Assembly (NCBI GenBank): GCA_021324855.1
Contig: JAJPIG010000008.1
Location: forward strand, 1 to 62,241
Reading direction: 5' to 3'
From: Pseudomonadota bacterium
Lineage (GTDB): Bacteria > Desulfobacterota > Binatia > Binatales > Binataceae
DNA length: 62,241 bases
The notes under the pieces are model-generated. The model ran no database searches. It worked only from the letters and a program-made list of their open reading frames with translations, and had not been told where the DNA came from. Of the stretch, positions 1-62,241 are shown in pieces. Each line of letters opens with the position of its first letter. Within the stretch, counting starts at the first letter, position 1. The position numbers and the translations under genes are program-made.

Positions 1-1
1 C

Positions 2-1114
2 GATCTCGATCTGAGCGGACGCCTCAGTTCGAGCGAGAAGAACGCGGGCGGCGTGCGCGCGACCTGGTGGCAGCCGGTCAACATCCGGCTCTGCCGCGAC
101 TCGATTCGGTATTACGAAACCATCGCGGCGGAGATCGGCTTCCGGCAGCGCGGTTATCTCTGGCTCTACGATGAACAGACGTGGCCGAAGGCGCTCGAGC
201 ATATCGCGCTGCAACGCGACCTCGGCCATCCGATCGAAACCCTCACCGCCCGGGAGGTTAACCGGCGCGTGCCGGAGATCGATCGCCTCGAGGGCATCGC
301 CGGCGCGACTTTCTCCCCGCGCGACGGTCTGATCAATTCGAATCTGCTGAAGGAGCACTATCGGACGCGATCGCGCGAGCTCGGCGCCGAGTATCTCGAT
401 CGCACCTTCGTGATCGCGATCGATGCAGGTGCCGACGCGGTCAGCCTGCAATGCTGGCGGGCCGATGATGCGATACCCGACGAAATGCTAATCCGCCTTC
501 TGACTCAGGACGCGCCGGGCGAGGCCGAAACCGGACATCTGTTCGAGTTGCGCGCCAACGCGATCGCGATCACCGGCGGTGCATGGTCCGGGCAGGCGCT
601 GCGGCTCGCCGGCCTCGAGAACCTGAGCGAACCGATTCGCCGCCAGATTTGTCTCGTCGACAGCCGCACGATCGATCTCGCCCGCTACGGCATGATCGTC
701 GATACGTCGGGGCTCTATTTTCACAGCGAAGGCCAGCACATCCTGGCCGGTTACTCGCCGCCCGAAGAGCCGCCCGGCTACCATTTCAACTACGACGGCG
801 AAGCGTTCTTCATGAACGAGATCTGGCCGCGTCTCTATGCGCGGATGAGCGGATGCGAGCGATTGCGGCACGTCACCGGCTGGGCGGGACTCTACGAGGT
901 CAGCCCCGATCGCAGCGCGATTCTCGGCGCGGCCGCGCCGCGCATCTTCGAGGCGCATTCCTTCAGCGGGCGCGGCGTGATGCAATCCTACGGCGCGGGA
1001 CAAGCGCTGGCGGAACTGATCGCGCTGGGCCGCTTCGATCGCTTCGATGCCGCGGCGCTCAATCGCCGGCGCTTCGCCGAGCATCGGCTGGTGTGGGAAG
1101 AATTGCACATCTGA
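2..1114 (+). CDS. FAD-dependent oxidoreductase (DAO family), 5' end outside window
   Basis: The reading frame is open from base 2, so the gene begins before the window and its N-terminal Rossmann FAD motif is missing. The first visible residues (SEKNAGGVRATWW) resemble the stretch that follows the dinucleotide fold in glycine/sarcosine-oxidase-like DAO proteins. The C-terminal part has the usual family features: GWAGLYEVSPDRSAILG and HSFSGRGVMQSYGAGQAL, where the last FAD-contacting loop lies. A GTG at 53 could initiate translation but would leave no nucleotide-binding domain, so it is not the natural start. The substrate, probably an amine or amino acid, cannot be told. The gene precedes a MoxR ATPase on the same strand with a 64-bp gap. 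Confidence 0.8.
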   Translation, partial: DLDLSGRLSSSEKNAGGVRATWWQPVNIRLCRDSIRYYETIAAEIGFRQRGYLWLYDEQTWPKALEHIALQRDLGHPIETLTAREVNRRVPEIDRLEGIAGATFSPRDGLINSNLLKEHYRTRSRELGAEYLDRTFVIAIDAGADAVSLQCWRADDAIPDEMLIRLLTQDAPGEAETGHLFELRANAIAITGGAWSGQALRLAGLENLSEPIRRQICLVDSRTIDLARYGMIVDTSGLYFHSEGQHILAGYSPPEEPPGYHFNYDGEAFFMNEIWPRLYARMSGCERLRHVTGWAGLYEVSPDRSAILGAAAPRIFEAHSFSGRGVMQSYGAGQALAELIALGRFDRFDAAALNRRRFAEHRLVWEELHI

Positions 1115-1178
1115 CGGGGCGCGCCGCGCCCGCCGATTCTGTTATTCTATGAAACGATCCTCAGGCAGGGGAGGGTGG

Positions 1179-2138
1179 ATGTTCTCATCGATTGAAGACG
1201 TGATCGAGCGCTTCGCGACGCAAAAGTACATCGCCGGACGACGCATCGCGACCGTGGTGTTTCTCGCGAGCCGTCTCCAGAAGCCGATCCTCGTTGAAGG
1301 TCCCGCGGGCGTCGGCAAGACTGATCTCGCCAAGGTGCTGGCCGCCGCGCTCGGCCACGAGTTGATCCGCCTGCAGTGCTACGAGGGACTCGACGAAGCC
1401 AAAGCGCTCTACGAATGGGAGTACGCAAAGCAACTGCTCTACACGCAGATTCTGAAAGACAAGATCAGCGAGGTGCTGTCGAACAGCCGCGGGCTTTCCG
1501 AAGCCGTCGATCGGATTGCGCGCGAGGACGAGGTCTTTTTCTCCGAGCGATTCATCCTGCCGCGGCCGCTGCTGCGTGCGATCACCAGCGATCGCCCGGT
1601 GGTGCTGCTGGTCGACGAAATCGACAAGGCCGATGCTGAGTTCGAGGCCTTCCTGCTCGAGCTGCTTTCCGATTTCCAGGTCACGGTCCCGGAAATCGGC
1701 ACGCTCAAGGCGCGCAATGTTCCGTTGGTAGTCCTGACCTCGAACAACGCGCGCGAGATGTCCGATGCGCTCAAGCGCCGCTGCCTCCATCTTTACATCG
1801 ATTTTCCCGATCGCGCGCAGGAACTCGCGATCCTGAAGCTCAAGGCGCCTGAGGCGGGCGAGAAGCTGGCCGAGGAAGTGGTCACGATGGCGCAGTCGCT
1901 GCGCAAGCTCGATCTCAAGAAGACGCCCGGCATCAGCGAGACCATCGATTGGGTCAAGGCGCTGACGCTGCTCAACGTCGATACGCTCGACAATGCGCTC
2001 GTGACCGAGACCCTCGACACCATCGTCAAGTACGAGGGTGACGTGCGCAAGGCGCAGGAGGAGCTCAAGAATTACGTGCGGCGCGCACGCGCACGGCGTC
2101 CGTCCGATACCGCGAGCGACAAGGACCTGCTCAACTGA
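1179..2138 (+). CDS. MoxR-family AAA+ ATPase (CoxD-like)
   Basis: AAA+ ATPase of 319 residues. It has Walker A GPAGVGKT at residues 41-48, Walker B LLVDEID around 143-149, and a sensor-1 region (VVLTSNNARE) followed by an arginine-rich lid. MoxR proteins act as chaperone-like ATPases with VWA-domain partners during metalloenzyme or complex maturation; CoxD of aerobic CO dehydrogenase clusters is the closest named type. The ATG at 1179 is preferred over an in-frame ATG at 1149 because a purine-rich GGGGAGGG lies just upstream of it. The VWA partner gene follows after 13 bp, the usual arrangement. No CO dehydrogenase subunit genes are visible in the window, so the client is unknown. Confidence 0.88.
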   Translation: MFSSIEDVIERFATQKYIAGRRIATVVFLASRLQKPILVEGPAGVGKTDLAKVLAAALGHELIRLQCYEGLDEAKALYEWEYAKQLLYTQILKDKISEVLSNSRGLSEAVDRIAREDEVFFSERFILPRPLLRAITSDRPVVLLVDEIDKADAEFEAFLLELLSDFQVTVPEIGTLKARNVPLVVLTSNNAREMSDALKRRCLHLYIDFPDRAQELAILKLKAPEAGEKLAEEVVTMAQSLRKLDLKKTPGISETIDWVKALTLLNVDTLDNALVTETLDTIVKYEGDVRKAQEELKNYVRRARARRPSDTASDKDLLN

Positions 2139-2151
2139 GCGCGCCGGCGCG

Positions 2152-3561
2152 ATGGATCAAAAGCTGATCGAATTCTCGAACCTGATGCGCGGCAACGGCG
2201 TACGGGTCTCGACCGCCGAATTGCTCGACGCGGTGTCGGCCGCTGGCGTGACCGGGCTCGCCGATCGCGAAAGCTTTCGCGCCGCGCTGCGCGCCACGAT
2301 GGTCAAGCGGCCGGGCGATCTGCCGGTCTTCGAGCAGCTCTTCGACATTTACTTCTCCGGACTCGGCGAGATCATCAAGCAGGCCGATGAAGCTTTGCGC
2401 GGCGCGATGGCGATGTCCGAGCGCGAATTCCAGGAGTTCCTCGAACGGATGCGCAAGCTTCTCGAGGAGCACGGCGGCGAGCTGTCGGAACTCGCGCGCC
2501 GCCTGCTGGAGGACAACACCGGCGCGCTCGAGCGGATGATCGCCGAGGCCGCGCGCGAGCTTCGTTCGGCGCAGAACGGGCAGAGTATCGAGGAGCATCA
2601 TTTTGCGCGCGCCCTGGCGCGGGCGCTCGGGCTCGATCGGATCGCGGGCGAATTGCGCGAGCTGCGCGATCGGATCGAACGCGAGCTGCCCGGCGCCGCC
2701 GATGCGCGCTTCGACGAATACCTCGAACGCCGGAGGCAGGCGCTTGACGACATCATCCGGCGTTATGTCCGGATGGAGCGCGCCAAGCGCGACGTGCGCG
2801 CGCGCGAGGCGTCGCAGATGAACGACATCGGCGACAAGAGCTTTTATTATCTGTCGGACGAAGAGCTCGAGCGGATGCGTCAGGCGGTGACGCGGCTCGC
2901 ACAGCGCCTGAAGAATGTGATCGCGATCCGGCGCAAGCGCACCCAGCGCGGCCGCTTCGACATCAAGCGCACGCTCAGGCATAACCTGCAGAACGGCGGC
3001 GTGCCCTTCAAGCTGTATTTCGATCGTCGGCGCCGCGACAAACCGCAGGTGGTCGTGCTGTGCGATGTCTCCGATTCGGTGCGCAACGCATCGCGCTTCA
3101 TGCTGCAGTTCGTCTATTCGCTGCAGGACCTCTATTCGCGCGTGCGCAGCTACGTGTTCGTCGCCGAGATCGGCGAGGTCACGCCCGAGTTTCGCGATCG
3201 CGATCTCAACCAGGCTCTCGACGCGGCGCTCAGCGGTGATATTATAAACGTGTACTCCCATTCGAATTTCGGTAACGCCTTCCGCGCCTTTGTGCGTGAC
3301 CATATCGGCGCGGTCAACCGGCGCACCACCGTGATCGTTTTGGGCGACGCGCGCAACAACTACAACCTGCCTCATGACTGGTGCCTGCGCGAGATTCGCC
3401 AGCGCGCCCAGCGGCTCATCTGGCTCAATCCCGAGAGCCGCAGCACATGGGGATTCGGCGATAGCGAGATGGAGCGCTACGCTTTGCATTGCGACCTGGT
3501 TGAGGAATGCCGCAACTTAAACCAGCTCTATCGGGTGATCGATCGGCTCGCGCCGCGTTGA
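2152..3561 (+). CDS. VWA domain-containing protein, CoxE-like
   Basis: A 469-residue protein. The N-terminal half is charged and helical. The C-terminal half is a von Willebrand factor A-type domain with a MIDAS-like D-x-S-D-S (VVLCDVSDSVRN) and a later VIVLGDARNN strand. This is the architecture of CoxE-like partners of MoxR ATPases. The start ATG lies 13 bp after the stop of the MoxR gene, which suggests translation from the same mRNA. The pair probably acts as one remodelling machine in the cytoplasm; the target is not indicated by the neighbours. The family call is secure, the function is inferred. Confidence 0.85.
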   Translation: MDQKLIEFSNLMRGNGVRVSTAELLDAVSAAGVTGLADRESFRAALRATMVKRPGDLPVFEQLFDIYFSGLGEIIKQADEALRGAMAMSEREFQEFLERMRKLLEEHGGELSELARRLLEDNTGALERMIAEAARELRSAQNGQSIEEHHFARALARALGLDRIAGELRELRDRIERELPGAADARFDEYLERRRQALDDIIRRYVRMERAKRDVRAREASQMNDIGDKSFYYLSDEELERMRQAVTRLAQRLKNVIAIRRKRTQRGRFDIKRTLRHNLQNGGVPFKLYFDRRRRDKPQVVVLCDVSDSVRNASRFMLQFVYSLQDLYSRVRSYVFVAEIGEVTPEFRDRDLNQALDAALSGDIINVYSHSNFGNAFRAFVRDHIGAVNRRTTVIVLGDARNNYNLPHDWCLREIRQRAQRLIWLNPESRSTWGFGDSEMERYALHCDLVEECRNLNQLYRVIDRLAPR

Positions 3562-3692
3562 AACCATGGCTCCAGGCTGTCATCGCGCATCTTCGGTTGA
3601 CGCTAAGCCGCCTTTGGTCCAAGATATTAAGGCGAGGACCAACGATCGCAGCCTCGGGCCGATCGCAAAAGGAAAAACCTCTCGGGTTGTCT

Positions 3693-4226
3693 ATGGCGGG
3701 GCATAGAGAAGACTTCATCCTCATGATGGTGAGCGGACTCACGCTCGATCCGACCACCAAGATGCCGATCGTGGTGCTGAAGGACCCGGACAACAAGCTC
3801 AACCTGCCAATCTGGATCGGTCCGCTCGAAGCCGCTTCGATGGCGACCGAGCTCGAAGGCATCAAGCCCCAGCGCCCGATGACTCACGATCTGCTGCGCA
3901 ACGTGCTCGGCGAGCTGAGCGCCACGGTCGAGGCGGTCGAAATCACCGAGCTCCGCGACAATACCTACTTCGCGCAAATCCAGATGCGCACGCGCGACGG
4001 CCGCAACCTTCAAATTGATTCCCGGCCGAGCGATGCAATCTCACTCGCGCTGCGCACCAAATCGCCGATCTATGTCGCCAAGCAGGTGCTCGAAGTTTCG
4101 AGCGAGCTGCACGAGGCCGCCGCCGATGCCGGCGCGACCGATCAAAACCTGGCCGGCGTCTCGCGCGACAAGTGGTCCGAGATTCTCGAGCGCATGTCGC
4201 CTGAGGACTTCAAGTACAAGATGTGA
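3693..4226 (+). CDS. Bifunctional nuclease (BFN/DUF151) domain protein
   Basis: A small protein of about 177 residues matching the BFN/DUF151 family: SGLTLDP near the N-terminus, then VVLKD, LPIWIGPLEA, RPMTHDLL and RPSDAISLALR. The last motif is diagnostic. Members have been reported with nuclease activity in plants and are widespread in bacteria, where the role is mostly unknown. The start is uncertain. ATG 3693 gives MAGHREDFILMM; ATGs at 3723 and 3726 start closer to the conserved region and have GAGAAG upstream. It follows the VWA gene by about 130 bp and precedes a TPR membrane protein on the same strand. Confidence 0.85.
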   Translation: MAGHREDFILMMVSGLTLDPTTKMPIVVLKDPDNKLNLPIWIGPLEAASMATELEGIKPQRPMTHDLLRNVLGELSATVEAVEITELRDNTYFAQIQMRTRDGRNLQIDSRPSDAISLALRTKSPIYVAKQVLEVSSELHEAAADAGATDQNLAGVSRDKWSEILERMSPEDFKYKM

Positions 4227-4281
4227 GTAACGCGAGCCGGGCAGGGCGCTTTTCGGGCGCCGCAACCGCGCTCTCCTGCCG

Positions 4282-5031
4282 ATGGCTTCGACACATCGCA
4301 AGCTGCGCCGCAAGGATCTGAAGCAGCCCGACGAGCTGACGACGCTGGTCGAGGCTGCGCAGGACTATCTCGCCACCCATCTCGGCGAGATCCTCTCGAT
4401 CGCCGCCGTGATCGCTGCCGCGATCATCGTGGTCTTCGCGATTCGCTTCTATCAGCAGCGTCGCGCCGCCACCGCCGCCAACGATTTCTACCAGGCCTTC
4501 ACGGCCCTCGACGCCAAGGATTACACGCGCGCCGAGGCCCGCTTCCGGAAGCTCGCCAACGAAGCGCCCGGGCTCCAGGTCGGCCGCCTCGCCTACTTCT
4601 ATCTCGGCACCTGCTACCTCCAACAGAACCGACTCGAGCCGGCCCGCGATGCCTTCAAGGCCTATATCGCCGGCGAGCACGATGAGATGTTCGCGAGCCT
4701 CGCGATGGTCAACCTCGGCGTCATCTACGAACGGATGGGCAAGCTTGCCGATGCCGAAGCGGCCTATCGCAAGGCCGCGGCCACGCCCGGCCCCGAGCAG
4801 ACCCGCGCGCAACTCTCCGTCGCCCGCATCCTCGATCGCGAGGGCAAGCGCGAGGCGGCGATCGACGAGTACCGCCGCTTCCTGAACGAGCATCCGTTTT
4901 CCAGCGAACGCCAGCAGGCGATGGAGGCGCTGGCGCAGCTCGGCGCATCGCAGGTGGCGCAGCCGCCGGCGTCGGCCAGCACTCCGGCCGGCCGCGCGCC
5001 ATCCAAAGCGGGCGCGCCGGCAGGCCACTGA
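4282..5031 (+). CDS. Single-pass membrane TPR protein (YfgM-like layout)
   Basis: A 249-residue protein with a charged cytoplasmic N-terminus, one strong membrane segment at about residues 36-56, and then tetratricopeptide repeats to about residue 220 (for example LAYFYLGTCYLQQNRLEPA and LAMVNLGVIYERMGKLADA). It ends in a Pro/Ala/Ser-rich tail. This resembles YfgM-type proteins, which are anchored in the inner membrane with a periplasmic TPR domain and assist envelope proteins. The gene converges with the dsbA-like gene, leaving 13 bp between the stops. The exact role is not evident. Confidence 0.75.
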   Translation: MASTHRKLRRKDLKQPDELTTLVEAAQDYLATHLGEILSIAAVIAAAIIVVFAIRFYQQRRAATAANDFYQAFTALDAKDYTRAEARFRKLANEAPGLQVGRLAYFYLGTCYLQQNRLEPARDAFKAYIAGEHDEMFASLAMVNLGVIYERMGKLADAEAAYRKAAATPGPEQTRAQLSVARILDREGKREAAIDEYRRFLNEHPFSSERQQAMEALAQLGASQVAQPPASASTPAGRAPSKAGAPAGH

Positions 5032-5044
5032 TTATCGTCCGCGA

Positions 5045-5944
5045 TTAGCCGCCCGCTGCGGCGGTGTGGCCGTCCTTCAGCTCCGACTTGATCACGAACT
5101 CGAACGACTTCTCTTCCGGCAGGCCGACCACCGGGATACCGTTGATGAGGAAGGTCGGCGTCGATTGCACGTGCGCGAGCGCGCCGTCGCGGATGTCCTG
5201 GCTGATCACCTCTTCGGCCGACTTGCCCATCATGCACTGGTCGAGCGCCTGCGTGTCGAGCTTGGCCGCCTTGGCGTAGTTCTCGACCCGCGAGCGCAGG
5301 TTGTTGGGATCGATCTGCGCCTGGCTCGAATAGAGGATTTGCGCGAATTCCCAGAAATCCGCCGGGTTCTGACGCCGGATGCATTCGGCGGCGATCGCGG
5401 CCGGGCGCGCCCACGGATGCATCGAGAGCGGGAAATTCTTGAAGATCAACTTCACCTTGCCCTTGTAGCGGTTGTTGACGATGGTCTCGATCTGGTCGAA
5501 GGCGCGCGCGCAGAACGGGCATTCGAAGTCGGCAAACTCGACGATCGTGACCGGCGCATTATCGGGACCCTGCGTCGCGCGATCGGTCAGGCGCAGCTTG
5601 TCGGTGTCGATGCGTCCCCAGGGATCTGTCCTGAGGTCGATATACTGGCCGATGATGATCTTGTCCTGGGCGGCATCGGTATAGATGTAGGTCTTGACCG
5701 AACCGTTGGGGGTCGTGACGGTCAGCGTCCGCGTCCAAAGCCCGGGAAAAGGGGAGGGCGTCGGCGCGCCGAGCGCGATATCCTTGATGCTCGCGATGTG
5801 AAAACGCTTCTGCAGGAAATCTTTGACGCGTGAATCGTGCGAGAGGTCGGGACCGGCGGCGGCCAGGGCCGCACCGGCCGCGGCGATACTCAGGCACAGG
5901 ATCATAATCGACAGGAACGCTCTCGATGGTCGCATAGTGGGCAT
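5045..5944 (-). CDS. Periplasmic DsbA-family thioredoxin-like protein
   Basis: A 299-residue exported protein. An N-terminal signal peptide (about residues 8-30, ending AALAAAG) precedes a roughly 90-residue N-terminal region and a DsbA/Thioredoxin_4 domain with redox motif C-P-F-C at 142-145 within FADFECPFCARAF. The cis-proline loop STPTFLINGIPVVG is present. The N-terminal domain before the redox domain recalls DsbC/DsbG-like or bacterial Thioredoxin_4 proteins. It probably oxidises or isomerises disulfides in the periplasm. An in-frame ATG nine bases into the gene (5935) is an alternative start. No DsbB/DsbD partner is adjacent. Confidence 0.85.
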   Translation of the reverse strand: MPTMRPSRAFLSIMILCLSIAAAGAALAAAGPDLSHDSRVKDFLQKRFHIASIKDIALGAPTPSPFPGLWTRTLTVTTPNGSVKTYIYTDAAQDKIIIGQYIDLRTDPWGRIDTDKLRLTDRATQGPDNAPVTIVEFADFECPFCARAFDQIETIVNNRYKGKVKLIFKNFPLSMHPWARPAAIAAECIRRQNPADFWEFAQILYSSQAQIDPNNLRSRVENYAKAAKLDTQALDQCMMGKSAEEVISQDIRDGALAHVQSTPTFLINGIPVVGLPEEKSFEFVIKSELKDGHTAAAGG

Positions 5945-6223
5945 ATCCTAGCTGGAGCAGACGGCTTCGGCGACTGAAAATTCGATGGTTCCGGGAAAAA
6001 ATTGCGCGTCCCCGGGCGGGGCAGCTCATCCCCCGCCGCGCCGCGCGCCCAAGGGACGGACTCGGGACCGCTTTCGCGATCCACTCTGTCCCTGCCTCAG
6101 CGTTCAGTTGCGGCTCAGGACGACAAACAGAGGCGACGAGGGATCAACGCGAAGCACATGTAAATCAGCAAATTCGATTTCAAATGGACGTTCGCTGTCG
6201 CAAGGAATCGAGATAGCGCCATT

Positions 6224-7798
6224 TCACGGTGTCCAGAATGAGCACATGTGGTCGCTCGCAAAACCGGTCTCGGTTTGGGGGGTTGGAGGCAACATGGATT
6301 GGATCTGCTGGTTCGAGCTATCGAATAAGGGCCATTCTGGGGCATCGGCCGAATTCGGGTCACCGCTTGCGGCGAATTGCGTCCAGTAGTTGATCATTAT
6401 GTCGGATAGCTGGTGCTGGTCCGGGTCGAGTTGATCGGTCCTCAGCAGATATAGAATTTCGGCCGTGTGGTATGCCCCCAATGGAAAGCTTACAGGGCGG
6501 TCGAAGAACGAAGGCGCATTCTCGTCGTTGAACTCGTATACGTACGTGGACACCCATCGTGCCAGCGACTCATGGGCGGAGAGCGCCGGACAGGCGAAAA
6601 CCCGGTCGGTACCCGCCGCACCGAGCGCGATGGATGCGTCGTTAGCGTAGTTGCTCAAGGGATACAGGTTGATGACAAGATTCACGAAGGGATGAGCCTC
6701 GGGCAAATCCAAAAGACCAGCGATCGCCGCTGGATACCCTGCTTCGGTCAGCGGACCTGAGCCAAAGTCAAATTGGATCGCCACCACGAACCGGTAATCA
6801 TCGTGACTGGTACCCGCAATAACCGGCACTTGGTTGAACTGGCCGCTGGCGAATGCTGCGCCCGGCGTTTGTCTCAGCACAATGCCATCTATGACTGGAA
6901 AAAAATCGCCCGTCTGCTGAGCTAGCACGATCTGCGCAGCCGGAATTTCCCGCAGGCATCTGGCGGTAATGCATCCGAACTTGGCCGCGAAGCTCTCGCC
7001 TTCCCCTTCTGCTGTCGCGATCGGAACAATCGACTGCTGATAACGCGTGAAACCACCTTCATACGACCCGCTCACCGCAATGGCACGCTGGAATAGTCCG
7101 GCAGCAGTGGGAGATGCGAGTTGAGAATAGACGCTGAGCGCGCCCGCGGACGTGCCAAATATCGTTATCCGTCGAGGATCGCCGCCGAATGCGGCGATGT
7201 TTCTGCGTAGCCATTTGAGCGCGAACTGCTGATCCATAAGTCCGTAGTTGCCATTGAGATGACCTTCATCATCGAGCGCCGGGTGAGAAAAAAACCCAAG
7301 AGTACCAAGGCGATAATTCATCGACGCGACGATGACATTCCCGTTTTGCAGTAACGCCGGCGTGACGTTGTCGAAATTTCCGTTCAAAACCCTCAATCCG
7401 CCACCGTGAATATAGACTATGACAGGGAGGTGCTGGGGCGGCTTTTGGCGTTTCTGTTGATGCGGCCGGAAAATATTGAGAAATAGACAGTCCTCGCTTC
7501 CGCCAACCTTCCCAGCTGAGGAGCCCGGCTGCGTGCACTCATTGCCGAACGCGACCGCAGAGAGAGGTTTAGTCCAGCGGCGATGGGCCCGCGGAGGCTT
7601 CCACCGGAGTTTTCCGACGGGCGGAGCGGCATAAGGAATGCCAAGAAATTCATCGATCAACTGGGTTTCGATCCCGCGCACCGGACCGTTGTCGGTCATG
7701 ACGACATGCGTGAGTGCAGCATCGCTTGCCTTCGCGCCGAAGCTGAGCAAAACGACTACGATCAAAATTGCGCCCAGATAAGCCAATTTCACCGACAT
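6224..7798 (-). CDS. Secreted type-B carboxylesterase
   Basis: A 524-residue alpha/beta hydrolase with a signal peptide (residues 1-27). It has the family marks FLGIPYAAPPVGKLRW, SEDCLFLNIF (the EDCL signature) and YIHGGG (oxyanion hole). The nucleophile elbow is GTSAG with Ser217, where most family members have GESAG. The catalytic His is His444 in GAYHTAEILYLL, and an acidic residue sits in GTSHDDYRF (333-334). Length and motif order are complete, so it is probably active as an ester hydrolase of unknown substrate. A near-perfect ribosome-binding site (GGAGGTGAG, 7801-7809) precedes the ATG. A transposon sits about 200 bp upstream and may have altered its promoter. Confidence 0.9.
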   Translation of the reverse strand: MSVKLAYLGAILIVVVLLSFGAKASDAALTHVVMTDNGPVRGIETQLIDEFLGIPYAAPPVGKLRWKPPRAHRRWTKPLSAVAFGNECTQPGSSAGKVGGSEDCLFLNIFRPHQQKRQKPPQHLPVIVYIHGGGLRVLNGNFDNVTPALLQNGNVIVASMNYRLGTLGFFSHPALDDEGHLNGNYGLMDQQFALKWLRRNIAAFGGDPRRITIFGTSAGALSVYSQLASPTAAGLFQRAIAVSGSYEGGFTRYQQSIVPIATAEGEGESFAAKFGCITARCLREIPAAQIVLAQQTGDFFPVIDGIVLRQTPGAAFASGQFNQVPVIAGTSHDDYRFVVAIQFDFGSGPLTEAGYPAAIAGLLDLPEAHPFVNLVINLYPLSNYANDASIALGAAGTDRVFACPALSAHESLARWVSTYVYEFNDENAPSFFDRPVSFPLGAYHTAEILYLLRTDQLDPDQHQLSDIMINYWTQFAASGDPNSADAPEWPLFDSSNQQIQSMLPPTPQTETGFASDHMCSFWTP

Positions 7799-7988
7799 TG
7801 CTCACCTCCGTGAACACGCGACCAGAGTTCTCAGCGTCAGGTTCACTGACTGATGGCGCACTTTTTAGCGCGCGCCGTTTCATGCAGTCAAAGAGATGGA
7901 TGCAGACAGCAGCTCTCGCACCATTCACAATTGATCCAGGCCGCCGCAATTTTCGTTGACTTTCCAGACAGACTAAATCCCGCAATCT

Positions 7989-7996
7989 CATCTAGT
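7989..7996. repeat. Target-site duplication, left copy (CATCTAGT)
   Basis: The 8 bp CATCTAGT directly before the left inverted repeat are repeated exactly at 10195-10202. Eight base pairs is the usual duplication length for IS1595-family insertion. Confidence 0.85.
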
Positions 7997-8020
7997 GGGG
8001 ACTAGGTGAATGTTGACACC
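7997..8020 (+). repeat. Left terminal inverted repeat
   Basis: Begins GGGGACTAGGTG and ends TTGACACC. It matches the reverse complement of 10171-10194 at 20 of 24 positions; the differences are at positions 6, 13, 14 and 16. It lies about 85 bp before the start of the passenger gene. Confidence 0.85.
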
Positions 8021-8105
8021 CACTGAAAAAGATGGCATATTTAGGTTGGTTTTGCCGGTTCGACCTTTCTGGTTTCGCGACCCCTTGAGGCAAAAGAGAG
8101 GGGAT

Positions 8106-8984
8106 ATGGAACAAGTCGATCAATATGCGTACTACCAACTCGGCGTGGCATTAACGCATTTGTCTTTAGCCCTACCAACCCGTGAGGCATCAAAATTCGG
8201 CGCGATGATTTTCCCATTATGGCGGGCGCAACAGGCCTTGAACGATTTTGTAGGTGCACGATTCTTCGTTCATTCAAAATCGGTCGCCAACGAACTGCTT
8301 CAACGCATTGGCAACTTGGAATCGGAAGCGCATTCTGGGGACGATAAAAATCCTTACGACTTTGAAAAAAACGTGCAGCCGTGGCAAGTGTCTGGGATCA
8401 AAAAACTGATCGGCGAACTTGAAACCGTTCTGGCGCGCGAATGTCCTACTGTGCCGATTTTCTTTATCCCGCCAAAGGGAATTTACAAAACCGACGATCT
8501 CATCAATCAAGCAGAGAACATGTTCTCGGAAGAGATTCGGAAAGCTATACCACCGCAGGCAATCACGGATGTTCATGAAGCTGGACGATGCGTGGCGTTC
8601 GAACTGCCAACAGCCGCAGGCTTTCACGTACTGCGGGCAACGGAGGCGCTCACTCGCGAATACTATAAATTCGTAACGACTAAGGATTCGGGAAAAACAG
8701 ACTGGGGGACGTGCATTGAGGAATTAAGAGAACAAGAAAGCGCCGACAAGGGGCTTCTGGATTTGCTCGACCAAATCAGAGAAGAGCGCAATACGGTCAT
8801 GCATCCCCGACGGAACCTGACGATGGACGAAGCGATCGCCGTCGTGAATCTCGCGCAAGCGGCTATTTCTCGAACCGCAATTGACATGATGAAAAAGGCG
8901 CCGCTGCAAATACTTGCTCGCGAACAGTCGGCTGTTCCCACAAATCCCGACGGGCAACTCCAGAGAGGGAAATCTAGCACTTAG
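8106..8984 (+). CDS. Transposon passenger: hypothetical protein with HEPN-like motif
   Basis: A protein of 292 residues that I cannot assign to a named family. The ATG at 8106 is chosen because AGAGAGGGG stands directly upstream; an earlier in-frame ATG at 8010 lies at the transposon end and is unlikely. The N-terminal half is helical. A conserved-looking centre (HEAGRCVAFELPTAAGFH, about 157-174) precedes a helical C-terminal domain containing RNTVMH (Arg228 to His233). That is the R-N-x3-H pattern of HEPN RNases and DUF4145-like HEPN domains, followed by helix DEAIAVVNLAQAAI. The gene is AT-richer than its chromosomal surroundings. It lies wholly within the transposon, so it is cargo. A nucleic-acid-cleaving or defence role is inference from the motif only. 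Confidence 0.7.
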   Translation: MEQVDQYAYYQLGVALTHLSLALPTREASKFGAMIFPLWRAQQALNDFVGARFFVHSKSVANELLQRIGNLESEAHSGDDKNPYDFEKNVQPWQVSGIKKLIGELETVLARECPTVPIFFIPPKGIYKTDDLINQAENMFSEEIRKAIPPQAITDVHEAGRCVAFELPTAAGFHVLRATEALTREYYKFVTTKDSGKTDWGTCIEELREQESADKGLLDLLDQIREERNTVMHPRRNLTMDEAIAVVNLAQAAISRTAIDMMKKAPLQILAREQSAVPTNPDGQLQRGKSST

Positions 8985-9135
8985 CCTTTAGTCTCGGACG
9001 AAAACGGAAAAGCGGTTTGACCAGGCGCTTGAACTTTTCGGGGTCGGCCTTTTCCAACTCCTGCCTTAAGCGCTCGTCTTCGGCGCGCGTCTTCTCGCTG
9101 ACGGGCCTTTTCTCTGGCGATTTCTTTTTGCGCAC
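8974..9135 (-). CDS. Possible small basic/acidic protein inside the transposon (53 aa)
   Basis: A GTG-initiated frame encoding 53 residues rich in Lys, Arg and Glu (RKKKSPEKRPVSEKTRAEDE, then LRQELEKADPEKFKRLVKPL). Third codon positions are mostly G or C and the charged residues follow a helical pattern, unlike the other two frames here. It lies 32 bp downstream of the transposase stop on the same strand and its end overlaps the passenger gene's 3' end by 11 bp. No clear ribosome-binding site is seen and an upstream in-frame TAA limits the start. A competing frame on the same strand (8981-9187, TTG start, overlapping the transposase end) reads as low-complexity Arg-rich protein and seems less likely. 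Confidence 0.4.
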   Translation of the reverse strand: MRKKKSPEKRPVSEKTRAEDERLRQELEKADPEKFKRLVKPLFRFRPRLKAKC

Positions 9136-9167
9136 GCTGAAAGCATAGCGCTTTTAGATCGGCGCTT

Positions 9168-10142
9168 CTACTGAGCGCACGTCGCAATTAGGTCGGCGAA
9201 CATCTCCTTGTTGTTCCGATTATTAAACCGATAGCTGAACTCGTTCAGGTAGAACGGCAAATATTTCTTGCTGACGTTGTGGTAGCTGCCGATCACGCCG
9301 CGTTTGAGTAACGCCCAGAATGATTCGATGTTGTTGGTGTGGATTTCGCCCCGCACCCATTCATTCGCCGAGTGCTTCACGGACTCATGGCGAATCTTGC
9401 GGTCGATGTAGTTGTAGTCCTTGTTCTCATCGGTCACGACCAGCGACACCTTCTCGTTGACCGCGCGCCGCACAAACCCCGCTAGGGTGGGCGCATCCTG
9501 ACTGCCAATGACGCGCGCCACAACGTTGCCCTTGCGCTCAATCGCGCCGATGATGCCAACCTTGCCATAGCCGATCTTCTCGCTGCCTAAAGGGAGTTCA
9601 CCAGCGGCAGCGCGGCGCTGGGCGCTTTTCTTGTTCCAGTGTCGATTGCGGTCCTTCCCGCCGATGTAGGTCTCGTCGGCCTCTACGATGCCGCTAAGCG
9701 GCTGATACATATCGCCAGCCATCGCGGCGCGCCAGCGCATACACATATACCAGCTTGTGTGGTAGTCGTGCGTGGAATCCTCGCCGAACATTACGCGATG
9801 AATCTGTAGCGCACTGATACCTTTCTTCGCGGTCAGCATCAGATAGCCGACCTTGAACCACAGGTTGAGCTTAATCTTGGTGTCTTGAAAGATCGTCCCA
9901 GTGATCACACTGAACCGATAGCCGTTGCGTTTGTGGCACTCGGTAATCTCGCCGGTCTCGCGGTCGCGAGTCTGAGCGCCGCTCTTACACACCCAATTGA
10001 ACGGGCGAGCGGGCAGAGCGAAGACCTTATCGCTACCGCAACGAGGACAAGTCACGTTAACCGGCCAGCGCATCCGCGCCAGAAACTCACGGCACTGCTC
10101 ATCGGTTCCGAAGGCTTTATCGAATTCGGTAATTGTTTCCAT
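9168..10142 (-). CDS. IS1595-family (ISXO2-like) transposase
   Basis: A full-length transposase of 324 residues. The N-terminus has a zinc-ribbon pattern (C32-P-R-C35, with further cysteines at 52 and 69). A helix-turn-helix-like stretch GISALQIHRVMFG follows at about 108-120. The DDE-type catalytic domain contains EADETYIGGKD (Asp156), SLVVTDENKDY (Asp238) and IHTNNIESFWALLKRG (270-282). These are the signature blocks of the ISXO2-like/IS1595 transposase domain. No stop codon or frameshift is seen, and both terminal repeats are present, so the protein may be functional. It starts at an ATG about 50 bp inside the right end of the element. Confidence 0.92.
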   Translation of the reverse strand: METITEFDKAFGTDEQCREFLARMRWPVNVTCPRCGSDKVFALPARPFNWVCKSGAQTRDRETGEITECHKRNGYRFSVITGTIFQDTKIKLNLWFKVGYLMLTAKKGISALQIHRVMFGEDSTHDYHTSWYMCMRWRAAMAGDMYQPLSGIVEADETYIGGKDRNRHWNKKSAQRRAAAGELPLGSEKIGYGKVGIIGAIERKGNVVARVIGSQDAPTLAGFVRRAVNEKVSLVVTDENKDYNYIDRKIRHESVKHSANEWVRGEIHTNNIESFWALLKRGVIGSYHNVSKKYLPFYLNEFSYRFNNRNNKEMFADLIATCAQ

Positions 10143-10170
10143 ACCCTAGAAGATAGCGCTTGTCGAGATT

Positions 10171-10194
10171 GGTGTCAATAGCCACCTAATCCCC
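10171..10194 (-). repeat. Right terminal inverted repeat
   Basis: Reading inward on the - strand it begins GGGGATTAGGTG and ends TTGACACC. It pairs with the left repeat at 20 of 24 positions. It lies upstream of the transposase start. Confidence 0.85.
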
Positions 10195-10202
10195 CATCTA
10201 GT
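10195..10202. repeat. Target-site duplication, right copy (CATCTAGT)
   Basis: Exact copy of 7989-7996, directly abutting the right inverted repeat. Removing the element and one copy restores a continuous intergenic sequence. Confidence 0.85.
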
Positions 10203-10351
10203 TTACATAATGTTTCTTATGCGAAGTAACTCGCAGGTATATCGATTGGCCGATTCTATCCGATGACGCTGATGACTCGGTCGATGTGAACGTTACGGCC
10301 GTGCCGGCCCGAGTCCGCTTCGAATATTCGACCTGTTGAAAGAAAAATTCT

Positions 10352-10984
10352 CTACGACCTTCGCCGATGCCGCGAGGCGCCGCCCGGTTCCGCCGCGGCC
10401 TGGTCGGCCGCGGTCTCCGCGCGCGGCTTCCGATAGCCGAGCTGATCGAGCATCCGCAGCACCTGGAAATCATACGGCGCAAGCTCGACTGCCGCGCGCA
10501 GATAGGCGACCGCGCTCGACTTGCGATTCATCGCGAGACAGGCCCGCGCCAGCATCCGCAGCACGTCGGCTGAATCGCCGCCGATTTCCCGCGCCCGCCG
10601 GAGCGCCTTCAGCGCCTCCTCATGGCTTCCCGCTTCGAGCATAAAGCGGCCGAGCGTCGCCGCGGCGGATGCGCTTAGGACGTCAAGTTCGATCGCGTCG
10701 CGAATCATGATCAGCGCCGCCTTGCGCCCGCCCGAAGCCCAGATTTTTTCCGCTTCGATTCGCAGCCGTTCCGATTCATCGCAAAAGCATTGCGCGCCGA
10801 CGTCGACCGTCGCCTGCTTCGCGCCGACCTCCGCCCTGATGAGCGTGAGGCGCGGTCCGAGGTAATCGTTGAGCCGCCGCAGAATCTCGCGTTCGTTGCC
10901 TTCGGCGGGCTCGAAGAAGATCGCGCCGAGGGCGTCTTCAAGATGGTCCTCGCGCCGAAGGGTCAGCCTGCGCCGTTGTCTCAT
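10352..10984 (-). CDS. TPR-like repeat protein
   Basis: A soluble-looking protein of 210 residues. It has a basic N-terminus, a helical middle, and tetratricopeptide-like repeats from about residue 80 (KAALIMIRDAIELDVLSASA, then LGRFMLEAGSHEEALKALRR and LARACLAMNRKSSAVAYLRA). No signal peptide is visible. It starts 15 bp downstream of the dGTPase-like gene with a GGGGCAGGG ribosome-binding region, so the two are probably cotranscribed. TPR proteins usually mediate protein contacts; the partner is unknown. The transposon lies just downstream of its stop. Confidence 0.7.
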   Translation of the reverse strand: MRQRRRLTLRREDHLEDALGAIFFEPAEGNEREILRRLNDYLGPRLTLIRAEVGAKQATVDVGAQCFCDESERLRIEAEKIWASGGRKAALIMIRDAIELDVLSASAAATLGRFMLEAGSHEEALKALRRAREIGGDSADVLRMLARACLAMNRKSSAVAYLRAAVELAPYDFQVLRMLDQLGYRKPRAETAADQAAAEPGGASRHRRRS

Positions 10985-10999
10985 CGCCCTGCCCCGCTC

Positions 11000-12193
11000 T
11001 CACACCCGCTCGTCCGGATCGAACAGCTTGCGATACTCGTCGAGCGCGAAGCGATCGGTCATCCCCGCGATGTAGTCGGCGACCACGCGCGGCAGCGTCT
11101 CGCCGTCGCGCTCCATCCGGCTCAGGATATGCTCCGGAATCTGGCGCGGCTCGTTCATGTACGCCTTGAACAGCGCCTCGATCACGCGGCCCGCCTTCTC
11201 GGTCATCCGGGTGACCCGGTAATGACGATAGAGCCGCTCGCGCATGATTTGCCGCAGCCCGGCGACCTTCGGTTCCATCGCGGGGCTGAAGGCCGACAGC
11301 GTCGCGCCGGCGCGCCGGACGTCATCGACGCTCCCGATGCCGCGCCGGGCCAACGTCGCGTCGATATTGCGCAGCAGATCGTTGACCATCAGATCGATCA
11401 TGCGGTTCACGGTCTGATAGCGGAGCACGCGCGCATCCGCTTCAGGAGCGGATTTGCGCGCCATCTCAGCCGCTTCGCGATAAAGCTCGGAGGCTTCCAG
11501 ATCGGCGGCGGTGAGCATCTGCGCCTTCACGCCGTCGTCCACATCGTGGGCGAGATAGGCGATCTCATCGGCGAGGTCGACGATTTGCGCTTCCAGGCAC
11601 GGGTACGACTCGAAATCGAACTCGCGCGCGGCGGGGCGATCGCGAAAATGGGAATGCTTGATGATGCCCTCGCGCACTTCGAAGCTCAGATTGAGGCCGC
11701 GAAAGGCCGGGTAGCGCACCTCGATCCAGTCGACGGTGCGCAGGCTCTGCGCGTTATGATCGAAGCCGCCATGCGGCGCCATCAGCTCGTTCAGCACGCG
11801 CTCGCCGGCGTGGCCGAACGGCGTATGGCCGAGATCGTGGGCGAGCACGACGGCTTCGGCCAGATGTTCGTTGAGCGCGAGGTTGCGCGCGATCGTGCGG
11901 GTAATCTGCGCCGCTTCCATCGTATGGGTCAGACGGGTGCGGTAGTAGTCGCCCTCGTGATTGACGAACACCTGGGTCTTGTATTCGAGGCGGCGGAAGG
12001 CGGCGGAATGGATAATCCGATCGCGGTCGCGCTGGAACGCCGTGCGCATCGGATGCTCCGGCTCGGGAAAGCGCCGCCCGCGGCTCGCCCGCGAGCGCAT
12101 CGCATAGGGCGCAAGCGTGCGTTCCTCGATTTCTTCGAGCGCGTTACGATCGCGGAGCATCGGCGTGAACAAAACCGATCCGGATGCTACCAC
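11000..12193 (-). CDS. dgt: Deoxyguanosinetriphosphate triphosphohydrolase-like protein
   Basis: HD-domain phosphohydrolase of 397 residues in the dGTPase-like family, hydrolysing dNTPs to nucleoside and triphosphate. The metal site is clear: H90 in RTRLTHTMEAAQ, H119-D120 in AHDLGHTPFGH with H123 and H128, and a later conserved Asp in QIVDLADEIAYLAHDVDD. The N-terminal LAPYAMRS and FQRDRDRIIHSAAFRRLEYKTQVF are standard. The encoded start is GTG at 12193; an in-frame ATG at 12160 (MLRDRNALEE) gives a more usual N-terminus. It is divergent from the rlpA-type gene and probably cotranscribed with the TPR gene. Confidence 0.92.
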   Translation of the reverse strand: MVASGSVLFTPMLRDRNALEEIEERTLAPYAMRSRASRGRRFPEPEHPMRTAFQRDRDRIIHSAAFRRLEYKTQVFVNHEGDYYRTRLTHTMEAAQITRTIARNLALNEHLAEAVVLAHDLGHTPFGHAGERVLNELMAPHGGFDHNAQSLRTVDWIEVRYPAFRGLNLSFEVREGIIKHSHFRDRPAAREFDFESYPCLEAQIVDLADEIAYLAHDVDDGVKAQMLTAADLEASELYREAAEMARKSAPEADARVLRYQTVNRMIDLMVNDLLRNIDATLARRGIGSVDDVRRAGATLSAFSPAMEPKVAGLRQIMRERLYRHYRVTRMTEKAGRVIEALFKAYMNEPRQIPEHILSRMERDGETLPRVVADYIAGMTDRFALDEYRKLFDPDERV

Positions 12194-12323
12194 GACGCGA
12201 TGACGCCTCGAAGCCGGATTTGGATGCTCTATGCACAGCGCCCTTCGGACACCCGGAAAGGCGCTGTTTGAGTCGCTTCGCCCGTCTCGCGTAGCGGCCG
12301 CCCCGGTTCAAGGGGCGACTTTC

Positions 12324-12349
12324 TTGAATCGCGTCCGCGACCCTATAAT
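12324..12349 (+). promoter_or_regulatory. Possible promoter of the RlpA-type gene
   Basis: A perfect -10 hexamer TATAAT at 12344-12349 stands 30 bp before the GTG start. The nearest -35-like TTGAAT (12324-12329) gives a 14-bp spacer, shorter than ideal, so the -35 assignment is weak. Confidence 0.35.
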
Positions 12350-12378
12350 CAGCGCCTTGAGGGGGGTGAGGAGGGTCG

Positions 12379-13041
12379 GTGGAACGGACGCGGATGCGCC
12401 GGCGCATCGCGTTGTTGTCGATCGCGATTATCGCGGCGGGATGCGCGACGTATCGGCCCGCGCCGCCGCAAGCCTCGCTGCCCTCGCCGCGCCCCGCCCA
12501 TCCCGGCACCATCGTCGGCGTTGCCTCGTGGTACGGGCCCGGTTTCACGGGTCATCGCACCGCCAGCGGTCACATCTACGATCAGAATGAGATGACGGCG
12601 GCGTGCAACTCTTTTCCACTCGGCAGCCGCGTCATGGTCACCAACCTGGTCAACGGGCGCTCGGTCGAGGTGCTGATCAACGACCGCGGGCCGTTCAAGA
12701 AAGGCCGCAAGATCGATCTGTCATACCGGGCGGCGCGGATGCTCGGGATGATCGGGCCGGGCACGACGCGCGTCAGCCTCGAGGCGCTCAACGGCGCGAT
12801 GCCGGAGGCGTCATTTCGCTATTACGTCCAAGTCGGCTCGTTCGCGCAGGCGCAGGCGGCCGAGGAGCTGCGCGAAAGTCTGATCCGGCGTTACCCCGAC
12901 GTGCGGATCTACCAGCTCGACACGGGCGCGCGGCGCTATTACCGTGTGCGGATGGGCGCGTTCCTGACCCGCGAGCAGGCTATGGAGCGAGCGCGGGAGG
13001 CGGCGGAACTCGGCTTGCCGATGATGATCGTCAGCGAGTAG
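12379..13041 (+). CDS. rlpA: RlpA-like septal-ring lipoprotein (DPBB plus SPOR)
   Basis: A 220-residue lipoprotein. The lipobox IIAAGC puts the acylated Cys at residue 22. The double-psi beta-barrel domain follows (VGVASWYGPGFTGHRTASGH, then LPLGSRVMVTNL-type residues and INDRGPF...KIDLSYRAA). A SPOR-type domain closes the protein (YYVQVGSFAQAQAAEELRES...YYRVRMGAF). RlpA proteins are outer-membrane lytic transglycosylases acting on peptide-stripped glycan at the septum. The GTG at 12379 is chosen because GAGGAGGG lies just upstream; an ATG at 12394 is also in frame. The gene converges with the Nudix gene, 3 bp apart. Confidence 0.9.
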   Translation: MERTRMRRRIALLSIAIIAAGCATYRPAPPQASLPSPRPAHPGTIVGVASWYGPGFTGHRTASGHIYDQNEMTAACNSFPLGSRVMVTNLVNGRSVEVLINDRGPFKKGRKIDLSYRAARMLGMIGPGTTRVSLEALNGAMPEASFRYYVQVGSFAQAQAAEELRESLIRRYPDVRIYQLDTGARRYYRVRMGAFLTREQAMERAREAAELGLPMMIVSE

Positions 13042-13044
13042 CGG

Positions 13045-13563
13045 TCAGGCGCCAAGAATTGCGCGCGCGCGTTCGATCAGCCGGCGCTCATTTTCATGCG
13101 TAAGCAGCCGCGCCGCATCGTCGATCGCGACCCATCGCGCTTCCTGGATCTCGTCGTCGTGGTCTGCGAGCGCGCCTCCCTGGTACTCCATCAGGTAGAA
13201 ATGGACCCGCTTGAAGATCGTGGTTGGCCTGCCGCGGTCGTGGCCGCGTTCCGAGAAAATGTACGAGACCTCGCCCAGGGGCTCTGTGAGGGCGGCGCTT
13301 ACACCGGTCTCTTCGCGAGCTTCGCGGAGCGCCGCTTCGGTAACCGTCTCGCCGCGCTCGACATGGCCTTTCGGCAGCACCCAGGAATCGCGGCCGGCCG
13401 GCCGCACTACGACCACCTCGAGCGCGCCGGCGGGCGTGCGGCGCCATATAAGTCCGCCGGCCGAGATTTCCCTCCGGACCGTGCGTTTTGGGGGCGTTTT
13501 TGAAGATGACTTCCGATTACCCGGCATCACTCTAATTATCTTATCAGTTCCGCTAGCCGACAT
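13045..13563 (-). CDS. Nudix hydrolase
   Basis: A 172-residue protein with a full Nudix box at residues 66-88: GHVERGETVTEAALR followed by EAREETGV, matching G-x5-E-x7-R-E-x2-E-E-x-G-U. The N-terminal SAGGLIWRR and the C-terminal helix with HENERRLIERA resemble diadenosine-tetraphosphate or 8-oxo-dGTP type hydrolases, but the substrate cannot be read from sequence. Its start overlaps the 3' end of recG by 11 bp, so it is probably the last gene of the pyrimidine-recG transcript. Confidence 0.88.
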   Translation of the reverse strand: MSASGTDKIIRVMPGNRKSSSKTPPKRTVRREISAGGLIWRRTPAGALEVVVVRPAGRDSWVLPKGHVERGETVTEAALREAREETGVSAALTEPLGEVSYIFSERGHDRGRPTTIFKRVHFYLMEYQGGALADHDDEIQEARWVAIDDAARLLTHENERRLIERARAILGA

Positions 13564-15717
13564 CGCCGAGACTGAAACCTTCGCTCAGGAGCGCCCTGAG
13601 CGCGGCGCGGCATCCCGCGGACTCTTCAAGTTCTAGTTTAGGATCGTGAAGGAGCCAGTCCTCGGCCATCCGGCGCGCGCGATCGATCAGCGAGTAGTCG
13701 GGGATGAAGCGCGCGAAACGCAGCGGCAGCGCGCCCGACTGGCGCGAGCCGAGGAGGTCGCCCGGGCCGCGCATCCGCAAATCGGCGCGGGCCACGTCCT
13801 CGCCATTGCGGCTCGCGGCGAGGAGTCGCAGGCGGGCGCCGGCGGCATCATCGACTTTGTCAGAAACAATCAGGCAGCATCGCGAGGCGGCATCGCCCCG
13901 ACCGACTCGTCCGCGTAACTGATGAAGCTGCGCGAGGCCATAACGCTCTGCGGCGATGATCGCTATCACGGTCGCATCGGGGACATCGATGCCGACTTCG
14001 ACCACAGTGGTCGAGACCATGAGGTCGAGCGCACCATCGCGAAATGCGCGCATGACGCGCTCCTTCTCGAGCGCCGAAAGCCGTCCGTGCAGCACGCCGA
14101 TTCGCGCGCGGGCGAGAACGCCGTTGCGCAGCCGCTTCACGATCGCTTCGATCGAAGGGAGATTATCGTCATCGCCGTCGATCGACGGCACAACGAAGTA
14201 GGCGCGATGGCCGGCATCGATTTCGCGGCGCACGATCTGCTCGACTTCACCGAAGCGGCGCTCCTCGAAAAGTTCCGTCGCGATCGGAGTGCGCCCCGGT
14301 GGCTGCTCGTCAAGAATTGAAAGATCGAGGTTGGCGAACAGCAGCATCGCGAAGCTGCGCGGGATTGGCGTCGCGGTCATCAGCAGGATGTGGGCGTCGG
14401 GGCTCATCGCTTTGAGTCGCGCCCGCTCGAACACGCCAAAGCGATGCTGCTCATCGACGATCGCGAGACCGAGCCGCGCCGCCCGGACGGGCTCCTGGAT
14501 GAGTGCGTGGGTGCCGAAGAGCAGCGCGATTTGGCCGCGCGAAAAATCCTGATGGATTTCCCATCGGGCGTTGCCGGCGATCTTACCCGTCAAGAGCGCA
14601 CTGCGAATTCCGAACGTGCCGCAAAGCGCGGAAAAATTCCGGTAATGCTGCTCGGCAAGCAATTCCGTCGGCGCCATCATCACGGCCTGGTAGCCGGATT
14701 CGATCGCGCGAAGCGCCACCCAGAAGGCGACCAACGTTTTGCCGCTGCCGACGTCACCCATCAGCATACGATTCATCTGGCGATCCCGCGTGAGCTCGGC
14801 ATCGATCTCGCTAATCGCCGTCCTCTGAGCCCGGGTCAGTTCAAACGGAATATCGCGCAGTAATCGATCGCTCAAGACACGGGTGTTTTCGAACCGGGGT
14901 CCGCGTCGACGGAATTTGCGGGCGTGCTCGATCAGCATCGCAATTTGGAACCCAAACATCTCGTCGAGCGCCAGCGCGATATGGGCGTCGCTGCGGCCCG
15001 CATTGAGTCTATCGACATCCGCGTCAGGCGGCGGAGCGTGAAGAGCGCGAAGAACGTCGGCCATCGGTGGAAGCTTCGCGCTCACGCGCAGCGATTCAGG
15101 AATTGCGCCGCGCAGCCCTGACGGGACCGCTTCCAAAGCGCCAGCGACGAGTCCCGCGAAAAGCCGCTGCGGAATCTCGTCGGGCAGGCTATAGACCGGA
15201 CGTAGCGGACGGACCGCCCTGTCGCTGATCGCTTCGATCTCCGGGTGCGCCATTTCGAGCACGTCATTCGCGCCGCGCGAGATTCTGCCATATGCCGCGA
15301 CGCGTTCGCCGGCAGTCAGACGACCCTGCATATACGCCGGCAGGTTGAACCACACGACGTGCAAGCGCGCCCCGGCAGAATCGCGAAGCCATCCGGTGAC
15401 CAGGCGACGCCATCGGAAGCCGCGCATCGGACGCTCTTTGATGTCTTCGAGCTCACCCTCGACGACCGCGATCGTGCCCGGCTCGAGTTCCGCGATCGGC
15501 ACGCGCCGCCGCCAGTCCTGGTAACGGACCGGGAGAACAAGCAGCAGGTCGAGAACCGTCGTGATTCCGCGCGCGGCGAGCGCCGCCGCACGTTTTGGAC
15601 CGATCCCCGGCAATGCGCTGACCGGGGTCTCCGTGGTCAGCGACGGTTTCGATCCCGCGCCGTGATCAGCGGACGTTCGGCCGATAGCAGGCCGACGGGC
15701 ACGGCGTCGATCAACGG

Positions 15718-15721
<4 letters not shown>
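13553..15721 (-). CDS. recG: ATP-dependent DNA helicase RecG
   Basis: A superfamily 2 helicase of about 722 residues that reverses and remodels stalled forks and recombination intermediates. An N-terminal wedge/OB region (about 80-165) is followed by helicase motifs: Walker A GDVGSGKT at 322-329, DEQH box at 423-426 ([15 protein letters not shown]), [11 protein letters not shown], and the C-terminal [12 protein letters not shown]. The extreme start is a TTG overlapping the TGA of carB (TTGA), and a Helix-hairpin-helix-like [13 protein letters not shown] begins at residue 36, so a somewhat later start is possible. Translational coupling to carB seems likely. Confidence 0.95.
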
Positions 15722-18924
<3,203 letters not shown>

Positions 18925-18925
18925 C

Positions 18926-20128
18926 TTAGTCTTCCAATTTCAATTTTACGGATTCTTCTTCGACCGCGAGGCGGTCCAGTGCTTCGGCGCCATAACGCGG
19001 AAAGGCCTCGACCAGGCGTCGGAAACGGGCGAACAGATAACCGGCATCGTGCGGCCCGGGGGAAGCCTCGGGATGATATTGCACTGAAAAGAACGGAACG
19101 CCGACACCGCGCAATCCCTCGACCGTCTGGTCGTTCAAGTTGAGATGTGAAAGTTCTGCGCGCCCTGTCAGCGACTCGGCATCGACAGCGAAGCCATGAT
19201 TCTGCGATGTGATCTCGACGCGGTTGGTGCGTAAATCTTTGACCGGATGATTCGCACCATGATGACCGAAGCCGAGCTTGTAAGTCCTGCCGCCCAACGC
19301 GAGGCCGAGGATCTGATGACCCAGGCAAATCCCGAAAATCGGCTTGCGGCCGAGGAGTTCTGCGACCGTCGCGCGCGCGTACGGTACCGCCGCGGGATCG
19401 GCGGGGCCATTGGAAAGAAAAATCCCGTCAGGATTGAGCGCCATAATCTGTTCCGCGGTCGCGAACGCAGGCACCACCTTGAGGCGGAACCCGGTCGCAA
19501 CCAGCCGCCGCAAAATGTTGCGCTTGATGCCATAGTCAATCGCGACCACTAGCGGCGCATCACGATTTCCGCCGGCGTGCCGGTAACCCTGCCCAAGCCG
19601 CCAATCGCCCCACTCCCATTCGTAGGCTTCGGCGCAAGTCACCTCGCGCACCAGGTCGAGACCTTCAAGGCCGGGCGCCGCTTTCGCTTTTGCGGCGAGA
19701 CTCGCGGGATCGGAATCGACGCTCGAAATGATCGCCTGCTGCGCGCCATGGGTGCGGATGCGGCGGACCAGCGCGCGGGTATCGATACCCTCGATCCCGA
19801 CCACGCCGGCGCGCTCAAGGTATTCGCCGAGCGTCATCGTTGAGCGCCAGTTGGACGGCCGCGGCCAGTACTCCTTGACCACGAAGCCCTCGACGTAAAC
19901 GCGCCCCGACTCAGCATCCTCGGGATTGATTCCGACGTTGCCGATTTCGGGGTAGGTCATGCAAACGATCTGTCCCTTGTAAGACGGATCGGTCAGCACC
20001 TCCTGATAACCGGTCATCGCGGTGTTGAACACGACTTCGCCGATACTCTCGCCGATCGCGCCGAAGGCGCGTCCACGATAGGCAGTGCCGTCGGCCAGAA
20101 CCAGATATGCGGTCCGCGGAACGCTCAT
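18926..20128 (-). CDS. carA: Carbamoyl-phosphate synthase small subunit
   Basis: A 400-residue glutamine amidotransferase subunit of carbamoyl-phosphate synthase. It has an N-terminal CPSase small-chain domain ([17 protein letters not shown], then [20 protein letters not shown]) and a C-terminal class-I amidotransferase domain with the nucleophile in GICLGHQ and the His-Glu pair in [12 protein letters not shown]. The ATG at 20128 overlaps the pyrC stop as ATGA and matches the family N-terminus; the frame continues 46 codons further upstream without a family match, so the longer start is rejected. It supplies ammonia to CarB, encoded directly after it. Confidence 0.97.
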
Positions 20129-21492
20129 TGCTGCGGCGCTCCGTTGGATGCCTGGTATATTATCTCGCCGCCAACGATCGTCATCGTGGCGCGGCCTCTG
20201 AGTTTCATTCCCGCGAACGGAGTATTGCGGCTTTTGGAGCGCATCGTAGCGGGATCGACGGTCCAAATGAGTTCGGGATCGATAATGGTGATGTCCGCCG
20301 CCGCACCCGGAGCGAGCGTACCGGCGTTGAGCCGCAGCAGACGCGAGGGATTGAGCGCCATCAACTCGACCATTCGCGATGGCGTGATGATCGCGCGATG
20401 CACCAGCGTCATCGCTAACCCCAGCGCCGTTTCGAGCCCGACAACGCCGTTGGCCGCGCGCGTCAGCGCATCGATCTGCTCGGCGTTAAGTGGGGAACTC
20501 GGTTGAAACGGAAAGCATCTGCGCAGGCTGACCTCATTCTTCGAAGCGGGATCATGCGGAGCGTGGTCGGTGGCAATCATGTCGATCGTCGAATCGGCCA
20601 TCGCCGACTCGAGCGCCGCTTGGTTCTCGCGGCCCCGCAAAGGCGGATTCATCTTCGCGTCGGGACCGCAGCGCAGCACCGCGGTGTCGTCGAGGATGAA
20701 ATGATGCGGCGTTACTTCACAGGTTACGTTTGCGCCGCTGGCGCGGGCGGCGCGAATCATCCGAAGCGACTCCGCGGTCGAGACGTGAGCGATATGGACC
20801 GCCGCGCCATTGCCGATTGCCAGCGCCAGGTCGCGGCCGACCCGCCGCGCTTCGGCATCGATCGGAATGCCGTGGACGCCAAGTTCGCGAGCGACTTCAC
20901 CATCGCCGATCGCGCCGCCATGCGACAGGTCGCGGTCCTCTTCGTGCAGCGAGATCGCAAAGCCGAGTCGATTAATTCGATCGTATGCTTCAACGAGGAG
21001 GCGTTCGTCATCGATCGGCAATCCGTCATCGGAAAAAAGCCTGGCGCCAGCCTGGGTCATTGCGTCTAAATCCACTATCTCGCGGCCTTCAAGGCCGCGC
21101 GTTACGGCCGAGACCGGCACCAGCCTGGCTGCGCCGACTCGCCGGGCAGCATCGAGCATGTATTGCGTGATCCCGGGTGAGTCATTGACCGGCCGCGTGT
21201 TCGCCATCGCCGCAACGGTCGTGTAACCGCCCGCCGCCGCCGCGCGTAGTCCGGTCTCGATGGTCTCCTTCTCCGGAAAGCCGGGATCGCGCAGGTGGAC
21301 GTGGGGATCGATGAGTCCGGGCAGCACCCATTTCCCTCCGGCATTGATTACCCGCGCGTCGGCTACTTTGCCGAGCATCGCGCGCGTGGCGACCTTTTCG
21401 ATCCGGCCGTCGATGACCAAGACCTCAAAGTTGCCGTCCAATCCTTGCGCGGGATCGATCACGCGGCCGCCGCTAATCAAAGTCGAACTCAT
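20125..21492 (-). CDS. pyrC: Dihydroorotase
   Basis: A 455-residue class-I amidohydrolase closing carbamoyl-aspartate to dihydroorotate. Metal-binding HVHLRD is at 64-69, followed by [26 protein letters not shown] and the catalytic ATDHAPH. All expected metal ligands appear intact, which argues for a catalytically active PyrC rather than an inactive PyrX-type partner of aspartate carbamoyltransferase. Start and stop overlap its neighbours by 4 bp each (ATGA), giving tight coupling to the upstream pyrB fusion and to carA. Confidence 0.95.
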
Positions 21493-23435
21493 TGCGTTGC
21501 GGCCGATTCTTTCATCGATTCGAGGATGGAATAAATCACAACGCGATCGGACGACTTGCGCCGGCCGTCCGGATGCGGGTCGAGGCGCACCTGGACGCGT
21601 TCGCTGCGCGAGGTCGGGATGTTCTTGCCGACGTAGTTAGCACGGATGGGAATCGCGCGATGGCCTCGATCGATCAGAACTGCGAGCTTCACCGCCGCCG
21701 GCCGGCCGTGTTGCCATAAAATCGCCATTGCGCGCTGCACGGTCCATCCGGTGTTGATTACGTCATCGACCAGCACAATCGTGCGGTCCGTTACATCGAT
21801 CTCTTCGCCGCCCTCCGTTCTAATCGGATCGCTGGCGCTATAAACGTCAAGCGTCAGAGCTTGCGGCAGCACGCCGGTGCGCGCAACGATCAGATCGCGC
21901 AGGCGCGCCGCGATCATCGCCCCATGGCTGACGATGCCCGCGATTATCAGGCCGGCCGGATCGGCAAGGTCGGCGATCACCTGTTCGGCGAGCGTTTCGA
22001 GCGCGCGGCCGATCTCGGTCGAGTTCATGATTTCGCGCTGCGGTCCGCGCCGGTATGGCTCATATCCGTTTTCTTCCGCCTGTTTGACGCTCTCGAACAC
22101 CGCGAGCGAGCTCTCTTCGATCCACTGGCGCACGTAGCTTCGCATGTGCTCATCGAAACGATAGAAGCGCCGCGTGCGCACGTGACCGACGAACTCCGCG
22201 CCAAGTTCACGCTCACAATGATCACAGCGCAGCCTCAGGCGCGACGGATCGGTGCTGCGGGCGAGCGTGAAGCGCGGCGTAAGATAGGTGCTCTCATGAC
22301 GCGTGATGCAATTCGCGTTCGCGCATCGAAGCCCGGGCTGAGGACGGAAACGAGGCGTCGCCGCCGCGTTTGGGACACGGCGCTCGCCGCGCGCCGCGTG
22401 CTCCAGGAGCCATCCGATGAGCGCCATCCGTACCGGGATGCCGGCGGCGGCCTGTTCGAAGTAGGCGGCCCGCGGGTCAGCGTCGAGTTCGTACGCAAGC
22501 TCATCAGTGCGCGGCAGCGGATGCATCACGACGGCGCTTTGCGTGCGGCTACCCTTGAGCGCGCGCGCGTCGAAATGAACATAAGTTCCCGGATCGGCCT
22601 GCTTGTCCGGCAAACGCTCGCGCTGAAGCCGCGTCACATAAAAGGCGTCGAGCGAAGCGGGCGCTTGTCCGGCGGGTAAATTGTTCAAGAGCAGATCCGA
22701 AGTGAAGAGCGCCATCTGATGGGGTGCACGCGGCGTGAGGTAGAGCGCATCCAGGCTGCCCTTGCCGGCGAGCGACGAAAGCTCGTTCATCGAAACGTTT
22801 GAGAAACGATAATTGCGCTCGACCGCAATTCGTTCGAGCACGTATTCGGGCACTTCCATCCCGGCCTGCGGAACGGTGACGATATTCGCGCCGAAGCGCG
22901 CCAGCGCGTAGATCAGCGAATGCACCGTGCGGCCGAACTTGAGGTCGCCGCAGATCGCGACCGTCAGGCCTTTCAGGCGGCCCTTGCGCCGGCGCAGGAT
23001 ATAAAGATCACAGAGAGTCTGGCTCGGATGCTCACGGCTGCCGTCGCCGGCATTGAATACCGGGCACGGCGCGTATTCGGCAGCGACGCGCGCGGCGCCA
23101 TCGCGCGGATGACGCACCACGATCAAGTCCGCGTATGAACCTACGACGCGCACCGTGTCGGCGAGGCTTTCGCCCTTCGCGGCCGAACTGGCTTGCATGT
23201 CGGCGGAGCTGATGACCGAGCCGCCCATCCGATGCATTGCGGACTCGAAGCTGAGCCGCGTGCGCGTCGATGGCTCGTAAAACAGGGTAGCCATGATGAG
23301 CCCGTCGGCCAGCTTCAGGCGTTCACCGCGCTCCAAAGCCGCGGCAAATTCATCGGCAAGGACAAAAATGCGTTCGATTTCGGGCAGCGTGAGGTCGTCA
23401 ATCGAGACCAGATCGTATTTCGGAAGCGGCCGCAT
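21489..23435 (-). CDS. pyrB: Aspartate carbamoyltransferase fused to PyrI-type zinc domain and PyrR-like domain
   Basis: A 648-residue three-part protein. Residues 1-350 are a complete aspartate carbamoyltransferase catalytic chain (YEPSTRTRLSFE 53-64, HPSQTLCDLY 136-145, GDLKFGRTVHS 163-173, HPLPR 305-309). Residues 371-415 match the zinc domain of the PyrI regulatory chain, with Cys371, 376, 404 and 407 (C-x4-C...C-x2-C) and text close to that of E. coli PyrI. The PyrI nucleotide-binding domain is absent. Residues 470-648 are a PyrR-type phosphoribosyltransferase domain with PRPP loop IVLVDDVINTGWTV (553-566). Met470 lacks a ribosome-binding site, so one polypeptide is expected. It probably catalyses carbamoyl-aspartate formation. 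That the PyrR-like part regulates it or binds RNA is inference. The gene starts 2 bp after pyrR. Confidence 0.93.
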   Translation of the reverse strand: MRPLPKYDLVSIDDLTLPEIERIFVLADEFAAALERGERLKLADGLIMATLFYEPSTRTRLSFESAMHRMGGSVISSADMQASSAAKGESLADTVRVVGSYADLIVVRHPRDGAARVAAEYAPCPVFNAGDGSREHPSQTLCDLYILRRRKGRLKGLTVAICGDLKFGRTVHSLIYALARFGANIVTVPQAGMEVPEYVLERIAVERNYRFSNVSMNELSSLAGKGSLDALYLTPRAPHQMALFTSDLLLNNLPAGQAPASLDAFYVTRLQRERLPDKQADPGTYVHFDARALKGSRTQSAVVMHPLPRTDELAYELDADPRAAYFEQAAAGIPVRMALIGWLLEHAARGERRVPNAAATPRFRPQPGLRCANANCITRHESTYLTPRFTLARSTDPSRLRLRCDHCERELGAEFVGHVRTRRFYRFDEHMRSYVRQWIEESSLAVFESVKQAEENGYEPYRRGPQREIMNSTEIGRALETLAEQVIADLADPAGLIIAGIVSHGAMIAARLRDLIVARTGVLPQALTLDVYSASDPIRTEGGEEIDVTDRTIVLVDDVINTGWTVQRAMAILWQHGRPAAVKLAVLIDRGHRAIPIRANYVGKNIPTSRSERVQVRLDPHPDGRRKSSDRVVIYSILESMKESAATQ

Positions 23436-23437
23436 CC

Positions 23438-23995
23438 TTAAACCGCCTGCTGGCGCGGCTCCCCCATCACGACCGCGTCCACTCCGTCGACTTCTTCGAG
23501 CCTGACGAAGACGCGTTGTCCAACGGGAGCATGAATGTTCTTACCGACGAAATCGGCGCGAATCGGCAGCTCGCGCTCACCGCGATCGACGAGCACGGCG
23601 AGTTGCACCGAGTTGGGCCGGCCGAGATCGGCGATCGCGTCAAGGGCGGCGCGCACGGTCCGACCGGTGTAGAGGACATCGTCGACCAAGATGACGTTGC
23701 GGCCGTCGAGGGAGAACGGAATGTCGCGGCCAAGCACCTGCGGTCCCGAGTTTACCGCGCGGTCATCATCGCGATAGGACGAAATGTCCAGCGTGCCAAC
23801 GGGAATCGAGATGCCTTTTTCGCTCCTGAGGAGATTCGCAAGGCGCTCGGCCAGGCGAACTCCGCGGCGCACGATCCCGATCAGCGCAAGATTGGCGACG
23901 TCGGCGTTTCGCTCGGTAATTTCGTGGGCGATTCTTTTCGTCGCGCGGCCGATCGCAGCCGCATCCATCGCGAGTGGCGCGTTAGTGGCCGTCAT
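23438..23995 (-). CDS. pyrR: PyrR: bifunctional pyr operon regulator / uracil phosphoribosyltransferase
   Basis: A 185-residue PyrR. Signature blocks are [38 protein letters not shown] and the PRPP loop [14 protein letters not shown], plus [22 protein letters not shown]. PyrR binds pyr mRNA leaders when UMP is plentiful and, in several species, also makes UMP from uracil and PRPP. GAGGA lies upstream of the ATG. It is the first gene of the operon and its leader carries a fitting RNA hairpin and a terminator, so autoregulation by attenuation is likely. Confidence 0.94.
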
Positions 23996-24049
23996 CGGCG
24001 GATTCCTCGTACCGTGCGGCCCTTTTCGGGAATTCGGCGATAAGCCGAT

Positions 24050-24081
24050 AAAAAAATACCCGGCGCGCGCACGCGACCAGG
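24050..24081 (-). terminator. Intrinsic terminator in the pyr leader (attenuator)
   Basis: On the - strand a GC-rich hairpin with arms CCTGG (24077-24081) and CCGGG (24059-24063), with further CGCG pairing inside, is followed by TATTTTTTTA (T-run at 24050-24056). It lies about 55 bp before the pyrR ATG and downstream of the proposed promoter and PyrR-binding hairpin. This position fits a regulated attenuator rather than the end of a transcript. An antiterminator pairing was not worked out. Confidence 0.7.
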
Positions 24082-24108
24082 CAGAACATCACAGATCCTC
24101 ATCGTAAT

Positions 24109-24143
24109 AACCTTCCCGTCCTCTCAGTGACGAGTTAAAGGCT
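24109..24143 (-). promoter_or_regulatory. Candidate PyrR-binding RNA hairpin
   Basis: The predicted leader RNA folds into a lower stem AGCCUU/AAGGUU, a UAA bulge on the 5' side, an upper stem CUCGUC/GACGGG and a loop containing CUGAGAGG (24127-24120). The loop fits the PyrR-binding consensus core CNGNGAGG, and the bulged two-stem layout is also that of known PyrR binding loops. It lies right after the proposed transcription start and before the terminator. Confidence 0.68.
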
Positions 24144-24149
24144 ACATTT

Positions 24150-24178
24150 CTTGTACAGTGCGCCCGGCTCGAGATCAA
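24150..24178 (-). promoter_or_regulatory. Possible promoter of the pyr operon
   Basis: A -35-like TTGATC (24173-24178) and a -10-like TACAAG (24150-24155) are separated by 17 bp. Transcription would begin near 24143, at the base of the proposed PyrR-binding hairpin. Hexamer matches are moderate. Confidence 0.4.
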
Positions 24179-24202
24179 GTCGGTCGACGCGCAGCGACCT
24201 CA

Positions 24203-24784
24203 TCAACCACGCGCGTGGCGCTCCAGCTTGCGAACACGCTGTTCCTGATCGCGAGTCTGGATGGTCACGCGATCATCGAAGCGATCGAACTTCTTGTCGA
24301 GCGCCGCCAGCATCCTGGCGGCCCGCTTCAACTCGCTCTCGAGCTTTTTAATCATCGCAGCGCCTGAGTCGCCAGCCGCGCGCAGTTTGGTCTGGGTTGG
24401 TGCAGATTCCTGGCCAGCTTGTTCCCGGAGCGCTGCTATCTCGCCTTCGAATGCCTTCCGAGCCGAGCCGACCTCATCACGCAGCCGCGCCTCGGTAGCC
24501 GCAAGGCGTTCGGCCTGCTCGATACGTGCTTTGCCGAGTTCCTCGCCAAGTCGAATGATCTCGGCCGACAAGTCCTGCTTCACAGTAGCGAGATTCGTGC
24601 GATTGATGGCAATCTGCTCGGACAGAAAGCGGATCTGCCGCCCGATTTCGGTGAACTGGCTGCGCAACTCCTCACGCAGGCCGTCGAGACGGCCGCCGAA
24701 CCCCGAAACCGCTTCAAGCACCAGGTCGAAGCGCGATCCCAACTGTTCGAGTAAGGCCCCGTTTCTGCTCGTTTCTTCGGGCAC
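24203..24784 (-). CDS. Hypothetical coiled-coil protein
   Basis: A 193-residue protein, almost entirely helical and charged, with long heptad-like stretches (GRLDGLREELRSQFTEIG, LSAEIIRLGEELGKARIEQ, IKKLESELKRAARMLAAL). No signal peptide, membrane segment or catalytic motif is seen. It follows lepB by 13 bp on the same strand and is the last gene of a long - strand array; the pyr promoter region lies directly downstream. I do not recognise the family. A structural or scaffolding role is the most that can be guessed. Confidence 0.6.
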   Translation of the reverse strand: MPEETSRNGALLEQLGSRFDLVLEAVSGFGGRLDGLREELRSQFTEIGRQIRFLSEQIAINRTNLATVKQDLSAEIIRLGEELGKARIEQAERLAATEARLRDEVGSARKAFEGEIAALREQAGQESAPTQTKLRAAGDSGAAMIKKLESELKRAARMLAALDKKFDRFDDRVTIQTRDQEQRVRKLERHARG

Positions 24785-24797
24785 GTTCCATCCCCCC

Positions 24798-25532
24798 CTA
24801 GTGAATCACCATCCCGAACCGGCGCCATCGGATTGGCAAAATCGAATTGCCGTCGCCGTCCCATGACCAATAGATCACCAGCGCCTTGCCCTCAACAGCG
24901 TCAGTGTCGACGAATCCCCAGAAGCGGCTGTCGTAGCTGTGGTCCCGGTTGTCGCCCATCATGAAGAGTTTACCCGGCGGAACCGTCACTGGTCCGAAGT
25001 TGTCGCGGGGCGAAACGTGGGTGCGATCCCGGCTCGGCAGGTCGTAGTAGGCGTGAGGATCGGGAACCTGGGCGCCATTGATGAGCAACTTTCCATCCTT
25101 GATTGCAACCACGTCGCCTGGAACGCCGATCACACGCTTGATGAAATCCTTGGTCGGATCGAGCGGAAACACGAACACTACTACATCGCCGCGATGAACC
25201 GCGCCGAAGTGCACGATGTAGTGGCCGTAGGGAATCGCGCCCGGAAACGGCTGCACACCGAGGAACGAGTCCGGCAACCGAATCCCGTAAGCGAGCTTGT
25301 CGACTAGAAGATGATCCCCGATCAGCAAGGTCGGCTCCATCGAGCCCGATGGAATCTTGTAAGCTTGGATCAGGAACGTGCGGATGACGAGCGCGAGCAC
25401 GATCGCGATGCCGAATGCCTCGCCGTACTCGCGCAGCGCGGATTTGTGAGAACGGCCGCCCATCGGCTCTGGCGCAGGCTTCCGCGCCGCCGCGGTTTTC
25501 GAGAAGTCGCGAACCGGTCCGGACACACCCAT
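24798..25532 (-). CDS. lepB: Signal peptidase I
   Basis: A 244-residue membrane-anchored serine protease that removes signal peptides. A single N-terminal membrane helix (about 40-56) leads into the catalytic domain with nucleophile Ser64 in PSGSMEPTL and general base Lys132 in FIKRVIGVPGD. The C-terminal box MGDNRDHSYDSRFWGFV is present. The 39-residue cytoplasmic leader before the helix is Ala/Arg-rich. It starts 2 bp after the lepA stop, the classic lepA-lepB pairing. Confidence 0.95.
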   Translation of the reverse strand: MGVSGPVRDFSKTAAARKPAPEPMGGRSHKSALREYGEAFGIAIVLALVIRTFLIQAYKIPSGSMEPTLLIGDHLLVDKLAYGIRLPDSFLGVQPFPGAIPYGHYIVHFGAVHRGDVVVFVFPLDPTKDFIKRVIGVPGDVVAIKDGKLLINGAQVPDPHAYYDLPSRDRTHVSPRDNFGPVTVPPGKLFMMGDNRDHSYDSRFWGFVDTDAVEGKALVIYWSWDGDGNSILPIRWRRFGMVIH

Positions 25533-25534
25533 CC

Positions 25535-27337
25535 CTACTTTTCAACTTTGAGCAAAGCCAGAAACGCCTCCTGCGGCAGCTCCACCCGCCCGACCTGCTT
25601 CATCCGCTTCTTGCCTTCCTTTTGTTTTTCGAGCAGTTTCCGCTTGCGCGTGATGTCGCCGCCATAACATTTGGCAGTAACATTCTTGCGCAGCGCCTTA
25701 ACGGTCTCGCGCGCGATGATCTTGCCGCCGACGGAAGCTTGAATCGCCACTTCGAACATCTGGCGTGGGATGACCTCGCGCATCTTCTCGCACAGCGCAC
25801 GACCCCGTTCGTACGCCTTGTCACGATGCACGATTACCGAGAGGGCGTCCACGACCTCGCCGTTAATGCGAAGGTCCAATTTAACCAGAGGACCGGCGCG
25901 GAAGTCCAGAAACTCATAGTCAAGCGACGCGTAGCCGCGGCTCATCGACTTCAATCGATCGTAAAAGTCGAACACCACCTCGGCAAGCGGCAGTTCGTAA
26001 TGGAGAATCACGCGATTCGTTCCGACGTATTTGAGATCGCGCTGCACACCGCGCCGCTCCTCGCACAGCGTCATCATCGCGCCGACGAACTCATCGGGTA
26101 CATAGATCGATGCCAGGATAAACGGCTCCTCGATGGTTTTGATTTCCGATTCGTCGGGGAGGCGCGAAGGATTGTCGACCGTCAGCGTCGCGCCGGCCAT
26201 TGTCACCACGCGATACGCGACGGTCGGTGCGGTGACGATCAAGTTCAGGCCGAACTCGCGCTCGAGGCGCTCCTGCGCAATCTCCATGTGCAACAGGCCG
26301 AGAAAACCGGCGCGAAATCCGAAGCCCAGCGCCTGCGAGGTCTCGGGCTCGAAGACCAGGCTCGCATCGTTGAGCCTGAGCTTCTCGATCGCATCGCGCA
26401 GCGCGCCATACTGATTGGCCTCCGATGGATAGAGTCCCGCGAATACCATCGGCTTCAATTCCTTGAAACCGCCGAGCGGGTGGGCCGCCGGACGCTCGGC
26501 GTCGGTGATGGTATCGCCGACGCGCATGTCCTCAACTGCCTTGATTCCAGCGACCACGTAGCCGACTTCGCCCGGTCCAAGCGCCTCGACGGCCTGCTCG
26601 TGCGGCGTGAAATAGCCGAGCCGCATCACCTCGCCGTCTTTGCCGGTCGCCATCAGACGCACCTTCATACCGCGGCGTAGCGTGCCATCGAAGACTCGAG
26701 CGAGGCCGATAACGCCCTCGTACGGGTCGTACCAGCTATCGAAAATTAACGCGCGGGGCGCGCTCGTTTCATCGCCGCGCGGCGGCGGCATCCGCGTCAC
26801 GATCGCTTCCAGCACTTCATCGATGCCGACGCCCTCCTTGGCGCTGGTCAGAATCGCATTCGCCGCATCGAGTCCGATGACATCCTCGATCTGGCTACGC
26901 GTGCGTTCGATGTCGGCGCCGGGCAGATCGATCTTGTTGATTACCGGCACGATCTCAAGCCCGTGATCGAGCGCCAGGTAAACGTTCGCAAGCGTCTGCG
27001 CCTCGACGCCCTGGCTCGCGTCAACCACCAGCAGAGCGCCTTCGCAGGCGGCAAGGCTGCGGGAAACCTCGTAGGCGAAGTCGACATGGCCGGGAGTGTC
27101 GATGAGGTTGAGCACGTAGGTTTTGCCGTCGGCCGCCGTATAGTTCAGACGCACCGACCGCGCCTTGATGGTAATTCCGCGCTCGCGTTCGAGTTCCATC
27201 GAATCCAAAAACTGTTCCCTCAGCTCGCGCTTGCTGAGCGCGCCCGTGCGTTCGAGCAGGCGGTCGGCGAGTGTCGACTTGCCGTGATCGATGTGCGCGA
27301 TGATCGAAAAATTGCGAATCAGACGCGAGTCGGTCAT
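25535..27337 (-). CDS. lepA: Elongation factor 4 (LepA)
   Basis: A 600-residue translational GTPase that back-translocates or rescues ribosomes. G1 AHIDHGKST is at 14-22, G3 DTPGHVDF and G4 NKIDLPGAD follow, and the LepA-specific C-terminal domain ends in [18 protein letters not shown]. The ATG at 27337 gives the canonical N-terminus ([19 protein letters not shown]); the frame continues about 30 codons upstream without homology. It lies 11 bp after the epimerase gene and 2 bp before lepB. Confidence 0.97.
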
Positions 27338-27348
27338 AACCACAAGCC

Positions 27349-28281
27349 TCAACCGCTCGCCGCCTGCTGTTTGAAATAGTTGAAAGTCGCTTTCAGGCCG
27401 TCGGTCAACGTCACCTCCGGCCGCCACTTGAGACGGTCAGCCGCTCGTGCCGGTGAAATGACCGAGCGGCTCTGCTCGCCGGGACGCCGTGGCGCGTAGT
27501 TGGGCCTGCGATCGATACCGGCGACCGATGCCAGTTCGCGATAGAGCCGATTGACGCTGGTCTCAACGCCCGTGCCGATGTTGAACGCGCCGCTTTCGTT
27601 TGCGTTCAGGGCCGCGAGGTTGGCGCGCACGACATCGCCGACGAAAACATAGTCCCGCGTCTGCTCACCGTCGCCGAAAATCGTGACCGGCTGTCCGGCA
27701 AAAATCCGCCCGCAGAAAATCGCGACAACACCAGCTTCGCCATGCGGGTTTTGACGCGGCCCGTAAACGTTCGCGTAGCGCAGCGCGACGTAATCAATGC
27801 CGTATTCGGCGCGATAGAAGTGCAGATACTTCTCGGTTGCGAGCTTGGCCACCCCATACGGGCTGACAGGGTTCGCCGGATGATCTTCGTCGCAGGGAAA
27901 ATCCCGCTGTTCGCCGTAGATCGCGCCGCCGGTCGAGGAAAAAATCACGCGTCGAAGACCGTTACGCCGCCCCGCCTCCATCACGTTCAGAAAGCCGACG
28001 AGATTCACCGACGCGTCAAACGATGGGTCCGCGACCGAGCGGCGCACATCCATCTGGGCCGCCAAATGAACGAGAATTTCGAAACGCTCGCGCGCGGCGA
28101 TGTCATTAACTGTAGCGACATCGCGCAGGTCGGCCCGAAAAAATCGTGCAGCGGGATTGATCTGATCGCGGCGTCCGGCCGAGAGATCGTCGAGGACGGC
28201 GACGTCGTGCCGTTCCGCTACCAGTGCGTCGACCGTGTGCGAGCCGATAAAGCCGGCCCCGCCCGTCACCAGAATGCGCAT
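27349..28281 (-). CDS. NAD-dependent sugar-nucleotide epimerase (GalE-like)
   Basis: A 310-residue extended short-chain dehydrogenase. The NAD motif GGAGFIG is at 7-13. The catalytic Tyr142-x3-Lys146 sits in [10 protein letters not shown], with the Ser/Thr-rich [10 protein letters not shown] before it. Later [19 protein letters not shown] and [14 protein letters not shown] are typical of UDP-glucose/UDP-N-acetylglucosamine 4-epimerases, but decarboxylases and glucuronate epimerases look similar. The gene lies 7 bp after ugd, so the substrate may be a UDP-hexose or UDP-glucuronate used by the neighbouring glycosyltransferase. Confidence 0.82.
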
Positions 28282-28288
28282 GGGAATT

Positions 28289-29596
28289 CTAAACCGTCGG
28301 TCGGCCGATCGAGAAGTAGCGGAACTCGAGCGCTTTCATCAGCGCAGGATCGTAGAGATTGCGTCCGTCAAAAATCACGGGTTGCTTCAGTTCGGCGCGG
28401 ATTCGCTGGAAATTCGGATGCCGGAATTCGTTCCACTCGGTCAGGATCAACAGCGCGTCGGCGCCGCGCAGCGCCTCGTAATTATTTCGATAATAGTTTA
28501 TCCGATCGCCGAAGAGCTTGCGCGCATTCTCCAGCGCCTCCGGATCGTGCGCCTGCACGCGCGCTCCAGCCTTGAGCAATTCGTCGATCACTACCAGCGA
28601 GGGCGCCTCGCGCATGTCGTCGGTGCGCGGCTTGAACGCCAGACCCCATACCGCGAACGTCCTGCCGCGCAGGTTTTCACCGAAATGTTCCTTCACACGA
28701 TTCGGCAGCAGATGCTTTTGGCGATCATTGACCGCCTCTGCGGCGCGCAACAGACCGAAATCGAGATTCTGCTCGGCCGCACTGTGAATCAGTGCCTGCA
28801 CGTCCTTGGGAAAGCAGGAACCGCCGTAGCCGATGCCGGGAAACAGGAACTGCGATCCGATGCGGCGGTCCGATGCCAGTCCGCGCCGCACCTCGTTGAT
28901 TTCGGCGCCGACCGCCGCGCACAGATTCGCGATGTCGTTAATGAACGAGATGCGCAGCGCAAGCATCGCGTTGCAGGCGTACTTGGTGAGCTCGGCGGAG
29001 CGTGGGTGCATCACCAGGATCGGATTGTCGGTACGCACGAAGCTCGCGTGAAGCTCACGCAGGATCGCGGTCGCACGCTCATCGCTGCTGCCGATGATCA
29101 CGCGATCGGGACGCATGAAATCTTCAATCGCCGAGCCCTCCTTGAGAAACTCGGGACAGGAGCAGATCTCGACGCGATCGATGCGCATCTGCGCGGCGAG
29201 CGCGCGCAGCTTGTCGTTGGTGCCGACCGGCACGGTGCTCTTGACGGCCATCACGTGGTAGCCGTCGGCCGCCTTGAGCACCGTCTCTGCCGCCGCCATC
29301 ACGCCTTTCAGGTTGGCTGCGCCATTGGCGCTCATCGGCGTGCCTACCGCGATGAACGAGACCAACGATTGTTTGACGGCCTCCTCAAGCTCTGTGGTGA
29401 AATGCAGGCGGCTCTCGCTGACGTTGCGATGCACCAGCTCCTGAAGTCCCGGCTCATAAATTGGAATCCGGCCGGCCTGGAGCTGCGCGATTCGATCTGC
29501 GTCTATGTCGACGCAGATGACCTCGTTGCCGCTCTCGGCGAAACAGGTGCCGCTCACCAACCCAACGTAGCCGGTTCCGATCACCGCGATGTTCAT
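28289..29596 (-). CDS. ugd: UDP-glucose 6-dehydrogenase
   Basis: A 435-residue nucleotide-sugar dehydrogenase oxidising UDP-glucose to UDP-glucuronate with two NAD+. The N-terminal Rossmann motif GTGYVGLVSGTCFA is at 7-20, and catalytic Cys261 lies in GIGYGGSCFPKDVQAL. The C-terminal UDP-binding domain follows with WGLAFKPRTDDMREAPS. It lies between a GT2 gene and an epimerase gene on the same strand, forming a small sugar-nucleotide module. Confidence 0.93.
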   Translation of the reverse strand: MNIAVIGTGYVGLVSGTCFAESGNEVICVDIDADRIAQLQAGRIPIYEPGLQELVHRNVSESRLHFTTELEEAVKQSLVSFIAVGTPMSANGAANLKGVMAAAETVLKAADGYHVMAVKSTVPVGTNDKLRALAAQMRIDRVEICSCPEFLKEGSAIEDFMRPDRVIIGSSDERATAILRELHASFVRTDNPILVMHPRSAELTKYACNAMLALRISFINDIANLCAAVGAEINEVRRGLASDRRIGSQFLFPGIGYGGSCFPKDVQALIHSAAEQNLDFGLLRAAEAVNDRQKHLLPNRVKEHFGENLRGRTFAVWGLAFKPRTDDMREAPSLVVIDELLKAGARVQAHDPEALENARKLFGDRINYYRNNYEALRGADALLILTEWNEFRHPNFQRIRAELKQPVIFDGRNLYDPALMKALEFRYFSIGRPTV

Positions 29597-29615
29597 CGGG
29601 ACCGCTCCCTTATGC

Positions 29616-30554
29616 CTAAAACTCTTCCTTGACGACGTAGATAGGCTTGTGCTGCGCCTCGTGGTAGGTCCGCGTCAGCATCTCGCCGAGGAGTCCGATG
29701 CTCACGAATTGCACCCCGACAACCAGCAGCAAGACCGCCAGCAGCAGCGCAGGTCGCGCCGCCAGCGGCTGCCCCAGGATCACCTTTTCGAACACCAGCA
29801 CACCGGTCCACACGGCGCCCAACGCCGCAAGCACGACGCCGATAGTTCCAAACGCCTGGATCGGCCGCGTCGAATAGCCGGAAAGAAAGCGGACTGTGAT
29901 CAAATCCAGGATGGTACGTATGATGCGGCCCATACCGTATTTCGATTGTCCCCACCGTCGCGGACGAAATGCGACCTCGACTTCTGCGATCTGCGCGCCG
30001 AGTTCGGCGGCGATCGCCGGCACGAAGCGATGCATCTCGCCGTAGAGCATCAACTGCCGCGCCAGATCGCCGCGATACGCCTTGAACGTGCAGCCATAGT
30101 CGTGCAGATGGACCCCGGTGAAGCGCGAGATCACCTGATTGGCGACAACCGATGGCCATCGTCGCAGCAGTTTTTCATTTTGCCATCGCTGCACCCGCCA
30201 TCCGCTGGCGAGGTCATAACCATCGTCAAGTTTGGCGAGCAATCGCGGGATGTCGGCGGGATCGTTCTGGCCATCGCCGTCGATCGCGACGACATAGTTG
30301 CCGGTCGTATGCTGAAAGCCGCAGACCATCGCCGCGGTCTGCCCGGAGTTGCGGGCGAGGCGAATCACCCTGATGTGCGAATCGGCCGCTTTCAGGCGCC
30401 GCAGCTCGGCAAGGCTGCCGTCCGTGCTCCCATCATCGACGAAGATCAATTCATATGAGCGGCCGAGCCGCTCGACCGCAGCGGAGAGTTCGCGGTGAAG
30501 CGGGCCCAGGTTATCCCGCTCATTATACACCGGAATCACTACTGAGAGATCCAT
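29616..30554 (-). CDS. Glycosyltransferase family 2, polyprenyl-phosphate type
   Basis: A 312-residue membrane glycosyltransferase of the GtrB/DPM1/ArnC kind. The GT-A domain has SVVIPVYNERDNL, FVDDGSTDGSL and metal-site DGDGQNDP at 92-99, then a KAYRGDLARQ-type acceptor loop. Two C-terminal membrane helices (about 230-255 and 265-290) follow. Such enzymes move a sugar from a nucleotide donor to undecaprenyl phosphate on the inner leaflet. The product could feed GT-C enzymes such as those at 48-53.7 kb. Its start overlaps the PfkB gene end by 16 bp. Confidence 0.88.
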   Translation of the reverse strand: MDLSVVIPVYNERDNLGPLHRELSAAVERLGRSYELIFVDDGSTDGSLAELRRLKAADSHIRVIRLARNSGQTAAMVCGFQHTTGNYVVAIDGDGQNDPADIPRLLAKLDDGYDLASGWRVQRWQNEKLLRRWPSVVANQVISRFTGVHLHDYGCTFKAYRGDLARQLMLYGEMHRFVPAIAAELGAQIAEVEVAFRPRRWGQSKYGMGRIIRTILDLITVRFLSGYSTRPIQAFGTIGVVLAALGAVWTGVLVFEKVILGQPLAARPALLLAVLLLVVGVQFVSIGLLGEMLTRTYHEAQHKPIYVVKEEF

Positions 30555-31462
30555 CGCGAATGGTGCGAGTCGGTCAGCTCGATGAATGCGCGATAGCGCG
30601 CGTCGATCTCCTCCCAGCTCAAATCGGCCAGGCGATCGAGCGAGAAACGTTCAACCACGAACGATCCCATTACACTGCCATAGACCACCGCCGTGCGCAG
30701 CACCGACTCGGTGATCTTGCCGTGCCTCGCGATGTAGCCCATGAAACCGCCGGCAAAGGTGTCGCCGGCCCCGGTCGGATCGACCACTTCCTCAAGCGGA
30801 TAGGCCGGCACCGCGAACATCGACTCCTGGCTGAACTGAAGCACGCCGTATTCGCCACGCTTAACGAGAACGGTATCGGGACCCATCTTGAGGATTGCGC
30901 GCCCGGCGCGCACCAGGTTGTGTTCCTGCGCCAGCAGCCGCGCCTCCTGATCGTTGAGCGTCAAGATGTCGACCCGCGGCAGCATCTTAAGCAGGGCGGT
31001 GCGCTCGGTGTTGATCCAGTGGTCCATCGTATCGGCGGCGACCACCTTCGGGCTCTTCATCTGCGAGAGCACGCGCTGCTGAAGCTGCGGCGAGATGTTC
31101 GCGAGGAACAGGAAGTCGGCGCGGCACTGATCGGGCAGCAGCTCGGGCATGAAGTCGGCGAACACGTTGAGCGCGAGATGGAGCGTATCGCGCTGGTTCA
31201 TGTCCTCGTGGTAGCGGCCATGCCAGCGAAAGGTTTCACCCTCGCGCTGAACGAGCCCCCGGATGTCGATCGCCCGCTCGGCGAAGAATTTCAGATGCTC
31301 GTCGCGGAAGTCCTTACCGACCACCGCCACCATGCTGACCGGCGAGAAAAAGCGCGCCGCGACTGAAAAAAAGCTCGCCGAGCCGCCGAGCGCTTCGTCC
31401 ACGCGTCCGAACTGCGTTTCGACGGTGTCGTAACCGATGCTGCCCACCACCACGATGCTCAT
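30539..31462 (-). CDS. PfkB-family carbohydrate/nucleoside kinase
   Basis: A 307-residue ribokinase-fold kinase. It has the N-terminal GGSASFFSVAA substrate-binding motif and the C-terminal DPTGAGDTFAGGF signature with catalytic Asp234. The substrate is unknown: ribokinase-, adenosine kinase- and deoxyribose-kinase-like members share these features. The gene directly follows mtnP (31 bp apart), suggesting a link to the methylthioribose or purine products of methylthioadenosine salvage, but this is inference from position. Confidence 0.85.
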   Translation of the reverse strand: MSIVVVGSIGYDTVETQFGRVDEALGGSASFFSVAARFFSPVSMVAVVGKDFRDEHLKFFAERAIDIRGLVQREGETFRWHGRYHEDMNQRDTLHLALNVFADFMPELLPDQCRADFLFLANISPQLQQRVLSQMKSPKVVAADTMDHWINTERTALLKMLPRVDILTLNDQEARLLAQEHNLVRAGRAILKMGPDTVLVKRGEYGVLQFSQESMFAVPAYPLEEVVDPTGAGDTFAGGFMGYIARHGKITESVLRTAVVYGSVMGSFVVERFSLDRLADLSWEEIDARYRAFIELTDSHHSRWISQ

Positions 31463-31493
31463 CGTGTCGTTACCCTTCCTTGCGCAATTCGCC

Positions 31494-32366
31494 TCATCGG
31501 CGTTTCAGATATTTACCGACGATCAGGTCGAGGTCGGCTGCGGTCTTGGGCGGAATCACTGCGGGGTCGGTGATGATCGCGCCCTCGAGCGCGTGCGGAC
31601 ATGGACAATCGCGGCTGAGCGTTGCAATGCGCGCTGCCAGGTTCACGATCGCGCGCTGTGCGACTTCGACGTTAAGTTTCATCACGCGCAGGATTTCTGC
31701 AATATCGACGGCCGCGACGCTCTGATGCCAGCAATCGTAATCGGTCACCAGCACCAGCGTTGCAAAGCAGATTTCGGCTTCACGCGCGAGCCGCGCCTCC
31801 TGCATCGCCGTCATGCTGATGACGTCGACGCCCCACGAGCGATACAGATTAGACTCGGCGCGGCTCGAAAACTGCGGTCCCTCGATGCAGAGATAGGCGC
31901 CGCCATCCTTAACGCTGGCGCCGGTCGCGCGCGTCGCGGCCACCAACTCGCGGCTGAGCGGTCCGCAGACCGGATCGGCAAGCGAGACATGGCCGACGAT
32001 ACCATTGCCGAAAAAGCTCGAAGGACGCCGGAAGGTCCGATCAATGAACTGGTTCGGCACGATCAAATCGCCTGGCGCGAGATCCTCGCGCATGCTGCCT
32101 GCTGAACTGATCGATACCAGGTACTCGACACCAAGTTGCTTCAGTCCGTATATATTCGCGCGATAATTGATCTCGCTCGGCAGCAGGCGATGCCCGCGGC
32201 CGTGACGTGACAGGAAGACCACTTCCGTCTCGTCGACCCGGCCCAGAAAATATGGATCCGAAGGACGCCCGAACGGAGTGTCGAGTTCGATCTGCTCGAC
32301 CCGCTCAAGCCCCTTCATCTGATAGAAGCCGCTCCCGCCGATCACTCCTAGTCGCTTCGAAGCCAT
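31494..32366 (-). CDS. mtnP: S-methyl-5'-thioadenosine phosphorylase
   Basis: A 290-residue purine nucleoside phosphorylase-family enzyme that splits methylthioadenosine with phosphate into adenine and methylthioribose-1-phosphate. Phosphate- and purine-site blocks are visible: GVIGGSGFY, FLSRHGRGHRLLPSEINYRA, SISSAGSMRED, CIEGPQFSSRAES and MTAMQEARLAREAE. The last block is typical of MTAP. A good ribosome-binding site (GGGAAAGGA) precedes the ATG. A PfkB kinase gene follows. Confidence 0.92.
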   Translation of the reverse strand: MASKRLGVIGGSGFYQMKGLERVEQIELDTPFGRPSDPYFLGRVDETEVVFLSRHGRGHRLLPSEINYRANIYGLKQLGVEYLVSISSAGSMREDLAPGDLIVPNQFIDRTFRRPSSFFGNGIVGHVSLADPVCGPLSRELVAATRATGASVKDGGAYLCIEGPQFSSRAESNLYRSWGVDVISMTAMQEARLAREAEICFATLVLVTDYDCWHQSVAAVDIAEILRVMKLNVEVAQRAIVNLAARIATLSRDCPCPHALEGAIITDPAVIPPKTAADLDLIVGKYLKRR

Positions 32367-32386
32367 TCCCGGTCCTTTCCCTTCTG

Positions 32387-33499
32387 CTAAGAAAGGTGCG
32401 CCTGCGCCGCGCTGCGTCGGTGCTTCAAGGCTTGATCGATACCGCCGTCGCGCTCCGCGTAGAGTTGCCCGCAGGCAGCGGCAATATCGGCGCCGCGGCT
32501 CTCGCGCAAAGTTGCGGTCAAGTTACCCTGCCTCAGAATCGCAAGAAAGTCCTCGACCCGATGCCGCGGACTCGGTTGAAACGGAGCGCCGGGAAATGCA
32601 TTGAAGAACAGGAGATTCACTTTCGCGCGCAGCGGCCGCATTAGCTTGAGAAGCCGGTGGGCATCAGCGGTAGAATCGTTGATGCCGTCGAGCATCACAT
32701 ACTCAAACGTGATTCGATTGCGCCGCGCGACCGGCAGACGCTGACACGCACCGAGCAGATCAGCGAGCGGAAAGCGCCGGTTGATCGGCACGATACGGCT
32801 TCGAAGCTCGTCGGTGGTCGCATGAAGTGAAACCGCGAGGTTCACCTGGAATTCCGCCAGCAGGCGCTCCATCCCTGGAATCAAGCCGACGGTCGAGACC
32901 GTGATACGTCGCGGTGAGATTGCAAGCCCCCAATCCGCCGTCATGATTCCGAGGGTGCGCGCCAGGTTCGGATAGTTTGCCAGCGGCTCGCCCATCCCCA
33001 TGAAGACAAAATTCGTGAGCCGCTCGTCGCCGGTCAATTCTCGCCGGGCGGCCAGCACCTGGCCGGCCATTTCGGCCGCGGTCAGGTTCCGATGGAGCCC
33101 CATCCGCGCCGTCGCGCAGAACTCGCATCCCATCGCGCACCCGACCTGACTTGAGAGGCAAAGCGTGAGCCGGTCGCCAGCCGGAATGATTACGCCCTCA
33201 ATCGCCTCGCCATCGCGAAGCGCGACCAGGAGCTTGCGCGTGCCGTCCGCGGAGCGCGCTGAGATCGCGCGAGGGATCGCGACGGTGAATTCCGCCGCGA
33301 GCCGATTGCGCAGCAATGTCGGCACATCGCGCATCACGTCGAACGATTCTGCGCCGCGCGCCCAAACCCATTTCATAATCTGGCGCGCGCGGAAGCTGCG
33401 CTCGCCGCTGGCGATCACGAATTCGGAAAGCTCCTCGAGCGTGAGAGCGCGCAGTTCGCGCAGCGCGTATGGCATAGCGTTTTCGACGCGGTAGATCAC
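32387..33499 (-). CDS. rlmN: 23S rRNA / tRNA adenine C2-methyltransferase RlmN
   Basis: A 370-residue radical-SAM methyltransferase for A2503 of 23S rRNA (and A37 of some tRNAs). The cluster motif CAMGCEFC (C-x3-C-x2-C) binds the 4Fe-4S cluster, followed by VFMGMGEPLANYPNL and a C-terminal resolving cysteine near RESRGADIAAACGQL. The frame begins at GTG 33499; an in-frame ATG at 33475 (MPYALRELRALTLEEL) is an equally good start. It lies 51 bp after the small membrane protein gene. Confidence 0.95.
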   Translation of the reverse strand: MIYRVENAMPYALRELRALTLEELSEFVIASGERSFRARQIMKWVWARGAESFDVMRDVPTLLRNRLAAEFTVAIPRAISARSADGTRKLLVALRDGEAIEGVIIPAGDRLTLCLSSQVGCAMGCEFCATARMGLHRNLTAAEMAGQVLAARRELTGDERLTNFVFMGMGEPLANYPNLARTLGIMTADWGLAISPRRITVSTVGLIPGMERLLAEFQVNLAVSLHATTDELRSRIVPINRRFPLADLLGACQRLPVARRNRITFEYVMLDGINDSTADAHRLLKLMRPLRAKVNLLFFNAFPGAPFQPSPRHRVEDFLAILRQGNLTATLRESRGADIAAACGQLYAERDGGIDQALKHRRSAAQAHLS

Positions 33500-33550
33500 T
33501 GCAGCCTATTGTAATCGAAAATCGGACGTCGCGAACGAGCCGATCCCGTC

Positions 33551-33814
33551 CTACAGATAGGTGAGCAGCTCATAGGCGAAATAGACGAACAGGCAGAGCA
33601 GCATAAATTCGTCGAGCAGCAGCACGCAATGGCGAATCAATCCCTCCGGCAACAGGCGCTGAACTACAAATCCGACGAACCAGAACAGCACCACCGCAAC
33701 GATGATCGCGCTGGTGTGATGCGTCAGCAGCTTGATCGCTTCAAAATTGACCCAGTCGGAAAGTTCGTGCTTCCGCACGATGCTGTCGCGGAAGACGAAT
33801 GTAGGTGGACTCAT
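33551..33814 (-). CDS. Small two-helix membrane protein, unknown
   Basis: An 87-residue protein with two strong membrane segments (about 35-53 and 61-83) after a hydrophilic N-terminus (FVFRDSIVRKHELSDWVNF). Its ATG lies 4 bp after the ndk stop, so it is very probably translated from the TCA-cycle operon mRNA. I do not recognise the family. Placement after icd-mdh-sucCD-ndk could indicate a membrane anchor or accessory factor, but nothing in the sequence proves it. Confidence 0.65.
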   Translation of the reverse strand: MSPPTFVFRDSIVRKHELSDWVNFEAIKLLTHHTSAIIVAVVLFWFVGFVVQRLLPEGLIRHCVLLLDEFMLLCLFVYFAYELLTYL

Positions 33815-33818
33815 CCGC

Positions 33819-34238
33819 TCAAACGATTTCGAGCGCGCTGAAGAAAAACGGAATCTCGCGTGCTGCCGTCTCGGCTGCGTCTGAGCCGTGCACCGCGTTT
33901 TGTTCGACGTCGATACCGAACTGTTTGCGAATCGTGCCGACGGCTGCTTTCGCGGGATCGGTCGCGCCCATCAGATCACGCCAGCGAGCGATTGCATTTT
34001 CGCCTTCGAGGACGGCCACCACGACCGGCCCCGATGACATGTACGCGCAAAGCGACCCATAGAAGGGCCGCGCTCGATGAATTTCATAGAACAATTCCGC
34101 CTGCGCTGTCGCAAGGCGCATCATGCGCAGTCCGCGCACCATCAACCCCGCCGCTTGGATCTGCTTCAGGATGTCGCCGATGAAGCCGCGCCGGACCGCA
34201 TCCGGTTTGATGATCGCCAGAGTCCGTTCGATAGCCAT
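33819..34238 (-). CDS. ndk: Nucleoside diphosphate kinase
   Basis: A 139-residue kinase transferring phosphate from ATP to NDPs through a phosphohistidine. The phosphorylated His117 is in NAVHGSDAAETA, and RTLAIIKPDAVRRG and YMSSGPVVVAVLEGENA are canonical. It starts immediately after the sucD stop with no gap. The link to succinyl-CoA synthetase makes sense, since Ndk equilibrates GTP and ATP made by that enzyme. Confidence 0.97.
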   Translation of the reverse strand: MAIERTLAIIKPDAVRRGFIGDILKQIQAAGLMVRGLRMMRLATAQAELFYEIHRARPFYGSLCAYMSSGPVVVAVLEGENAIARWRDLMGATDPAKAAVGTIRKQFGIDVEQNAVHGSDAAETAAREIPFFFSALEIV

Positions 34239-35117
34239 CTAAGCCGCCTTGTCGAGCACGTCTTTCATGGTCGAGCCGAGATCCGCCGGGCTCATCGCGA
34301 CTGCGATGCCGGCGGCGCGCAACGCTGCTATTTTGTCGGCCGCACCGCCGTGCCCACCTGAGATGATGGCCCCCGCATGACCCATCCGTCGGCCCTTGGG
34401 AGCGGTCTGCCCGGCGATGAACGCGACCACCGGTTTCTTAAAGTTCTGCTTGATATATTGCGCCGCCTCTTCCTCCGCCGTTCCGCCGATCTCGCCGATC
34501 AGGATGACCGCGTGTGTTTCCGGATCGCGATTGAAAAGTTCCAGCACCTCGATGTGTCCAGTCCCGACGATCGGATCACCGCCGATACCGACACAGCTCG
34601 ATTGCCCGATGCCCAGTTGGGTCAGTTGATGGACGGCCTCGTACGTCAGCGTGCCCGAGCGTGAAACTACGCCAACATGACCCGGCGTATGAATGTACCC
34701 GGGCATGATGCCGATCTTGCACTGCCCTGGCGTGATCACGCCGGGGCAGTTTGGCCCGATAAGCCGGCTCTTGCTGCTCTTCAGATAATGCTTGACGCGA
34801 ACCATATCGAGCACGGGCACGCCCTCCGTGATGCAGATCACGAGCTCGATTCCCGCCGCGATCGCTTCCAGCATCGCATCGCCGGCAAACGCCGGCGGCA
34901 CATAGATTACCGTCGCGTTGCACCCGGTGGCGCGCCGCGCCGCTTCGACGGTGTCGAAAATCGGAATGCCCTCGAAATCGGTGCCGCCCTTGCCGGGCAC
35001 CACGCCGGCGACCATCTGCGTGCCGTACTCGCGGCAGGCGCGCGTGTGAAATTGTCCCGTCGCGCCGGTGATGCCCTGGGTCAGCACGCGCGTGTTCTTG
35101 TCGACCAGAATACTCAT
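34239..35117 (-). CDS. sucD: Succinyl-CoA synthetase alpha subunit
   Basis: A 292-residue alpha chain with a CoA-binding Rossmann domain ([20 protein letters not shown]) and a ligase domain carrying the phosphohistidine in [15 protein letters not shown]. It forms the enzyme that converts succinyl-CoA to succinate with nucleotide triphosphate formation. The ATG overlaps the sucC stop by 4 bp (ATGA). Confidence 0.97.
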
Positions 35118-36292
35118 CGATTTGCGCCTCGCCCCCCGATCGCCTCGACCACCCGGCGCGCCGCATCGGCCATATCGTTGGCAGTAATCACCTTGATGCC
35201 CGAGTCCTTCAGAATCTGCTTGCCGCGATCGACGTTTGTCCCCTCCATCCGCACCACCAGCGGCAGCTTTAGTTGGACCTGCCGCGCAGCCTCGACTACG
35301 CCCTCCGCCAACACGTCGCAGCGCATGATGCCGCCGAAGATGTTGATCAGCACGGCTTTCACACGCTCGTCCGAGAGCAGAATCCTGAAGGCCGCCGCGA
35401 CCTTCTCCGCGTTGGCTCCGCCGCCCACATCGAGAAAGTTCGCGGGCTCGGCGCCGGCCTGCTTCACGATATCCATGGTGGCCATCGCGAGCCCCGCGCC
35501 GTTCACCATGCAGCCGATCGTGCCGTCGAGATGTACGTAATTCAGGTCGTATTTCGATGCTTCGATCTCGGCCGGGTCCTCCTCGTTGGGATCGCGAAGC
35601 TCGCGAATCTCCGGATGACGAAACAGGCCGTTGTCGTCGAATGACATCTTCGCATCGAGGCAGATCACGTGACCGTCGGCGGTGACGACCAGCGGATTGA
35701 TCTCAATCAATGATGCGTCGGTGGCCCAGAACGCCTTGTACAGCGAAGTCGCCAGCGCGACGAACTGATTGACCTGCTTGTCCTTCAATCCAAGCGCGAA
35801 CGCCGCCTTGCGAGCCTGGAACGAAGCCAGCCCGACCAGCGGATCGATCGGTTCCGAAATCACTTTCTCAGGCGTCTTCGCCGCGACCTCCTCGATTTCC
35901 ATCCCGCCTTCGCTGCTGACGATGATCGAGACGGTCGCCGCTTTGCGATCGACGACCATTCCCAGATAGAGCTCACGCGCGATCTGACTCGCCTGCTCGA
36001 CGTAGACGCGCCTGACCACCCTACCCTGCGGTCCGGTCTGGTGCGTAATCAGCGGCTTGCCGAGAATTTTCGCGGCAAACTCGCGCGCCTCATCTGCGCT
36101 CGATACCAACTTTACGCCGCCTGCCTTCCCACGGCCGCCGGCATGAATCTGCGCCTTCACAACAGCCTTCGGCTGACCAAGCGTCGTAAACGCGGCAGCG
36201 GCTTCGTGAGGCGTCGACGCGACCTGCCCCTTGGGTACCGGTGCTCCGAAGCGAGCAAGCACCTGCTTGGCTTGGAACTCGTGGATGTTCAT
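35114..36292 (-). CDS. sucC: Succinyl-CoA synthetase beta subunit
   Basis: A 392-residue ATP-grasp subunit ([20 protein letters not shown] at the start; [31 protein letters not shown] near the C-terminus). It binds nucleotide and succinate and pairs with SucD. Its ATG overlaps the mdh stop and its stop overlaps the sucD start (both ATGA), which suggests coupled, equimolar translation. Confidence 0.97.
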
Positions 36293-37239
36293 GGTGTTGC
36301 CTGGCCGGCGAGCGCGCGATCCATCGCTTCGACCAGCTCGCGCACGTGCCCGACCGATTTCTGAAACGCTTCCTTCTCGGCCGGCGTAAGTTCGATTTCG
36401 ATCACGCGCTCAACGCCGCCCGCCCCGATCACCACCGGCACCCCGGCGTACAGTCCGCGCACGCCGTACTCGCCTTCGAGATACGCAGCACACGGCAGGA
36501 TCGCTTTGCGATCATGGATGAACGCGTCGACCATCTTGTAGGCTGCGGCGCCCGCCGCGTAATACGACGAGGTCTTCATCAGGTTTACAACCTCGCCGCC
36601 GCCGTTGCGCGTGCGCGTTTCAATTTCATCCAATCGCTTCGGATTGATGTAACGCTCGACCGGCACGCCGCCCACCGATGTATAACTGCGCACCGGCACC
36701 ATGTCATCGCCATGGCCGCCCAGCACCATCGCGCTCACGCTCTCGACCGCGACGCCGAGTTCGTCCGCGATGAAGGTCCGATGGCGCGCGGAATCGAGCA
36801 CGCCCGCCTGGCCGACCACGCGATGCTTGGGGAAGCCGGTCGCGCGCTTGATCTGCGTGACCATCGCATCGAGCGGGTTGGTCACCACGATCACCAGCGA
36901 GTTCGGTGCATGCTGCTTGATCGCCGCGCCGACCGTATTCATCACGCCGGCGTTGATCTTCAGCAGGTCGTCGCGGCTCATCCCGGGCTTGCGCGGCGAT
37001 CCCGAGGTCACCACGCAGCAGTCCGCGCCCGCGATATCGGCGATATTGGTTGTGCCTGTGACCTTGAGATCGATGTTCAGCACCGGGCCCGACTCGAACA
37101 TGTCGAGCGCCTTACCCTGCGGCAGGCCATCGATGATGTCGTAGAGAATGATGTCGCCGAGTTGAGAGAGATAGCAAAGGAAGGCGCAGGTCGCGCCGAC
37201 ATTGCCCGATCCGATGAATGCGATTTTCTTCCGTGCCAT
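36289..37239 (-). CDS. mdh: Malate dehydrogenase (LDH-like type)
   Basis: A 316-residue NAD-dependent dehydrogenase. The Rossmann motif [13 protein letters not shown] is near the N-terminus. The substrate loop has [16 protein letters not shown]; Arg residues at malate-specific positions fit MDH better than lactate dehydrogenase. The catalytic His is in [12 protein letters not shown]. It lies 42 bp after icd and overlaps sucC, giving an icd-mdh-sucCD order. Confidence 0.95.
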
Positions 37240-37281
37240 TTTTCCAGACAGCTTTGATTCGAGATTGCCGCGCGAGCCGGC

Positions 37282-38529
37282 TTACATGTTGTCGACGATG
37301 GCCTTGCCGAACTCCGAGCATTTGAGCAGCTTCGCGCCGGTCATCAGGCGCTCGAAGTCGTAGGTAACAGTCTTGTTGGCGATCGTTTTCTCCAGGCCGC
37401 GTACGATCGCGTCCGCCGCCTCCTGCCAACCGAGATGCTCGAACATCAGAACACCCGACAGAATTACCGAGCCGGGGTTCACCTTATCCTGGTCCGCGTA
37501 CTTGGGAGCGGTGCCATGCGTCGCCTCGAAGATCGCGTGGCCCGTGATGTAGTTGATGTTAGCGCCGGGTGCGATGCCGATGCCGCCGACCTGCGCCGCG
37601 AGCGCATCGGAAAGATAATCGCCGTTGAGATTCGGCGCCGCGACCACGTCGAACTCCTCGGGACGGGTCAGCACTTGCTGCAGCGTGATGTCGGCGATCG
37701 CGTCCTTCACGAGGATCTGGCCGGCGGGCGGCTTGCCGTTGCAATCGTCCCATCCGATCGCGCGCCCCTGGTACTCGCGCTTGACCAGCGCATAACCCCA
37801 ATCGCGGAACGCGCCCTCGGTGAACTTCATGATGTTCCCCTTGTGCACGATCGTGAGGCTCTTGCGCTTGCGTGCGATCGTGTAATCGAGCGCCGCGCGA
37901 ATCAGTCGCTCGGTGCCTTCGATCGAGATGGGCTTGATGCCGATTCCCGAGGTCTTCGGGAAGCGAATCTTGGTTACGCCCATCTCCCGCTGCAGGAAAT
38001 CAATGACCTTCCTGACCTCGGGCGTGCCTTCAGCCCATTCCACGCCCGCATAAATGTCCTCGGTGTTCTCGCGGAAGATAACGACGTCGAGCTTCTCGGG
38101 ATGGCGCACCGGGCTCGGCACGCCCTGGAACCATCGCACCGGCCGCAGGCAGACATAGAGATCGAGCAACTGTCTGAGCGCGACATTGAGCGATCGGATT
38201 CCTCCACCTACCGGCGTCGTCAGCGGGCCCTTGATTCCGACCAGATAATCCTTGAACGCTTCGACTGTATCGTCGGGCAGCCACGTGTTGAACTGTTTGA
38301 AGGCTTTCTCGCCGGCGAACACTTCCATCCAGACAATGCGTCGCTTACCGCCGTAGACCTTGCGCACCGCGTTGTCAAAGACGTATTGCGAGGCGCGCCA
38401 GATGTCGCGCCCGGTGCCGTCGCCTTCAATAAACGGGATCACGGGCTGATTCGGCACTTCGAGCTTGCCGCCGCTGCCGAGCGTTATCTTCTCCCCTTCG
38501 GAAGGTACTTTGATCGTCTTGTATGCCAT
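37282..38529 (-). CDS. icd: Isocitrate dehydrogenase (NADP-type)
   Basis: A 415-residue enzyme of the E. coli-like homodimeric class, decarboxylating isocitrate to 2-oxoglutarate. Blocks seen are [32 protein letters not shown] (isocitrate site with the regulatory-position serine), [32 protein letters not shown] and [12 protein letters not shown]. It is the first gene of the TCA set, with a candidate promoter in the 158-bp divergent region shared with the acyl-CoA dehydrogenase gene. Confidence 0.96.
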
Positions 38530-38602
38530 CTCCGTTTTCGACTCGCCCTGCTGATTGATTCGGCCCCGAGTCGGGACCGCCGGCTGCCAGAAGAGTCACG
38601 CT

Positions 38603-38632
38603 ATTAACATCCGAAAGGCCGCTTCCGATCAA
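38603..38632 (-). promoter_or_regulatory. Possible promoter of the icd-mdh-sucCD operon
   Basis: A TTGATC (-35, 38627-38632) and GTTAAT (-10, 38603-38608) are spaced by 18 bp, about 70 bp before the icd ATG. It is a moderate sigma-70-type match, located in the divergent intergenic region. Confidence 0.4.
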
Positions 38633-38687
38633 GAACTGCCGCGATCGTTGAAAACCGCCGCCATCCTTCTTAAAACAGAACATCACG

Positions 38688-39893
38688 ATGGACTTCAGCT
38701 ACACACCTGAACAGGAAGCCTTTCGTGCCGAGTTGCGCGCCTTCCTCGAGCGCCAGCACGCGGAGCTCTTCGGCCGCCAGGGACTCGCGAGCAACAGCGT
38801 CAGCTTTCTCGACGTCACCGACGACGCCGATTGGGAGCGGCTGATGGAATACCATCGGCGGCTCTACAACGCGGGCTACCTCGCGCTCCATTGGCCGAAG
38901 GAATACGGCGGCGCCGGCGCCGATCCGGTCACGCTCGCGATCTATCAGGATGAAGTCCTTCGCCTGGGACTGCCGATGTACGGCGCAAACCAGGTCGCGA
39001 TCGATCGTATCGGCCCGACCATTATTCTGATGGGCACCGAGGAGCAGCGCCGCCGCTATCTGCCGAAGATGTTGACTGGCGAGGAGATCTGGTCGCAGGG
39101 TTATTCGGAACCGAACGCTGGCTCAGACCTCGCCTCGCTTCGCACCAGCGCGGTAATCGACGGCGATCATTTTGTCGTTAACGGACAGAAGGTATGGACC
39201 AGCGTCGCGCATCGCTCGGACTTTCAATGCCTGCTGGTGCGCACCGATTTCAACGCTCCCAAGCATCGCGGGATTTCGTACCTGCTGGTTGACATGCACT
39301 CGCCCGGCATCACTATTCGTCCGCTGGTTCAGATCACCGGCGAGCGCGGCTTCAATGAAGTTTTCTATGACAACGTGCGGGTGCCGCGGAAAAATCTGGT
39401 CGGCGAGTTGAACCAGGGATGGCAGGTATCGATCGCAACGCTCATGTATGAGCGGATTTCCGGCGGCGCGCGGCATCCGGTCGAGCGCGATCTCGAGCGA
39501 TTGATCGAAGTCACGCGGCGCGTGGAGTTCGGTGGAATGCCGGCGCATCGGCATCCGTATGTCCGTGAAAAGCTCGCTCAGTTTTCGATCGAAGCACGCG
39601 CGCTCAGGCTCGCGCGCTATCGCGCGCTGACCGCGATGGGAAAGAAGGCGCCCGGCCCGGAAAGCTCGTTCGGAAAGCTGCTCGCGACCGAGATCAATCT
39701 GCGGCTCGCTCTGTTTGCTGATGAACTGCTCGGGCCCTACAACGGTCTCGCGCCCGACTCGATCGGCGCGGTCGACGGCGGTCGGTGGTCGCAGAAGCTG
39801 ATCGGTGCGCGCGCCCTGACGATCGCCGCGGGGTCAAGCGAGATCCAGCACAACATCATCGGCGAGCGGATTCTCGGGCTGCCGAAGGATTGA
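38688..39893 (+). CDS. Acyl-CoA dehydrogenase
   Basis: A 401-residue flavoprotein oxidising acyl-CoA to enoyl-CoA. The N-terminal helical domain starts FSYTPEQEAFRAELRAFLE. FAD-binding blocks WSQGYSEPNAGSDLASLRT and NGQKVWTSVAH are in the middle, and the C-terminus ends IQHNIIGERILGLPKD. Substrate chain length or branching cannot be told. It is transcribed divergently from icd and converges with fahA (10 bp apart). Confidence 0.92.
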   Translation: MDFSYTPEQEAFRAELRAFLERQHAELFGRQGLASNSVSFLDVTDDADWERLMEYHRRLYNAGYLALHWPKEYGGAGADPVTLAIYQDEVLRLGLPMYGANQVAIDRIGPTIILMGTEEQRRRYLPKMLTGEEIWSQGYSEPNAGSDLASLRTSAVIDGDHFVVNGQKVWTSVAHRSDFQCLLVRTDFNAPKHRGISYLLVDMHSPGITIRPLVQITGERGFNEVFYDNVRVPRKNLVGELNQGWQVSIATLMYERISGGARHPVERDLERLIEVTRRVEFGGMPAHRHPYVREKLAQFSIEARALRLARYRALTAMGKKAPGPESSFGKLLATEINLRLALFADELLGPYNGLAPDSIGAVDGGRWSQKLIGARALTIAAGSSEIQHNIIGERILGLPKD

Positions 39894-39903
39894 AACGAAG
39901 CGT

Positions 39904-41190
39904 TCAGGCGCGGGCGGGCAGGATCGTCCCTGTGCATTCGCCGAAGCCAATCCGATAGCCGCCTCCTTCGCACCATCCGCGCATCGTGACCGTGTCGCCG
40001 TCTTCTAGGTAGCAGCGGCTTTCGCCACCCGCGAGCATGATCGGCTCCTGTCCGTTGCGTGAAATCTCAAGCATGCTGCCGAGCGATCCCGGGGTCGCGC
40101 CCGAGACGGTACCGGACGCGAATAGATCGCCCGGGCGCATCCGCGCGCCGTTGATCGTGGCATGCGCGAGCTGCTGGAGCGGGTTCCAGTAGAGATTGCG
40201 GAAGTTCGTCGAGGTGAGCCGGGTCGCTTCGGTTATCGCCGCGGTTTTGAGCCACACTTCGAGATCGATCGCGAAGTTCCACTCGCCCGCGTAGCGCAGG
40301 TACGGCAGCACGGGCGGCTCCTGGATTGGTCCCGCCACGCGGAACGGCATCAGCGCGGCGAGCGGCACCACCCACGGCGAAATCGAGGTGGCGAACGACT
40401 TGCCGAGAAACGGCCCGAGCGGCTGATACTCCCATTGCTGAATGTCACGCGCGCTCCAGTCGTTCAAAAGCACCGCGCCAAAAATGTATTTTGCAGCCTC
40501 TGCGGTCGAAATTGGATTGCCGGCACGGTTGCCAACGCCGACGAAAAATCCAATCTCCAGCTCGAAATCGAGGCGGCTCGTGGGAGCGAAAATCGGCGGC
40601 GCATCAGCGGTTGGTTTCACCTGGCCGCGCGGGCGGCGGACCTGCGCGGGCGAGACATCGAGCGAACCGGCACGGCCATGGTACCCGATTGGCAGATAGA
40701 GCCAGTTGGGCGGCAGCGCGTTTTTTGGATCGCGGAACAGCGAGCCCGCATTGGTCGCGTGCTCACGCGACGAGTAGAAATCGATATAGTCGCCGACGGC
40801 AGCCGGCATCTGCATCGTGACCTGCTCGCGCCGAAAGAGCGCGCGATCGCGCAGGATGCGGTTGTCGCGTAATTCCGGATTATCCGTACGCAGCAGCTCG
40901 CTGATCCTGCCGCGCACGGCGTCCCAGGTTTCGGGGCCACGCGCCATAAAATCGTTCAATACTTCGCGGGCGAAGAGATTCTCGCCGGCAATCGGCGTGG
41001 TGTGAAAAGCGCCCGCCTCGTGGAGCGCCGCGAGGTCGAGTACGTAATCGCCAATCGCAACACCAACCCTCGCTGGCTTCTCCGGCGCAGGCGTGAATAC
41101 TCCATAAGGCAGATTTTGAATCGGAAAATCCGAGTCGCGCGCGACTTCGATCCACGACGTCAGCGCCGGATCGATGGTACGGTCCGTCAT
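39904..41190 (-). CDS. fahA: Fumarylacetoacetase
   Basis: A 428-residue hydrolase cleaving fumarylacetoacetate to fumarate and acetoacetate, the last step of homogentisate catabolism. The N-terminal FAA domain (DFPIQNLPYGVF) and catalytic YSSREHATNAG are present. Metal-binding acidic residues lie in LDFELEIGFFVG and LLNDWSARDIQQWEYQPLGPF. The GDLFASGTVSG block is diagnostic for the true fumarylacetoacetase rather than a generic FAH-fold hydrolase. It is the third gene after hmgA and an LLM oxidoreductase. Confidence 0.95.
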   Translation of the reverse strand: MTDRTIDPALTSWIEVARDSDFPIQNLPYGVFTPAPEKPARVGVAIGDYVLDLAALHEAGAFHTTPIAGENLFAREVLNDFMARGPETWDAVRGRISELLRTDNPELRDNRILRDRALFRREQVTMQMPAAVGDYIDFYSSREHATNAGSLFRDPKNALPPNWLYLPIGYHGRAGSLDVSPAQVRRPRGQVKPTADAPPIFAPTSRLDFELEIGFFVGVGNRAGNPISTAEAAKYIFGAVLLNDWSARDIQQWEYQPLGPFLGKSFATSISPWVVPLAALMPFRVAGPIQEPPVLPYLRYAGEWNFAIDLEVWLKTAAITEATRLTSTNFRNLYWNPLQQLAHATINGARMRPGDLFASGTVSGATPGSLGSMLEISRNGQEPIMLAGGESRCYLEDGDTVTMRGWCEGGGYRIGFGECTGTILPARA

Positions 41191-41206
41191 GTCGGTAGAT
41201 ATCCGT

Positions 41207-42199
41207 CTATCTGAACGCCGGCAGGACTTCGCGGCCCAAGCGTTCGATCGATTTCATCACCGCGCGATGGTCCATGCCGCCAAAGTCCATGATGTTCAGG
41301 AACAGGTTGAAGCCGGCGCGCTCATAATCACGCAGCACGTTGATGACCTTGTCCGGGCTGCCGCAAGCGATGAGCTTCTTCTCCTCGAGCACGTCGAACG
41401 GCCGTGAGGTTGCGTAAAGCCGCGACCGAACATAGCGATCGACGGCGGGCTTGGCGTGCGTATCGATCTCCGTCGCACTGCCGACATACGTATGCACTGC
41501 GCATCCGACGACCGGCTTCGACGGGTCGCCGTGACCGGCGGCTTTCCACGCCTCGCGGAATTCGGCCGTCATCGCGGTGAGCTGATGGAGTCCCGGCGAT
41601 TGGGCGTACGGAATGGTCAACAGAGGGTAGCCACGCGCGCCGACCTCGCGCGCTGCCTCATGACGCAGAGTTGCGATGCAGATCGGCGGCCGTGGTTTCT
41701 GCAGCGGCTGCAACTGCAGTTGAACGTCGTCGAACCGGTTGAAGCGGCCGTGGTATGTGAACCGCTCGCCGCTCCATGCTCGCTCGATGATCTCAAGCGC
41801 CTCGTCGAAGCGCGCATGCTTTTCGTCGAGGGTGACGCCGTAGCCGGCAAATTCGTGCTTGAGATAGCCGGAGCCGACGCCGAACTCCAGCCGCCCGCCC
41901 GACATGATGTCGACCATCGCGTAGTCTTCGGCGACTGTGATCGGGTTGTGAAACGGCAGGACGCTGACGCCGGAGCCGAGGCGAATCCTGCGGGTGCGTG
42001 CCGCAGCCGCAGCCATCCAGACCGCAGGCGACGGGATTGCACCATATTCGTGAAAGTGATGCTCCGCGACCCAGAAGGAATCGAAGCCGAGCTCCTCGGC
42101 GAACACTGCGCTCTCCAGCAGCTCCGCATAGAACCGCTCGATGCTCCGCGGCAGCTCCTTTGGGTAATGATCGACGACCGAGAAAATTCCGATCCGCAT
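41207..42199 (-). CDS. LLM-class (luciferase-like) flavin oxidoreductase
   Basis: A 330-residue TIM-barrel protein of the bacterial luciferase-like family. It has the typical FAEELGFDSFWVAEHHFHEYG, RIRLGSGVSVLPFHNP and EDYAMVDIMSGGRLEFGVGSGY. These proteins use FMNH2 or F420; which cofactor is used here cannot be read. It sits between hmgA and fahA with 6-bp and 16-bp gaps, so it is probably cotranscribed and may act in aromatic degradation, for example a ring hydroxylation before homogentisate. That role is inferred from position only. Confidence 0.85.
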   Translation of the reverse strand: MRIGIFSVVDHYPKELPRSIERFYAELLESAVFAEELGFDSFWVAEHHFHEYGAIPSPAVWMAAAAARTRRIRLGSGVSVLPFHNPITVAEDYAMVDIMSGGRLEFGVGSGYLKHEFAGYGVTLDEKHARFDEALEIIERAWSGERFTYHGRFNRFDDVQLQLQPLQKPRPPICIATLRHEAAREVGARGYPLLTIPYAQSPGLHQLTAMTAEFREAWKAAGHGDPSKPVVGCAVHTYVGSATEIDTHAKPAVDRYVRSRLYATSRPFDVLEEKKLIACGSPDKVINVLRDYERAGFNLFLNIMDFGGMDHRAVMKSIERLGREVLPAFR

Positions 42200-42205
42200 C
42201 CTCCG

Positions 42206-43321
42206 CTACCTCGATGCGCGTGCTTCGCGGGACCAGCTCGTCGCGTACTCAGGCACTTCGATTGCGAGCGCCTCTTCACAGATGCGCAACGGATTCCACG
42301 TCTCGACCATTACCGCGACCTCGCGCGTTTCGGTCTTGTTGCGCGCACTTGCGCGGGCGTTGGGTTGCGGTCCGTGATGGATGCCCTGCGGATGCAGCGT
42401 CATCGAGCCCGGCTCGATCCCGCCGCGGCTGAAGAACTCGCCTGCGTGATAGAAGATAAACTCGTCCCAATCTACGTTGCGGTGGAAAAATGGCACCTTT
42501 TCGCAATCGGGATCACTTTCGAGCGGGCGCGGCGCAAAGGTGCAGATCGCGCAGGTGTCTGAGAAGAGCGTTGCGTGCACGGTCGGAGGCATGTGGTAAC
42601 GGGCGCTCACGACCGGGCGGAGATCGCGGACGTTGAACCGGATCGGCGAGAGATCGCCCTGCCATCCGACGACGTCGAACGGATGATGCGGATAGAAAAA
42701 CTTCGTGAGCTCGCCGCGCCGGAGCACGCGCAATTCGAACTCGCGTCCGTTCTCGCGATGCGCGACCGGCTCGGGGCTCTCGATCATCATCGGATCGATG
42801 AACGCATGCTTGCCCATGAGGCCGCGATCGGGCCAGGTGAGCTCGTGGATGCTCCTGATGACGAGGAAAAAGTTGTCATCAGTCTTGGGCTGAAACTGGT
42901 AGCTCGTGCCCTTTGGAAAATGCAGATAGTCGCCGGGTTCGAAGTTGAGCGGACCGTAGTCAGTTTCGCATACGCCGGTCCCGCGATGAACGAAATAAAC
43001 TTCGTCGGCGTCGGCATTGCGGAATATGTAGGGCATCGAATGGCGCCGGCGCGAGATCAAGATTTCGGTGTCATCATTCTTCAGAATCTTCAGCGGCCCC
43101 CCATTGGGATCGTCCAGGTCGGGCGGCGCGGAACGCGCGCCCGCAAACAGGTGCGGGCGCAGCGGCCCTTCCACCCGCGTCCATCCGGTGGGCAGGTTAA
43201 GATGGTAGAGCTGCGAACTGCGGCCGAAAAAACCGCGCCGGCCATGCTCTTCTTCGTAAGTTCCTTCGGGAATTTGAACGTGCGCCTGGCGCGAGGCCCT
43301 GCCCTTGCTGACCGGAAACAT
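42206..43321 (-). CDS. hmgA: Homogentisate 1,2-dioxygenase
   Basis: A cupin-fold iron dioxygenase of 371 residues that opens the ring of homogentisate to maleylacetoacetate. Marks are SQLYHLNLPTGWTRVEGPLRPHLF, PGDYLHFPKGTSYQFQP, HPFDVVGWQGDLSPIRFNV and the iron-site region PTVHATLFSD...FFHRNVDWDEFIFYHAGEF...LHPQGIHHGP. It is shorter than the about 440-residue animal enzyme, as are many bacterial ones. A GGGAGG ribosome-binding site lies 7 bp before the ATG. It heads the hmgA-LLM-fahA set. Confidence 0.93.
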   Translation of the reverse strand: MFPVSKGRASRQAHVQIPEGTYEEEHGRRGFFGRSSQLYHLNLPTGWTRVEGPLRPHLFAGARSAPPDLDDPNGGPLKILKNDDTEILISRRRHSMPYIFRNADADEVYFVHRGTGVCETDYGPLNFEPGDYLHFPKGTSYQFQPKTDDNFFLVIRSIHELTWPDRGLMGKHAFIDPMMIESPEPVAHRENGREFELRVLRRGELTKFFYPHHPFDVVGWQGDLSPIRFNVRDLRPVVSARYHMPPTVHATLFSDTCAICTFAPRPLESDPDCEKVPFFHRNVDWDEFIFYHAGEFFSRGGIEPGSMTLHPQGIHHGPQPNARASARNKTETREVAVMVETWNPLRICEEALAIEVPEYATSWSREARASR

Positions 43322-43374
43322 AGTAATGCCTCCCAGAACTGGCGTAGTTGCTGCTGACTATAGTAATCGGGATT

Positions 43375-44082
43375 TCAGGGCCTGACCATCGCGGCCCAGC
43401 GGCCGAAGATGGTCGCGGCGATAGGCGCGGCAGCGTTCAGGTTGGCGGGCGCCGCGGCGATTATCGCGTCGCCGTCGATTCCATCGCGCGCGAGATCGGC
43501 AGCCCCGGCCTGCACCCAACCGCGAAGCATCGGCTCGGTGATCTCGACATGGAAGAGCAGCGCATAGACGTTGTCGCCGTAGCGGAACGCCTGGTTCGCG
43601 GTCATCGCCGATGACGCCAGAGCAGTCGCTCCCTTCGGGAGGTCGAAAACATCGCCATGCCAATGGCAGGCGGTGAATTCGTCGGGCAGGCCGCGCATCA
43701 GGCGGTCGTCCCTGGCGGCGGGAGCGAGCCGCACCGGATACCATCCCATCTCGCGGGACCCGGCCGGCGCGACGCGAGCGCCGAGCGCCGCGGCGATCAA
43801 TTGGCTGCCGAGACAGACGCCGAGCACCGGCTTGCCTTCAACGATCGCGGCGCGAATCAGCGCGATCTCATCGCGGAGGTACGGGTACTTGTCCTGCTCG
43901 TAAACGCCTTGCGGACCGCCCATCGCGATCAAACCCTCGGCGCCCTTCAAGCTGGAAGGGACCGGCTGGCCGGCGTAGCTGCGGATGTATTGCCAAGCGA
44001 GCGCCGCCGACTCGAGCGCCTCTGAGATCATCCCGAGCGTCTCGCCCGGATGGTGCTGCAGTACGACGACCTTTGACATCAA
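43375..44082 (-). CDS. Class-I glutamine amidotransferase domain protein
   Basis: A 235-residue stand-alone class-I amidotransferase. The nucleophile is Cys90 in GKPVLGVCLGSQLIA, and the His-Glu pair is H178/E180 in LLFHVEIT. CHWHGDVFDLP is also typical of the GMP-synthase-like GATase1 group. No synthase partner is fused or adjacent, so the acceptor of the ammonia, or an unrelated glutamyl-hydrolase activity, is unknown. It lies 11 bp after ruvB on the same strand. Confidence 0.88.
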   Translation of the reverse strand: MMSKVVVLQHHPGETLGMISEALESAALAWQYIRSYAGQPVPSSLKGAEGLIAMGGPQGVYEQDKYPYLRDEIALIRAAIVEGKPVLGVCLGSQLIAAALGARVAPAGSREMGWYPVRLAPAARDDRLMRGLPDEFTACHWHGDVFDLPKGATALASSAMTANQAFRYGDNVYALLFHVEITEPMLRGWVQAGAADLARDGIDGDAIIAAAPANLNAAAPIAATIFGRWAAMVRP

Positions 44083-44093
44083 GAACCTCGTGA

Positions 44094-45152
44094 TCAGAGC
44101 AGCGCGCCGCGCCGGGTGCGCCCCAGATGCGTGTAGGCGCGCTGCGTCGCCATCCGGCCGCGCGCAGTCCGCGCGATAAAACCCTCCTGCAGCAGGTAAG
44201 GTTCGTACACTTCCTCGATCGTATCAGGTTCCTCGCCGACCGCCGCAGCCAGGCTCTCGACCCCGACCGGCCCGCCGTCGAACATGTCGATGATCGCGCC
44301 GAGTATTGCGCGGTCCATGCGATCGAAGCCGCAGGCATCGATATCGAGCAGCGCAAGCGCCTCCAGCGCGATGCGCCGATCGACAATCGCGGCATCGTGG
44401 ACTTCGGCATAGTCGCGCACGCGGCGCAACAGGCGATTTACTATTCGCGGCGTGCCGCGCGATCGCGACGCGAGCTCGCTCGCGCCCTCGTTATCGATGC
44501 GCATGCCGAGCAGGCGCGCCGAGCGGCACACGATCTCGGCGAGTTCTTCGCGGCCGTAGAAATCGAGATGATAATGCTGCCCGAAGCGATCGCGCAGCGG
44601 CGCGCTCAACAGTCCGGCTCGCGTGGTCGCGCCCACCAGCGTGAAAGGTTTCACGGCGAGCGGCATCAGATGTGCGCCCGGACCCTTGCCGACCACGATA
44701 TTGAGACGGAAGTCCTCCATGGCGGGATAAAGGATCTCTTCAACCACGCGAGCGAGCCGATGTATCTCGTCGATGAAGAGAACATCGCCCTCTTCGAGAT
44801 TGGCCACGATCGCGGCCAGGTCGCCGGCGCGCTCAATCGCGGGACCGGCCGTTACGCGAATACTGACGCCGAGTTCCCGCGCGATGATATGCGCAAGCGA
44901 AGTCTTGCCGAGCCCGGGCGGTCCGGAAAAGAGCACATGATCGAGCACCTCACCGCGTTTGCGCGCCGCCTCGATCGACATTCCGAGGATTTGCCGCGGC
45001 CGCACCTGTCCGACGAACTCGTCGAGCGTGCGCGGCCGCAGGGAAAGATCAAGCGCGCGGTCTTCTTCGGTCCGGAACGCGGCTCCAGGCGCTGCACCGC
45101 TGTCGCCGTTCATTTTCGACTCGCCGCCGCGCTTCGCCATCCTACTTGTCAC
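44094..45152 (-). CDS. ruvB: Holliday junction branch migration ATPase RuvB
   Basis: A 352-residue AAA+ motor. It has [12 protein letters not shown] at the N-terminus, Walker [16 protein letters not shown], Walker [11 protein letters not shown], sensor-1 region [17 protein letters not shown] and a C-terminal winged helix ([21 protein letters not shown]). It drives branch migration with RuvA. The start overlaps the ruvA 3' end by 11 bp. Confidence 0.97.
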
Positions 45153-45768
45153 CCAAAAGCACGGTCAGCGATTCCCGGATGACCGCTTCGAGCGTCATAT
45201 CGTCGCTCGCCTTGACCACCGACTCAACGGCACGGCGGGCTTCTGTGGGACGATAGCCGAGGTTGACGAGCGCCGATACCGCATCGTCCGCACGGGCATC
45301 GCCTAAGCCGTTTCCCACGATGGCGCCATCGGCGGTCCACGGTTGTGCAGGCGCGATGCTCTTCAGCTCCGCAATCTTGTCACGCAATTCGCGCACCACG
45401 CGCTCGGCCACCTTGGGCCCGACGCCGGGCACCGCATCGATGCGCGGGACATCCTCGCGTCCGATAGCCGCGACAAGGTCTTCGGGCGAGAGCACCGAAA
45501 GGATCGCCAGCGCGAGTTTCGGCCCCACGTGCTGCACCTGCATCAAAAGATCGAATGCAAGTTTCTCGGCCGGTTCGACGAACCCGTACAGCGTGAGTGC
45601 ATCTTCGCGTATCACCTGCCGGATTTCGAGCGCTACCGGCGCTCCGACCTGCGGCAGCCGGTAGAAGGTGCTGAGCGGCACGAATACTTCATAGCCGACG
45701 CCGCCGGTCTCGACCACAATTCGTCCCGCTTCGCGCGAGCGCAGCCGACCGCTGAGCGACGCGATCAT
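45142..45768 (-). CDS. ruvA: Holliday junction DNA-binding protein RuvA
   Basis: A 208-residue protein with the RuvA N-terminal OB domain ([20 protein letters not shown]), two helix-hairpin-helix motifs ([18 protein letters not shown] and [20 protein letters not shown]) and the mobile C-terminal RuvB-binding domain ([19 protein letters not shown]). It overlaps ruvC by 4 bp and ruvB by 11 bp. Confidence 0.97.
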
Positions 45769-46304
45769 TCGACAGCCTCGCCAGCGGCTCCAACGTTGGT
45801 GGCCCGCGCTCCGAGGTTCCGGCGGGGAGTCATCCGCGCCTGAAACAGATGGCAGGTTGCGATCGCGAGCGCGTCGGCGGCGTCATCGGCCAACTCGACA
45901 GTCGGCGCCATCCGCAGCGTCCGACGCACCATCGCCTTGACCTGCGCCTTGTCGGCAGCGCCGAACCCAGCGATCGTCATTTTCACCTGCGTGGGCGTGT
46001 ATTCGTAAAGCTCGAGACCGTGTCTGTCCGCCGCGAGCATCGCGATGGCCCGCGCCTCACCGAGCCGGAATGCGCTCTGGACGTTGAGGGCGGTGAAGTT
46101 GCGCTCGAGACTCATCGCATCGGGACGATGTCGCGCGATGACCTCAATTAAATGCTGGTAGATGTTGCTGAGGCGCGCGGGCGCGGACGCGTTGCGCGGC
46201 GCGCGGATGGTGCCGGCATCGACGTAAGCAAAGCTGCCGGCTGCGCCATCGACGATTCCGAACCCGGTTACCGCGTTTCCCGGATCGATCCCAATTATCC
46301 GCAT
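45765..46304 (-). CDS. ruvC: Crossover junction endodeoxyribonuclease RuvC
   Basis: A 179-residue RNase H-fold resolvase. The catalytic first Asp is in MRIIGIDPGNAVTGFGIV, Glu in MSLERNFTALNVQSAFRLGEARA, and the terminal acidic pair in LADDAADALAIATCH. ATG 46304 is chosen because GAGGGGTGGG lies immediately upstream and the family begins at this position; the frame extends 35 codons further upstream, partly overlapping yebC. Confidence 0.96.
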   Translation of the reverse strand: MRIIGIDPGNAVTGFGIVDGAAGSFAYVDAGTIRAPRNASAPARLSNIYQHLIEVIARHRPDAMSLERNFTALNVQSAFRLGEARAIAMLAADRHGLELYEYTPTQVKMTIAGFGAADKAQVKAMVRRTLRMAPTVELADDAADALAIATCHLFQARMTPRRNLGARATNVGAAGEAVE

Positions 46305-46338
46305 CCCACCCCTCATCCCGTGCGCCCTCGCGCACCGG

Positions 46339-47091
46339 TTATGCCGCGGAAAAGCTCGCCAGCACCTCTTCATCGATATCGAAGTTCGCGGCAACGCTCT
46401 GCACGTCATCGTGATCTTCGAGCTCTTCGACCAGCTTCAGCACCTGTTCGGCCGCGTGACCGGACACTTTGACGTGGCTCTCGGGCACGCGCGTCAGCTC
46501 GGCCGACGCGATCGCGATGCCCGCCTTCTCGAGCGCATCGCGCACAACGTTGAAGCGGTCGGGCGGCGTCAGGATCTGGTACACGTCGTCTTCGCTGACC
46601 ATGTCGTCCGCGCCGGCATCGAGCGCGATTTCGAGCAGCCGCTCCTCGTTCCCCGCGCTCTTCTCAACGTTGATCACGCCGCGCTTCTTGAACATCCAAG
46701 CGACCGATCCGCTCTCACCGAGGTTTCCGCCATGACGCGAGAAGATGAATCGCAGCTCGGCGACCAGCCGGTTGCGATTATCGGTCAGCGTATCGAGCAT
46801 GATCGCAACGCCGCCCGGACCGTAGCCTTCGTAGGTGATCTCTTCGAGGTTGACGCCGCCAAGCTCGCCGGTGCCCTTCTTGATCGCGCGATCGATGTTG
46901 TCGTTGGGCATCGACTGACCGCGCGCTGCAAGCACCGCGGTCCGCAGACGCGGATTGGCGTTGAGGTCGCCGCCGCCCAGCCGCGCGGCGATCGTGATTT
47001 CCTTGATCAGCTTGGTGAAGAGCTTGCCGCGCTTCGCATCGCGGGCCGCCTTCTTATGCTTGATCGAGCTCCATTTGGAATGACCTGACAT
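46339..47091 (-). CDS. yebC: YebC/PmpR-family regulatory protein
   Basis: A 250-residue YebC-type protein, with the canonical start [20 protein letters not shown] at ATG 47091. Other marks are [36 protein letters not shown] and [20 protein letters not shown]. The family has been described as transcriptional regulators and, more recently, as translation factors for difficult sequences. It is the first gene of the yebC-ruvC-ruvA-ruvB set, a common order. Confidence 0.96.
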
Positions 47092-47243
47092 AGCAGCCCT
47101 CGCGGAATTAACCTGTCTAGTCCTCTGCCATCGAGAGTACCACAAGCGGCATGATTGGCGACAGGAGCAGCGAGGGAGGGCGGACGGAATTATACCCCGG
47201 ATTGAAGCCCGCATCGGTTTTCGCGATCATGAACCGGCTCTGA

Positions 47244-47993
47244 ATGTTTACTCGCCGAGTTATTGGATGGCTGCTGATGGGCGCGTTCGCGCCTATGGGG
47301 TGCTTCAACCCGCCGCCCCCGCCGCCTCCCGCGCGGCTCGAAAAAAACCAGGTTGAACTCCAGTTGCCGTACGACCTTGCCTGGGAAACGGTCAACGCGG
47401 TCATCATCAAAAACGATTATCATGTGAGCGCGCGCGACCCGAACAACGGGATCGTCGAAGCCGAGGTCGAACACGGTGAGTTCACGCTCAAGGATGCCGA
47501 TTGCGGGAAGGTGAAGGGAATCGCCGGCGGATTCTCGGCCACGCCGGCCGAGGTTGCTTCCGCGGTCTACACTTTCTATGTCAAGCCGCAGGGGACGCAC
47601 ACGAGTCTCGTAACGTTGACAGCCACTTTCGATGCTCCGATCCAAGTGCCGTTTCATCCGATGAAGAGCGTGCGATGCACATCGCGCGGTGTGCAGGAAG
47701 CGCGCCTTTTGAAGCAAGTACAAGCGCAGGCTGCGATTACCCATCGCGCGAGTTACGAAACTCCGAAGGAAGCGGCGAAGAAACTGGCCGCGGGCGAAGC
47801 GTCCGAGCCTCAAGCTATTTCGGCCGAGGAATCGGTCCGGCGTCGCGACGAAACGCCGCCCTCGGGGTCGCCCCCGGGCGTTGGCGCAGCCGGACCCCAC
47901 TTGCTCGACATGCCGAGCTTACCATCGTTCCCGCAGGCCGCACCCGCATCTTTGACCGGCGGCAATCCTCCCGCGCCGAAGCCGGCGCAATAG
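47244..47993 (+). CDS. Proline-rich lipoprotein, unknown function
   Basis: A 249-residue probable lipoprotein: a short hydrophobic leader ends in a lipobox-like AFAPMGC with Cys20, followed by a run of prolines (NPPPPPPPAR). The middle domain (LPYDLAWETVNAVIIKNDYH, VEAEVEHGEFTLKDADCG, YTFYVKPQGTHTSLVTLTA) recalls small envelope lipoproteins that resemble single BamC-like modules. The C-terminal third is Pro/Ala/Glu-rich and probably disordered. It converges with the PA14 glycosyltransferase gene, with no gap between the stops. Function unknown. Confidence 0.65.
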   Translation: MFTRRVIGWLLMGAFAPMGCFNPPPPPPPARLEKNQVELQLPYDLAWETVNAVIIKNDYHVSARDPNNGIVEAEVEHGEFTLKDADCGKVKGIAGGFSATPAEVASAVYTFYVKPQGTHTSLVTLTATFDAPIQVPFHPMKSVRCTSRGVQEARLLKQVQAQAAITHRASYETPKEAAKKLAAGEASEPQAISAEESVRRRDETPPSGSPPGVGAAGPHLLDMPSLPSFPQAAPASLTGGNPPAPKPAQ

Positions 47994-49973
47994 CTATTTC
48001 GCGTAAGCGGGCGGCGGAATCAGTACGCGCGATGGCACGATCACCGGCTCGGCCTTCCCAGGCGTCTGCCAGTAGAGCCTGAACGCCGCATCGCCGGCCA
48101 GGTTGCGCTCACCGGCCTCGATCGAATGGCGTCCCGGGTCGAGGTAGATTTTGCCCTCATCGTGACCCTTGAAAACGTCGCCCGGATCCCGAATCACCTC
48201 ACGGCCATCGATTGTGAGCCATCCGGAATCGTCAACATCGATCAGAAAACGATACAACCCCGGACGTGGGATGAGGATTGCGCCGCTCCACGTCACGCAC
48301 GAGGGGAACGGCAGCCCACCGAGTTCGGCGACATTGTTGAAATCAAGTTCGGGATCGATTCGCACGATGTGCGGTGGAAAACCCGCCGGCCGCGTCCCCT
48401 CATAATAGCGCCCGAGCAGACCATGGGAGGCGTCGAGGCCCGACCACGTCGCGACCGTGCCGACCAGGGGCGGAACAAAAAAGATCGCGGTCGCGATCCC
48501 GACCGCAACCTGAATCACCGCCGGAATCGCCGCAGGCGCGAGCTCAGTCGTCAGAAGGAGAGCGGCGACGATCCAGATCGCGCCCAAGGGAACGAGTTGC
48601 AGCGCCGGCGGCAGACCGGCCAGCTTGCCGAGATTAAAAGCGACCGAGTCGCCGGCGATTGGTCCGCCGCCGAAGTAGGTGTCCTTGTTGTATGCGAGGT
48701 CGCCGCGGAAATAGGCGGGCGCCGCATATTCCCACACCGGATTCGCATACTCGTATGGGAAGTGCGGATTGGTCGCCGTCGCCATCAACATGATGAACGC
48801 CGAGACCGCGCCGAGCGCGATGCCGAGATAGTTCCATTCCGAAGGCAGGAACGTCAGCGCCAAAACCATGAACGGGATCGCGGCGACAATCTGCCGCGGA
48901 CCGGTGGCCGTTCCGCCGCCCCATGAGACGATCGATTCGCCGAACGAGGCATTGAACAGAATGAATGTGAGGATCGTCCACAGCGTGACAAAAAACTCGG
49001 CACGCCATCGCCGCTCGCGGGCGAAGTAGCACAGTCCCGGTATCGTCAGCAGCAGGACCGGATTGCAGAAGAACAGGCCGCGCTGCGGATCGATCAAGAT
49101 TTTCCAAAGGTTATAGATCTTCGGATAGGTGAGTCCGACGAAGCCCACCGCCTGCTCGGGGAATTGCGTGTTACCGGGCAGCTTGTAGGCTTCGTAGCTC
49201 ATGAAGAACGGCTCGCCGAAGGCGGCCTTGTTGTAGGCGAGCAGGATGAGCGCGACTGCGCCCGCGCCGATCGTGAACGCCAGCACCTGGCTCCATTTGA
49301 TCGTGGCCAACGCGTAAAGGCCGAGGGCCGCCGCGATCAGCATTGCGGGATAATCGCAAAGCACCGCCCAACCCGCGAGTATCCCCGCCGCCAGCGCGCG
49401 ATCCTGACCGGTATCCTCTCGAGCCATGACCAGCAGGTAGAAGGCGGCGAACGAGCTTGCAGCCGCGAGCGGCTCGCCTGTCATCTCGGTGGCGTATGGA
49501 AAAACGATTGTCCCGAAGGACAACAGGAGCGCAAGCGCGGCAGCCCGCCCGGGCGTCGCGCCGAGCCGGATCACGAAGCGGAAGCAAATTACCGCCATCA
49601 GCGCGATTGCGAGGCTGGTCGAGAAGACAATCGTGAGATGTGTCAGGAGCGCCCAGTAAAGCGCTTCATGCCCCGCGGTTAGAAACGAGAGCAGCTTCGA
49701 AAAGATAAACCATTGAAAGATTCCGGTCAGCGATCCGCCCGGCGCTTTAACGGAATAGATATGGCCGTTGAACTGGATGATGTCGGCGGTGTTGAAGCCG
49801 GCGTAGCCGTCGATCGCGAGGGTGTGCCGCTCGATGATCGAGCGCATCAGGTCGAATCGCGCCGCGGTGCTCTGGTCGGCGGCCTGGTAGAAATACCCAA
49901 AGGTCAGAATCGAGACCCAGAATAACGTCCATTCGACGCGCCGCCGATCGAACGCCGAACTAGCCATGAGCAC
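47994..49973 (-). CDS. GT-C membrane protein with C-terminal PA14-like domain
   Basis: A protein of about 659 residues. Residues 1-510 are polytopic, with about ten membrane segments, like lipid-linked-sugar glycosyltransferases of the GT-C fold. Residues about 510-655 form a soluble PA14-like domain (GLLGRYYEGTRPAGFPPH, LYRFLIDVDDSGWLTIDGRE, GRHSIEAGERNLAGDAAFRL), probably facing the periplasm and able to bind carbohydrate. The frame opens with GTG at 49973; ATG 49967 is an alternative. It overlaps the end of the CBM-like gene. A role in surface glycan or glycoprotein assembly is inferred. Confidence 0.78.
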   Translation of the reverse strand: MLMASSAFDRRRVEWTLFWVSILTFGYFYQAADQSTAARFDLMRSIIERHTLAIDGYAGFNTADIIQFNGHIYSVKAPGGSLTGIFQWFIFSKLLSFLTAGHEALYWALLTHLTIVFSTSLAIALMAVICFRFVIRLGATPGRAAALALLLSFGTIVFPYATEMTGEPLAAASSFAAFYLLVMAREDTGQDRALAAGILAGWAVLCDYPAMLIAAALGLYALATIKWSQVLAFTIGAGAVALILLAYNKAAFGEPFFMSYEAYKLPGNTQFPEQAVGFVGLTYPKIYNLWKILIDPQRGLFFCNPVLLLTIPGLCYFARERRWRAEFFVTLWTILTFILFNASFGESIVSWGGGTATGPRQIVAAIPFMVLALTFLPSEWNYLGIALGAVSAFIMLMATATNPHFPYEYANPVWEYAAPAYFRGDLAYNKDTYFGGGPIAGDSVAFNLGKLAGLPPALQLVPLGAIWIVAALLLTTELAPAAIPAVIQVAVGIATAIFFVPPLVGTVATWSGLDASHGLLGRYYEGTRPAGFPPHIVRIDPELDFNNVAELGGLPFPSCVTWSGAILIPRPGLYRFLIDVDDSGWLTIDGREVIRDPGDVFKGHDEGKIYLDPGRHSIEAGERNLAGDAAFRLYWQTPGKAEPVIVPSRVLIPPPAYAK

Positions 49974-50724
49974 GACGCTTTTTTGAGCGTCCTCTCACCT
50001 CGGGCTTGGCCTCGGGCGGACTGATGCTCGCCACCCCGATGGTTGCCTCGCCGTATGCGCGCCATCCGAGGTACCCGATGATGCCGAGCAAAAGGAAAGT
50101 TGCGACCAGCGTCCACAGCTGCCCGATCGGCGTGGGCATCGCCGCCTTGCGAATCGAATCGAGATCGAAGACCGGTCCGGCGCCGGGCGGCGGCGCATCG
50201 ATCCGTTCAACGCTTGCATCGCGAAAATAACCGGCGCCGCGATTGAGATTCGAAAATCCGCCGACTCGCAGCGCCACTTCGATATCGGCGCCGTGCCCGC
50301 CGATCCGCAAAAAGAATCCGATCCGTTGCCAACCGGTTGTACCGCGCAGATCGGGCGACATGATGCCGTCTTCGAGGAGACTGATATTGACACCGGTTTT
50401 GTCGGTCGGGACGTTGGCCGCGCGCGCATCGACGCTGATGTGGTACCAGCCTGGCCCGAGCGCCATCGTTTGCATCCAGCGCGCGTCATCGGGCTGCCGG
50501 TTGATGACTTCGAGTCCGCCGGGCTGACCGTTCGCCGGCGGAATCCATCGATACTGAACCGCCTCGGGCGAGTTGATCCACGCCTCGGTCCGCCAGTTAT
50601 CAGGCGAGTTGCCGGAGCCGACGTTGAAAGCCGGATTGTGCAGCAGGTTCGACTCGTCGGCCGATGCCGCGATTGCCGTTGCCAGCGCAACGATAACCGT
50701 CAGTATGAGGGCGATGAAGCGCAC
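49960..50724 (-). CDS. Secreted, C-terminally anchored CBM-like protein
   Basis: A 254-residue protein with a signal peptide (1-22), then a jelly-roll-like region starting NLLHNPAF...SPDNW, a pattern typical of CBM4/9-type carbohydrate-binding modules. The domain ends about residue 175 and is followed by a Pro-rich spacer. One membrane helix (202-222) is followed by a basic cytoplasmic tail (RGRSKKRRAHG). It would therefore display the domain in the periplasm. It is encoded between two GT-C proteins on the same strand and overlaps the downstream one, which suggests a shared process. Confidence 0.7.
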   Translation of the reverse strand: MRFIALILTVIVALATAIAASADESNLLHNPAFNVGSGNSPDNWRTEAWINSPEAVQYRWIPPANGQPGGLEVINRQPDDARWMQTMALGPGWYHISVDARAANVPTDKTGVNISLLEDGIMSPDLRGTTGWQRIGFFLRIGGHGADIEVALRVGGFSNLNRGAGYFRDASVERIDAPPPGAGPVFDLDSIRKAAMPTPIGQLWTLVATFLLLGIIGYLGWRAYGEATIGVASISPPEAKPEVRGRSKKRRAHG

Positions 50725-50733
50725 GCGGTCGGC

Positions 50734-53658
50734 TCAGATCCAATTGCGCAGTCCCGGCCCTTGCAACCACATCCGCGCATAATAGCCGGCGCGCGCGATC
50801 GGCATCGCAACCCAAATTGGGAAGAAGTAGATAAACGCAACAACCGCTGATCCCAGAAACGCGATGAAGGCCAGGCGCCCGGGCCATAACGGCCGCTCGA
50901 TCACCGCGAAGTAGGCAACGGCCATAGCGATGAACGCAAAAGCGCCGACCTCGTACCCCAAACCCAGCATTGCACATGGAAATAACGTCAGCAGCAGGGC
51001 GATTTCTTCCAACATCTGCGCCCTGCCCTCCCAAAACTCGGCCAGCAGCCCGCCGAGCGCGAGATAACCGATATAGATGGCGGGCAGGTAGTGGTAGAGA
51101 AAGATCGTGCGGCCGATCGGGATCCAGATCGCAAGATAACTGAGATAACCGATGACGATGAACGAGCGCACCAGCGTAGGCCGCTCGAGCATCCGTCCAA
51201 GATAAACCATGAGCGCAGCGAGCGCGCCCCACCAAAGCACGGGATTGCCGCCGCCCCAGATGGTCGCGACATCGCCGGTCTTCGGAAAATCCTGCCAATA
51301 GGCAATCGGGCGGAGCATCAGTGGCCAGCTCCACCATGGCGCAGAATACGGATGCGTCGCGGAACTCACGCTCTGCTCATACCAAATCACGTCATTGTAA
51401 TAGTGGAACAGGTCGGCCATTCCACCCCACCATCCAAGCAGGAAGTGCGGGAGAAAAATTGCGAGGTAGACGATTCCGCTGACGGCGCTTACCAGCACCG
51501 TTGCGCCGATCAACCGCTTGCGCCCAAGGGTAGGCGTCGGCAATCGCTCGCGCCGCGATTCGTCCCATATCACGTAGAGTATGAAACCCACGACCAAGCC
51601 GAACGTGACGATCGGGATGTAGAGCTTTGATCCGACGCACAGGCCGAGCGCGATCCCCAGCCAAATCAGCGTACGCCGTCGCGCTACCGGGTCGCCGCGC
51701 TGATCGACGAAGCGGAAAAGGAGGTAATACGAAAGCGCAGCCATCGTGACATAGACGATATCGATCACCGCGACGCGCGAATCGACCAGAAACATCCCAT
51801 CGCACGCTATGCAAAAGGCGGCGATGCTCGCGGCGAGGCGCGAGCGGAACATCCTGAGGCCGATCAAATACGTCAATCCGACCAGCGCCGTCCCGATGAG
51901 CGCGTTGCCGATACGCCAGCTCCACGGATGATCGCCGAAGATCATGATGCCGACGGCGATCACCAGCTTGGCAAGCGGCGGATGCGGATCGAGGAACGGC
52001 TCAGAGCGCAGGTAATGGCGCGCCTGAGCGACGAAATGAACTTCGTCGAAGACGATATCGGGCGGGCGGCCGAGCTTCCATAAACGCACACACGCGGCGC
52101 CGGCCAGCAGTACAATCAGGATCAGCGTGTCGATCGCGATCCACGGCAATGGCGGCGTCGATGCCTCGCGAGGCTCGGGCGCCAATGCTCCGAACCCGCC
52201 AGCCGGGCGTCTTCGCGCCAACCACGACTCAATCGATACGAGCATCGGAGCCCCTTGGGCCGCGGCCTCGGCCGGGCTCGGGTAAAGACTGAGTGCGAAT
52301 CCGAACGCGATCACGTTGATGGCCGATGCGAGCATCGCCAGCCGGTCGCGGCCGTCGAGGAAAACGATCGTGTCGAGTGTGTGTTTGATATACGCCAGGT
52401 TAAAAAGGCAGGTGAGCGTGAGCACGCCAAACAGCGCCAGCATTGCCGGCTCCGCAATCGCGAGCGGGACCATGAAGGCCAGTGCCGGATAGAGATAACG
52501 CTCGTGCATCCGCGGCGCGAGCATGAAAAATCCGAAGATCGCGATAAACGACGCGTATAGGATTGCGCGGGTGGTCTGCTGCTTCCAGAGCGTCCAAGCC
52601 ACGAACAGGTAAAAAACGACGAGCAGGCTCATCCCCAACGTGAAAGCGGAGATGCCCAGCACCGTGTCAGTGTCCGAGCGGCGCAAGCCGGCCACCAGTG
52701 CGATCAAGTTGAAAGCGTTCACCGAAGTCTCGTGGTAGTACGCGGCAGTCGATGTGTAGAGCGAGAAGATCCAGCCCCATTCGTGATGGATCTGGAACGG
52801 CGCGACTCCGACTACCGCAATCGCGATGAACGCAAACGCCGGACGCCACCATCCCCGCCAATCGAGCTTCAGCAAAGTCCATAATCCGAGCACGGGAAAC
52901 AGCGCGAGCGCTTGCGGCTTGATCAACAGCGCCAGCGCCGCCAACCCCCACGCAAACTCGTACTCGTCCCGCATCAGCATCAGAACGCTGAGCAGCAACA
53001 CAAGCGTCAGGATCGAATCGCTCTGCCCCCAGACAACGCTGTCATAAAGCATCGTCGGGTTGAGCGCGATCAGCAGCATCCCGACGTACGCGCCGCGCTG
53101 GTAGCCGGCGGAGCGCAAATAGATGAAGACGGTGATCGCCAGCAGTAGATCGCCAATTAGCGCAGGACTTTCGACTATCACGCGCGCGCTGGTTCCCGAC
53201 GCCCCGACGAGCTTTGCGATCAGGCCTGCCGCCCACAACGCGTAGAGATAGCCGGGCGGATAATCGAGGAAGTAGTTGCGCTGATAGGTGAATGCAGGGC
53301 CGTAGGTCGCGATGCGATCAGCCCAGGCCTGATAGCTACCCACATCCGAACCGAGCCCCGGAAACAACGGCAGCATCGAGGTCTTCGCGACCCAGATGGC
53401 GGCGAGAATCAGGAGCGCCGTACCTATTTCTGTTCGCGTTTCATTCCAAATCGGCTCGGCGCAGGTCCAAAGCGCATAGGCGACCAGTCCGAGCAGGACG
53501 AGGCCCGAGAACAGACCGGCAAGTTTTCCATTCGCGATCACGCCGGCGGTCGGTGGAGCGCCCGCGCCGGCCGTGCAAACGAACACCGCGAAGAGCGCGA
53601 GCAGCAGGACTGCGCGATGCGAAATCCTGCGCGGATGCGAATCGAGAAATGACGACAT
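50734..53658 (-). CDS. Double GT-C protein: two membrane mannosyltransferase-like modules in one chain
   Basis: A polytopic protein of 974 residues from the ATG at 53658; the frame continues 27 codons upstream without membrane or family character. Module 1 (about 15-460) has GSDVGSYQAWADRI, YFLDYPPGYLYALW and APRMHERYLYPAL, like polyprenyl-phosphate-dependent mannosyltransferases. A linker of about 60 residues rich in Pro/Ala follows. Module 2 (about 510-974) is PMT/GT39-like: VFDEVHFVAQARHYL, PFLDPHPPLAKLVIAVGI and ACDGMFLVDSRVAVIDI. Both modules have their acidic first-loop residues. Glycan or protein O-mannosylation at the periplasmic face is the likely theme; which acceptor is unknown. 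Confidence 0.8.
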   Translation of the reverse strand: MSSFLDSHPRRISHRAVLLLALFAVFVCTAGAGAPPTAGVIANGKLAGLFSGLVLLGLVAYALWTCAEPIWNETRTEIGTALLILAAIWVAKTSMLPLFPGLGSDVGSYQAWADRIATYGPAFTYQRNYFLDYPPGYLYALWAAGLIAKLVGASGTSARVIVESPALIGDLLLAITVFIYLRSAGYQRGAYVGMLLIALNPTMLYDSVVWGQSDSILTLVLLLSVLMLMRDEYEFAWGLAALALLIKPQALALFPVLGLWTLLKLDWRGWWRPAFAFIAIAVVGVAPFQIHHEWGWIFSLYTSTAAYYHETSVNAFNLIALVAGLRRSDTDTVLGISAFTLGMSLLVVFYLFVAWTLWKQQTTRAILYASFIAIFGFFMLAPRMHERYLYPALAFMVPLAIAEPAMLALFGVLTLTCLFNLAYIKHTLDTIVFLDGRDRLAMLASAINVIAFGFALSLYPSPAEAAAQGAPMLVSIESWLARRRPAGGFGALAPEPREASTPPLPWIAIDTLILIVLLAGAACVRLWKLGRPPDIVFDEVHFVAQARHYLRSEPFLDPHPPLAKLVIAVGIMIFGDHPWSWRIGNALIGTALVGLTYLIGLRMFRSRLAASIAAFCIACDGMFLVDSRVAVIDIVYVTMAALSYYLLFRFVDQRGDPVARRRTLIWLGIALGLCVGSKLYIPIVTFGLVVGFILYVIWDESRRERLPTPTLGRKRLIGATVLVSAVSGIVYLAIFLPHFLLGWWGGMADLFHYYNDVIWYEQSVSSATHPYSAPWWSWPLMLRPIAYWQDFPKTGDVATIWGGGNPVLWWGALAALMVYLGRMLERPTLVRSFIVIGYLSYLAIWIPIGRTIFLYHYLPAIYIGYLALGGLLAEFWEGRAQMLEEIALLLTLFPCAMLGLGYEVGAFAFIAMAVAYFAVIERPLWPGRLAFIAFLGSAVVAFIYFFPIWVAMPIARAGYYARMWLQGPGLRNWI

Positions 53659-53795
53659 CGAATTGCGGGACGGCTTGGAGCCACCCAATCCGGCTAAAGA
53701 TAGCCGAGCCGGGGCGATCGATGAACAGTCGTGCAGCATGGCGGCGCGTCACGAGCGCGTCTATCATTAAAATATGCTTCGGCCGTAGGAAGCGA

Positions 53796-54449
53796 ATGAA
53801 ACTCATACACACGATCTACGAACCCGTCGGCCCCGGCCCGCATCCGACAATCATCGCCTTTCACGGATGGGGCGCGAACGCGCTGGATCTGCTCGGCATC
53901 GCGCCGTACCTGGTGCACGGTCAGTTTCTGACGATTTGTCCGCAAGGACCGCTCACCGTTCCGCTTGGATCGACCAACGGTTACGGATGGTTTCCGCTGC
54001 GACCGGGATCGCCGCCCGACGACGCTGCGGTTATAGCGGCGATCGGTGAAGCGGCGGATTTTATCGCAGAGGCGTCGGCGCGGTACCCGATTGATGCCCG
54101 CAGGCTGGTGGCGCTGGGATTCAGCCAGGGCGGGATCGTTGCGTTGGGCGTGGCGCTCTCGAATCCGGATAAATTCGCCGCGCTCGTCGGCATCTCGACC
54201 TGGTTCCCCGAAGGACTAAAGCAAATCGCATCGGCCCGCGGCGAACGAAGGCTACCGGCGTTGATTCAGCATGGCAGCAACGACAGTCTGATAGAGATCG
54301 GGCGCGCACGAGAATCTGTTGAGCGGCTGCGCCAGATGAACCTCGATCTGCACTATCGCGAATATGATTGCGGGCATGAGATCACCGGCCAGGGGCTTCA
54401 GCATCTTTCCGCTTTCCTGACGGAAAAGGTGCTCGACGGGGCCGCATGA
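53796..54449 (+). CDS. Alpha/beta hydrolase, phospholipase/carboxylesterase type
   Basis: A 217-residue serine hydrolase. It has the oxyanion region IIAFHGWGANALDLLG, nucleophile Ser110 in LGFSQGGIVAL, acid Asp163 in IQHGSNDSLI and His194 in DCGHEITGQG. The LPLA2/carboxylesterase group fits best. The ATG at 53796 follows TAGGAAG; the frame is open for a further 168 codons upstream, but that part is antisense to the glycosyltransferase gene and reads as Arg-rich nonsense. The substrate is unknown. Its stop overlaps mazG (ATGA). Confidence 0.85.
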   Translation: MKLIHTIYEPVGPGPHPTIIAFHGWGANALDLLGIAPYLVHGQFLTICPQGPLTVPLGSTNGYGWFPLRPGSPPDDAAVIAAIGEAADFIAEASARYPIDARRLVALGFSQGGIVALGVALSNPDKFAALVGISTWFPEGLKQIASARGERRLPALIQHGSNDSLIEIGRARESVERLRQMNLDLHYREYDCGHEITGQGLQHLSAFLTEKVLDGAA

Positions 54450-55252
54450 GTTCTGCGCACGACGAATCAACCGCGGCTTGTTTCTCGCGGCTGGTTGAAA
54501 CCGTCCGTGATCTGCGCGAACGATGCGCCTGGGATCGCGAGCAGACGCTCGACAAGCTCGCTCAAGGTTTGGTCGAGGAGGCGTATGAGACGCTCGCCGC
54601 GGTTGAAGACTCGGATGCGTCGGAACTCGAGAGCGAATTCGGCGATCTGATCGTGCAGGTGCTCTTCGGGGCGGTCATTGCGTCCGAGCGAGGTTGGTTC
54701 ACGATCGCAGAGCTCCTCACCGCGGCGCGCGACAAGCTCGTCCGCCGCCATCCGCATGTCTACGGTGAAATGAGCACGGAAAGCTCCGCCGAGGCGCTCG
54801 CCACTTGGGAAAGCGTCAAGCGCGCGGAGCGTGAGCGAGCGGGTCACGTGTCAGCTCTCGACGGAATCGCCCGCAGCTTGCCGGCGCTGATACGCGCAGA
54901 GAAATTGGGGATGCGGTCGCGGGATGCAGGCTTCGACTGGCGCAACCTTCATCAGGTGATTGCGAAAGTCCGCGAAGAGCTGGACGAGATCGAAGCGGCA
55001 GTGGCACAGGGGAACAATGCCGCTGCCGCAGATGAACTCGGCGACGCGCTGCTTGCGCTCGCCAATGCGCCGCGTTTCATCGATCGCGATGCCGAATCGA
55101 CCCTGCGCGCTGCATGCGAAAAATACGCACGCCGCTTCCGACATCTGGAGGCGTCGGCGCGCGTGCGGAATCTCGATCTCAAGGCGATGGACGACGCTCA
55201 GCTCGATGCGCTCTGGAACGACGCCAAGCGCGCGCTCGACAAAGCGCGCTGA
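54446..55252 (+). CDS. mazG: Nucleoside triphosphate pyrophosphohydrolase MazG
   Basis: A 268-residue two-domain all-alpha NTP pyrophosphatase. The first domain has metal-binding EEAYE at 44-48 and EFGDL about 64-68; the second has EELDEIEAAVAQ and a DELGDALLALAN helix. The N-terminal WDREQT is standard. It removes aberrant NTPs and may modulate ppGpp. It is cotranscribed with the preceding hydrolase through a 4-bp overlap. Confidence 0.95.
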   Translation: MSSAHDESTAACFSRLVETVRDLRERCAWDREQTLDKLAQGLVEEAYETLAAVEDSDASELESEFGDLIVQVLFGAVIASERGWFTIAELLTAARDKLVRRHPHVYGEMSTESSAEALATWESVKRAERERAGHVSALDGIARSLPALIRAEKLGMRSRDAGFDWRNLHQVIAKVREELDEIEAAVAQGNNAAAADELGDALLALANAPRFIDRDAESTLRAACEKYARRFRHLEASARVRNLDLKAMDDAQLDALWNDAKRALDKAR

Positions 55253-55586
55253 CCCGGATCCGTTTCAGCGCATAAAGAAAGGCCCCGCACTCGCGAAATA
55301 AGCTTGGCTGGAATTGCAGGTTGTTGCCGACCGCCGATCATGTCGCGTCCGCAAAAACGGAAATTGTTCGCCAAATGCTCGATATAACTGCAGTGAATAG
55401 ACATTAATATTCGGTTGCGAGCCTGATTGATTTGGCACTAATCTGAAATAAGTACGACCGCTGACTTTTTCAGGAGGTGGTCCAGAGCTGAACCCGAGCG
55501 AGAGCTCCGGCGCGTTATCGCGAGTCACTTCCGGCGCTCACCAACATCACCATGCGTTAGTCATCCCCGTCGAGGCGCGAACGACC
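55253..55586. other. Noncoding stretch between mazG and the YkoP-like gene
   Basis: A 334-bp region with AT-richer patches (for example around 55380-55450) than the neighbouring genes. No tRNA, terminator with a T-run, or convincing coding frame was found. It may hold the promoter of the next gene. Confidence 0.5.
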
Positions 55587-56405
55587 GTGAAACGCTTCAG
55601 CATTGGCAAATCACGCCGTCACTTTCCTTCCGCGCTGTGGAACTGCAAATTAACTTTCGCTCGCGAAGCCTGCGGGCGTTTCTCTCGCGGCACGCTGGGC
55701 CGGCGGGTGATTTCACGTAGGCGGTCGCAGTCATTCGGCCTGTCACAAGCCTCGATGATGATGTGGCGGCTGATCTCGCACGGCACCACGCCGGGCGACG
55801 CTCACGGCCTGCTGATGGCGTGGTCCGGATGGGAACAGCTTTCCCATCGGCTCTGGCCCACAACCGAAATACCCGCCGCGCCTTTCCGTCTGCTCGAATT
55901 ACGGATTATCTCTTATCGCGGCGCACCGTTCATACTCGCCGATGGAACAAGGATTGACGAGCACAACCTCCTCTGTGAACTGCATTGCAACAACCGGAAC
56001 ATCCTGAGTCTTGTGATGCGAACCGATTTAAATCCGTTCGCAGCCGCGCGCGAAGATCTGCGGAGCCTGGCAATCTGGGCACAAGAGGACGATATCGGCC
56101 GCCGAATTCGCGCGTTGTACGGAGTTACGATGCTGACGCAAGGCGCGGCGCGCCTGGGTTTTACCATCCGGCCACAGGCGATTAGCATCCGGCGTCGTTT
56201 CGAGAAAATCTTCATGACCGGACTGCTGCTGCTCTACGCCCCCGATGGCGTACGGCGCCTGATGTGCGGCACGACCCCGTCCACCTACCCGCAAGAGGTC
56301 TGGATGTCGCGGCAGGAGCTGATAAATCGATACGGCAACCGATCCGCACGCGTTCTGGAACCCGGCGCTGATCAAATCGAGCGAGCGGAGGGGGGTTGCG
56401 CCTGA
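55587..56405 (+). CDS. YkoP-like domain protein
   Basis: Up to 272 residues. From about residue 80 on it resembles the YkoP-like domain: FRLLELRIISYRGAPFILAD, then GTRIDEHNLLCELHCNN, and a C-terminal MTGLLLLYAPDGVRRL. In other bacteria this domain is associated with polysaccharide deacetylases and glycan-linked functions, but its activity is unknown. The start is uncertain: GTG 55587 has GAGG upstream, yet adds a 56-residue Arg-rich leader; ATG 55755 (MMMWRLISHGTTPGD) is closer to the conserved part. No signal peptide is obvious. It stands alone between mazG and rpsT. Confidence 0.65.
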   Translation: MKRFSIGKSRRHFPSALWNCKLTFAREACGRFSRGTLGRRVISRRRSQSFGLSQASMMMWRLISHGTTPGDAHGLLMAWSGWEQLSHRLWPTTEIPAAPFRLLELRIISYRGAPFILADGTRIDEHNLLCELHCNNRNILSLVMRTDLNPFAAAREDLRSLAIWAQEDDIGRRIRALYGVTMLTQGAARLGFTIRPQAISIRRRFEKIFMTGLLLLYAPDGVRRLMCGTTPSTYPQEVWMSRQELINRYGNRSARVLEPGADQIERAEGGCA

Positions 56406-56469
56406 ACTGTGCGGCCTGCCCGGGGATCCGGTTGATCGAGAGTAATCCGGCTGTTAGAAAAGGCAGGTT

Positions 56470-56757
56470 ATGCCACATATTCCCGTACATCCGTCTGCTG
56501 AAAAGCGCCGGCGTCAAAGCCTAAAACGTTACGCGCGAAATCACGCGATAAAGGCGCGCGCCCATACCGCCGTGAAACAGGCGATCGAGACGATCGGCGG
56601 CAGCGATCGCGCCGCCGCCGAACAGGCGCTGCGCGAGGCCGTGAAGGTGTTGAACAAGGCCGCGAGCAAAGGGACGATTCATCGCAACACCGTGTCACGA
56701 CGAATCGCCCGGTTGTCCGCCAGGTTGCACAAAACGCACGCCGCCAGGACTTCCTGA
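56470..56757 (+). CDS. rpsT: 30S ribosomal protein S20
   Basis: A 95-residue Lys/Arg/Ala-rich protein binding the 5' domain of 16S rRNA. Marks are SAEKRRRQSLKRYARNHAIK, VKQAIETIGG and the C-terminal KGTIHRNTVSRRIARLSARL. An AAGGCAGG ribosome-binding region precedes the ATG. It converges with holA, leaving 16 bp between the stops, a frequent pairing. Confidence 0.95.
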   Translation: MPHIPVHPSAEKRRRQSLKRYARNHAIKARAHTAVKQAIETIGGSDRAAAEQALREAVKVLNKAASKGTIHRNTVSRRIARLSARLHKTHAARTS

Positions 56758-56773
56758 CGGGTTCGCAGTTTAT

Positions 56774-57847
56774 TCAATTCCTAGCCGGCTCCGTCATCAG
56801 CTCAATCAGGATGCGCGCGAGCGCCTCCCGTGTCTCGCTGATGAGCCCGGCTTTGATCGACGCGTCCAGCTCGCAGATCGCTTCGTAGGTGCGACGCAGC
56901 CGGTCGGGCCCAAAGCGACGGGCGCCGTCGACCGCCCGCGCCGCCATCTGACTTCCCGGGGCCATCCCGAGCGCGGCCGCCACGCCGCTGGTACTCTTGC
57001 CAGTGTGCAGCAGCGCCGCGGCCAGCATCATTCGACGGAGCGTCGGCACGATTTCGACGCCGAGAATTTCAAGCGCATCGCGCCCCGCCGCCATCGCGCG
57101 ATCGATCATCCCCAGTGTCGCCAGCAGATCCGCACGCCCGATCGCTTCCCCGATCGCGAACAGTTCCGGCGCGCGGCCACTCGTGTCGCCGGCGAAATCA
57201 GATGGCGTTAGCATCGCCGCGGGGGGATGACCGAGCGCGGCCTTTTCGATCGCGTTGGCCAGTCCGGCGAGGTCGCCGGCGAAGCCCGCGGCCAGCAGGT
57301 CGATTGCTTCGGAGTTAAGCCGGTAATCGATCAGGCGCGCGAAGACAGTCGCATACTGACTGTATTGATCGTCAAAGGGCCGCATACAGTTGATGACCAG
57401 GCCGTGGCGCTCGACCGCGCGCGTGAGCCTGGCCGGCGCATTGTCACGGTCGTAGACGATTGCGAGCCGTGTGGTTGTGGCATTGAGGCCGGCGATGGAA
57501 TCGATCAGCCCAATCTCCACTCCACCGGACTTGGAGCGTCCCCCAGCCCGACCAGCGTCGCCGTCCTCCTCCGCCTCGCGTACGTTCTTCATCACGCGGC
57601 ATGCGATCAGGCGGCGCGGCGCGAACAGATCAGGGGCGCTCAAATCGTCCAGCACCGCGGCCAGGTCGTCATCGCCAAAGACCTGGAACGATTGGTATTT
57701 GAACCCTTGGGCGCGCGCGAGGCGTCCGACGACTGTCAGCACGTATTCCCGAAGGAAGCGGTTGGGCCCGGTGATCAGCAGTGCGGGCGGCAGCTCGCGC
57801 GGACGCGCAACGCTGCGAAGAAACAATAGCGCCGCCTCAGATGCCAT
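56774..57847 (-). CDS. holA: DNA polymerase III subunit delta
   Basis: A 357-residue clamp-loader subunit. N-terminal PPALLITGPNRFLREYVL, FQVFGDDDLAAVLDDL and LFAPRRLIACRVMKNV match HolA domain I, and the C-terminal all-alpha collar domain has GRADLLATLGMIDRAMAAGRD. It opens the beta clamp within the clamp loader. It is the last gene of the nrdR-ribD-ribBA-nusB-lptE-holA array. Confidence 0.9.
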   Translation of the reverse strand: MASEAALLFLRSVARPRELPPALLITGPNRFLREYVLTVVGRLARAQGFKYQSFQVFGDDDLAAVLDDLSAPDLFAPRRLIACRVMKNVREAEEDGDAGRAGGRSKSGGVEIGLIDSIAGLNATTTRLAIVYDRDNAPARLTRAVERHGLVINCMRPFDDQYSQYATVFARLIDYRLNSEAIDLLAAGFAGDLAGLANAIEKAALGHPPAAMLTPSDFAGDTSGRAPELFAIGEAIGRADLLATLGMIDRAMAAGRDALEILGVEIVPTLRRMMLAAALLHTGKSTSGVAAALGMAPGSQMAARAVDGARRFGPDRLRRTYEAICELDASIKAGLISETREALARILIELMTEPARN

Positions 57848-57883
57848 CTTTCGCCACGCCCCGAGGTCTTTCGCGCAACGCTG

Positions 57884-58468
57884 CTAGAAACCTTGGACCA
57901 TCGAGTTATAGATTGAACGCGCGAAGCGCTTGAGCATCTGCCCCTGAAACAGGAATTGCTGAGTTTGCGCGACTTGGAGGTCGGTCATGTTCGCGATATC
58001 GCGACCACGCAAGTTGCCCTGCAGAAAAGTGGGTGAAGTGGGAATAACAGCCTGCGCAACGGTCGAAAAACTCGCGGTGTCGGTCATATGGTTCGTCTGC
58101 CACAACACCTTGTTGGTCTTATTGTCGTGAAGAACCGCGTCGACCGACACGGTTTCGCTGTACTGCGTCGGCTCCGACACCGAATTGAAGGTGGTCGGCA
58201 GCATCGTCTCCTGGCTTACGTCGCCTGAGAGCGTCAGGTCGGCGCCGGCGGGATTATCGACCACCACGAGGCGCTTATGATTCGCGATTTCCTCCTTGAT
58301 ATCGAGCCGGAGTTGCTCATTGATCCCGTTGATGCGCGTGTGGTTGTCGAAATGCGCAACGTAGATCGTAGTCACGTCTGACGGCAGCGCTGAGGTGTCG
58401 GTGGCCGCGAAATGATAGCCGCAGCCGGCGGCCATCGCGAGTGCGCCGGCCGCGAGCAAACGCGACAT
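57884..58468 (-). CDS. lptE: LPS-assembly lipoprotein LptE
   Basis: A 194-residue outer-membrane lipoprotein. The signal peptide ends in lipobox AMAAGC with Cys16, followed by GYHF, the hallmark of LptE. Later SDVTTIYVAHFDNHTRINGI and the DLTLSGDVSQE strand match the fold that plugs the LptD barrel. The ATG at 58468 gives the correct signal peptide; the frame continues upstream inside nusB and that longer start is rejected. Position between nusB and holA supports the call. It implies a lipopolysaccharide-bearing outer membrane. Confidence 0.88.
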   Translation of the reverse strand: MSRLLAAGALAMAAGCGYHFAATDTSALPSDVTTIYVAHFDNHTRINGINEQLRLDIKEEIANHKRLVVVDNPAGADLTLSGDVSQETMLPTTFNSVSEPTQYSETVSVDAVLHDNKTNKVLWQTNHMTDTASFSTVAQAVIPTSPTFLQGNLRGRDIANMTDLQVAQTQQFLFQGQMLKRFARSIYNSMVQGF

Positions 58469-58472
58469 TGTC

Positions 58473-58919
58473 CTATTCTGTCTTGTCCGCACCGCGTGCC
58501 CTGCCCTTCTCCTTAAGATGCAGCCGTTCCGCGACCTGATCGAGAACGCCGTTAACGAAGCGTCCTGAATCTTTGTCGCCATAGCGCTTCGCCAACTCTA
58601 TCGCTTCGTCGATGGTAACGCGCGCCGGAATCTCGTCAAGGCGGATGAGTTCATAGAGCGCCAGGCGCAGGATGTTGTGATCGACGCGCGAAAGCCGCTT
58701 GACCGACCAATGCTTGAGCGCCGCGGCCAGTTCGCGATCGAGCATCTCACTCTCGGCGCGCACGCCTTCCACGAGGCGGATCGCAAATCGTCGGGCGCGG
58801 TCGTCGGCGGGGAAACTCTCGAAAAACAACACCAGATCGTCGCGCGTCGCACCGCCCCTGATATCGATCTGATAAAGCGCCTTAAGAGCCAGCTCGCGGC
58901 CTTGATGTCTCAATCCCAT
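58473..58919 (-). CDS. nusB: Transcription antitermination factor NusB
   Basis: A 148-residue helical RNA-binding protein that acts with NusE at boxA in rRNA operons. Marks are RHQGRELALKALYQID, LEEGVRAE-type central residues, RVDHNILRLALYELI and PARVTIDEAIELAKRYGDKD with SGRFVNGVLDQVAE. ATG 58919 is preferred to an upstream TTG (58946) because it matches the family start. It lies 4 bp before lptE. Confidence 0.95.
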   Translation of the reverse strand: MGLRHQGRELALKALYQIDIRGGATRDDLVLFFESFPADDRARRFAIRLVEGVRAESEMLDRELAAALKHWSVKRLSRVDHNILRLALYELIRLDEIPARVTIDEAIELAKRYGDKDSGRFVNGVLDQVAERLHLKEKGRARGADKTE

Positions 58920-58975
58920 GGCAGAGGCGCCGTTCGAAGGCGTCAATTGTTGCGACTGATGCGTCGTCCGATTCG

Positions 58976-60181
58976 TTACTGATGATCGAGGTTCGAGAAG
59001 AGATGGCCAAGTTTTTCCTTCTTGGTCCGCAGGTAATCGATAATACCCTCGTGCGGAGTTACTTCCAGCGGTACGCGCGTCACCTTGACGCCGTAGCGAC
59101 GCAGGCTCTCGATTTTGTGCGGATTGTTGGTCAAAAGCTGCGCCTCGCCGACGCCGAGATCGCGTAGGATCTGCGCGCCGATGCCATAGTCGCGCAGGTC
59201 TGACTTGAAGCCCAGCTCGTGATTGGCTTCAACTGTGTCGAGTCCGCCGTCCTGAAGCGCGTAGGCGCGAATCTTGTTGCCGAGCCCGATGCCCCGTCCT
59301 TCCTGATGCAGGTAGACGATCACGCCGCGCTCGGATTGCATGATCATCTCCATTGAACGCTCGAGCTGCTCGCCGCAATCGCAGCGGTTCGAGGCGAATA
59401 CGTCGCCGGTCAGACATTCCGAGTGCAACCGCACCAGCGCCGGCAGACCGCCGCCGACCTCGCCCTTGATAAGCGCAAGATGCTCGCGGCCATCGACAAT
59501 ATTGTGATAGACGACGGCGCGAAGCTCGCCGTGCGGCGTACGGAACGGCGCCTCCGACACTCGCTGCACGAGGATTTCACGGGCGAGACGATGCGGCACA
59601 AGATCCTTGATGAAAAACATCGGGAGCTTGTGCCGCTCGGCGAACTGTTCGAGCTCGGATAATCTCGCCGCCTGGCCATCCTCGTTGAGAATCGTGCACA
59701 GCGCCGCAGCCGGCCGAACGCCGGCGGACCGCACCGCGTCGACCGCTCCTTCGGCCCGCCCGATGCGGACCATCACGCCGCCGCTCAGCGCCATCAGCGG
59801 CAGCACATGCCCGGGCATCACGATGTCGCGCGAGGTCGAATGTTCGGAGGCGAGCACCTGAATGGTGCGGGCGCGGTCGCCGGCTGATATTCCGGTCGTC
59901 ACGCCCTCGCGGGCTTCAACCAATGCGCCCATCTGTTCAGTGATCTCGTCGCGCTGGGTCGACGGAATAATCGGGATTCCGAGTTCGCGGATGCGCTTTT
60001 CCTCGATCGCCACCGAGACGATTCCGCGCGCATGCCGTACCATGAAATTGACGGCGTCGGCGGTCACCTTCTCCGCCGCCATCACGAGGTCGCCCTCCGC
60101 GTCCGGCCGCTCCTCGGCGACCATCACGGCCATCTTGCCGGCTTCGATCGCGTCGAAGACTTTCTCCAGCGACGTAACCAC
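58976..60181 (-). CDS. ribBA: Bifunctional 3,4-DHBP synthase / GTP cyclohydrolase II
   Basis: A 401-residue fusion catalysing the two entry reactions of riboflavin synthesis. The N-terminal half (1-200) is the dihydroxybutanone-phosphate synthase, with AEERPDAEGDLVMAAEKVT and FMVRHARGIV. The C-terminal half (about 205-400) is GTP cyclohydrolase II, with the zinc cysteines in LTGDVFASNRCDCGEQL and VYLHQEGRGIGLGNK. Both active sites look complete. The start codon is GTG. It lies 78 bp after ribD. Confidence 0.95.
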   Translation of the reverse strand: MVTSLEKVFDAIEAGKMAVMVAEERPDAEGDLVMAAEKVTADAVNFMVRHARGIVSVAIEEKRIRELGIPIIPSTQRDEITEQMGALVEAREGVTTGISAGDRARTIQVLASEHSTSRDIVMPGHVLPLMALSGGVMVRIGRAEGAVDAVRSAGVRPAAALCTILNEDGQAARLSELEQFAERHKLPMFFIKDLVPHRLAREILVQRVSEAPFRTPHGELRAVVYHNIVDGREHLALIKGEVGGGLPALVRLHSECLTGDVFASNRCDCGEQLERSMEMIMQSERGVIVYLHQEGRGIGLGNKIRAYALQDGGLDTVEANHELGFKSDLRDYGIGAQILRDLGVGEAQLLTNNPHKIESLRRYGVKVTRVPLEVTPHEGIIDYLRTKKEKLGHLFSNLDHQ

Positions 60182-60259
60182 GTACTCCAGTCTACCTTTC
60201 CCGGCTTGATCCTAGCACCGGGTTTGCAGGCTCTCCAAGCATATGTTTTCGCTGCGGCA

Positions 60260-61387
60260 TCACTGTACTCGCGCGCGGGATTTGACCGGGCGCCCTTCGA
60301 TCAACAGGTCGCCGCCAACCGGCGTGACCGTCAGCGAATCGAGCGCGATCGCGTCGCGCATCTTTGTCGGCTTGAGTCCCTCGATAACCGGGAGGCCGGC
60401 GCCGAGGATTAGCGGCGCGACGAAAATCGCGATTTGATCAACGATTCTGGAACGAATCGCCGAGGCTGCGGTGTGCGCGCCGCCCTCGATCAGCACCCGG
60501 CACCATCCGCGGCGGCCGAACTCGCGCATGAGCCAGCCCAAATCGAGTTCACCGCCACGCTCGGGACATCCGATTACCTCGACCCGCGGCGTTTCGTAAC
60601 GATCGCGGGCGTGCGCCAGATTTGAGGGGTTCGTGACCAGGATCGCCGGCGCGGTCGATCGCTCGCGAAAGACGCGACTTCGTGGCGAGGTCGCAAGTCG
60701 CGCATCAAGTATCACCCGAACCGGATCGCGTCCGCCCGGAATGCGGCAGGTGAGGCGAGGATTGTCGGTCATGACCGTTCCGGCGCCGACGATCACGGCG
60801 TCTGCCTCCCTCCGCCATCGATGGACCAGCGCGCGTGATGCCTCCGAGCTGATCCATCGCGAGTCGCCGCCCGGCGCGGCAATCCGACCATCGAGCGTGG
60901 CCGCAAGCTTCAAGAGCGCAAACGGACGCCCTCGGGTCACCCGCGTCATGAAGCCCTCGTTGGCGCGCCGACATTCATCCTCGAGCACGCCGGTTGTCAC
61001 GGCGACTCCGGCGCTGCGCAGGATTCGTACCCCGCGTCCGCGCACGGGCGGGTAAGGATCCAGACATCCGATCACGACCCGCTTGATGCCCGCGGCGGCG
61101 AGCAAGCGGGCGCAGGACGGAGTGAGGCCCTGATGTGCGCATGGCTCAAGCGAGACATAAGCTGTCGCGCCGCGCGCCCGCCTTCCGGCCCGCGCCAACG
61201 CGGCGGTTTCCGCATGCGGCCGGCCGCCTCGCCCGGTGGCTCCTTTACCAATAATTTGATTGTCCCGAACGATCACGCAGCCGACGGCCGGATTCGGCGT
61301 GGTAAGCCCGAGCATCGCGCGCCCCAATCTGATCGCTTCGCTCATGAACCGGCGATCAGCATCGCGCAAGCCTGCGATGGCCATCAC
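60260..61387 (-). CDS. ribD: Riboflavin biosynthesis deaminase/reductase RibD
   Basis: A 375-residue bifunctional enzyme. The N-terminal deaminase has the zinc site in PHAETAAL and EPCAHQGLTPSC. The C-terminal NADPH-dependent reductase has LLKLAATLDGRIA and VIVGAGTVMTDNPRLTCR. It acts after RibA in the pathway. It follows nrdR by 13 bp, an order seen in many bacteria. Riboflavin synthase (ribE) and lumazine synthase (ribH) genes are not found between ribD and nusB, where they often lie. Confidence 0.95.
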   Translation of the reverse strand: MMAIAGLRDADRRFMSEAIRLGRAMLGLTTPNPAVGCVIVRDNQIIGKGATGRGGRPHAETAALARAGRRARGATAYVSLEPCAHQGLTPSCARLLAAAGIKRVVIGCLDPYPPVRGRGVRILRSAGVAVTTGVLEDECRRANEGFMTRVTRGRPFALLKLAATLDGRIAAPGGDSRWISSEASRALVHRWRREADAVIVGAGTVMTDNPRLTCRIPGGRDPVRVILDARLATSPRSRVFRERSTAPAILVTNPSNLAHARDRYETPRVEVIGCPERGGELDLGWLMREFGRRGWCRVLIEGGAHTAASAIRSRIVDQIAIFVAPLILGAGLPVIEGLKPTKMRDAIALDSLTVTPVGGDLLIEGRPVKSRARVQ

Positions 61388-61400
61388 AGCGGCCGGGAGA

Positions 61401-61910
61401 TCACTGGGCGGCTTCGCCCTTCTTGCCGCGCGAGCGTACAGCTTCAGGCGAGACTTCGCGGCGCCGAATCAACTCCTCGAGTTCGCGCATGAATTCGTCG
61501 ATGTCCTTGAACGAACGATAGACCGAGGCGAAGCGGACGTAGGCGACCTGATCGGTGCGATGCAATTCGTCCATCACCGCGCCCCCGATAAACGAACTCG
61601 CGACCTCGGGCTCCCCGCGCTCGAGGATAGCGGCTTCGACGCGGTCTGCGATCTGCTCGATCGTTTCCATCGAGACCGGACGCTTTTCGCAGGCGCGCTT
61701 GAGTCCGGCGATAATCTTGGCGCGATCATAGGGCTCGCGGCGATTATCCTTCTTCACCACCATCGGCACCGCCTGCTCGACGCGCTCGAAGGTGGTGAAG
61801 CGGCGCTTGCACGAGCTGCATAGTCTCCGTCGCCGGATCGATCCGCCGTCGCGAGAAGTGCGCGAATCGATCACCCGGTTACCGCGATGATGACAAAATG
61901 GGCAACGCAT
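61401..61910 (-). CDS. nrdR: Transcriptional repressor NrdR
   Basis: A 169-residue repressor of ribonucleotide reductase genes that binds NrdR boxes in response to ATP/dATP. The N-terminal zinc finger has [17 protein letters not shown] and [18 protein letters not shown]; the ATP-cone follows with [23 protein letters not shown] 61910 is the family start; the frame continues ten codons upstream. Confidence 0.96.
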
Positions 61911-62004
61911 CAGAACGCGAAACGCGCTGCGCGCCGGCAAAGCCGTCCGGCTTCAGCGGCGGGCCATGCTGACCCGCGGCCGGATGGAGAACGGGAGATG
62001 GTGC

Positions 62005-62241
62005 TCAGCTTTTGTGGGCCTCGATATAGCTGACGACGTCCTTCACGGTTCGGATCTTCTCGGCATCCTCATCCGAAATCTCCATCCCGTACTCCTCCTC
62101 CAATGCCATAACCAGCTCGACGATATCGAGCGAGTCAGCCCCGAGATCCTCGATAAAGGAAGCCTCTGGAGTCACTTCGTCCGCGGCCACGCCGAGCTGC
62201 TCGCTGATAATCTCGCGAACCCTGGTTTCGACGTCTGAAGC
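62005..62241 (-). CDS. acpP: Acyl carrier protein, 5' end outside window
   Basis: The last 78 codons of an acyl carrier protein; the frame runs off the window edge, probably lacking only the first residue or two. The phosphopantetheine serine is in [20 protein letters not shown], preceded by [11 protein letters not shown] and followed by [14 protein letters not shown]. Such a protein carries acyl chains in fatty-acid synthesis; fab genes would be expected just beyond the window. An internal GTG at 62190 would remove helix I and is not the true start. Confidence 0.95.

What the first reader, a model, noticed from the sequence alone, without database searches (positions are those of the whole stretch)
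7989..10202. Intact IS1595-type transposon with exact 8-bp target duplication and a cargo gene
Ends were located directly: 24-bp inverted repeats with 20 identities and CATCTAGT repeated on both sides. The transposase is full length. Beyond the transposase, about half the element is a single passenger gene plus a tiny ORF. Passenger-carrying IS1595 elements have been described, but I do not recognise this cargo.
Basis: partly seen in the sequence, partly recalled or inferred. Interest (0 to 1): 0.78.

Follow-up and report, generated by a model that had tools for sequence, protein, structure and literature searches.

The report
IS1595 transposon parked at chromosomal dif
This is a complete jumping gene that carries a probable RNA-cutting toxin gene and sits exactly five bases from dif, the site where a bacterial chromosome is separated at cell division, and relatives in other species landed at the same spot repeatedly, which suggests that they aim for it.

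Summary
In detail: an intact 2,198-bp IS1595-family element (7997-10194) with 20/24 inverted repeats and an exact 8-bp duplication. The duplication overlaps the last 3 nt of the XerD arm of the only dif-like site in this genome (10200-10227, minus), so the element starts 5 nt beyond an intact dif. A composite pattern (XerD arm + 5 nt + IS1595 end) gave 15 matches in 148 genomes of the class, reversed control 0; 13 are dif/element junctions, and two more were found otherwise. These 15 junctions (14 genomes) share the 5-nt spacing and the XerD side. Ten have both ends and the duplication; both orientations occur, congeners of one show empty sites, and three have another IS1595 end stacked outside. 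This clade behaves as a dif hunter, unrelated to the known IS1202-family dif hunters (XerC side, 5-bp duplication). The cargo is a DUF4145/HEPN protein with the RNase motif RNTVMH; the tiny ORF is a conserved small protein marking the clade. How dif is recognised (XerD contact, DNA, or the small protein) is not shown. I found no report of IS1595 targeting dif in the open-access library searched.

The parts
7989..7996 (.). distal copy of the 8-bp target duplication (CATCTAGT; ACTAGATG read in the dif direction)
7997..8020 (.). inverted repeat, cargo side; contains TTGACA at 8013-8018, a possible -35 for the cargo
8106..8984 (+). cargo gene, DUF4145/HEPN protein, 292 aa (ORF open from 8010); RNTVMH motif encoded from 8787
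   Evidence: Pfam PF13643 E 7.9e-8; motif conserved in most relatives; HEPN-like fold of residues 173-297 in 324-aa numbering, weak model
8974..9135 (-). conserved small basic protein (53 aa, GTG start) behind the transposase; clade marker, function unknown
9168..10142 (-). IS1595-family DDE transposase, 324 aa, intact
10150..10178 (-). probable transposase promoter: TTGACA (10178-10173) inside the inverted repeat, 17-nt spacer, TATCTT (10155-10150)
   Evidence: read from sequence; consensus match only
10171..10194 (.). inverted repeat, transposase side, next to dif
10195..10202 (.). proximal copy of the target duplication; the 3 bases nearest dif are the end of the XerD arm
10200..10227 (-). 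chromosomal dif site: XerC arm ACTTCGCATAA (10227-10217), centre GAAACA, XerD arm TTATGTAAACT (10210-10200); only match in the genome
10352..12193 (-). flanking TPR gene and dgt (dGTPase), neighbours of dif in many genomes of the family; context, not part of the element

Best explanation
The element is an IS1595-family transposon with cargo, from a clade whose members are mostly found at one exact place: 8-bp staggered joining that duplicates the last 3 nt of the XerD arm of chromosomal dif plus the next 5 nt, leaving dif intact and regenerating the target. Shown by sequence: position, spacing, side, duplications, empty sites of one relative, stacking. Inferred: the transposase (perhaps with its conserved small partner protein) recognises XerD bound at dif, or the XerD-arm DNA itself; dif is a safe and permanent landing site because chromosomes keep one and it is intergenic. 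The cargo is most likely a HEPN ribonuclease acting as a toxin-like or anti-phage passenger; that is inferred from motif, fold and family.
For: Own genome: one dif-pattern match, 0 mismatches, at the element, control 0. Class: composite dif + 5 nt + IS1595-end pattern, 15 matches in 14 of 148 genomes, reversed control 0; 13 judged real junctions, two 3-mismatch matches judged chance. Two more junctions (G015:C42, G039:C142) come. Among 69 distinct dif-like sites with flanks, an IS1595-type end lies at XerD-side offset 5 in 11, at no other offset 0-29, and never on the XerC side (0-17); 0.018 expected by chance. Ten junctions have both ends and the duplication (9 exact, 1 of 7/8). Orientation 7 against 7, 1 unknown. 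G002 filled against four empty congeners. Stacked ends in G013, G016, G015. Window clade of 9 transposases: 7 at dif, 2 unassigned, SH-aLRT 97. Two strong XerD-family hits in the genome. Cargo.
Against: Targeting is not absolute: in the wider clade of 14 two elements (G007:C136, G005:C124) are not at dif. G106 and G039:C142 are at dif but branch outside the clade and lack the small protein; the broken G015:C42 copy was not placed in the tree. G036 and G037 (one genus) have the same junction letters and may be one event. G138's dif-like site has a 7-nt centre and was missed by the dif pattern. G106's far side shows no direct repeat. The plain dif pattern at 3 mismatches also has chance hits: the reversed control matched in 18 of 148 genomes. 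The same-genus genome G022 has an empty dif, but its right flank does not align with the window's. The XerD hits are below the curated cut-off. Duplications differ because host flanks differ; their exactness, not their difference, argues for separate insertions. No experiment; XerD contact and DNA recognition cannot be separated.
Confidence: 0.82

Rival explanations
1. One ancient insertion beside dif was inherited vertically and has diverged, so the shared position is descent, not targeting.
For: 11 of the 15 junctions lie in one family, the dgt-TPR-dif neighbourhood is conserved, and G036 and G037 share one junction sequence.
Against: Exact duplications in nine, both orientations, no recognisable end at most of the 69 dif sites including four congeners of G002, stacked ends, and transposases from separate branches at the same position.
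Confidence: 0.04
2. dif is only a permissive intergenic hotspot near the terminus, and these elements land there without recognition.
For: Terminus regions tolerate insertions (general knowledge, recalled).
Against: Single-nucleotide precision: offset 5 in 11 of 11 regex-positive sites, none at 29 other offsets or at 18 on the XerC side.
Confidence: 0.03
3. The element integrates by XerCD recombination, like IMEX phages and islands, and the transposase is incidental.
For: It abuts dif.
Against: Only one dif is at the junction; the other end has the 8-bp duplication and IS1595 inverted repeat, not a second dif-like site.
Confidence: 0.03
4. Target choice is read from DNA by the transposase alone (sequence or bend of the XerD arm), without any contact to Xer proteins.
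For: The targets keep the XerD-arm core; G106 and G039:C142 are at dif without the small protein.
Against: None decisive; the exact distance outside the arm fits either model.
Confidence: 0.4

Closest known systems
IS1595 family (including passenger-carrying tIS such as MTnSag1/tISSag10 and tISCpe8; PMC5704250, passages seen)
   Same: Transposase family, about 24-bp inverted repeats, 8-bp duplication, passenger gene.
   Different: Those two elements are described as having low specificity with a preference for AT-rich regions; most placed members of this clade are at dif, and this one carries a HEPN cargo and a conserved small protein.
IS1202 family, ISAjo2 group 'dif site hunters' (PMC10132070, parts 1 and 5 of 6 and passages seen)
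   Same: DDE elements found 5 bp from a Xer-binding arm of dif, leaving dif intact.
   Different: There: XerC side, 5-bp duplication, one orientation, TnsB-like 441-457-aa transposase, no extra proteins. Here: XerD side, 8-bp duplication, both orientations, IS1595 transposase of 324 aa, cargo and a small protein.
IMEX elements that exploit Xer (PMC5357621, passages seen)
   Same: Use dif as the chromosomal address.
   Different: IMEX carry a dif-like attachment site and are joined by XerCD; here a DDE transposase leaves a target duplication.
DUF4145 branch of the HEPN superfamily (PMC3710099, passages seen)
   Same: PF13643 match, Rx4H motif with N after R, helical HEPN-like fold.
   Different: Has an N-terminal helical part of about 150 residues without a named family; lies in an IS1595 element.

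Membership tests
IS1595 family | IS1595-type DDE transposase with zinc ribbon | tested here: met
IS1595 family | terminal inverted repeats and 8-bp duplication | tested here: met
IS1595 family | low target specificity, as told for two members (PMC5704250); a usual trait, not a definition | tested here: not met
   exact dif-adjacent target
IS1202 family (ISAjo2 group) | TnsB-like transposase of 441-457 aa | tested here: not met
   324 aa, IS1595 profile
IS1202 family (ISAjo2 group) | 5-bp duplication, XerC side, one orientation | tested here: not met
   8 bp, XerD side, 7 against 7 orientations
IS1202 family (ISAjo2 group) | located next to dif | tested here: met
IMEX | element bounded by dif or dif-like sites | tested here: not met
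   one dif only; far end has the duplication
HEPN superfamily, DUF4145 | profile match above curated cut-off | tested here: met
   32.7 against 23.1 bits; of four relatives tested two match DUF4145 or HEPN below the cut-off and two match nothing
HEPN superfamily, DUF4145 | Rx4-6H motif | tested here: met
   RNTVMH; kept in G138, L222, G077 and G033; the G015 copy lacks it
HEPN superfamily, DUF4145 | HEPN four-helix fold | tested here: inconclusive
   mean pLDDT 63; Foldseek has no hit at E<=0.001; second look ranks HEPN chains first, Z 12.9, 12.0, 11.4, near the level that helical bundles can reach by chance
HEPN superfamily, DUF4145 | RNase activity | not testable with these tools
   needs bench work
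chromosomal dif | XerC arm, 6-nt centre, XerD arm; one per genome | tested here: met
   one match in this genome; XerC arm identical to that of an Acinetobacter dif quoted in PMC10132070
chromosomal dif | XerCD recombination and position at the replication terminus | tested here: inconclusive
   GC skew 0.000 on one side and -0.025 on the other, weak; recombination not testable

The most novel reading that the evidence does not exclude
A clade of IS1595 transposons has evolved a two-component dif-homing system, transposase plus a previously undescribed conserved 48-57-aa partner protein, which reads the XerD-dif complex. It uses dif as a self-regenerating dock where cargo transposons (HEPN, RelA/SpoT-type, DUF3800) pile up in order of arrival and form a dif-anchored defence or toxin island.
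Probability: 0.3. Interest if true: 0.87.

Novelty: new variant of a known kind. Interest (0 to 1): 0.78.

Why it matters
Site-specific transposition by a simple DDE element is uncommon, and dif targeting was known to me only from the IS1202 family. A second, unrelated family that uses the other Xer arm, with the same 5-nt distance, suggests that Xer-dif complexes are a general docking target for transposons. Because the XerD arm plus 5 nt is recreated at every insertion, the dif flank can keep a layered record of insertions. It gives a direct test of whether a chromosome-segregation complex can recruit a transposase, and dif-adjacent DNA becomes a place to look for cargo such as HEPN or RelA/SpoT-type genes; one sibling cargo matches a candidate defence family (PDC-S33, E 2.5e-119).

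Tried and rejected
Vertical descent, a loose hotspot and Xer-mediated integration were considered and rejected (see rivals). The link with dgt, seen first, was taken as possible dgt targeting; it is explained by dif lying downstream of dgt-TPR in this family. The idea that the small protein alone decides dif targeting is not supported: it is present in two non-dif elements (G015:C14, G004:C495) and weakly in a third (G005:C124), and was not found in G106, G039:C142 or the broken G015:C42 copy, which are at dif.

dif targeting in distant IS1595 elements: of 167 transposases in 160 loci, 88 had ends; only L194, L195 and L196, which are G002, G016 and G138 again, lie at dif. The regex missed L196 (seen by its printed flank), and flanks were printed only for repeats of 18/24 or more, so a diverged dif could have been missed. 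0 of 30 genomes of other groups matched a similar composite pattern (genomes of 30 of the 36 loci L200-L235), and 0 viral contigs matched the exact pattern.

The first genome-contig scan with the cargo found nothing, the viral scan with the cargo alignment found nothing, and the plasmid collection has no cargo match at E 1e-5. PHROGs was not searched. The cargo model is of low confidence; the second structure job was not used. Rows dropped: in the tree, transposase matches under 250 residues, those under 41% identity from the wider set, and duplicates of G-handle places; 30 of 92 rows had no clear insertion state. The 69 dif sites are those in loci I had fetched, not all 81 genomes. The decayed end at G012, and perhaps G011, is not counted among the 15 junctions. 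In the gammaproteobacterial locus L222 the HEPN gene lies just outside the element ends, so it is not counted as cargo.

Literature: no paper in the library holds IS1595 with 'dif site'; 'DDE transposase' with 'dif site' gives 3 papers, of which I saw parts of PMC10132070 only; IS1595 with XerC gives 8, of which I saw passages of one, PMC9462459, not about dif. Other searches, seen as listings. ISfinder, TnPedia and subscription papers could not be searched. The E. coli dif sequence and the general notion of res-site hunters were recalled only.

Full report
WHAT IS THERE. The element spans 7997-10194 (2,198 bp) with inverted repeats that agree in 20 of 24 positions and CATCTAGT on both sides. 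It encodes, from the dif side: an intact IS1595 transposase (9168-10142, minus), a 53-aa small protein on the same strand (8974-9135), and a convergent cargo gene (8106-8984, plus). It is the only copy in the 3.7-Mb assembly. A second IS1595 element of another subgroup in the same genome (C27, transposase with one stop) has the duplication TTATTTTG and no dif.

THE TARGET. Relatives of the transposase in the family repeatedly lay near dgt by their coordinates. Reading the junctions showed why: dif lies downstream of the dgt-TPR gene pair in this family. In the window, minus strand, the sequence is ACTTCGCATAA GAAACA TTATGTAAACT, an XerC arm, a 6-nt centre and an XerD arm, followed by AGATG and then the element. 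The pattern TTCGCATAANNNNNNTTATGTNAACT with up to 3 mismatches occurs once in the genome, here, with no mismatch; the reversed control occurs 0 times. In the class 81 of 148 genomes have a match; at this tolerance some are chance, since the reversed control matched in 18 of 148. The XerC arm is identical to that of one Acinetobacter dif quoted in PMC10132070. Two strong matches to the XerD family model are in the genome, below the model's cut-off.

PRECISION. A composite pattern of XerD arm, 5 free nt and an IS1595-type end was run over 148 genomes with up to 3 mismatches: 15 matches in 14 genomes, reversed control 0. By inspection 13 of the 15 are dif/element junctions (G000, G002, G008, G013, G016, G031, G036, G037, G039, G077, G106, G138, G143); two 3-mismatch matches (G013:C34, G107:C243) look like chance. 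Two further junctions, G015:C42 and G039:C142, have ends that the pattern does not cover. That makes 15 junctions in 14 genomes. G036 and G037, of one genus, have identical junction letters and may be one event. In 69 distinct dif-like sites with flanks, an IS1595-type end (GG, 14 nt, T[TC]GAC) is at XerD-side offset 5 in 11 sites, at none of the other 29 offsets examined, and at none of 18 offsets on the XerC side. The rate of such ends in the same DNA is 2.7e-4 per position, so 0.018 are expected at a given offset.

SEPARATE INSERTIONS. Ten junctions have both ends: nine with exact 8-bp repeats (G000, G002, G008, G013, G015:C42, G016, G077, G138, G143) and one with 7 of 8 (G039:C142). The ten repeats differ, as the host flanks differ; it is their exactness that speaks for recent insertion. 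The transposase-start end faces dif in seven (G000, G016, G031, G036, G037, G138, G039:C142) and the far end in seven (G002, G008, G013, G015:C42, G077, G106, G143); one is unknown (G039:C143). G106's far side shows no direct repeat. G002 has 3,186 bp between two copies of ACTACGCG, while its congeners G007, G001, G006 and G004 have an uninterrupted dif followed by recognisably the same flank. The same-genus genome of the window, G022, has an empty dif too, but its right flank cannot be aligned with confidence. In G013, G016 and G015:C42 the far copy of the repeat is followed at once by the end of another IS1595 element, with one letter decayed in G013: the complete element lies between dif and what I read as an older one. 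In G016 the outer DNA still holds a small-protein remnant 78% identical to the window's.

CLADE AND LIMITS. In a tree of 92 transposases (11 at dif, 51 with ends elsewhere, 30 undecided; quick method) the window falls in a starred clade of 9, of which 7 are at dif and 2 undecided; the next clade of 14 has 9 at dif, 2 elsewhere, 3 undecided. G106 and G039:C142 are at dif from other branches, so the trait may have arisen more than once or be older than the clade. Among 167 transposases in 160 loci from the wider genome and viral collections, 88 had ends and only the three already known places were at dif; 0 of 30 genomes of other groups matched a composite pattern. I saw the behaviour only in this class; tests elsewhere were limited.

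SMALL PROTEIN. The tiny ORF encodes a basic protein with the motif [ST]EKxRxxDExLRxxL. In 225 transposase matches, overlapping and duplicate rows included, the motif is found downstream in 17 rows, which are 13 distinct elements, 47-92 nt behind the transposase match; the 208 other rows lack it. A weaker form is seen in G124 and G005:C124. All nine dif-adjacent elements of the clade in the tree have it; G036 and G037 are cut by contig ends and could not be tested. Two non-dif elements have it too (G015:C14, G004:C495). It has no Pfam, PADLOC or NCBIfam match of note.

CARGO. The window cargo passes the DUF4145 cut-off and carries RNTVMH, which fits the Rx4-6H motif that PMC3710099 describes as the primary determinant of the HEPN RNase active site. 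The predicted fold of its C-terminal part is nearest to HEPN structures, but the model is weak. Of the five matches, self included, in 148 genomes, the window, G138, G077 and the partial G015:C7 copy lie inside IS1595 elements, and G033 lies between an HsdR-like plus a metalloprotease-like gene and a helicase gene, named by eye. G138 and G077 are also at dif. Cargo of sibling dif elements differs: RelA/SpoT domain and PADLOC PDC-S33 in G143, DUF3800 in G013; the other proteins tested had no family match above cut-off. PMC10799925 (passages) reports a DUF4145-containing anti-phage protein, BxaP. A toxin or anti-phage role here is inference.

HOW IT MAY WORK. The inverted repeat includes TTGACA, and TATCTT follows 17 nt later before the transposase start, so the end itself probably holds the -35 of the transposase promoter. 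Joining with an 8-bp stagger whose first 3 bases are the end of the XerD arm leaves dif whole and restores XerD arm + 5 nt on the dif side, so the site can be used again. Either XerD on dif recruits the transposase, as was proposed for XerC in the IS1202 family (PMC10132070), or the transposase reads the arm itself. Nothing here separates the two.

VERDICT. The element is a member of the IS1595 family by its transposase, ends and duplication; it works like the IS1202-family dif hunters but is not one. New variant of a known kind, with good evidence for target precision and none yet for the mechanism.

Noticed in passing
window 8974-9135 minus; L029, L031, L032, L045, L046, L048, L055, L056, L058, L063, L064, L274: Conserved 48-57-aa basic protein behind the transposase, a marker of this IS1595 clade; no model in the three libraries searched matches it.
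   Followed up: partly
L274 (viral contig IMGVR_UViG_3300031576_000737) 5001-6293: A member of the clade (62% identical transposase, with small protein) lies at the end of a viral contig and is followed by the start of a DNA methyltransferase-like ORF (DLVYLDPPFNSAQ, named by eye); a phage may be a carrier.
   Followed up: partly
L063 (G015:C14) 3500-10900: Three IS1595 elements nested or back to back with exact duplications, in a genome that also has one at dif.
   Followed up: no
L028 (G033:C12) 3759-4493: HEPN-type relative of the cargo without an IS, between an HsdR-like plus metalloprotease-like gene and a helicase gene, as in a defence island.
   Followed up: no
L048 (G143:C75) 5309-6463 minus: RelA/SpoT-domain cargo of a dif element matching PADLOC candidate defence protein PDC-S33 (E 2.5e-119).
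   Followed up: partly
L027 (G015:C7) 4184-6518: IS1595 element of another subgroup whose DUF4145-like cargo lacks the C-terminal motif; a convergent small ORF overlaps its end.
   Followed up: partly
L029 7505-8179 minus and L046 5282-5917 minus: Two dif elements carry similar-looking ORFs with a GGDLDNR motif, RusA-like by eye; Pfam RusA only at E 0.064 for one, nothing for the other.
   Followed up: partly
L285 (viral contig), about 4.4 kb from its IS1595 transposase start: A dif-like sequence on a viral contig, not next to the element.
   Followed up: no
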